This document shows, one piece after another, positions 1-29,088 of a DNA stretch of 29,088 nt (position 1 is its first letter; the number at the start of each line of letters is the position of its first letter). The notes under the pieces were generated by a model that searched no databases, was not told where the DNA came from, and saw nothing but the letters and a program-made list of their open reading frames with translations. This stretch comes from a virus, in the IMG/VR virus record IMGVR_UViG_3300038405_000387, positions 1-29,088 of that record. One strand, 5' to 3'. The translations under genes and the position numbers were made by a program.

Positions 1-333
1 TCAGCCACGGGTCTGCAGGCGGCGTCCGATCTGGACGCGTACATCGTTCAATATGTCAGTTACGTGAGAGATCGCCGAACGCATCTCGGCCTGAAATTCG
101 CGCCCCTCTCGGTGCTGGTCGTCGATAGCGTGCTCGATCGTGGCGATTCGCAATTCATGCTCGCTGACTTTGACCGTGAGATCGGCGCGCACCTGTTGAA
201 TATCCGACCGAAGGCTCAAATAGCTCGTGATCGCTCCCCCGCCGATGGTCACCAAAATGACAGCGGCCTGAAGCAAGTGCCCGAAATTAATCTCCGGGCT
301 AAACCTTGGCCATAGTCGCTTGTCGTCGGTCAT
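1..333 (-). CDS. Small membrane protein with coiled coil (holin or lysis-accessory candidate)
   Basis: A 110-residue protein with one hydrophobic segment at about residues 19-40 (HLLQAAVILVTIGGGAITSY), followed by a charged, heptad-like helical stretch to about residue 100. Single-span proteins of this shape are common in the lysis or distal-tail neighbourhood of alphaproteobacterial phages, so a holin-like or lysis-accessory role is an inference; no family was recognised with confidence. The ATG at 333 is chosen because GGGGAAG lies directly upstream and the start overlaps the stop of the preceding gene (ATGA). A longer in-frame start at 411 would run deep into that gene. The stop codon is at the window edge, so the gene is complete. 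Confidence 0.7.
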   Translation of the reverse strand: MTDDKRLWPRFSPEINFGHLLQAAVILVTIGGGAITSYLSLRSDIQQVRADLTVKVSEHELRIATIEHAIDDQHREGREFQAEMRSAISHVTDILNDVRVQIGRRLQTRG

Positions 334-626
334 CTTCCCCGCCCGACGATTCTGATGCCGCCAGGGCCGAAGCTCAGCGTCTTGGTCTCGCCGCCGACGT
401 GCAAGCTGCATTCGCCAGTGGTCTCGTCAGCGGTGACGATCTCGCCCGGGACATCGGTGTAGTTGTCGGTGCGCACGATCTTCCAACGGCGTTTGTCTTC
501 GCTGCTGTGCCAGGATTCGAGCTTCAAGGGCGCCTCTCTCTCACGGGTGGCTGCGGTAAATTGCAGACGAACGTTTCGCTCACTGCGATCCGGCGAGGGT
601 CCAGGCGAGGTTTGCCAACGTCGCAT
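330..626 (-). CDS. Small conserved-looking phage protein, unknown function
   Basis: A 98-residue protein. The first 30 residues are basic. The rest looks like a compact beta-rich domain with the stretch WKIVRTDNYTDVPGEIV and a Gly-rich end (FGPGGIRIVGR). It starts inside the 3' end of the tail-tip gene (47-nt overlap) and ends with an ATGA overlap on the next gene, so it belongs to the tail operon by position. The ATG at 626 is the only ATG in frame and has no good ribosome-binding site, so the true start is uncertain. I do not recognise the family. A tail-fibre accessory or small structural role is only a guess from position. Confidence 0.6.
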   Translation of the reverse strand: MRRWQTSPGPSPDRSERNVRLQFTAATREREAPLKLESWHSSEDKRRWKIVRTDNYTDVPGEIVTADETTGECSLHVGGETKTLSFGPGGIRIVGRGR

Positions 627-3378
627 CCGGCGACGCCGGCGCCACCACGGTCAAAACGTCGCCCGCCATGAAGGATGTCGCCGAAGCCATCGCAAAGGCC
701 GCCGTTGTCGCCGAGGCCGCAAACACCATAGTTCCGATATTCGCGCCGTTCTTCTTGATGCTGTAGGTCGTGGTCGCTGTGGCGGCTACGCCGGCTGTCC
801 CCTGGCTGCCGGTTAGCCCGGCGGGGAACATGACGGTCCCAGCGAACACATACCGCTGGACAACGAGATTGGCGGTGGTCGTGCCGGCATAGGAGCCCGA
901 CACGGTCGTCGAGACCACGGCTTTGCCCGAGCCCGTCACCGTGTAGGTATAAGGCAGCACCTCTGAGAGGTTCTGCAGGGCCCCGCCTACGATATTGAAC
1001 GACAGGAATTTCAGAAATATGGTCTGGCCGATCAGCGTACCGGGATAGGGGAAGCGATCGACCGACTGGTCTATCCGCGCGAATTGCGTCCCGGCCGAAT
1101 GACTCGCCGAAGTTGTGCCATAGGCACCGCGGTAAAGTGTCGTCAGATTATAATGATAGGCGCTCGTCAGGTTCGCGACCTGATAGGCGAAGAGCTCACC
1201 GCCCATATAGCACAGGGTGACGAGGTTCGCCGCGTCCGTGGCCGAGACGGAGAACAGCTGGCCGCGACTTTCGCTGACATCCACCGAGCAGGTGTCGGTG
1301 ATGTCGGGGCTGCCGCCGCTGTCGCCGATCGTCGCGGTCAACACCCCCTGCGTCGCCGGGCCAGAGATTGTACCCGCAAACGCATAAGAATTGCCGTCGC
1401 TCGAGATCCAGACCTGTGCGCCGCCCCAGCTCGGACCGCCCGACAAGGCGATCCAGATTTCGAGATCGCCCGACAGTAATGCTGCCGGCGGCTCGAAGAT
1501 CAGCGGTGTGTTGACGTTGCCCGGTGCCCCGCTCCAGTTCGGCACGAAACCGCCGACCGCACCGCCGCCCGCCTGCCTCACGGCCGGGGCTGCAGTGCCA
1601 CCGCCCATCCCGAGGATCGACGGCGAGGCGGATGGCGAATAATTGGCCGGCGGGTAGAGGACCGTCGGCGAATAGTCACCAAAGAAGTCCTCGGCGGTGA
1701 TCGACAGCATGCCTTCGTCGTCTTCCTCGACAGCCGTGATCCGCACCGTCAGCGCACTGGCACCCAGCCGTGAATCGGTAATCTGTACCAGATCCATCGG
1801 CTCCAACAGAATGTATTTCCAGCCGAGTCGGAACGTGTAGGTATTGCGGTAGAGGAGCTGGCGCTGCAACAGCAGTTGAGCGACCATCCCACCGACATAA
1901 AGCGGGTCGGCGATCAGCCGCGCCTTAGTACTGGTATCGCGGCGCACCCCGTAGAGATCGATCGAGCCTTGGTCGAATGCCTCGGCGATCGCCGTATTAT
2001 AGTTGTTCTGTCGGTCGAGGCACTCGACCTCTATCATGTTGTTGGCGTCAGCTGGAGTCGAGCGCACGATGTGCAGCGGATCGTCCATGAAACCGCCAGT
2101 AATCGGCGTCGCGCCGGAACGCAACGCGGGCCCCCCAGGCGTGACCCCGAGATTGATGCCGACACTCGATTGCTGAACGATGTAGTCATCCTCACCGAGA
2201 CTGTAGACTGGCATCGTGTTGGGCATGAAATTGCTGGTCGTCGTCGCGCCGACCCCGACCGCGGAGATTCCGCCGCCGCCTGCTAGGCCGATTGTGGTAT
2301 TGCCGGTCGGATGCGCCTGAATTATCATCACCCCATCGAGACCGGCACCGGACGCGAGAATGCCGAACCCGGTGACGTTGGCGTCGCCGTTGACGGCTTG
2401 CGCAAGTCCCGCCATTGCCCCAGGCATCTGCAAATTTGCCGGCGTCGTATAGGAGACCGTATAGGGGGAGCCGCCATTGAGGGCGGCGTCGGTAAAGGTC
2501 AAGCTGATCGTGTCGCCGCCGGCCTGAGTCGGGGCTCCACCGAAGCTTACCAAGGTGAAGGCGTTGGTGACCGAATGGTCGCCATAAGGGATGATTTTTA
2601 ACTGCGCGCCGGACCACACAATCGCGCTGTTGGTCACTTTCGTGATGTCGGCGAGCGATTGCTGCGCCTCTTGCTGCTGGTCGAGCAGCGGCGACAGAAA
2701 CAGGCCGAGAGCCGCGCAATAGCTCGCGTAGGACGAAGCGGCGCCAGATGTCATCGCCGGGTCGAGGTTGGCTGACGGGAAATTCGCCCCGTAGCGCGGG
2801 TTGGTCAGAAAATCGCTGACGATCTGCGCCGGGTTGGCGTCATAACCGTTGGGCGAAGCGGCCGATATGCCGGAACCGACACCAAACACCTCAAAATTGA
2901 AATTCGGCAGGGTAGCGGTGTTGCCGAGCTGATAATTGGCGAAGACGATGTTTGCGGTGCCGGAATAGCCGATCGCCTTAGAGGGATGGGTGCTTGCCCA
3001 ATAGGGGTCGATCGTCTGCCCGTCGGTGCCAAAATTGATGCTCGAAATGCTCTGAAGCCCGGTGACGACGCCGATGTTCTTGTCCCACCAGGCTAGACCG
3101 AAACCGGTAATCGGCCCCTGGCAGACTCCCATGATAAACGAGGCCGAATACATGTACTGCTGGCCACCGCCTTTACCGCCCCCGCCGCCTTTGCCTTTGC
3201 CTCCGGTCTGCTTGCTGGGAGTCGCGGTGAAATCATCATAGTCGAGCAGGTTCGGGCTAACTTTGGTTGTGCCGTAGATCAGCGGGATGACGCCGCCCGC
3301 CTGAGAAGTCTGGAACTGCAACGAGCCGACGGCGTGCTGCTGCTTGGCGTTAGAGCCACCGCCAACAATGCCGCCCAT
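580..3378 (-). CDS. Tail tip / host-specificity protein (Phage-tail_3 type)
   Basis: A 932-residue protein, probably the central tail-tip or receptor-contact protein, equivalent in position to lambda gpJ and to the last large gene of GTA tails. The N-terminus holds a Gly/Lys-rich linker (about residues 58-72) before YMYSASFIMGVCQGPI, a pattern I associate with these proteins. Residues about 430-570 resemble Phage-tail_3, with LGWKYILLEPMDLVQITD and ITAEDFFGDYS. The rest to the C-terminus is beta-rich, Gly/Ser/Thr-rich sequence expected of a fibre or receptor-binding part. The start ATG overlaps the stop of the NlpC/P60 gene by one base (TGATG). It is shorter than the roughly 1,300 residues I recall for the GTA protein, so one of the usual domains may be reduced. 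Confidence 0.85.
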   Translation of the reverse strand: MGGIVGGGSNAKQQHAVGSLQFQTSQAGGVIPLIYGTTKVSPNLLDYDDFTATPSKQTGGKGKGGGGGKGGGQQYMYSASFIMGVCQGPITGFGLAWWDKNIGVVTGLQSISSINFGTDGQTIDPYWASTHPSKAIGYSGTANIVFANYQLGNTATLPNFNFEVFGVGSGISAASPNGYDANPAQIVSDFLTNPRYGANFPSANLDPAMTSGAASSYASYCAALGLFLSPLLDQQQEAQQSLADITKVTNSAIVWSGAQLKIIPYGDHSVTNAFTLVSFGGAPTQAGGDTISLTFTDAALNGGSPYTVSYTTPANLQMPGAMAGLAQAVNGDANVTGFGILASGAGLDGVMIIQAHPTGNTTIGLAGGGGISAVGVGATTTSNFMPNTMPVYSLGEDDYIVQQSSVGINLGVTPGGPALRSGATPITGGFMDDPLHIVRSTPADANNMIEVECLDRQNNYNTAIAEAFDQGSIDLYGVRRDTSTKARLIADPLYVGGMVAQLLLQRQLLYRNTYTFRLGWKYILLEPMDLVQITDSRLGASALTVRITAVEEDDEGMLSITAEDFFGDYSPTVLYPPANYSPSASPSILGMGGGTAAPAVRQAGGGAVGGFVPNWSGAPGNVNTPLIFEPPAALLSGDLEIWIALSGGPSWGGAQVWISSDGNSYAFAGTISGPATQGVLTATIGDSGGSPDITDTCSVDVSESRGQLFSVSATDAANLVTLCYMGGELFAYQVANLTSAYHYNLTTLYRGAYGTTSASHSAGTQFARIDQSVDRFPYPGTLIGQTIFLKFLSFNIVGGALQNLSEVLPYTYTVTGSGKAVVSTTVSGSYAGTTTANLVVQRYVFAGTVMFPAGLTGSQGTAGVAATATTTYSIKKNGANIGTMVFAASATTAAFAMASATSFMAGDVLTVVAPASPDATLANLAWTLAGSQ

Positions 3379-3803
3379 CAGACAAACGGATCAAAAAAAC
3401 GCACTGGCCGCCCCGTCAGCTGCGGCTGCGTCGCGTCGGCGTATAGCACGCCGGCATTGTACCAAGCGTGGATGACGCGAGGCCATTCAATGACTATCGC
3501 TCCGTGAGCGAAGCAACGGCCGAATTTGAAGAGTGCAATGTCACCCGGCTGTGGCGGCCCCTCGATCTCACACGCGTATTGCATCATGCCTTCGAGATAG
3601 CGCTCGGCGTCGCGATGGAGATGCCAGTCAGGCGAATAGAAGGGGACTTCGATTTCCGGAACGACGTCTGCCGCTTCATAGATCTCGGCGAGCATCATCA
3701 GGCAATCAGTTCCGGCACCCTTGACCCGGCCCATGTGATGATAGGGCGTGCCCAACCACCCCCGGGCCTCCTCGATGACCAGAAGCCGCCGCGGATCAGT
3801 CAT
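3378..3803 (-). CDS. NlpC/P60 family tail peptidase
   Basis: A 141-residue NlpC/P60 cysteine peptidase of the phage cell-wall type. The expected catalytic Cys is Cys34 in GAGTDCLMML, and the His is His100 in FAHGAIVIEW. His112 (VIHAW) could be the third polar residue. The opening motif ARGWLGTPYHHMGRVKGAGT is typical of the family. Its length matches tail-associated members, which sit at the tail tip and cut peptidoglycan peptides during DNA entry. The start overlaps the DUF2163 gene by four bases (ATGA) and the stop overlaps the tail-tip gene by one. The gene order DUF2460, DUF2163, NlpC, tail tip is the one known from GTA tails. Confidence 0.93.
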   Translation of the reverse strand: MTDPRRLLVIEEARGWLGTPYHHMGRVKGAGTDCLMMLAEIYEAADVVPEIEVPFYSPDWHLHRDAERYLEGMMQYACEIEGPPQPGDIALFKFGRCFAHGAIVIEWPRVIHAWYNAGVLYADATQPQLTGRPVRFFDPFV

Positions 3804-4666
3804 ACGGCGGTCTCCGGGGTCGGGATGTACGGAAAACCGCCAAAATGGATGCCGTTGTTGAAGACGTTAGTACAGGTTGCGAGCGTGCGATCGCAACCCG
3901 GAAGGAGCTGGAATTGATCGCCGGCGACTACGGGTGACAGAAAGGCGAGCTTAACGGTAACGGCGCCGCCGCTGACAAACGACGATATCGTGCGGCTGTA
4001 GCCGGTATTGCCGCCAGTGACGCCAATGATCGTCCCTTGCGCGTAGGGCGTGGTCGTCGTTGGTGCCCCCTGAATGATGGTCGTTGTCGATCCGCTGCCG
4101 GCCGATAATGTTGCAGCGAGACTTGACCGGTTGAACAGGCACATCGCATCGCCGAAGATATGGGTACAGCTCGATTGCCACAGTCGGCGCGGCATCTGGA
4201 TGTTGAGCAGTTCGAGGTGTGAGCGGCATTTCATGTCGATGCCGGTACGGCTGCAATCGATATCGGAGATGCGTCCGGAAAACAGGATCACCGTCCCGGC
4301 GCTGGTGTCGCCGTAACCGCCTCCGGCAGCACCCATAAAGGCGCGCTCCAACTGCAACAAAGCACCGTCGAATTGTCCTTGCCACGCGGCCTCGAGGAAC
4401 GGTGTCGAGCCGACGAGGTCCGTCACCTCCGGGTGGATCTTGATGTCGAGCTCGTCGACCTGGGTGCCGATCACGACCTTGGTCTTTGAGCGTTCGAATT
4501 TCGGTCCGGCCGTGAAGAGGTACCCATTGGCGACGATCGGCGTCGGCGCCGCCGAGTAACGCAGGATCGTCGTGCCGCCGACCAGAGTGAAGGTGTAGAG
4601 GTCGGCCATAATAAATCGCTCGCCGCTGTTGAGCAGCGCAATCAGAGCGGCCGAAGCAAGCCTCAC
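3800..4666 (-). CDS. DUF2163-type tail hub protein
   Basis: A 288-residue protein matching the DUF2163 (BR0599-like) tail protein, which forms a hub at the distal tail in GTA particles. The C-terminus (LLPGCDRTLATCTNVF, then GIHFGGFPYIPTPE) is the hallmark of the family. Further Cys residues lie in CSRTGIDMKC and SSCTHIFGDAMC. In the R. capsulatus GTA tail, as I recall, related proteins bind an iron-sulfur cluster through such cysteines; that is knowledge of the family, not seen here. The GTG start at 4666 is preferred because it forms a GTGA overlap with the preceding stop. Another GTG at 4705 would give a 43-nt overlap. Confidence 0.88.
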   Translation of the reverse strand: MRLASAALIALLNSGERFIMADLYTFTLVGGTTILRYSAAPTPIVANGYLFTAGPKFERSKTKVVIGTQVDELDIKIHPEVTDLVGSTPFLEAAWQGQFDGALLQLERAFMGAAGGGYGDTSAGTVILFSGRISDIDCSRTGIDMKCRSHLELLNIQMPRRLWQSSCTHIFGDAMCLFNRSSLAATLSAGSGSTTTIIQGAPTTTTPYAQGTIIGVTGGNTGYSRTISSFVSGGAVTVKLAFLSPVVAGDQFQLLPGCDRTLATCTNVFNNGIHFGGFPYIPTPETAV

Positions 4667-5289
4667 GACCGCACCGAGATGAAGGTCAGCTTTTTGAGCT
4701 GCCACAGCTGAAACATGAAATTCTCGAACGCGTAGCTGTCGTCAATGAACCGGCACCGAAAGTAATAGCTGTAGTCGGCGGTGATGATCAGCCCACTGCC
4801 CGGTGCCGTGCTGAATGTCACCAATCCCGTGTTCGGATCTACGCCGTAGCTCCCCGGGCTTTGGGTAATGCCGTCGAGGTAGACCGCAGTAACGAGGTTG
4901 GGTGCTACGATTGGCTCAAGAAAGCCACCGCCCGGCAGTGTCGCGCCCATCGCCCGTTGCAGCTGGAAGACGGTCGTGCTGGCGTTGCCGACACCGATTT
5001 GCTGCCCAGCGACCTGATCATCGCTCGGGTCGCGAAACAGGAATGTGCCGAAGGCACCCTGGCAGAGCATGAAGAACCCCATTAGGGTTCTCAACTCGTC
5101 GTAGCCCGCTGCCGGGTTGTCACGAAGTAAATCAAAAACCAGCGTGAACTGCCAAAGCGGATACGGATAATCGAGCGCTCGCAACTCCCGCCCCGACACC
5201 GCTCTCTGGATGCGGGTCTGAAAGGTCGGAGTCTTGGTGACGCTCCAGGCGAGACCAGCCAGCGACGGGAAAACTCCTATGTCCGCCAT
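4663..5289 (-). CDS. DUF2460-type distal tail protein
   Basis: A 208-residue protein of the DUF2460 / TIGR02217 family, which makes the distal tail ring joining tube to hub. Recognisable points are the start (VFPSLAGLAWSVTKTPTF), the central FLFRDPSDDQVAGQQIG, the hairpin VYLDGITQSPGSYGVDPNTG and the end YYFRCRFIDDSYAFENF. Length and order fit the family closely. The ATG overlaps the tape-measure stop by one base (TGATG), and the stop overlaps the GTG of the next gene, so the three are likely translated in a coupled way. Confidence 0.93.
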   Translation of the reverse strand: MADIGVFPSLAGLAWSVTKTPTFQTRIQRAVSGRELRALDYPYPLWQFTLVFDLLRDNPAAGYDELRTLMGFFMLCQGAFGTFLFRDPSDDQVAGQQIGVGNASTTVFQLQRAMGATLPGGGFLEPIVAPNLVTAVYLDGITQSPGSYGVDPNTGLVTFSTAPGSGLIITADYSYYFRCRFIDDSYAFENFMFQLWQLKKLTFISVRS

Positions 5290-6782
5290 CAGCTCGTCCG
5301 CAGCATCGATCCGTTGCGCATCGCGTTGTTGATCGCCGCAACAAGCGCGCTGCCGTTGCTGCGAAAAAACCGTGCCACGTCCTGGCTATCCATCGCTGAA
5401 ACACCAAAGTTCACGACGACGGGAGCGCTCCCGCCACTGGCATTGGTGCCATTGGGCGCGGCAATCAAGCTTTGCAAACCTTGAGAGATATTTGCGGGCA
5501 GCACCATCTCATTGCTGTGCAGCTGCGCGAGCACGCCTCCCGGCCCGAGGCTCGGGACTGCCCACCCACCTTGCGCGCTCGGCACGATGCCTCCATGCTC
5601 AAAGCCGAACAGAGTCCCGATTCCTTTGAAGAGGCTGCCAAGGATTCCAGCGGAGCCGAACAGGCTGCCGAGCCCCGAGCTATCGGCGATGCCGCCGCCC
5701 AGCACCTCCTCGCCAGCACCGATGAGACCCCCCGAGAAGTCCTGATTTCCGCCGCCTGCGAGGCTTGCGCCAAAGAATTTCCCAATTTGGCCAAAAACAC
5801 CTTTCACTGCCGAGTTGACGAATTCGGCAACGATTGATTGAGCGAGGTTGGCCAACGCCTTCTGCACCGTCGTCGTCCCCAGGATAATGCCGGTAACAGA
5901 AGTATCGATCGCGCGCTCGACCGGGGCAACCAAGTCGTCCCACGCTTTTTTGTTTGCTTCTGCCAGCTTGGTATCGAGCGCTTGGACCTCTCCGACATAC
6001 TTCTCGTACGCGAGTTCCTGCTCCTCGATCAGCTTTTGCTGTGTGCGGACATCGTTCTGCGCGGCGTCGAGTTTCTTTTCGTAATAGGCCTGATCGTAAG
6101 ACCATTTGAGATCGAGGAGGTCTTGTTCCTGCCGGACCTGTTGCGTAGCCGAAATTTGGCCTAGCGCGGCCTCGTCATCGATCGCCGCTTTGTAGTTGGC
6201 GAATTTCGCATCCGTGACCTTTTGATCCGCCTTGAGCTGGTCAAGCTGGTCTCGTTCGCCTTGCACGGCGAGTTGCTTTTCAAGTTCATAAATGTTGCGC
6301 TCGACCGCTAAGTGGGCATTCGATCCGGCTTCGGTCAGAGCCAGCTTGGCCTGCCAAAACGCCAGCTCTTCGTTCTTTGACTGGCCGAAGAAGCTTTGCT
6401 CGGCCAGCAGCTGCTCCTGCAGCTGCGCACGCCACGCCGACACGGTGTCGGAACCGGCCCCGCTACGACGAGCGGGGGTCTCGCTCGATCGCGTAGCTCC
6501 GTCAAAACGGGCATCCCCTAAGACAGGAGTCGGCATCATGCCGTCACCGACCGACCCAGCGAGGTTTGCGGCTTTGGACTGCAGCGCGCCAATGCTCGAG
6601 CCGACCTGTACGGCAGCAGTGTTGATCTGCGATTGCGCCTGCTGAGCGGCGGCACCCAGCGCTGCGAACTGGGTCCGCATCGCATCAGTGGCTATCTGAA
6701 CGGAATTTGACGCAGCCGCCATTCCCGATTGGAGATCGTCGGTTTGGGCGCTGATGACGACGCTGGCTTCAATGTCGGCCAT
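5289..6782 (-). CDS. Tail tape measure protein
   Basis: A 497-residue protein with the usual tape-measure layout. An Ala/Gln-rich helical start is followed by a long charged coiled-coil region (about residues 115-285). A hydrophobic stretch follows (TGIILGTTTVQKALANLA to the GKFFGASLAGG area), then a Gly-rich C-terminus with FEHGGIVPSAQGGW and LAQLHSNEMVLPA, a C-terminal signature often seen in these proteins. It is short for a tape measure. By the family rule of about 1.5 angstrom per residue it would set a tail of roughly 75 nm (inference). GAGAGG precedes the ATG at a good distance. The gene follows the tail chaperone pair after a 68-nt gap, as in lambda-like phages. Confidence 0.9.
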   Translation of the reverse strand: MADIEASVVISAQTDDLQSGMAAASNSVQIATDAMRTQFAALGAAAQQAQSQINTAAVQVGSSIGALQSKAANLAGSVGDGMMPTPVLGDARFDGATRSSETPARRSGAGSDTVSAWRAQLQEQLLAEQSFFGQSKNEELAFWQAKLALTEAGSNAHLAVERNIYELEKQLAVQGERDQLDQLKADQKVTDAKFANYKAAIDDEAALGQISATQQVRQEQDLLDLKWSYDQAYYEKKLDAAQNDVRTQQKLIEEQELAYEKYVGEVQALDTKLAEANKKAWDDLVAPVERAIDTSVTGIILGTTTVQKALANLAQSIVAEFVNSAVKGVFGQIGKFFGASLAGGGNQDFSGGLIGAGEEVLGGGIADSSGLGSLFGSAGILGSLFKGIGTLFGFEHGGIVPSAQGGWAVPSLGPGGVLAQLHSNEMVLPANISQGLQSLIAAPNGTNASGGSAPVVVNFGVSAMDSQDVARFFRSNGSALVAAINNAMRNGSMLRTS

Positions 6783-6850
6783 GATAGCCTCTCAATGAGG
6801 TGAGCGCTTGAGGCTGCTCATTACCTGCCGCTACCGGCGCGTTGCGAACG

Positions 6851-7569
6851 TTAATCTCGACTTCTTGCTCTGCTCCGAAGCTCAGCAAAATCAAGTACCA
6901 CCCCTGGCAGTCCGGCATGAATGTCGCCCGTGCCAAAGCCTGGGCCGAGTTCGGCGAGGATCCCTGGTATATCAGTGCAGCTCGCGCGGCCTGGCCCCGC
7001 GCCGGCCGATAGCATCCGCTTCGGCTGCTGTTTGCCGATGCCGAGATACGCCCCGACCAGGATATGAACTGGCGGATGCTCGACCCAATATGCCGTGAGC
7101 TCTTCGAAATCGAAGAGCGTCATCTGATCGATTACGGAGTAACTGTAGCCACAGGCGGTGGCGAGGAGGCCGTAGATATGTCCCCAGCCGTCCTCGCGTC
7201 CTGGCCCGGGTCCGATGGTGGTTTCGCGATCGTCGAGCCTGCCCCCGGGACGGTCCCGGGGGCCGCCACTTCCCCCACGCGGTTATCACGCAGCTTTAAC
7301 CCCGAACCGGTGAGAACCGCATTCAGCACGGCACTGGCGTTACCAAGATCGAGCAGGTTCTCGACCATGTCAGCCGTTACCTCCGGATAATTGCGTTGCA
7401 GTGCCGCGGCGACAATCTCGACGAGCACGCTGATCTGGGTCTCGCCCATTGACGCGCCGATCTCGGTCAATTGCCGCACCTTCGGCATCAACCGGCGGAG
7501 CTGGCCGAGAGTCAGCGGTGGAACCAGCCAATCCCGGCCGCCCATCGTAATCGTCACCCCGGGAAGCAT
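6851..7569 (-). CDS. Tail assembly chaperone, long G-T form made by -1 frameshift
   Basis: The frame behind the short chaperone gene has its own conserved-looking protein (WGHIYGLLATACGYSYSVID, then FDFEELTAYWVEHPPVHI) but no credible start at its beginning. It is open from just after TGA-TAA stops near 7280 down to the stop at 6851, and overlaps the end of the short gene. A slippery CCCGGGG at 7249-7243 lies in the exact C-CCG-GGG phase. A -1 slip there would join 109 residues of the short form to 130 residues of this frame, giving about 239 residues. This matches the lambda G/GT arrangement between major tail protein and tape measure. An ATG at 7123 exists, but it would cut off the conserved WGHIYG part. 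Confidence 0.72.
7132..7569 (-). CDS. Tail assembly chaperone, short G form
   Basis: A 145-residue protein in the position of lambda gpG, between major tail protein and tape measure. The N-terminal 95 residues look like a compact helical domain (LPGVTITMGGRDWLVPPLTL, then LRRLMPKVRQLTEIGASMG). The last 45 residues are Pro/Ala-rich low-complexity sequence and end soon after the slippery site, as expected for a frame whose 3' part is constrained by an overlapping frame. Family members bind the tape measure while the tube polymerises and are absent from the finished virion. The ATG overlaps the major tail stop (TAATG). Confidence 0.85.
   Translation of the reverse strand: MLPGVTITMGGRDWLVPPLTLGQLRRLMPKVRQLTEIGASMGETQISVLVEIVAAALQRNYPEVTADMVENLLDLGNASAVLNAVLTGSGLKLRDNRVGEVAAPGTVPGAGSTIAKPPSDPGQDARTAGDISTASSPPPVATVTP
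7243..7249 (-). promoter_or_regulatory. Slippery heptamer CCCGGGG for -1 ribosomal frameshift
   Basis: Read on the minus strand in the short chaperone frame, the bases fall as C CCG GGG, a perfect X XXY YYZ heptamer. After a -1 slip the Pro tRNA re-pairs with CCC and the Gly tRNA with GGG. The next codon is GGC of the frame that leads into the conserved T-like part. The nearby run GGCCCCCGGG (about 7256-7265) does not fit the phase as well. The surrounding GC-rich sequence could form a stimulatory structure, but I did not fold it. Confidence 0.6.
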
Positions 7570-8315
7570 TACTCTACCGTACTCAGATAGCCGATCGTTC
7601 CGGAAGCATCAGCGAAGGCCGAGAAATCGAGTTCGTGAATCATCCAGTCGTCGATCTTCGTCGGCAGCGTCAATTTGTCGGCCATGCAGGCGTTGAGACG
7701 CAGGGCCATCCCGCTGCCGGCATAGTTGGTATAGAAAGTCGCCTTGAAAGTCGGCGTGGTCCCCATCACCTGGTTCGTGATCGTGAGCTTGCTGCCTGAC
7801 GTCGTCAGATTGTAAGTATATGAGATCAAAACGGCCGCGTTCGCATCGGCGGATGAAAAAGTATAGATGCCTGTGGCGAAGTTCACAGAATACTGACCGG
7901 CTGCAGAAGGGGTCGACACGCGGTTGAAACGCTTGCCGCTGACGGCGTAGACAACGCCAAGGTCGTCGTTGTAATTAGTCGCATTAGCGACAGTTACTGT
8001 GTAAGGCGTAGCAGCCGGGATGCTGGCGGCCTCGAGCTGCGACACCGCAAATTGGCCGGTTGCCGGGGTAAGGCCAAAAAAGATGTCGGAATATAGCAAT
8101 CCGAGGATCTGGGCGAATTTTGCCTTACCGGTGATCTTGCCCTGTCCGCGCGCGATCGCCACGGGGAACTGAAGCTGCCCGTACAGCGGCTTATCGGTCC
8201 AATCGAAATCGATCTGGATATCCTGGAGCACGCCGAACTGGCGCGGGCCAATCCCGGACCCAGTCACGTCGGTGCGTTCGCCCCAGACCGCGCCCGAGCC
8301 GAAGCTCAACTGCAT
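7569..8315 (-). CDS. Major tail (tube) protein
   Basis: A 248-residue protein with a start typical of siphophage tube proteins (MQLSFGSGAVWGERTDVTGS) and the phrase FGVLQDIQIDFDWTDKPLYG. This is followed by a Gly/Lys-rich strand (ARGQGKITGKAKFAQI) and a C-terminal part that could be an added beta domain (YTVTVANATNYNDDLG, then YSVNFATGIYTF). It lies directly before the chaperone gene, the standard place for the tube gene. GGGAG sits about 10 nt before the ATG. The first bases overlap the end of the 76-residue gene in front. Confidence 0.85.
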   Translation of the reverse strand: MQLSFGSGAVWGERTDVTGSGIGPRQFGVLQDIQIDFDWTDKPLYGQLQFPVAIARGQGKITGKAKFAQILGLLYSDIFFGLTPATGQFAVSQLEAASIPAATPYTVTVANATNYNDDLGVVYAVSGKRFNRVSTPSAAGQYSVNFATGIYTFSSADANAAVLISYTYNLTTSGSKLTITNQVMGTTPTFKATFYTNYAGSGMALRLNACMADKLTLPTKIDDWMIHELDFSAFADASGTIGYLSTVE

Positions 8316-8536
8316 GTCAGATACTCCCTTTTCAACAGCCGCTTCAGCGCCTCTTTAGCGGCAAATGCGGCATTCCAGGCCTGCGTGTCGCGCGCGATCG
8401 CCGAGCCCGGGAAATGGTCTTGCCACCAGCGCTCGATCAGCTGATCGATCGAAAAAGTCCTGTTATTCGAGGTGGTCGGGCTTCCTGCATGACCCTCAGG
8501 AAACACTGCGCTCCCGTCTGAATCTTCCACGGACAT
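8306..8536 (-). CDS. Small conserved phage protein before major tail gene
   Basis: A 76-residue protein with a helical, charged C-terminal half: IDQLIERWWQDHFPGS, then ARDTQAWNAAFAAKEALKRL. I recall similar short proteins in rhizobial phages, always near the tail genes, but know no function. The ATG at 8536 has AGGAG at a good distance. The reading frame continues upstream to 8989 without a stop, but that part reads as arginine-rich shadow of the next gene. The stop overlaps the major tail start by 10 nt, which suggests coupled translation. Confidence 0.75.
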   Translation of the reverse strand: MSVEDSDGSAVFPEGHAGSPTTSNNRTFSIDQLIERWWQDHFPGSAIARDTQAWNAAFAAKEALKRLLKREYLTCS

Positions 8537-8586
8537 CGGGATACTCCTACGAGCACGATTCGTTCGTTTGGCGTCGTGCCGCGCGG

Positions 8587-9021
8587 TCAGACGCACAGAA
8601 TCTCGACCGGGACGATCGCGATCGCCTGGTCGCCGAGAACGCCCTCGTCGGTTTCGACCTTTCCGGCGATGTAGGCGTGCTGCACCATTGCGGGCAATCC
8701 GAGGTTCTGAACGCCTGTCGCCGGCGATGGCGCCAGCGCAGCTTCGAGCGCGTCGAGCAGGGGGTTCAGAAGCATTGCGGGCGCCAAATAGGGGTCGCTT
8801 GAATGAACATAAACATAAAAATCGGCGTAGAGCGTCCATGCGATCGGCGCCCCCAGCGCCTTGGTCACGGCGTGCCCGCCCTTTTCGCTCATAAACAATG
8901 CGGGCTGCTCGGCCGGGGCCACGTCGGCCCAATGTCGCAGCCGCCGGTTCGCGGTGGCGAAGCTCGCTGCACCAGCCCCAAGCGCCCACAGCGCGGCATA
9001 GACCGACTCGCGCACGATCAT
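8587..9021 (-). CDS. Probable tail terminator / head-tail joining protein
   Basis: A 144-residue protein beginning MIVRESVYAALWALGAGA, with LRHWADVAPAEQPALFMSEK and a central WTLYADFYVYVHSSDP. This amphipathic start, a central beta strand set and the place between the gp10-like neck protein and the major tail gene are what one expects of a siphophage tail terminator. The family is inferred mainly from position. The ATG at 9021 has GGAGAG a short way upstream. A GTG at 9057 would add 12 residues (MGSRPPAAGERP) with no clear ribosome-binding site. Confidence 0.75.
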   Translation of the reverse strand: MIVRESVYAALWALGAGAASFATANRRLRHWADVAPAEQPALFMSEKGGHAVTKALGAPIAWTLYADFYVYVHSSDPYLAPAMLLNPLLDALEAALAPSPATGVQNLGLPAMVQHAYIAGKVETDEGVLGDQAIAIVPVEILCV

Positions 9022-9064
9022 CGGCCGCTCTCCGGCCGCGGGAGGCCTCGATCCCACACAGTCA

Positions 9065-9544
9065 TCAAGATACCGCTTCGGCCAGAGCCGCCTCCACCCC
9101 GTCGCGGATTGCCGGTCTCATGTCCTCAAGCGCCGAGCGCAGGAAAGAGCGTTGAGGGAGATCCATACGGCGATCGTGCGCCCGCACATTGATCGTCTTC
9201 TCGGCGATCGGCCGACCGAAGGCTTCCGTGATGCGCCGGAGGCTCGCTCTGACGCTCACCGTTCCTGCAAAACCGTATTCTTGCACGCCGGCATATCGGT
9301 TGTCTGTAAAGACGCTCGCAGTGATGGCACCGCCGCTCTGGTCGACGCGCAAGTCGATGCTCGACCGCAGTGATCCGGTACGGCTCCTGAGCACCTGCCC
9401 GCTGAGCTTGTCTTGCTGCACGTCGCGCTGAAGCTCGATCCCCAGCTGCGTGATCGCGCGCTGCAGCCCCGAATTGATTGCGCCAGGCAGGGTACGCAGT
9501 TGCTCCATCACCTGCTGGTCGCCAACGAGATACGCGGTGATCAC
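9065..9544 (-). CDS. HK97 gp10-like neck / head-tail connector protein
   Basis: A 159-residue protein of the HK97 gp10 type, a head-tail joining component. Characteristic parts are the helical start (LRTLPGAINSGLQRAITQLG), the segment LRSRTGSLRSSIDLRV, the YAGVQEYGFAGTVSVRA strand and the C-terminal RSFLRSALEDMRPAIRDGVE. The frame is open far upstream, but that part overlaps the previous gene and is Arg-rich shadow. The GTG at 9544 is chosen because it forms a GTGA overlap with the preceding TGA. Confidence 0.85.
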   Translation of the reverse strand: MITAYLVGDQQVMEQLRTLPGAINSGLQRAITQLGIELQRDVQQDKLSGQVLRSRTGSLRSSIDLRVDQSGGAITASVFTDNRYAGVQEYGFAGTVSVRASLRRITEAFGRPIAEKTINVRAHDRRMDLPQRSFLRSALEDMRPAIRDGVEAALAEAVS

Positions 9545-10254
9545 ACGGCACCCGCGAGAGTGGCAGTGTCTGTTTGGGTCGGCGCCGGCATCAGGAATCC
9601 GGCCACCGGCGCAACGATGCGGTATTGTTGTATTAGTGTCTTTATCGAGTCGCTCATATCTTTTTGCGAGTACGACACGGTCTCCCCGCCACCGATCGCC
9701 CGCGCGACCTCGCCAATGCGGCTGCGCTCGCGGTAACGCAACGCCACGAGTTCGATGCAGGCTTGAGCCAACTCGGGTGGTGTCACTACATAGCCGGCGG
9801 TATATTGCACGGTCACGCATCCCGCCTTTCGAGGTACTACGTATCCCCTGATAACGAACTGTGTCGGTGTAAAGAAATACCCCGATTGGGACGCCAACGT
9901 GCTGACCACACCGACGCCGGCCGGCGCCGGTGGGGAAGCGAGGATTGGCGGGATAGTCAAGCCATCCACGACGACGAGATTGACGGCGGTTACCGGAAAT
10001 GCTGCGAATTGGTATCGTACGTCGTACGGGCCAAGGGGGCCACCTAAACCATCTCGAATCTCGATCCAATCCTGCGAGGCGATCTGCCGATTCAACCAAG
10101 TTTGAATAAATTGACTCGCTGCCGTGATCAGTCGCGTCAACAGCGCGTCGTCGGTAGCGGGAAATGCACTTTGCCCAGTCTGCAGCCACGCCTTGACATC
10201 GGCAAGGGTAGTCAGATCGCCAAAGCTTGCCCCAGACGAAGCAACATTGCCCAT
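9541..10254 (-). CDS. Head-tail connector, phage gp6-like
   Basis: A 237-residue protein of the gp6-like DNA-packaging/connector group, which forms a ring below the portal. The start LTTLADVKAWLQTGQSAFPA, then LLTRLITAASQFIQTWLNRQ, is the usual helical opening of the family. A beta-rich middle (about residues 70-155) is followed by helices with ELAQACIELVALRYRERSRIG and VSYSQKDMSDSIKTLIQQYR. Its place after the capsid and before the gp10-like gene supports the role. The ATG overlaps the preceding stop by one base (TGATG). Confidence 0.88.
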   Translation of the reverse strand: MGNVASSGASFGDLTTLADVKAWLQTGQSAFPATDDALLTRLITAASQFIQTWLNRQIASQDWIEIRDGLGGPLGPYDVRYQFAAFPVTAVNLVVVDGLTIPPILASPPAPAGVGVVSTLASQSGYFFTPTQFVIRGYVVPRKAGCVTVQYTAGYVVTPPELAQACIELVALRYRERSRIGEVARAIGGGETVSYSQKDMSDSIKTLIQQYRIVAPVAGFLMPAPTQTDTATLAGAV

Positions 10255-10535
10255 TACGCGTGTCCTGGCTCGTGATCCGCCGCCCTGGCCACGGCACCCC
10301 AGATACGAGCGATCGGGGTCGCATTCTTGGCGATGTCACCGAGCGTAGACATCGCCACCTCCGCGCCGTAGCCAGCAGCAAGGTTGATGACCAGAATATT
10401 GGCGAGCCCTTCGATCGCCGCCGATACGCCGAAACGCTGGGCCGCAGAAAAGAACGCGCGGTTGATCTCCTGCATCGCCTTGACCACTGGATCATCGGCG
10501 GTGATCAAGGTGGTCATGGTGTCGTCGGTAGTCAT
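10254..10535 (-). CDS. Small conserved-looking head-operon protein
   Basis: A 93-residue, mostly helical protein: ADDPVVKAMQEINRAFFSAA, FGVSAAIEGLANILVINLAA, then IARIWGAVARAADHEPGHA. I do not recognise a family. It lies between the capsid and the connector genes, so a head-completion or regulatory role in assembly is possible. The ATG at 10535 is four bases after the previous stop. The frame runs up to 10694, but the upstream part is shadow of the preceding gene. Its own stop overlaps the connector ATG. Confidence 0.7.
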   Translation of the reverse strand: MTTDDTMTTLITADDPVVKAMQEINRAFFSAAQRFGVSAAIEGLANILVINLAAGYGAEVAMSTLGDIAKNATPIARIWGAVARAADHEPGHA

Positions 10536-10539
10536 CGCG

Positions 10540-10743
10540 TCACCGCCCGGCCACGTGATCGTCCAGCGCCAGCACAGTCCGGTTGCGGTCGTGGATGACA
10601 TAGCCGCCATTGTGGAGTAAGGGAACGGCGACGTCGCGCGGTACCAGCACGACCCCGTCGAGGTCGTGCGGGTACCGCTTTGTCCCGTGCCCAACGGCGT
10701 CCCACACCGGGAACACGGCCCGTAATGCGACTAGATCAGACAC
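10540..10743 (-). CDS. Small head-operon protein, unknown
   Basis: A 67-residue protein with a short beta-rich pattern (GTKRYPHDLDGVVLVP, VIHDRNRTVLALDDHV). It sits 44 bases after the capsid stop and four bases before the next gene. The start is a GTG with GAAGGGATACCTCC upstream, a moderate ribosome-binding site. Small proteins in this slot can be decoration, head-completion or assembly factors; nothing in the sequence decides which. Confidence 0.65.
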   Translation of the reverse strand: MSDLVALRAVFPVWDAVGHGTKRYPHDLDGVVLVPRDVAVPLLHNGGYVIHDRNRTVLALDDHVAGR

Positions 10744-10787
10744 GGAGGTATCCCTTCAGCCCAAATCAGAGATTGTCAGAGCGCTGC

Positions 10788-12287
10788 TCAGCCGTTGCCG
10801 ATGTTGCAAATCACACCCATTGCGAACGGCGCATACACGGCGAGCACCTCTTCGGCATAGACACCGACCTGGCGCTGGCGGGTGACGAGTGGCCAGTCGA
10901 TCTGGTAGTAGTCTTGCCGGGTCTTGATCTCAGCGACGTTCGGCACTTCGTTCGACTGGTATTGGATCGGCAAGTTCTCGGCCCAACCGATAATCGTGCC
11001 CGGCGGTACGCGGGGGTGGATCTTGATCGGGATCCGAAGGCCGCCATCGATCGCGAAGGGATTATAGTAGAACTGCACTACTCCGGACGCTGTAACATGA
11101 TATTCGCCCTGGCTCCCGTCCGCTGGTGAGTCGTAGCGCAGCAACGGTCCCGATGCGTTCGACAGGACTTTGCTGGTGACGTTCTTCAGTTCTTGGGAGT
11201 TGACATAGAGGACGGTCGGCGAAAGCTCGAAATTGTCCCACATCTTCTGAAACATCGTGTCGATTTCGACGACCGAGCCACGACCGGACGAGGTCAGTGG
11301 CGTCCCGGTGCCCGCAATGCCGGTCGGCATGATATTTACATAGGCATTCGACCCTGGCATGAGCGCGGTGGTCAACAGCCCGTCATACGCAAAGCTGGAA
11401 TTGGCTGAATTGTCCGCGGTAATCGCGGTCTGTGACTGGTTGCCGGTGCTGAGCGGGACACTGACGGCAAGACTGTTGATTGTCGTGATCGCTTGCAAGG
11501 TTTCGGCGCCACTCGCGTTCGAGATATACCACGCGTAAGCAACGGCACCCTGCATCGCCGCGACGCTGCAGAACAGTGTCTGGCCTAGCGTCACCGCCTG
11601 GCTCGCCTCGGCACTGATGTTCGACGAGCCGCCGAACAGCATATAGCCCTTCCCATCCGCTCCTGTGACGTTTTTCGAGGTGGCGACACCGTTCAGGATG
11701 GTGGAGCTCTGGTATCCTTCTAGGGTCAGGCCGACAACCTTGACGTAATAGGTCCCCGTCGGCAGTGTCGCGCCGCTGCCCGATGCTGACAACGTCGGGG
11801 TCGCCGGCGTGCCGAGCATCAATGTGGCGTTGCCGGCGAGGATTGCCATCTCCTCCTTGAGCATCATTTTTTGCAGAAGGCGGAAGGTCATTCGCGCCTG
11901 AATATCCTCGAACTGGCGACCGGCCGAGATTGCTTCGAAGGTCGCTGCGTCCTCCTCGCCGATTGTCACGTAAGTGGCTGATTTGTTCGAGGTCGAATAG
12001 GACATCTGCCCTGAGCGCTGGCCCTCGGGAACCCATCCCATCGCGTCGAAGCCGGAGCCCATAATTGTGTTGACTTGGCGCCAGTTTGTGGCTGAGCCCG
12101 TGCCGCCGCCGACGCGTGGCATCACGTTCCTGATCGGGGTCACGAAGGGATAGAGGTTCTTGGCCGGCGCCTGCAGGTCGTAGGCAAGCAGACCCGTTGC
12201 GGTCGAGATCGACTTGGCAAGCGCGTCGCTTGGTTTGGCCAAAGCCCCTTTCAGAAGCTCCAGCGATTCCTGGGTGATCGGATTCAT
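10788..12287 (-). CDS. Major capsid protein with Ig-like insertion
   Basis: A 499-residue capsid protein, placed after the prohead protease and before the connector genes. The start KPSDALAKSISTATGLLAYD, the segment NLYPFVTPIRNVMPRVGG and the end VTRQRQVGVYAEEVLAVYAP suggest an HK97-type shell protein. Between about residues 160 and 298 it carries a Ser/Thr/Gly-rich beta stretch (ATPTLSASGSGATLPTGTYY, then AVAYAWYISNASGAETLQAI) that resembles a pair of Ig or fibronectin-like domains exposed on the shell. The ATG at 12287 has a strong GGGAGGA about 10 bases upstream. A longer frame to 12383 would read through a hairpin that looks like a terminator, so it was rejected. Confidence 0.88.
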   Translation of the reverse strand: MNPITQESLELLKGALAKPSDALAKSISTATGLLAYDLQAPAKNLYPFVTPIRNVMPRVGGGTGSATNWRQVNTIMGSGFDAMGWVPEGQRSGQMSYSTSNKSATYVTIGEEDAATFEAISAGRQFEDIQARMTFRLLQKMMLKEEMAILAGNATLMLGTPATPTLSASGSGATLPTGTYYVKVVGLTLEGYQSSTILNGVATSKNVTGADGKGYMLFGGSSNISAEASQAVTLGQTLFCSVAAMQGAVAYAWYISNASGAETLQAITTINSLAVSVPLSTGNQSQTAITADNSANSSFAYDGLLTTALMPGSNAYVNIMPTGIAGTGTPLTSSGRGSVVEIDTMFQKMWDNFELSPTVLYVNSQELKNVTSKVLSNASGPLLRYDSPADGSQGEYHVTASGVVQFYYNPFAIDGGLRIPIKIHPRVPPGTIIGWAENLPIQYQSNEVPNVAEIKTRQDYYQIDWPLVTRQRQVGVYAEEVLAVYAPFAMGVICNIGNG

Positions 12288-12506
12288 CGAAAAGTCCTCC
12301 CAAAAGGGGGGCAACGAAAAAGCCCGGCTAGGGCCGGGCTTGGCGACGGCTTCGAGGCTGTTGTGCAAAGCGGATGCTTGCACTTTCGCCGTTGGACGAA
12401 GCTAAGCTTCGCCACGAAACCGGATGGCGTATCTTATGCTGGGAACTACGTTCGTAGCTCTATGCGTGCCGACCGCGGGGAATAAACCGCACCGCTCCGG
12501 CAGGCG
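12288..12506. other. Hairpin-rich gap between prohead protease and capsid genes
   Basis: A 219-base gap in an otherwise tightly packed operon. Besides the terminator-like stem it has three inverted repeats: GTGCAA...TTGCAC (12363-12368 / 12378-12383), CGAAGC-TAA-GCTTCG (12397-12411) and CTACG-TT-CGTAG (12446-12457). No open frame here looks coding. It would be transcribed as the 5' leader of the capsid message. A role in setting capsid yield relative to protease is an inference. Confidence 0.6.
12317..12341 (-). terminator. Rho-independent terminator-like hairpin 30 bases before capsid start
   Basis: Arms AAGCCCGGC (12320-12328) and GCCGGGCTT (12333-12341) make a perfect 9-bp stem with a 4-base loop. 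On the minus strand the stem runs into five T residues (12321-12317). The other strand lacks a T run, so it acts, if at all, on leftward transcripts coming from the protease gene. It lies 30 bases before the capsid ATG, so no promoter fits between them. Partial read-through, an attenuator or a 5' stabilising hairpin are the options. Confidence 0.7.
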
Positions 12507-14795
12507 TCAGCGTTCACCCGCGGTTACGCCGAGCACTCGAATTGGATTGGCGTAGCTCGCCTTGATCAAGGTAAGCGTCTGTTCTTCCTTGCTCATCTTG
12601 GCAAGTGCAGACGCAATCGCCTCCGGCGAGAGTTGGTTGTCGCCCGTAAGACCGGTGCTGCCGCTGTCCTGCTCCTTCGACACCGAGAGGCTGCCTCGGG
12701 CAATCGTCAGCGGCGGAAGCGGTGTGCGGGCGATGTCGTCGACCCGTTTCGACAACCGGTCGAGCAACGGTACCATTTCCCCGAGGGTCTTGACCAATGT
12801 TGCTTTTTCGGCGCGCTCGTCGGCCAGCACCTTGGCGAAGTCTTCCGACCGCACAGCTTTGACGGTATCGAATTCGGTGCCCTGATGTTCCTCCTCGCCG
12901 ACCCCCGGAGCTTCGCATATGGCGCCCGCTGCGACCAAGTGATCGTGCGCCGCGCGCAGGTGCCCCATGGTTTCGCCGGAGTGGCGCGCGCCCTCCCTGG
13001 CGATATCTTGGGTCTTGGCGTTTCCCTCGGAAGAGGGTTCTGGCTCAGAATTCGGAAGCGGCCGAGAGCACGCCATCCCGCCGGTCAGCTTACTGACGCA
13101 TTCGTGAGCGATATCCATCAAGTTCTGATGTGCGCTACCGCGCTGACCATGCGGCGCCGCACCCCCGTCGAGCCCTTTTGACCTATCCACCGTAGCATTG
13201 TCGCCAGGGCGAAAGTCGGATGCCGGCGGATCTATCTGCGGCACCACCTCCTCAATATTGTGCGCCGTGTCAACGGTCGAGACCTCTGACGGAGTGGCGC
13301 CAGCCTCGCACAGATGGTCGCGCGCTTTGGACATATGAGACATCTGCTCGGCGGACAGGCCGTCGATCTGCAGGCATTTGTCGCAAGCGTAACGGGCCAT
13401 GTCCACCAGGGCCTGATCGCCTTGCGAATGCTTGGCCTCAGCAACGAGATCGGCAGCGAGCTTCTGCATGTTGGGCTTCCCGGTTTTGAGGAGAGCCGCG
13501 ATGCGCGCTGCTCCGCGCACGCCGGCGGCCATTGCGAGCAATTCGGACGCGTTCAGCAGAGCAGATCCGTCGTCGAGTTGCGTGTCGTTCAGGATCTCGT
13601 CCGTTTCCTCGGAGAGCAGCGCATTGAGAAGGCCACAAAGCTCGGTGACGATCGCCCTTAGGGGACCCGGCTGCAGTGACTCGTCGGGCTCCATCGCCGC
13701 CTCGACCTCGAGCACGTCCTGAAGCCAGTCGAGTTCGAGGATGATTCGCGCTATGTGGCCAACATCCCAAAGCGCCTTGGTTAGCGCTGCACGCGAAGCC
13801 TTCTCGCCGTCGGCGGCCGAAGGCGGACCCTCGGGATCGATCTTTTCTTTCCAGGCAGCGATTATGGCGGCTTTGATCCGCTTAACCTGGTCGGCGGTGT
13901 ACCGTCGCGCATTGCCGGGCCTATTGATGTAGCTCCAGGCGGCGCGGATGTGACGCTCGGTGTCAATCGGGTAGCGCAGCTTGCCGTCCGACTGATAGCC
14001 GGGATCGGCGTAATCCGCCGGGTTGCGATCTCCGAGCGAACTCGCGGGTGCGTTCATCTTCCTCCGGGCATCGGTCTTGGCGAGTGCCCCTTCGGCTGTC
14101 TCGATCGCCCTTTTTGCTGCGTCGATCGCGGCTTCGGTTGCGTCGGCACTCTCGGTTTCTCCCCTGCCCGCCGACGGAGGTTCGAGAGCTGCTGGCCCTG
14201 ACGGCGACAACCGAAAGCCTGCGTCCCCGAGCGCCGTTTTTTCGAGACATTTAACCGCTTCGCCCTTGGCTCGATGATGGTGGTCTGGCACGCCGCAAGC
14301 CCAGATCTGGATCGGAGGGTTGAATGGCCGACGTGAAGGCGTCACCTGCATATCGGACGCGGCTGAGGCTTTCCAGCAATCAAAAACGGCTTCGGGGTTT
14401 GCCGGGCGATCGACCAGCGAGATTTCGTTGAGGACAATACCGGTGATCGCCTTGGGGTTGCCGGGCTCGCGCTGCGTGACCCGGCCGCCGATCGAAAAGC
14501 CGCGATAGACTTGGTTTCTGACTTTGGTGATCGCGATCGGGTCGACGACATGGGCGACGATCCGCGTCGCCCCATCGTCACCGACCTCGGCTTCGAGCGT
14601 CGTCCCAGCCGCCGATAGCTGGTGCATCTCGCGCAGTGCCGGAAAATGCATGTAGTCCGGGATTGCCGCGCGCATCGCGTCAGCCCTAACGATCTCACCC
14701 TGGTCGTCCACTACCTCCGACGACGCGATTCCGTGTACCCGCACGGTTCCATCGTCTTGAGGCTCGACCTTCTGGATTGCGCCATAGAGCCGCAT
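12507..14795 (-). CDS. Prohead serine protease (U35-like) fused to long scaffold-like C-terminus
   Basis: A 762-residue protein. Residues 1-140 are a prohead protease of the U35/XkdF-like type: MRLYGAIQKVEPQDDGTVRV, likely catalytic His58 (ALREMHQL) and Ser101 (YRGFSIGGRV), then ISLVDRPANPEAVFD. Residues about 255-330 resemble the region I know as DUF6582 (LRYPIDTERHIRAAWSYINR). The C-terminal half has two related helical His/Cys-containing units (MSHMSKARDHLCEAGATPS and MGHLRAAHDHLVAAGAICEA, each after a Cys-bearing helix) and a coiled-coil end that may serve as scaffold (inference). The ATG at 14795 follows GGCGGG; starts at 14804 and 14882 are possible but lie before the conserved beginning. 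Confidence 0.83.
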   Translation of the reverse strand: MRLYGAIQKVEPQDDGTVRVHGIASSEVVDDQGEIVRADAMRAAIPDYMHFPALREMHQLSAAGTTLEAEVGDDGATRIVAHVVDPIAITKVRNQVYRGFSIGGRVTQREPGNPKAITGIVLNEISLVDRPANPEAVFDCWKASAASDMQVTPSRRPFNPPIQIWACGVPDHHHRAKGEAVKCLEKTALGDAGFRLSPSGPAALEPPSAGRGETESADATEAAIDAAKRAIETAEGALAKTDARRKMNAPASSLGDRNPADYADPGYQSDGKLRYPIDTERHIRAAWSYINRPGNARRYTADQVKRIKAAIIAAWKEKIDPEGPPSAADGEKASRAALTKALWDVGHIARIILELDWLQDVLEVEAAMEPDESLQPGPLRAIVTELCGLLNALLSEETDEILNDTQLDDGSALLNASELLAMAAGVRGAARIAALLKTGKPNMQKLAADLVAEAKHSQGDQALVDMARYACDKCLQIDGLSAEQMSHMSKARDHLCEAGATPSEVSTVDTAHNIEEVVPQIDPPASDFRPGDNATVDRSKGLDGGAAPHGQRGSAHQNLMDIAHECVSKLTGGMACSRPLPNSEPEPSSEGNAKTQDIAREGARHSGETMGHLRAAHDHLVAAGAICEAPGVGEEEHQGTEFDTVKAVRSEDFAKVLADERAEKATLVKTLGEMVPLLDRLSKRVDDIARTPLPPLTIARGSLSVSKEQDSGSTGLTGDNQLSPEAIASALAKMSKEEQTLTLIKASYANPIRVLGVTAGER

Positions 14796-14841
14796 GATCA
14801 ACATCCCGCCAATGAGCCGCGCGAATGGGTCCGGTAGCTGG

Positions 14842-15147
14842 TCATTTTCTCGGCGGCTCCCGGCAAAGCGATCCCGAATCAAATCCCCGATCGCCGGAGG
14901 TAACAGTCGCTGGCTGCGAAAGCGTCGGGAGCGGTCGGCCTATCGCGTGTGCCAGTATCTCGATCGCTTCAAATACCTGGCTCGCGGCCGCCGAATTGTC
15001 CGGAACGAGAATTTTGACCGCCGCGGCGGCAGCTCCCGCCCAGACTGGGTCACCCGTAGCGAAATAGCAAACGGAGCCGGCGAGGATGCCGAAGCCGATG
15101 ACTGTGCTGGGCTGGGGTGGCCATCGAAACGCTGTCTTCTGGAACAT
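14842..15147 (-). CDS. Small membrane protein, holin candidate
   Basis: A 101-residue protein with one or two hydrophobic stretches (STVIGFGILAGSVCYFATG and VWAGAAAAAVKILV, residues about 14-48) followed by an amphipathic helix (SQVFEAIEILAHAIG) and a polar end. Size and topology fit a phage holin or a related small lysis protein, but no signature decides. It begins 15 bases after the decoration protein stop and precedes the prohead protease. The lipoprotein gene further upstream strengthens the idea of a lysis-type pair placed inside the structural operon. Confidence 0.62.
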   Translation of the reverse strand: MFQKTAFRWPPQPSTVIGFGILAGSVCYFATGDPVWAGAAAAAVKILVPDNSAAASQVFEAIEILAHAIGRPLPTLSQPATVTSGDRGFDSGSLCREPPRK

Positions 15148-15162
15148 ATGTCTGTTACTCGA

Positions 15163-16050
15163 TCAATTCATCGCACTGACTTCAAACCAAGTGGCAACTA
15201 CGTCATTAGGAGCGCCCGTGGTGTAGGACGAGCCCGTCAGGGCAATGACAATAGCTTCCGCCTCGACTGCTGTCGGAAAGACCGGCAAGCCGATCCCGCC
15301 ATGAATGCCGCCGAGGATCACCGTACCTTGTGCGTACTGCGTGTTAGAGTCGGGAGCACCGTATTTGAGAACGTTGGCTGTCAACTGCCAGCCGACGTTG
15401 CTGTTTGGTATCGTCCCGTTGACCCAGGGACCCGTGTCTGCGATCACGTTGCCGCCAGTAACCACTCCGACGGAGATCGTGGCATTGCACCACAACTTGA
15501 CGCGCTTGTCGTTTGTCGTGGCTCCAGTGGTACCCTGGGCGGCGATGCAGAGCCCACGGCCGGCAACATCAAAGCTCGATGCCGGCAGGGTATAGCTCGC
15601 CAGCACGTCGTCGGTGGTATCGGCATTATTGCCGGCGAGTGGGTTGCCGATCTGCCGGTTCAGATTGCCGTCCCCGAGAATAGTACCGGTCCCGCTGCCA
15701 AAATAGGTCAGCATGTTAGAGGGCACGACACCGACCCCTGGAACGACGCCGTCGAGCACCCAGATCGCGGCACCGGTCGCTGCCGCAAGGCAGGTCCAGG
15801 CACGGCTAGCGGAAATGTTGAGCCAGCGGGAGCCAACCGAATAATCCTGCGTGCTATCGTCGGAAGCACCCGGATCGGTCGTCGCCGAAAGGTTGTCATA
15901 CGCCGGCAGCATGATGCAGCCGCTACGGATCAGATCGATTACATCGCCGGTCGCTGCCGCAGGGATGACACCCTTCGCGTCCGCCGTGTACGAGGCTCCC
16001 GATGTCTGGTACCGCGCGTAAGCGGCGGGTGCGAACAGCCTTGTGGTCAT
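15163..16050 (-). CDS. Structural protein, decoration or fibre type
   Basis: A 295-residue protein. The N-terminal region (RLFAPAAYARYQTSGASYTA) is followed by a motif known from fibre and spike proteins (SDDSTQDYSVGSRWLNISAS, then RAWTCLAAATGAAIW). The C-terminal 170 residues are a beta-rich, Gly/Ser/Thr-rich domain, possibly a jelly roll. No enzymatic motif is visible. It probably decorates the head or forms part of a short fibre. AGGAGAA sits 8 bases before the ATG. It belongs to the group of exposed structural proteins that separates portal from protease in this element. Confidence 0.72.
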   Translation of the reverse strand: MTTRLFAPAAYARYQTSGASYTADAKGVIPAAATGDVIDLIRSGCIMLPAYDNLSATTDPGASDDSTQDYSVGSRWLNISASRAWTCLAAATGAAIWVLDGVVPGVGVVPSNMLTYFGSGTGTILGDGNLNRQIGNPLAGNNADTTDDVLASYTLPASSFDVAGRGLCIAAQGTTGATTNDKRVKLWCNATISVGVVTGGNVIADTGPWVNGTIPNSNVGWQLTANVLKYGAPDSNTQYAQGTVILGGIHGGIGLPVFPTAVEAEAIVIALTGSSYTTGAPNDVVATWFEVSAMN

Positions 16051-16069
16051 GGCCGAGTTCTCCTGACTG

Positions 16070-16447
16070 TCACGGACCCGGGGGTTTGCACAAGACCGTA
16101 GCGTTGAGCTTGAGGATGCGGCCGTCGCTTAAGGCAGCTGAGGCTTCGAGGATATAGGTGCCGCCGGCCGCGCTGGTCGGCATGCCGCCGATCGAGGCGA
16201 CCGAGAAGAAGCCGGTCCGCGTCTGCAGCGACCCATCGGCCGGAGCGCGCAGCTGTATCGCTGTCTGGGTCGAGACCGACAATACTCGAGACTGCGGCGC
16301 CGGGTCGGTGGCCGTCTGGAAGGGAGCCAGCGCGCAGGTCCAACTCGTCGAAACCATCGTCGCTACACCCATATCCGCGGTAAAATCGAAAGCGAAGTTA
16401 TCGATCTCGCCGATCTCGATTGGATCGAAAGGGGTTGCCAAGCGCAT
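16070..16447 (-). CDS. Small structural protein, unknown
   Basis: A 125-residue, beta-rich protein: IGEIDNFAFDFTADMG, STSWTCALAPFQTATDPAPQ, GTYILEASAALSDGRILKLN. The pattern, an alternating-strand domain with no enzymatic motif, fits a small Ig-like structural or decoration protein. It lies just before the fibre-type protein (19-base gap). The ATG at 16447 has GAGGAAG at a good distance. An ATG at 16462 (five more residues) has AGAGG close by and is the alternative. Confidence 0.7.
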   Translation of the reverse strand: MRLATPFDPIEIGEIDNFAFDFTADMGVATMVSTSWTCALAPFQTATDPAPQSRVLSVSTQTAIQLRAPADGSLQTRTGFFSVASIGGMPTSAAGGTYILEASAALSDGRILKLNATVLCKPPGP

Positions 16448-16468
16448 AGCCGACTTCCTCATTGGCCT

Positions 16469-16573
16469 CTAGGCGGGGGGCTGCTGCAGGAAACCGCGAA
16501 GCAGCTCTGGTCGCGGGGCAAGGCCGGCAAGACTGTCAGCGTGAAGAACGCCAAGCTGGCTGGCGGTTTTCAC
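16469..16573 (-). CDS. Possible 34-residue coupled peptide
   Basis: A GTG forms a GTGA overlap with the lipoprotein stop and opens a frame of 34 residues (KTASQLGVLHADSLAGLAPR, then a Leu/Gln/Pro-rich end). It fills most of the 122-base gap before the next gene. The same GTGA junction is used by two clear genes in this operon. The product is too short to recognise, and the frame could be chance, so this is a weak call. Confidence 0.3.
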   Translation of the reverse strand: MKTASQLGVLHADSLAGLAPRPELLRGFLQQPPA

Positions 16574-16899
16574 GGCAGGAACGGTACCGCTTTTTGCAAG
16601 AGCATTGACAGAATCAAGCCACCGACTGCGTTGCAAGGTGCATTTGGTCCTTGCGTAGCGGACACCAAGAGCCGATTGGCCTCGATCAATGAGGCCAAGC
16701 CGGGCTTTGGTGCGGTCTCGACCGCATCGGCAACGGGAGCCAGAGCGATCCAGCACGCCGCTCCTTGAGGGTCACCACCTTGGGTCGCGACCTGTGCCGC
16801 GTTAGTCAAATCAGCGGCCGCGAGTTTGCCGACCTCGGCACATCCTGATAGCGCCAACAGCGCTGTAAATACGTAAGGAACAGAGGATCGCCTATGCAT
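16570..16899 (-). CDS. Lipoprotein in the late operon
   Basis: A 109-residue protein with a lipoprotein signal: basic start MHRRSSVPY, hydrophobic VFTALLALSG, then lipobox LSGC with Cys20 as the lipidated residue. The mature part is helical and has two further Cys residues (AACWIALAP and APCNAVGG). Similar short lipoproteins occur in rhizobial phage clusters. Possible roles are superinfection exclusion or outer-membrane disruption at lysis (spanin-like), but no coiled coil of an o-spanin is evident. The ATG at 16899 follows AAAAAGG; a TTG at 16929 is the only longer start. Confidence 0.72.
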   Translation of the reverse strand: MHRRSSVPYVFTALLALSGCAEVGKLAAADLTNAAQVATQGGDPQGAACWIALAPVADAVETAPKPGLASLIEANRLLVSATQGPNAPCNAVGGLILSMLLQKAVPFLP

Positions 16900-16981
16900 T
16901 GCTTTAGCCTTTTTCACAGATCGGTCCAACCGGCATCACACCGCCGCACGACCGAATGGTGCAGCTGGGCGAGGTCGAGTT

Positions 16982-18580
16982 TTACAGCCGTTTGAGAATA
17001 CGCAGGCGGCCCGGTGTGACGAGAAGCCGACGTTTGCCCGACGACGCCAGTGACACGAACAGTGTGTCCGGCAGCGCTGACCATTCGATCGGCAAGAACG
17101 CATCGGCGCTGAGCGGAACTACGGTCGCACCTAGCCATTCTACCTGTCCTGGCGCGTTGAGGCCGACGATAGCAGCGAACTCACTGGCCACCGGGATATC
17201 CCGAAGCGACCACGTCAGCCATTCAGTAGCGACACGCTGATCAGCAATAGCTTCTACCACCCACCCGACGCGGCCGGCCGTATCGCACGCGACCCCGCCA
17301 CTGAGCTCAAGCAGAAAGGCGAGAGGGCAGCCCAGCATAGCCACCGATTCCAATCGTATTCCAAGGTCACGGCTTGCGGCTGCGAGAGACTCGAAGGGCA
17401 GCCAGCCATCGGGCCGGCTCCTTGCCAGCATCTCCGTTGAAAGACCCGCGTTGTTTTGGGCGGTAGCTACAGACTCGCATAATGAGGGCGGATCGTTGCG
17501 CTCTGTTGCGAGGAACTCGAGCTGGGTCTCTGCCTCGGCTATTTGGCTCGCCAGAAACGCGACCGGGTTAGGTGCATCCGCAATGACGGTCGTCGTGCTG
17601 CTGGGCGTGTAGGTGATGACGATGATGCCCTGCGCGCCGTTGCCCCCAGCGCCAGCATTGGCATTATTTGAACCAGCCCAGCCACCACCGCCGCCGCCAC
17701 CGCCGTAATTTCCACCATTACCACCAGCGCCAGCATGCTCAGGAGCATTGCGACCACCGCCACCGCCACCACCGCCTCCGGCGCCGTGTGAGGAATCCCA
17801 CTCGATTCCGGCACCACCGGCCCCACCGGCCCCAGCGGTGCTGCCAACAACCCCGGTATTATTGATCCCACCGCCGCCGCCACCTCCGGAGCCGTGCGAT
17901 CCGGCGCTGCCCGGATTGCCGTTGCCGCTGGTCCCGCCGGTACCGCCGGCTCCTCCAGCGGTCCCATCCTGTGCAGTACCACCGGTCGCTCCAGTAGTAG
18001 CCCCAGAGCCCGCATCTGATCCGGCTGTCCCACTGCCACCGGCACTGCTTGCCGGGTCTCCGGTTCCACCACCACTGGAACCAGCGTAAGCTGCCGTTGT
18101 AGACGAGCCGCCCGCGAGTCCGGCACCCTTCGGTCCGCCGGCCCCACCGCCGCCGCCACCCTGCCAGCCCAGGAACGCCGTGCCAGCGCCTCCGCCGCCG
18201 CCATTCCATTTTGTGGTGCCTACGCCCGAGGCTGCGGCGCCGCCCGCGCCAGCCGTTCCGTTCGAGAGACCGGCGCCGCCGGCTTTTGCGAGTACCGTGC
18301 TGGTATCCTTAAACCACGTGTCGGTACCCGCTGATCCGTTGTTGGGGCCGGCCGCGCCCCCACCGCCGCCGGCCCCGACCTGAATGCTGATCGAGCCGCT
18401 TAATCCGGCGAGATTGCTGGAAGAACTATAGGCGCCGCCGCCACCGGCCGCTCCGTCAGCCACCGATATGTTCGGCGAGGCACCACCGCCCCCGCCCCCA
18501 ATGGCCTCAATCGAATTGGTGCTGCTCCAGTCGCCCGGTAGCGGGAAGCTGGTGCCGGACAGCAGGAATATCCGGGTCAT
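16982..18580 (-). CDS. Polyglycine-rich tail adhesin / fibre tip
   Basis: A 532-residue protein. The N-terminus (MTRIFLLSGTSFPLPGDWSS, then NSIEAIGGGGGG) leads to some 300 residues dominated by Gly runs mixed with Ala, Ser, Thr and Asn (about residues 28-325), ending GIIVITYTP. This is the layout of Gly-rich fibre-tip adhesins, in which Gly-rich segments pack as polyglycine-II helices, as known for phage S16 gp38. Residues 330-532 form a separate C-terminal region with loosely repeated E/W-containing units (TEWLTWSLRDIPVASEF, VEWLGATVVPLSADAFLPIE). The ATG overlaps the previous stop (ATGA). It probably binds a host surface receptor (inference). Confidence 0.78.
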   Translation of the reverse strand: MTRIFLLSGTSFPLPGDWSSTNSIEAIGGGGGGASPNISVADGAAGGGGAYSSSSNLAGLSGSISIQVGAGGGGGAAGPNNGSAGTDTWFKDTSTVLAKAGGAGLSNGTAGAGGAAASGVGTTKWNGGGGGAGTAFLGWQGGGGGGAGGPKGAGLAGGSSTTAAYAGSSGGGTGDPASSAGGSGTAGSDAGSGATTGATGGTAQDGTAGGAGGTGGTSGNGNPGSAGSHGSGGGGGGGINNTGVVGSTAGAGGAGGAGIEWDSSHGAGGGGGGGGGRNAPEHAGAGGNGGNYGGGGGGGGWAGSNNANAGAGGNGAQGIIVITYTPSSTTTVIADAPNPVAFLASQIAEAETQLEFLATERNDPPSLCESVATAQNNAGLSTEMLARSRPDGWLPFESLAAASRDLGIRLESVAMLGCPLAFLLELSGGVACDTAGRVGWVVEAIADQRVATEWLTWSLRDIPVASEFAAIVGLNAPGQVEWLGATVVPLSADAFLPIEWSALPDTLFVSLASSGKRRLLVTPGRLRILKRL

Positions 18581-18918
18581 TCGAGACGATCACCGGGCTC
18601 GGCCGTCGGGTGGAGAACGAGCTTACCCATGGGATGCACGTCGAGGTCGGGATCGGCGTGGCATGTCGTGACGACGCCGCCGTCCTCCCCGACCACCGCG
18701 CAACGCGACGACGGCGGATAGGCGCCCGTCGCCGCAGCGATCGCAGCGCAGCATGCCGCGTCGTCGTAGGGTCGGTCCAGAGGCAGCAGTAAGCGGCTTT
18801 CGCCGAGACCCGGCTGGTGCAGAACGAGCTGCGCATCATTATCGGGAATAACTTTACGGCGCAGTATCTTGCTGCCTGTGGCGTAGAACACCGCGAGCTG
18901 CGTCGCGCCAGTCGTCAT
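18577..18918 (-). CDS. Small conserved-looking phage protein before adhesin
   Basis: A 113-residue protein. The start VFYATGSKILRRKVIPDNDA resembles a short two-strand motif that I recall from fibre-associated proteins of alphaproteobacterial phages. The middle is Cys/Ala-rich (AACCAAIAAATGAYPPSSRC), the end polar. AGGA lies close before the ATG, and the stop overlaps the adhesin start by four bases, so expression of both is likely coupled. It may be a fibre-assembly or structural partner of the adhesin (inference). Confidence 0.7.
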   Translation of the reverse strand: MTTGATQLAVFYATGSKILRRKVIPDNDAQLVLHQPGLGESRLLLPLDRPYDDAACCAAIAAATGAYPPSSRCAVVGEDGGVVTTCHADPDLDVHPMGKLVLHPTAEPGDRLE

Positions 18919-18948
18919 GGATGTCCTGCCCGATCCCCAGCTCTTCGG

Positions 18949-20055
18949 TTACGTTGTCATTCCCTGCGTGCGCAGATCGGCTGAGCCCTTGTAGGCTGTG
19001 GTGCCGGCCGGCAGAGTCAGCCGCAGCCACACACCTTGCGCGCCGGCTGCATTCGGTGCCGCGCCGGACGGCAGGTTTCCCGGGCTTGGAACGCTCACGA
19101 AAGCGGGCTGCGTGATGAAGCCACCGACCCCTGAGGAAGGGGCGGTCTGCCGATTGACGACCGTGCCGGTGTCGTTCAGCACCGTCGTCAGCGCCAAGTC
19201 CAAAAGCGCGCCCGAAGGCAGGGTTAGCGTCTCGCTCGCCACCTCGATTTGCGCGCCGGTCAGGGCGGTCGCGGTGTTGTTGCTCACAACGAAAATCTTT
19301 TCGTAATAGGTACGCTGCGACCCGGCCGGCATGTCCGCCGCGCTGGTCGAGAACATGCGGATCACTGTCGTCACTGGGTTTGGCGAGATTTCGAACAGCA
19401 TCCCCTGGAGGATCTTATAAGTCGTCGTGTTGTCCGGCACGGTGCCCCAGTCGCGGCTGACCGCAACCAGATCGGTGCCGTAGCCCGCCGTGGCGATTAT
19501 CTGCCGCAGCTGGTTTGCACCGGTGCCGCTCTTCGTCCAAATGAGCTGACCGGTTGAGGCCGCGGCACCGTCGCCCGATTGCAATTTGAACAGCGCCGGC
19601 GTCGTACCGCTGTGATTGGCTGAACCAGCCTGCGCGGTGCGCACCGCCGCGTCGGTCGTCACCGCGCCAATAGGCAGCACGCAGCTATGGGCAGCGAGCG
19701 CTACGTCACCGACCGCCGGGGTTCCGCCCGGGTTGGCCAATGGTCCGTTAGCGCTCGCCCCTGACAATGCGGCGTAGAGCAACCGCTCGAGCGGTTGCGA
19801 CCCGGTCACCCAGCTCTGCCCGTTTAAGGTCAGCGTCTGGCCCTGAACGGCACCGGTCGGGTCGCGTCCGAAATAGGCGATCTTGGTCGCGGTATCGCTC
19901 GATGAGCTCGAGATGACATCGACGCTGCCGGCCGGGGTGACGTCGTAGAACGCGACACGGCGAGTGAAGTCGACCGCGCCGCCTATCGTGGCGCCGTCGA
20001 TCTCGGGCATGTTGGCCGAGCCATAAACGACGATGTCGGATGGCAGCACGCTCAT
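18949..20055 (-). CDS. Structural protein, unknown
   Basis: A 368-residue beta-rich protein: LPSDIVVYGSANMPEIDG, IGGAVDFTRRVAFYDVTP, WTKSGTGANQLRQIIATAGY, YEKIFVVSNNTATALTGAQI. The wording resembles large structural proteins found next to portal genes in rhizobial phages, but I cannot name a family. Its place directly after portal suggests a head or connector-associated shell protein, or a fibre base. The ATG at 20055 has AGGAG at a proper distance; an adjacent TTG at 20058 is less likely. Confidence 0.72.
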   Translation of the reverse strand: MSVLPSDIVVYGSANMPEIDGATIGGAVDFTRRVAFYDVTPAGSVDVISSSSSDTATKIAYFGRDPTGAVQGQTLTLNGQSWVTGSQPLERLLYAALSGASANGPLANPGGTPAVGDVALAAHSCVLPIGAVTTDAAVRTAQAGSANHSGTTPALFKLQSGDGAAASTGQLIWTKSGTGANQLRQIIATAGYGTDLVAVSRDWGTVPDNTTTYKILQGMLFEISPNPVTTVIRMFSTSAADMPAGSQRTYYEKIFVVSNNTATALTGAQIEVASETLTLPSGALLDLALTTVLNDTGTVVNRQTAPSSGVGGFITQPAFVSVPSPGNLPSGAAPNAAGAQGVWLRLTLPAGTTAYKGSADLRTQGMTT

Positions 20056-20165
20056 CAAAGGCTCCTATATTTCGTCGATGTCAGGTTCGCGTAGCCGATC
20101 GGGCCGGGCAGAGCCCTGGAAGGGCGATGGCATCCTCACGCACTTGTCGGAAAGGAGGGCGACGG

Positions 20166-21545
20166 TTATTCGCCGACTGTCCTTGCAAGGGTCTCCGTTT
20201 TTGGCCCGACAGAGTTGCCCAGCGGAACCGGCCCTTGAGCGGTCAGAAACATAGGCGCGTCACCACCCTCTACCGGATCGAGTCCCAGGACGTCGCGTGC
20301 CTCGTTCAGGCTGAAGATGCCGTCCTTGACGTAGCTGGTGAGAATTATCGATTGGTCCTTGGGATCCGTCGGCCGTACATCCGACCAAGCGAATTCGAGG
20401 TCGCTTTGGCCCATACGCTTCTGGATGACGCTATCGACGAGCCGCTTAACCCAGCCCATCAGCGGAGCTAAGCCTTCCTCCAGAGCGGCTTCCTGCGCGG
20501 TCTGCGCCGTCGCCCGATTCACCTGCGGGGTGAATGCGGTCGGTGGCAACGAGAACGCATAACAGACGATCCGTGCCAGCCACTCGTCGAAATCATCCTT
20601 GTAGGGGGCCTCCTTGAAGGCCTGGTACTTGACGCCGCCCGGTCCCCAGAGCAGGCGCGTGCGGCCGCCAGTATTGCCGGCGAGGATGGAGTCGAACCAC
20701 TCCTGGTATTGGTGGATCTGCTCGGCGTTCCAGCCATCCGGCGCGGCCATCAGCCCGGACGGGACATTACCTTCGGTAAAGTGTTGCAGTTGCATAACCT
20801 GTCGACGCAGCCCGATGTTGACCGTCAGGACGATCTGCTCGACAGGGCTGAACCCGTATGCCTTGTGCGGGCGACGGTTGCGCGGCAGGTAGATCAGCTC
20901 GGCGTCGCTTAGGAGGCGCCACGGCCGGCCATGGATCACCTGCTCATATGCCGGCGCTGGCGACTGCGGCCGACGTCCGGTGTCATCGACCAGCACCTTG
21001 ATCGTCGACCCGTCGACGACATCGAGGCCAATAATATCGCCGCCGCGGTTGCGACGTACTTCGAAGGCGGGTGCATCGAGCACTAGGACATCCTCGAGCG
21101 CCTCACGAAGCCACGTCGCAAAGGGTTGCTCGCCGTCGGGCATGTGCCAGAACTCGGTCAACCGCTCAATGCGGGCTGGAGCATCCGCCGCCGGATTGCG
21201 ATCGTCGCGCGATTTGATCGTCCACTCGAGCTTCTCGATTTGGTCCTTGCGCGTCTCGATCGCGAGCCGTGTAATATCGTGGCTTTCAGCCAAGGCTCTC
21301 AGCTCGTCGAAGCCGATCGGCTCGTAAGAGCGCGGTGTGTAGATCGTGTTGTAGCCGACCGGAAAATCCCACAGTCGCACCCGCTCGCGCTCGGGCGGTA
21401 CCAGCGGATAGCTGGGGGAAAAGATCCCCTGGCCGGGCTGGAAGACATCGCGAAATTGGGTAATATCGTTCTGCGAACCCCAACCGCCCCAGGTGTACGA
21501 CGCGATCGGCGCCAAGGGGGTCCGCTTTCCGCCGGCGGGTGGCAT
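20166..21545 (-). CDS. Phage portal protein (HK97 gp3 type)
   Basis: A 459-residue portal protein, the dodecameric ring at the capsid vertex through which DNA is packaged and released. Family features in order: PVGYNTIYTPRSYEPIGFDE, the helix LAIETRKDQIEKLEWTIKSR, WLREALEDVLVLDAPAFEV, ELIYLPRNRRPHKAYGFSPV, the long helix QVMQLQHFTEGNVPSGLMAA, and the late segment YAFSLPPTAFTPQVNRATAQ with SYVKDGIFSLNEARDVLGLD. Length is normal for HK97-type portals. GGAG lies seven bases before the ATG. Confidence 0.96.
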   Translation of the reverse strand: MPPAGGKRTPLAPIASYTWGGWGSQNDITQFRDVFQPGQGIFSPSYPLVPPERERVRLWDFPVGYNTIYTPRSYEPIGFDELRALAESHDITRLAIETRKDQIEKLEWTIKSRDDRNPAADAPARIERLTEFWHMPDGEQPFATWLREALEDVLVLDAPAFEVRRNRGGDIIGLDVVDGSTIKVLVDDTGRRPQSPAPAYEQVIHGRPWRLLSDAELIYLPRNRRPHKAYGFSPVEQIVLTVNIGLRRQVMQLQHFTEGNVPSGLMAAPDGWNAEQIHQYQEWFDSILAGNTGGRTRLLWGPGGVKYQAFKEAPYKDDFDEWLARIVCYAFSLPPTAFTPQVNRATAQTAQEAALEEGLAPLMGWVKRLVDSVIQKRMGQSDLEFAWSDVRPTDPKDQSIILTSYVKDGIFSLNEARDVLGLDPVEGGDAPMFLTAQGPVPLGNSVGPKTETLARTVGE

Positions 21546-21586
21546 GGTTTACTCCGCACCTATTGCGCGACCGGCTGCAGGGATCA

Positions 21587-24154
21587 TCAATAACCTCCGG
21601 TGATCGCGACGCGCTTCCAGGTGTTCGGCGCGGTACAGATGTAAAGGAAACTGGCGTCGTGCGTCATCTGGTTGGTCGTGCAGGCCGACGAAGACGCCGG
21701 CGAGCCCGAGCTGATCAGACCGCCTAGATTGTTGAGCGTCTGCGGTGTTGCGGTGACAACCCGGAAGTTCGAGCCGTCGAATTGTAGCGTTGCATATTCG
21801 TAATTCTGACCGGCCGCCAGGGTGATCGAGTTGCTCGACACGCCACCGCCCGCCGGGACCAGGATTTTTCCCCCGGCGACGCCATTGACCTGGACGGTCA
21901 TTGTCTTGCCGTTGTCGGTCGCAAAGCCCATGGTCCACCCGGTACCGATCGACGTCGCCGACGGCAGGGTCATGATCAGCGAGGATGTGGGCGTATTGTA
22001 GCTCGACACCGCATTGCCATTGTCGCTCTGCGAGGCCGCGTAGGTGCCGACCGCCGGGAAACTCCATCGGTTGATGCCGGGGGCGTTGCCGGAGATCCCG
22101 ATCTGGGTCGCCGTCGCCGGTGTCGCCTCGACAACCCGGAAGTTGCCGCCATCGAACTGCAGCACGAGGAGCTCGTAATTTCCGGATGCCAGCGACGCGG
22201 AGGTCACGGTGCCACCGCTACCGGGAAACAAGATGTGGCCGCCGGAGGCGCTGTTTACTTGAACGGACGCGGTCTTGTTGCTGTCGCTGGCGATCCCGAT
22301 CGTCCAACCCATCGGAAGCGTTGTGGTCGACGGCAGTGTCACCGTGAAGAACGAGAGCGGGCTATTGAAGCTCGACACCACACTCCCGTTGTCGGCGACG
22401 GCTGCAGCGTAAGCGCTGACTGCTGGAAAATTCCAATGACTGGTCCCGCCGGCGCCGATCATGCCGATTGCCTGCGCCGTCGCCGGCGTCGCGTCAACGA
22501 CTCGGAAATTGCCGCTCCCGTCATATTGCAGAACCAGAAACTCGTAGGCGCCCTGGGCGGTGTTCGCTAGGGTCAACGTCGTCGCCAACGCGCCTGATCC
22601 AGGCCAGACGATGTGCCCGCCCGATGTTCCATTGACCTGAACCGATAGCGGCTTCGTGCTATCGGTCGCAAAACCCATGCTCCATCCCGTCGGCAACGTG
22701 GTCGTCGCGGGCAGGGTCACGCTCAGTCCTGCGGTCGTGTTGAAGCTCGACAGGGTATTGCCATTGTCCCCCAATGTCGCCGCGTAGCCCGAGGTCGAAG
22801 GGTAGAGCCAGTTGCTAGGCCAGGGAGGTGGCTCGAACCCATTGACGAGACGCGTGTTGCGTGTCGAGAAGATGATTCGCCAGTTATTGCCGTCGGATTG
22901 CAGGGCAACGCTCTCATAGTTACCCGGCCCCAGGACGATCGACGACACCGACTTACCGCCCGACAAGATCGCTCCGGATGGAGCAATGACGGTCATGCCC
23001 TTGCCGTTATCCGTCGCAAAACCCATTGTCCAGCCGGGATTCACGCTGCCAACGGCCGGAAGGGTTACGGTCAGCGACGCGCCGGGGGCGTTGTAGCTCG
23101 AGATATTCAGCCCGTCGTCGACAGGGGCCGCGGTATAGCTCGCCGTCGAGGGGAAATACCATCGGCTGCGCGACCCGCTTCCGATAACCGTTATTCCTGT
23201 CGAGGACGGCCCGAAATTGACCGTTGCGCCGCCGTAGTTCGGGTTGATCAGCACGTTTCCAATACTGGCCGTCGCGTTGACTGCTGTCTGGCAGTTGAAA
23301 TACGGTGAGACAAACGTATTGAGGCCATTGTGGTTGAAGGTAATCGAGAGGCAGGTTGGCGAAACCTCGAGATCGAGCCCGAAGAACGTGTTGCTGAAAT
23401 TGTATCCATTTTCGAGCACCAGGCTCCGGCCACCGATGCCCTGCGCAGTGCCGGCGCCCGAGATCCGCGAGAATTGTGTTTGTTCGAGCGCTATCCCGGC
23501 GGCCCCTCCGGCTGACACGCAAACAGCGTAAATGTCGCTGTCGAGAACGAAGTTGAACTGGCATCCGCCGGAGGCGGGCGCGGTACTGGTATTATTAACG
23601 ATCAGATGATCGACCTTCACCGAATTATGCGCGTCGGAGAAATCCGTCTTACCGAGCACCACCGCATAAGTCGGGGTGCTGGCGTTGATGAATAGGCTTC
23701 CGTCTTCCCTAAAGTAAAAGCATCCGGTTGGGCTGCTGGTTGAGCCGCCGCCACACTGGATCTGCAGCACCGGGCCCGAAGCGATCGCGCGCCCATCGAT
23801 CGTCGCCCCCTCCGAGTTCAGCCTAAAACCTTTGGACGCCTGACCTGCGTAGTCGATCGAGATCGCCGAGGTAACCTTATAGGTGCCGGCGGAGAAATGC
23901 ACCGGCCAGTTGTTGGTGATTGCCGTCGAAATTGTCGTATTGATCGCTGTCGTGTCGTCATGACTGTCGTCACCGACGGCACCATTGCACCGCACATCGA
24001 TCCAAGGGCGTCCCGAGCACATCAGCACGTCGCCGCCCATCGTCGCGGTACCGGTAGTCGACAATGTCGAGAAATTGCCTGGCGACTGCGCAAAGGTCGG
24101 CAAGGCCACGCCCAGACCGAAGGCGAATGCAGCAAGCCAGAGCACGCGCTTCAC
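21587..24154 (-). CDS. Secreted pectate-lyase-fold tailspike with four repeat modules
   Basis: An 855-residue protein. A GTG at 24154 gives a signal peptide (KRVLWLAAFAFGLGVALPTF then AQ), unusual for a phage tail protein. Next comes a start typical of pectate-lyase superfamily spikes (IDVRCNGAVGDDSHDDTTAI), then a beta-helix of roughly 250 residues. Then follow four tandem modules of 117-125 residues, each with an N-terminal FP strand, SSFN or SSYN, a GWTMGFATD-like strand and a closing FRVV or similar. It ends in a short cap with TNQMTHDASFLYICTAPNTW. The frame is open further up to 24433, but that part is a REP repeat and not counted. It probably binds or degrades a surface polysaccharide (inference). 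Confidence 0.78.
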   Translation of the reverse strand: MKRVLWLAAFAFGLGVALPTFAQSPGNFSTLSTTGTATMGGDVLMCSGRPWIDVRCNGAVGDDSHDDTTAINTTISTAITNNWPVHFSAGTYKVTSAISIDYAGQASKGFRLNSEGATIDGRAIASGPVLQIQCGGGSTSSPTGCFYFREDGSLFINASTPTYAVVLGKTDFSDAHNSVKVDHLIVNNTSTAPASGGCQFNFVLDSDIYAVCVSAGGAAGIALEQTQFSRISGAGTAQGIGGRSLVLENGYNFSNTFFGLDLEVSPTCLSITFNHNGLNTFVSPYFNCQTAVNATASIGNVLINPNYGGATVNFGPSSTGITVIGSGSRSRWYFPSTASYTAAPVDDGLNISSYNAPGASLTVTLPAVGSVNPGWTMGFATDNGKGMTVIAPSGAILSGGKSVSSIVLGPGNYESVALQSDGNNWRIIFSTRNTRLVNGFEPPPWPSNWLYPSTSGYAATLGDNGNTLSSFNTTAGLSVTLPATTTLPTGWSMGFATDSTKPLSVQVNGTSGGHIVWPGSGALATTLTLANTAQGAYEFLVLQYDGSGNFRVVDATPATAQAIGMIGAGGTSHWNFPAVSAYAAAVADNGSVVSSFNSPLSFFTVTLPSTTTLPMGWTIGIASDSNKTASVQVNSASGGHILFPGSGGTVTSASLASGNYELLVLQFDGGNFRVVEATPATATQIGISGNAPGINRWSFPAVGTYAASQSDNGNAVSSYNTPTSSLIMTLPSATSIGTGWTMGFATDNGKTMTVQVNGVAGGKILVPAGGGVSSNSITLAAGQNYEYATLQFDGSNFRVVTATPQTLNNLGGLISSGSPASSSACTTNQMTHDASFLYICTAPNTWKRVAITGGY
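21720..23163 (-). repeat. Four tandem protein-repeat modules in tailspike
   Basis: Aligned on the Trp before the FP or YP strand, modules start at 23161, 22810, 22435 and 22066 and run leftward, with spacings of 351, 375 and 369 bases. Shared points are DNG or DDG, SSFN/SSYN, VTLP or MTLP, GWTMGFATD or a close form, and an end of the form YE-x-LQ-D-G-N-FRV. Modules 2 to 4 are closer to one another than to module 1. Divergence shows the duplication is not recent. Confidence 0.8.
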
Positions 24155-24387
24155 CAATGGGTTAGCGTCACCCCCGCGAACGCTGTCTTTCGTCGGCCCA
24201 TGGGTGCTTCGAGACGCGCTCTTCGAGCGCTCCTCAGGATGAGGGGTATCGCTGATGATCCTAAGATGATTCCTCGTCCTGAGGAGGCCGCGGAGCGGCC
24301 GTCTCGAAGGACGCGCCGGGTTGATCCAAACGACTGACACTGCCGAATTCATCGCCGGGTCAGCCTGTGCGGGGTCGCATGGCGGCA
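24155..24387. other. Non-coding gap holding the REP doublet
   Basis: A 233-base gap between two structural genes. Most of it is a paired palindromic repeat (24207-24310). A minus-strand frame is open through it but encodes Arg/Ser-rich sequence typical of translated repeats. I see no promoter or terminator with a T run here. Confidence 0.6.
24207..24310. repeat. REP-like palindromic doublet of alphaproteobacterial host type
   Basis: Two related palindromes face each other. Unit A (24207-24244) opens CTTCGAGACG, has the stem GCGCTC-TTC-GAGCGC and closes CCTCAGGATGAGG. Unit B (24272-24310) opens CCTCGTCCTGAGG, has the stem GGCCGC-GGA-GCGGCC and closes CGTCTCGAAGG. The ends CTTCGAGACG and CGTCTCGAAG are exact reverse complements. 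I recall this layout from chromosomal REP elements of Bradyrhizobium-like bacteria. It sits inside the phage operon, just before the tailspike signal peptide. Confidence 0.82.
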
Positions 24388-24825
24388 TTACCACCTGCGT
24401 GCCGCAAATGCCTGGCCCGTTGCGCCGCCCCAAAGGCTGACGGCGCCTGCCGGTTTATAGCCGGAAGGCGTTACGAACACCGCACCCGCAGCAATCGGGA
24501 TCGACGCACCGCCCGGTGTCGCCGTGCCGACATCGCTCACATAGAGGATCGCCGATGAATTGTTGGCGACGAGGTAGCCGTTAACCGGGACGATCCCGGC
24601 GAACAGCGTCTGCGCGGTACCCCCTGCGACTATGGTCGCGCTGCCGTCGATTGCGACTGCGCCGCAGGTGTTGATGACCGGAAAAGGTGCCGTCAGGCCA
24701 ACCGGTGTTGCAATGCCGCCGACCACCGCCGCCGGCACGTGCACTGGCACGAGATTGCCTGCAATATCGGACTGCGTCGAAATCGGCTGGGTCGTCGTGT
24801 TCGCGTCTTTGACCAAGAGCGTCAA
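24388..24825 (-). CDS. Structural protein with fibre-type beta domain
   Basis: A 145-residue protein. The second half has the pattern GGTAQTLFAGIVPVNGYLVA, NNSSAILYVSDVGTATPGGA and AGAVSLWGGATGQAFAARRW, a beta domain that I know from phage fibre and head-associated structural proteins of proteobacteria. The start is a TTG at 24825 with a strong AAGGAG eight bases upstream; no ATG fits. The gene lies between terminase and tailspike, so a small decoration or fibre-linker role is likely (inference). Confidence 0.75.
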   Translation of the reverse strand: MTLLVKDANTTTQPISTQSDIAGNLVPVHVPAAVVGGIATPVGLTAPFPVINTCGAVAIDGSATIVAGGTAQTLFAGIVPVNGYLVANNSSAILYVSDVGTATPGGASIPIAAGAVFVTPSGYKPAGAVSLWGGATGQAFAARRW

Positions 24826-24851
24826 TCGATGGTCTCCTTCTATGCGGCGTC

Positions 24852-24930
24852 ACCCCTTCACCCCGACCCCTCCCCGCTACGGGCAGCGGGAGAGCCTGCC
24901 CCGGACCTGATTCAGGGATGAGGGCCGTAA
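24852..24930. repeat. Host-type intergenic repeat between terL and structural gene
   Basis: A pyrimidine-rich start (CCCCTTCACCCCGACCCCTC), an inverted repeat CCCGCT...AGCGGG (24873-24878 / 24885-24890) and a second part with CCCCGGACCTGATTCAGGGA form a pattern common in intergenic DNA of alphaproteobacterial chromosomes. It fills most of the 116-base gap after terL. No T run follows the stem, so it is not an obvious terminator. Confidence 0.5.
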
Positions 24931-24941
24931 ACGACTAATGT

Positions 24942-26291
24942 CTAGGAGCGGGCCTTCTCGGCGAGCTGACGGGTGTACTCGAAGATCCCCTCATTGGGCA
25001 TCGGCTCGAGCAGGAGATTGGTCAACGCCCACACCAGGGCGTCGACCCGGTCGGGCGATCCCGCCGAGCGCAAGTCGACATCGCCGTGGCCCGCGCGCAC
25101 AAAGGCGCACATCTGATCTTCGAGCTGCGGGAAGGTACCGACATGGTGAATCCGGCCCTGCTCGTAAAGCGCCGCCACCGGCTCGGCCCGGGTAACCTTG
25201 CCGCGTGAGGCGCGCACCGCTGCAAAAGGTACGTTCGGATCGATCGCTCGCAAGATCGCCTCGACCATCTCGCCACCGTGGTTTACCTCGGCAACGATCC
25301 GGTCGGCGCGGTGCGCGCGATAGGTTGAAATCGCTGTCTTCGCCCATTCCGTCGGCTGGTAACGGCCGGACACGTCGGCGAGTACCCAGCCCTGCCCTTG
25401 CCCGTCCTTGCCGGTGACGATGATGCCGGTTTCGTCGGCGTCAACGGTCGAGGTCGCGGCCGGGTCGATCGCCACCACCACTCTGATCAATGACGGCGCA
25501 GTCTGCGCTCGGGCCGCCTCGATGATACCGCGAGTCCAGAGCGCACCCGGCACGTCGTCAAGGAGCTCGGCCTCAAGTTCCTGGCGGCCGAGGCGCGTCC
25601 CCTCGTATTTGCGGATGATCTGATCCAGGAAGGCTGGCGCCAGATTCGCGCGGTTCTCATAAGTCGAGCCACGCGTCACCACGGCCGTAGGATCGGCCAT
25701 CAGCGCTCGGATCAACTTGGTCGGCCGCGGTGTCGTGGTGACCACAACACGCGGGTCGGTGCCCAACCGCAGCCCGAACATCATCATGTCCCAGGCCTCG
25801 GGATAGCGCCAACTGCCGAGCTCATCGCACCACGTAGCATCATGCTGTGGCCCGCGCAGGCGCTCGGGTTCGTCGGCGCTGTAGAGCGTCGCGATGGCGC
25901 CGTTCGGCCACGTCAGTCGCCGCTTCGATGGCTCGTAACGCGGCCGGTCCCAAGGCGGCGAGATCGCTAGAATGCCACTTTCGCCTTCGACCATCACATT
26001 TCGTGCGTCGGCGGCAGTTGGTGCAACGAGCGCCAGGCGGCGCGCCGTCCACGCCGCCACCCTCGCGCGGATCAGCTCGGCGCCCGTTCGGGTCTTGCCG
26101 AATCCGCGGCCGGCGAGAAGAAGCCACACCCGCCAGTTGCCCTGGGGCGGTAGCTGCGCCGGGCGCGCCCAGAATGGCCAATCATAGAGCAGAGCTCGTG
26201 CCTCGGCGGCGCTCAATGCGGCGGCGAGTTCGCTTCTCGCGGGCTCGGGTAGCGAAGCGAGCCAACCCGCGCGCAAGCCCCTCACCTGCAT
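24942..26291 (-). CDS. terL: Terminase large subunit (TerL)
   Basis: A 449-residue packaging motor and nuclease. Motifs seen: Walker A AGRGFGKT (residues 60-67), Walker B area ATWCDELGSW with Asp156/Glu157, coupling motif VVVTTTPRP (182-190), nuclease acids Asp276 (VVAIDPAA), Glu335 (VAEVNHGG) and Asp414/Asp417 (PDRVDALVWAL). It resembles the GTA/rhizobial phage group of terminases more than the lambda group (judged by the AGRGFGKT form and short length). The ATG at 26291 is almost touching GGAGGG; a GTG at 26285 would have the same Shine-Dalgarno at better spacing, so the true start may be two codons later. A promoter candidate lies at 26406-26434. Confidence 0.95.
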   Translation of the reverse strand: MQVRGLRAGWLASLPEPARSELAAALSAAEARALLYDWPFWARPAQLPPQGNWRVWLLLAGRGFGKTRTGAELIRARVAAWTARRLALVAPTAADARNVMVEGESGILAISPPWDRPRYEPSKRRLTWPNGAIATLYSADEPERLRGPQHDATWCDELGSWRYPEAWDMMMFGLRLGTDPRVVVTTTPRPTKLIRALMADPTAVVTRGSTYENRANLAPAFLDQIIRKYEGTRLGRQELEAELLDDVPGALWTRGIIEAARAQTAPSLIRVVVAIDPAATSTVDADETGIIVTGKDGQGQGWVLADVSGRYQPTEWAKTAISTYRAHRADRIVAEVNHGGEMVEAILRAIDPNVPFAAVRASRGKVTRAEPVAALYEQGRIHHVGTFPQLEDQMCAFVRAGHGDVDLRSAGSPDRVDALVWALTNLLLEPMPNEGIFEYTRQLAEKARS

Positions 26292-26405
26292 CCCTCCGCT
26301 GGATCATCAAGCGGTGCTGTCCCCGGTGATCAGCAGAACTCCGATATCGCCGGGCGTTTCTGCGCCTTTGACCCGCTCTGTCGCCGTTTCCGCCAATTTC
26401 GACGA

Positions 26406-26434
26406 TTTCTAGCAGATCAATCCGGACTTGTCAA
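26406..26434 (-). promoter_or_regulatory. Candidate sigma-70 promoter for terL and structural genes
   Basis: TTGACA (26434-26429, minus strand) and TAGAAA (26411-26406) are separated by 17 bases. The -35 box is a perfect match and the -10 box matches four of six. It lies just after the stop of the DUF6456-like gene and about 115 bases before terL, in the only sizeable gap of this part. No operator palindrome like that near the repressor is seen, so control may differ from the first promoter. Confidence 0.45.
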
Positions 26435-27016
26435 TCACGAAATGCTAACATCGCAATCCACGGCCATGCTGAAATGCGCCTCGAGCGCACCGAGCGCCGC
26501 GATCAGGATTCCCGACGCTACCTCTTGGCTGACTAGGCGGCCGCTCCAGCCCTGCTCGAGAGCCCATTCTTTCAGCGACCGTTCCCAACCGACGACATGC
26601 CATAAGCATGAGCCTGCGGGTGAGCCGATGCCGCCGACCGCCAGGATGGCCCGCCAGACGACGTCCCGTGCGCGCTCGATCCGTAAGCCTGGTTCATCCG
26701 CGGCTCGGAACCTCGACGAACCGCCGACTCTGAGTCGCGACCAATCGGGTGCACGCAACGGGTTGAGTTGGGCTGTCGCAAAACGCGCCCGGAAATCCTC
26801 GCCCGCCTGGCGCATCCGGGCGGTGATCGAACCCCGACGCTCCATTGCGGCGAGCGTGTCGACGGCCCGATAGGGCCGCGCGGGGCGACCCGATTCGTCG
26901 GCGATCGACCGCTCCAAGCGCTCGACGATGCCATGGTTGCGACGTTCGGGTGTCGGCGTTACTGCGACATTTTCGCCCATAGGAACTGTAAGGCGGCGAG
27001 AATGATGGCGTGCCAT
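26435..27016 (-). CDS. DUF6456-like protein, candidate small terminase or DNA-binding partner
   Basis: A 193-residue protein. The middle and end (ARPYRAVDTLAAMERRGSIT, VGGIGSPAGSCLWHVVGWER, then SLKEWALEQGWSGRLVSQEV and ASGILIAALGAL) match what I recall of the DUF6456 family of Rhizobiales, whose function is unknown; this assignment is from memory. The C-terminal part could form a helix-turn-helix. Position just before terL is where small terminase subunits sit, and no other candidate exists, so a TerS-like role is an inference. GGGAGAA precedes the ATG. Confidence 0.7.
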   Translation of the reverse strand: MARHHSRRLTVPMGENVAVTPTPERRNHGIVERLERSIADESGRPARPYRAVDTLAAMERRGSITARMRQAGEDFRARFATAQLNPLRAPDWSRLRVGGSSRFRAADEPGLRIERARDVVWRAILAVGGIGSPAGSCLWHVVGWERSLKEWALEQGWSGRLVSQEVASGILIAALGALEAHFSMAVDCDVSIS

Positions 27017-27037
27017 GGTCGAGTTCTCCCGAACAAA

Positions 27038-27355
27038 TCATGAACATGCTGCCCGCGAAAAACCGCGAGCGGCCTTCTCTACTCGTTTCAAAAATCGCCG
27101 TGATGGCCCGACGGTATCGCGACTGCGGCGGCCGCCGACGACCTTCGCGATCGCTTCCACCTCGCTCAGACGGGCAGCCTCTGCCTCGCTGCCATATGCG
27201 GCATGGCAGAGTGCGTGATGCTCGGAGCAATAGGGCGAGACCGCCTTTCGCGGAGCGCCGCAGCTCCGACGGCCGTCGCACTCGTCGAGCAGGTACAAGC
27301 AACCCGATTCGTCCTGATCATCCTCCCAGCCGACCGGCACCGACGAAATTCCCAT
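27038..27355 (-). CDS. GcrA-like Cys/His zinc-knuckle protein
   Basis: A 105-residue protein. Cys19, Cys26, Cys32 and Cys43 with His46/His47 (CLYLLDECDGRRSCGAPR, then PYCSEHHALCH) recall the C-terminal part of the alphaproteobacterial regulator GcrA, where a related CGAP...PYC.EHHxLA pattern occurs. GcrA's N-terminal DNA-binding domain is missing, so this is at most a GcrA-tail-like protein. As first gene of the leftward operon, opposite the repressor, it may be an early regulator or RNA polymerase partner (inference). The ATG at 27355 is preferred; the frame is open to 27454, but that part covers the promoter and repressor operator. Confidence 0.68.
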   Translation of the reverse strand: MGISSVPVGWEDDQDESGCLYLLDECDGRRSCGAPRKAVSPYCSEHHALCHAAYGSEAEAARLSEVEAIAKVVGGRRSRDTVGPSRRFLKRVEKAARGFSRAACS

Positions 27356-27402
27356 AAGTGTCTCCGTTTTCGCACTAAATCGCTTGTCAGGATCACACTG
27401 GC

Positions 27403-27430
27403 ATGGTAGCGTTGATTGTCTGAGTGTCAA
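27403..27430 (-). promoter_or_regulatory. Candidate leftward promoter of the structural operon
   Basis: TTGACA (27430-27425, minus strand) and TACCAT (27408-27403) are 16 bases apart. The expected transcript would start near 27396, about 40 bases before the ATG at 27355. The -35 box lies inside an imperfect inverted repeat (TTGA...TCAA, 27412-27430), so binding of the repressor there would block it. This is the natural early/late switch of the element (inference). Confidence 0.55.
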
Positions 27431-27433
27431 TAT

Positions 27434-27444
27434 AGCAAATTGCT
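27434..27444. promoter_or_regulatory. Perfect palindrome AGCAAATTGCT before repressor, candidate operator
   Basis: AGCAA-A-TTGCT is a perfect 5-bp inverted repeat ending one base before the GAGG ribosome-binding site of the repressor gene. It lies in the divergent control region, so autorepression by the XRE/S24 protein is a reasonable guess. Weaker repeats (TTGA...TCAA at 27412-27430 and TGTCAG...CTGGCA near 27386-27404) could be further half-sites. Confidence 0.4.
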
Positions 27445-27455
27445 GAGGACACATT

Positions 27456-28136
27456 ATGGACGGTCGCTGGTTTCATCAGGCCCTGGAGCGGGTCAACGCG
27501 ACGCAGGCGGATCTCGCGCGCCATCTTCGGCTAGCACCCTCGGCGGTCTCCCGGATGATGAAAGGCGAGCGCCAGATGAAACAGTTGGAGACGGTGCAAA
27601 TCGCCGAGTTTCTCGGCGTGCCGCCGGAGGAGGTGCTCCGTCATGCCGTCGAGGTCACGGTCCCACCCCCGGGCGGTGAGATGCCGCGTGGACGCGGTCG
27701 CCCGCCCTCGACGGCGTCTTCGACCACCGCACCTTCGGGGCTGGCGCGCGGCCCCGATCAGATCCCGATTCGCAGTGCCGCACGCGGCGGTGGCGATCAG
27801 GAGATGTTTCTCGAAGACGGACCGATCGGCTACACGCCGCGCCCTGCGAATTTGGGCGGCGTGCGCTCGGCCTATGCGATCTACATGGTCGGCGACAGCA
27901 TGGAACCGCGTTACGAGCCGGGTTGGCTCTTGCACGTCAACCCGTTCAAGCCGCCGACACGTGGCCGCGATGTCGTCGTCTACAAAGCGGACAACGCGGT
28001 GCTGATCAAGCAATTCGTCGGCTGGGAGGGCGATACCTTGGTGTTGCGCCAGCTCAACCCGTCCGACACATTGCGGATCCCGCGTACCGAGGTGCGCGAA
28101 TGCCACCTCGTCGTCGGCGCCGATCAGGAAGGCTAA
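27456..28136 (+). CDS. XRE/S24 (LexA/CI-like) phage repressor
   Basis: A 226-residue repressor. Residues about 14-62 form an XRE helix-turn-helix (TQADLARHLRLAPSAVSRMM). A Pro/Gly-rich linker follows, with RGRP at 80-83 resembling an AT-hook core. Residues about 120-225 form an S24 peptidase domain with Ser148 in MVGDSMEPRYEPG and Lys185 in VLIKQF. No Ala-Gly or Cys-Gly pair is present in the linker, so normal LexA-type self-cleavage may not occur. GAGG precedes the ATG by seven bases. It is the only plus-strand gene of the element and lies opposite the packaging operon, which it probably silences in the lysogen. Confidence 0.92.
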   Translation: MDGRWFHQALERVNATQADLARHLRLAPSAVSRMMKGERQMKQLETVQIAEFLGVPPEEVLRHAVEVTVPPPGGEMPRGRGRPPSTASSTTAPSGLARGPDQIPIRSAARGGGDQEMFLEDGPIGYTPRPANLGGVRSAYAIYMVGDSMEPRYEPGWLLHVNPFKPPTRGRDVVVYKADNAVLIKQFVGWEGDTLVLRQLNPSDTLRIPRTEVRECHLVVGADQEG

Positions 28137-28332
28137 AGCAGCAGCGCGCTCGTCTATCTCGCCGTTGTGAACGTTTCTCGCCCGAACCGCTTCTCGCTGG
28201 GTTGACCAGCTAGGCGGAACGCAATCCTCTCCCGAGACATTGTGATTTTGATGTGAACAGCACCTTGCCCGCCTGGTGCATCTGCCGCCCCGCCGCGTTT
28301 GCGGTGCATATGGCAACTGGCGAGGCCCAGCG
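28137..28332. other. Gap between repressor and host mscS
   Basis: A 196-base gap with no credible gene. It should hold the prophage/host border, but I see no tRNA gene or clear attachment repeat, and without the left end none can be checked. The only motif found is a stress-type promoter candidate at 28216-28241. Confidence 0.5.
28216..28241 (+). promoter_or_regulatory. EcfG-like promoter candidate before mscS
   Basis: GGAAC (28216-28220), then 17 bases, then CATT (28238-28241). The known consensus of the alphaproteobacterial general stress sigma factor EcfG is GGAAC-N16/17-CGTT, so one base of the -10 part differs. It lies about 90 bases before the mscS start on the right strand. Control of a mechanosensitive channel by general stress would make sense, but the match is short. 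Confidence 0.35.
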
Positions 28333-29088
28333 ATGCTGGAGGACAAGGCCCAACACGCAATTGCCGATGTGAGCGCACTGCTGCCGCTGATCGTCAGCAA
28401 TGCGCTGAACTCACTCGCGGCGATTCTGATACTGCTGATCGGCTTGTGGCTATCGGGCAGGGCCAACCTGCTCGTGGTGCGGATGCTGAGGCGGACCCCG
28501 CATATCGATCCGATGCTGCAAAGCTTTTTTGGCAGCCTCGCCCGCTACCTGGTCCTGACCGTGACGGTGCTCGCGGTGCTGTCGGAGTTTGGCATCCAAA
28601 CGACAAGCCTTGTCGCGATCCTCGGTGCAGCCAGCCTCGCGGTGGGTCTGGCGCTGCAGGGCACGCTCTCTAATCTGGCCGCGGGTGTGATGCTGTTGAT
28701 TTTCCGACCCTTTCGGATCGGTCACAAGGTGCAGATCGGCGGCAGCAGCATCGGCACCGTCAAAGAGCTGTCGCTATTCTGGACAGAGCTGGTCACCGAG
28801 GACAAAGTGCAGGTGATCGTGCCGAACAGTGGCGTCTGGGGCCAGCCGCTACGCAATTTCAGCATTTATCCGGCACCGCCGCATGCCGGCGAGATACGTT
28901 TCCAGATTCCAGCCGACACTGATCTCGATCCGGCGATCGAGCAGGTGCGCGCTCTTGTCGAGGCCGATCCGCGTGTGCTCGCGGACCCTGCGCCGAGCGT
29001 GCTGCTCGACCGCAGCACCGCCAACGCGCTCGAGATCGTTGTTGGCTTCTCGACCGTCGAGGACGCGGCGGCGCTCGTCAAAAGCGAT
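28333..29088 (+). CDS. mscS: MscS-family mechanosensitive channel (3' end outside window)
   Basis: 252 codons are visible and the frame is still open at the edge. Three hydrophobic segments (about residues 15-42, 68-86 and 92-125) come first. The third, TSLVAILGAASLAVGLALQG, then TLSNLAAGVMLLIFRPFRIG, is the pore-lining helix with the Gly/Ala pattern of MscS. The beta domain follows (KVQIGGSSIGTVKELSLFWT, then DKVQVIVPNSGVWGQPLRNF). Such channels release solutes on osmotic downshock. GAGG lies seven bases before the ATG. This is a normal host gene and marks chromosomal DNA next to the element. Confidence 0.93.
   Translation, partial: MLEDKAQHAIADVSALLPLIVSNALNSLAAILILLIGLWLSGRANLLVVRMLRRTPHIDPMLQSFFGSLARYLVLTVTVLAVLSEFGIQTTSLVAILGAASLAVGLALQGTLSNLAAGVMLLIFRPFRIGHKVQIGGSSIGTVKELSLFWTELVTEDKVQVIVPNSGVWGQPLRNFSIYPAPPHAGEIRFQIPADTDLDPAIEQVRALVEADPRVLADPAPSVLLDRSTANALEIVVGFSTVEDAAALVKSD

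Follow-up and report, generated by a model that had tools for sequence, protein, structure and literature searches.

The window analyzed here (the whole 29,088-nt stretch of viral DNA) encodes a spike-like protein which, judging from its sequence and that of its relatives, probably leaves the infected soil-phage host cell as a free protein and is not built onto the particle inside that cell. On balance, we lean towards reading it as a chimeric, Sec-exported spike that is freed at lysis and acts on polysaccharide.

Location and Domain Composition of the Spike Gene

The spike gene, its parts and its neighbors, given in the direction of transcription, are as follows:

24942..26291 (-), terL, terminase large subunit (PF03237, PF17289)
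24388..24825 (-), s145, a 145-aa companion gene that has no signal peptide and keeps its syntenic place between terL and spike
24155..24387 (-), s145-spike gap, which contains an interspersed repeat specific to the family (core 24207-24244)
21587..24154 (-), spike gene, 855-aa precursor, GTG start (ORF list and relatives)
24089..24154 (-), predicted Sec signal peptide MKRVLWLAAFAFGLGVALPTFA, 22 codons (pN/pS and cleavage-site residues)
24029..24088 (-), short mature N-terminus, ~20 residues (pLDDT <50 across most of residues 1-18)
23174..24028 (-), right-handed beta-helix, pectate-lyase type (PF12708, AF2, cysteine pairs); its cysteine pairs, in mature numbering, are C24-C34, C112-C123, C176-C190 and C246-C266
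22823..23173 (-), repeat module 1, 117 aa (repeat comparison)
22451..22822 (-), repeat module 2, 124 aa (repeat comparison)
22079..22450 (-), repeat module 3, 124 aa (repeat comparison)
21704..22078 (-), repeat module 4, 125 aa (repeat comparison and single-module model)
21590..21703 (-), C-terminal tag with the pair C803-C818, ending in LYICTAPNTWKRVAITGGY (phrog_17312 match)
20166..21545 (-), portal protein (PF04860)

The open reading frame starts with GTG at 24154 and stops at 21587, with terL upstream, portal downstream and s145 between terL and the spike gene. In the initial annotation it had been described as a pectate-lyase-type spike with four modules of 117-125 residues, placed between terL and portal, and this description holds in each respect: the PF12708 match scores 33.6 bits against a gathering score of 27, the modules (117, 124, 124 and 125 aa) are 39-59% identical to one another, and both flanking genes were confirmed by Pfam matches, s145 being an additional gene on the terL side. 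A C-terminal stretch of 37 residues matches phrog_17312, a family of phage tail proteins, at its end (E 4.4e-9), and no particle-anchor domain was recognized at the N-terminus with Pfam and PHROGs. Sequence searches with the spike gave no match to INPHARED phages or to the PDB, the NCBIfam scan gave nothing above cut-off, and the repeat module, searched against INPHARED phages, likewise gave no match.

Evidence for the Export Signal

The precursor begins with MKRVLWLAAFAFGLGVALPTFA followed by QSPGNF, with predicted cleavage between A and Q. In two groups of closest relatives, the twenty codons preceding the signal gave a pN/pS of 1.06 and 0.88, as against 0.22 and 0.27 within the signal codons and 0.17 and 0.19 at the start of the mature spike. 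By this measure, purifying selection acts on the signal codons and not on those just upstream; since the ratio is low from the signal onward and not before it, translation most plausibly begins at the signal or shortly before it. A start downstream of the signal, which would have undone the proposed Sec signal, is ruled out by these ratios together with the absence of any start codon conserved there among the spike relatives.

The end of the signal is equally constant: all 53 readable spike copies have A at -1 and A, S or T at -3, while the hydrophobic cores diverge widely (e.g., MRITSVTISAVTLLAAIWLPTPALA in locus L039 vs. MKLTATLALAIFLIPVAFCVAPARA in locus L048). Constant cleavage residues combined with divergent cores are the pattern predicted for a signal peptide, and not for a specific docking helix. 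Signal calls were made with a simple home-made rule-based scan, by which the spike was the only window protein called with a signal; the same rule called 41 of 74 pieces of spike ORFs, a number that includes fragments, and only 2 of 307 ORFs in the other window gene families, both with doubtful internal starts. Taken at the sequence level, export of the spike, and with it the Sec signal named in the initial annotation, is well supported.

Paired Cysteines

The ten cysteines of the mature window spike form five close pairs, namely the four of the beta-helix (24/34, 112/123, 176/190 and 246/266) and 803/818 of the tag. Among 46 aligned relatives, columns 176/190 hold cysteine together in 28 rows, in neither position in 18 and in one alone in none; for columns 671/690, the corresponding numbers are 18, 28 and 0. 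The cysteine count is even in 41 of the 46 sequences. As the aligned rows share kinship, the pattern reflects few evolutionary events; this gain and loss of cysteines in twos is as predicted for disulfides. In one spike clade (L002, L016, L019, L023-L032, and L058) the usual tag is replaced by another C-terminal domain with four cysteines.

Predicted Structure

Structure prediction, which had been proposed for one module and for the helix, was carried out on monomers. In the AF2 model, the beta-helix, which is small (about 285 residues), has a pLDDT of about 85-95 over most of the domain and adopts the pectate-lyase-type fold; the pTM of the whole-spike model is 0.44, and thus the placement between domains is not meaningful. 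Foldseek matches comprised phage tailspikes, polygalacturonase, alginate epimerases, and the polysaccharide lyase RbmB. Beyond the acidic and histidine residues invariant in the alignment (D160, E202, D239, E241, and H253), no catalytic site was identified.

Repeat module 4, modeled alone, gave a confident beta-sandwich (pLDDT 90.6). The matches of this fold were the KP1 fibre, CBA120 TSP4, the Pa223 capsid spike, and an Acinetobacter tailspike, followed by CpaA and StcE, with a TM of up to 0.59 (E about 1e-3) against the TSP4 fragments 7rej/7rfv. The fold matches of the helix and the module therefore suggest a front half resembling secreted cellular proteins and a back half resembling phage spikes. 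The repeat module is also carried by a fibre-like protein without a signal (L057:6634-7446).

Chromosomal Relatives in the Host Genus

Short relatives of the spike (about 300 aa), consisting of a signal-like N-terminus and a beta-helix only, were found in the chromosomes of four genomes of the host genus (L083, L085, L086, and L089), where they neighbor genes for an FtsI-like penicillin-binding protein, GST, enolase-superfamily/Lon, and NHL-repeat proteins. In the alignment, their identity to phage copies or among themselves is 45-53%, except for one pair at 73%. No spike match other than that in the window's own genome was obtained in 385 genomes sampled across the class; the chromosomal relatives therefore appear to be limited to bacteria closely related to the host. 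The tree puts two or three of these chromosomal proteins outside the phage copies; the branches of two host rows in it are very long, and its shape is compatible with beta-helix transfer between host and phage in either direction. As a part of the reading that we favor, and with the same restrained preference, we regard the spike as a chimera in which a secreted beta-helix of cellular type is joined to modules of a phage spike.

The initial annotation had suggested a secreted protein rather than a classical particle protein, and it is this suggestion that the start upstream of the signal, the paired cysteines and the chromosomal relatives with signal-like N-termini support.

Gene Order among Related Phages

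Spike relatives were found in 68 loci of IMG/VR and 5 of species genomes, with terL, s145, spike and portal repeatedly arranged in this order. An independent portal-anchored search, limited to the 40 loci in which 2.5 kb or more lies upstream of portal, placed the spike between the terL side and portal in 35. The spike is absent from this site in L146, L151, L172, and L173: in L146, terL, s145 and portal are present, in L151 a different gene occupies the slot, and in L172 and L173 both s145 and spike are missing. Given the same site in most loci and exceptions such as L146, the gene is, as far as gene order tells, long resident yet dispensable. Two relatives with signal-like N-termini lie elsewhere, one after the tape-measure region (L006) and one directly after the tail-tip gene (L101).

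The spike start lies within a few bases of the s145 stop, adjoining or overlapping it, in about one third of loci, and a search of the s145-spike gap of the window yielded neither a promoter-like nor a terminator-like site. Co-expression with the late genes is supported by the proximity of the spike start to the s145 stop and by the lack of a promoter-like site in the gap. Recent acquisition as a moron is not supported, in view of the synteny and the operon register with s145; for a gene that these comparisons place as operon-embedded and long resident, the label "moron", which the initial annotation had proposed, fits poorly.

We also considered a head spike with s145 as the base and the spike as the fibre, for which the RcGTA head spikes provide a model (PMC7296036). 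As s145 occurs without the spike (L146 and L166) and has no signal, joint cytoplasmic assembly of the two proteins is unlikely.

Companion ORFs with Signal-Like N-Termini

In related phages, more signal-like ORFs are located around the spike and after portal. Three of them, with signal-like N-termini, match GDSL esterases (L008:13735-14463, L060:5522-7222, and L038:10334-11836), and two signal-like ORFs have weak alpha/beta-hydrolase matches (L007:6818-10636 and L071:3412-7090). These arrangements suggest that the cluster regularly accommodates exported accessory proteins, which may form an exported kit among the packaging/head genes. The spike is the only protein of this kind in the window itself. 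Another signal-like ORF was noted in the spike/portal region of L053 (9758-12419). A glycine-rich 532-aa ORF of the window (16982-18580) has no family match, and the same slot holds signal-bearing ORFs in L007.

Proposed Mechanism and Alternative Explanations

In the mechanism that we propose, the N-terminal beta-helix would be of the kind that the host genus encodes as short chromosomal signal-like proteins, and the C-terminal part, four beta-sandwich modules and the tag, would be of phage spike/fibre type. The spike would be translated together with the late packaging/head genes and carried by Sec across the inner membrane, with cleavage between A and Q, and disulfides would stabilize it in the periplasm. 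The next step, release at lysis along with the progeny, is proposed because a folded trimer would otherwise have to cross the outer membrane. The soluble spike would then bind or cleave polysaccharide of the envelope, capsule or matrix, of the producer as well as of its neighbors, and this action may help particles to escape or to reach new cells. The trimer, the catalysis and the substrate are putative and are deduced from the predicted fold alone. The small size of the helix and the search for a catalytic site, which yielded nothing beyond the invariant residues, weigh against this reading. Two further points speak against a free spike, namely the resemblance of the modules and tag to particle proteins and the position of the L101 relative after a tail-tip gene.

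These last two points lead to the alternative that survives best, although we consider it rather unlikely: the exported spike would mature in the periplasm and, once the cell has lysed, use its phage-type modules or its tag to dock on the progeny. The likeness of the modules to CBA120 TSP4, the Pa223 capsid spike and the KP1 fibre, the tail-like tag (phrog_17312), the syntenic place within the packaging/head cluster, and the tail-tip position in L101 would all suit such docking, but the spike has no recognized anchor domain and no precedent was found in the literature searched. It is quite unlikely that there is a two-compartment route in which the receptor-binding spike of a tailed phage, matured by host Sec and disulfide formation, would be mounted from outside after lysis.

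A role in lysogenic conversion is an unlikely alternative too. Expressed from the prophage and exported, the protein would alter the surface polysaccharide of the host, blocking superinfection or changing the matrix; the export signal, the chromosomal cousins in the host genus, and the nature of the window as a prophage adjoining an S24-type repressor gene are in line with this. However, the gene sits inside the packaging/head cluster and no promoter-like site was found in front of it, which makes expression in a repressed lysogen doubtful.

That the protein is an ordinary virion tailspike, with the hydrophobic N-terminus serving as an uncleaved docking segment, accords with the spike-like fold and modules and is nevertheless highly improbable, as the signal features persist while the hydrophobic core diverges, the A at the signal end is conserved in 53 of 53 copies, the cysteine pairs covary, and the chromosomal relatives have signal-like N-termini. 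The idea that a host gene was swept into the window through misassembly of the metagenome-derived genome, a draft of 423 contigs, is refuted by the identical gene order across dozens of independent viral contigs.

Comparison with Known Systems and Significance

When compared with what defines virion tailspikes, the protein has the beta-helix, lacks a recognizable N-terminal anchor and, contrary to the cytoplasmic type, has an export signal. Among known systems, the free, exported spike that we favor recalls WceF of Pantoea stewartii, a bacterial, exported tailspike-like enzyme modifying exopolysaccharide (PMC7949094), with which it shares export and a tailspike-like right-handed beta-helix. 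However, WceF has a Tat signal and not a Sec signal, its gene lies in an EPS biosynthesis cluster and not in a phage late packaging/head cluster, and it is a proven trimer, whereas the window spike has extra C-terminal modules and a putative activity. The RcGTA tailspike TspA, proposed to act also as a soluble depolymerase released at lysis (PMC13420450, preprint), is likewise a phage-derived spike of an alphaproteobacterial element with the same lysis-release idea, but it is loosely attached to the baseplate, and the words "signal peptide" are absent from the preprint text (PMC13420450).

The module may be akin to the XD1-type domains of TSP4 and T4 gp10: it matches 7rej/7rfv and also CpaA and StcE, and the CBA120 TSP4 paper named the latter two as neighbors of the trimeric spacer domain XD1 (PMC8825819). 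In TSP4, however, the modules are N-terminal and on the particle side, whereas the four modules of the spike follow the helix C-terminally in an exported protein. Phage late proteins using host Sec are exemplified by the secreted endolysin Lys44 of phage fOg44 and by SAR endolysins (reviewed in PMC6116005), but these are peptidoglycan hydrolases of the lysis cassette and not spike-fold proteins of a packaging/head cluster. No tailed-phage spike with a cleaved signal was described in the open-licence papers searched.

The authors of the RcGTA preprint (2026) stated that they know of no soluble depolymerase which phages encode specifically for the biofilm matrix, reasoning that a free depolymerase would be diluted away (PMC13420450). 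A phage lineage keeping an exported spike-fold protein within its packaging/head cluster, in places beside exported esterases, is a direct and testable candidate exception. It should be stressed that a structural-gene position combined with a spike-like fold is insufficient to call a protein a part of the particle, which bears on how polysaccharide-enzyme genes of soil viruses are interpreted, either as tools of infection or as genes for secreted enzymes.

Prophage-Like Element and Interspersed Repeat

Positions 580-28136 of the window form a prophage-like element of about 27.5 kb with a GTA-type tail-tip match (Rcc01698_C), bordered by host-type genes on the left and by the S24-type repressor gene on the right. 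The core of the repeat in the s145-spike gap (16-mer CCTCATCCTGAGGAGC) occurs once in this genome, is absent from 8 of 8 congeners and gave no match in a search against plasmids, while other genera of the host family carry up to about 100 copies of it. It may be a footprint of passage through another genus, and the same core is present in the s145-spike gap of L038.
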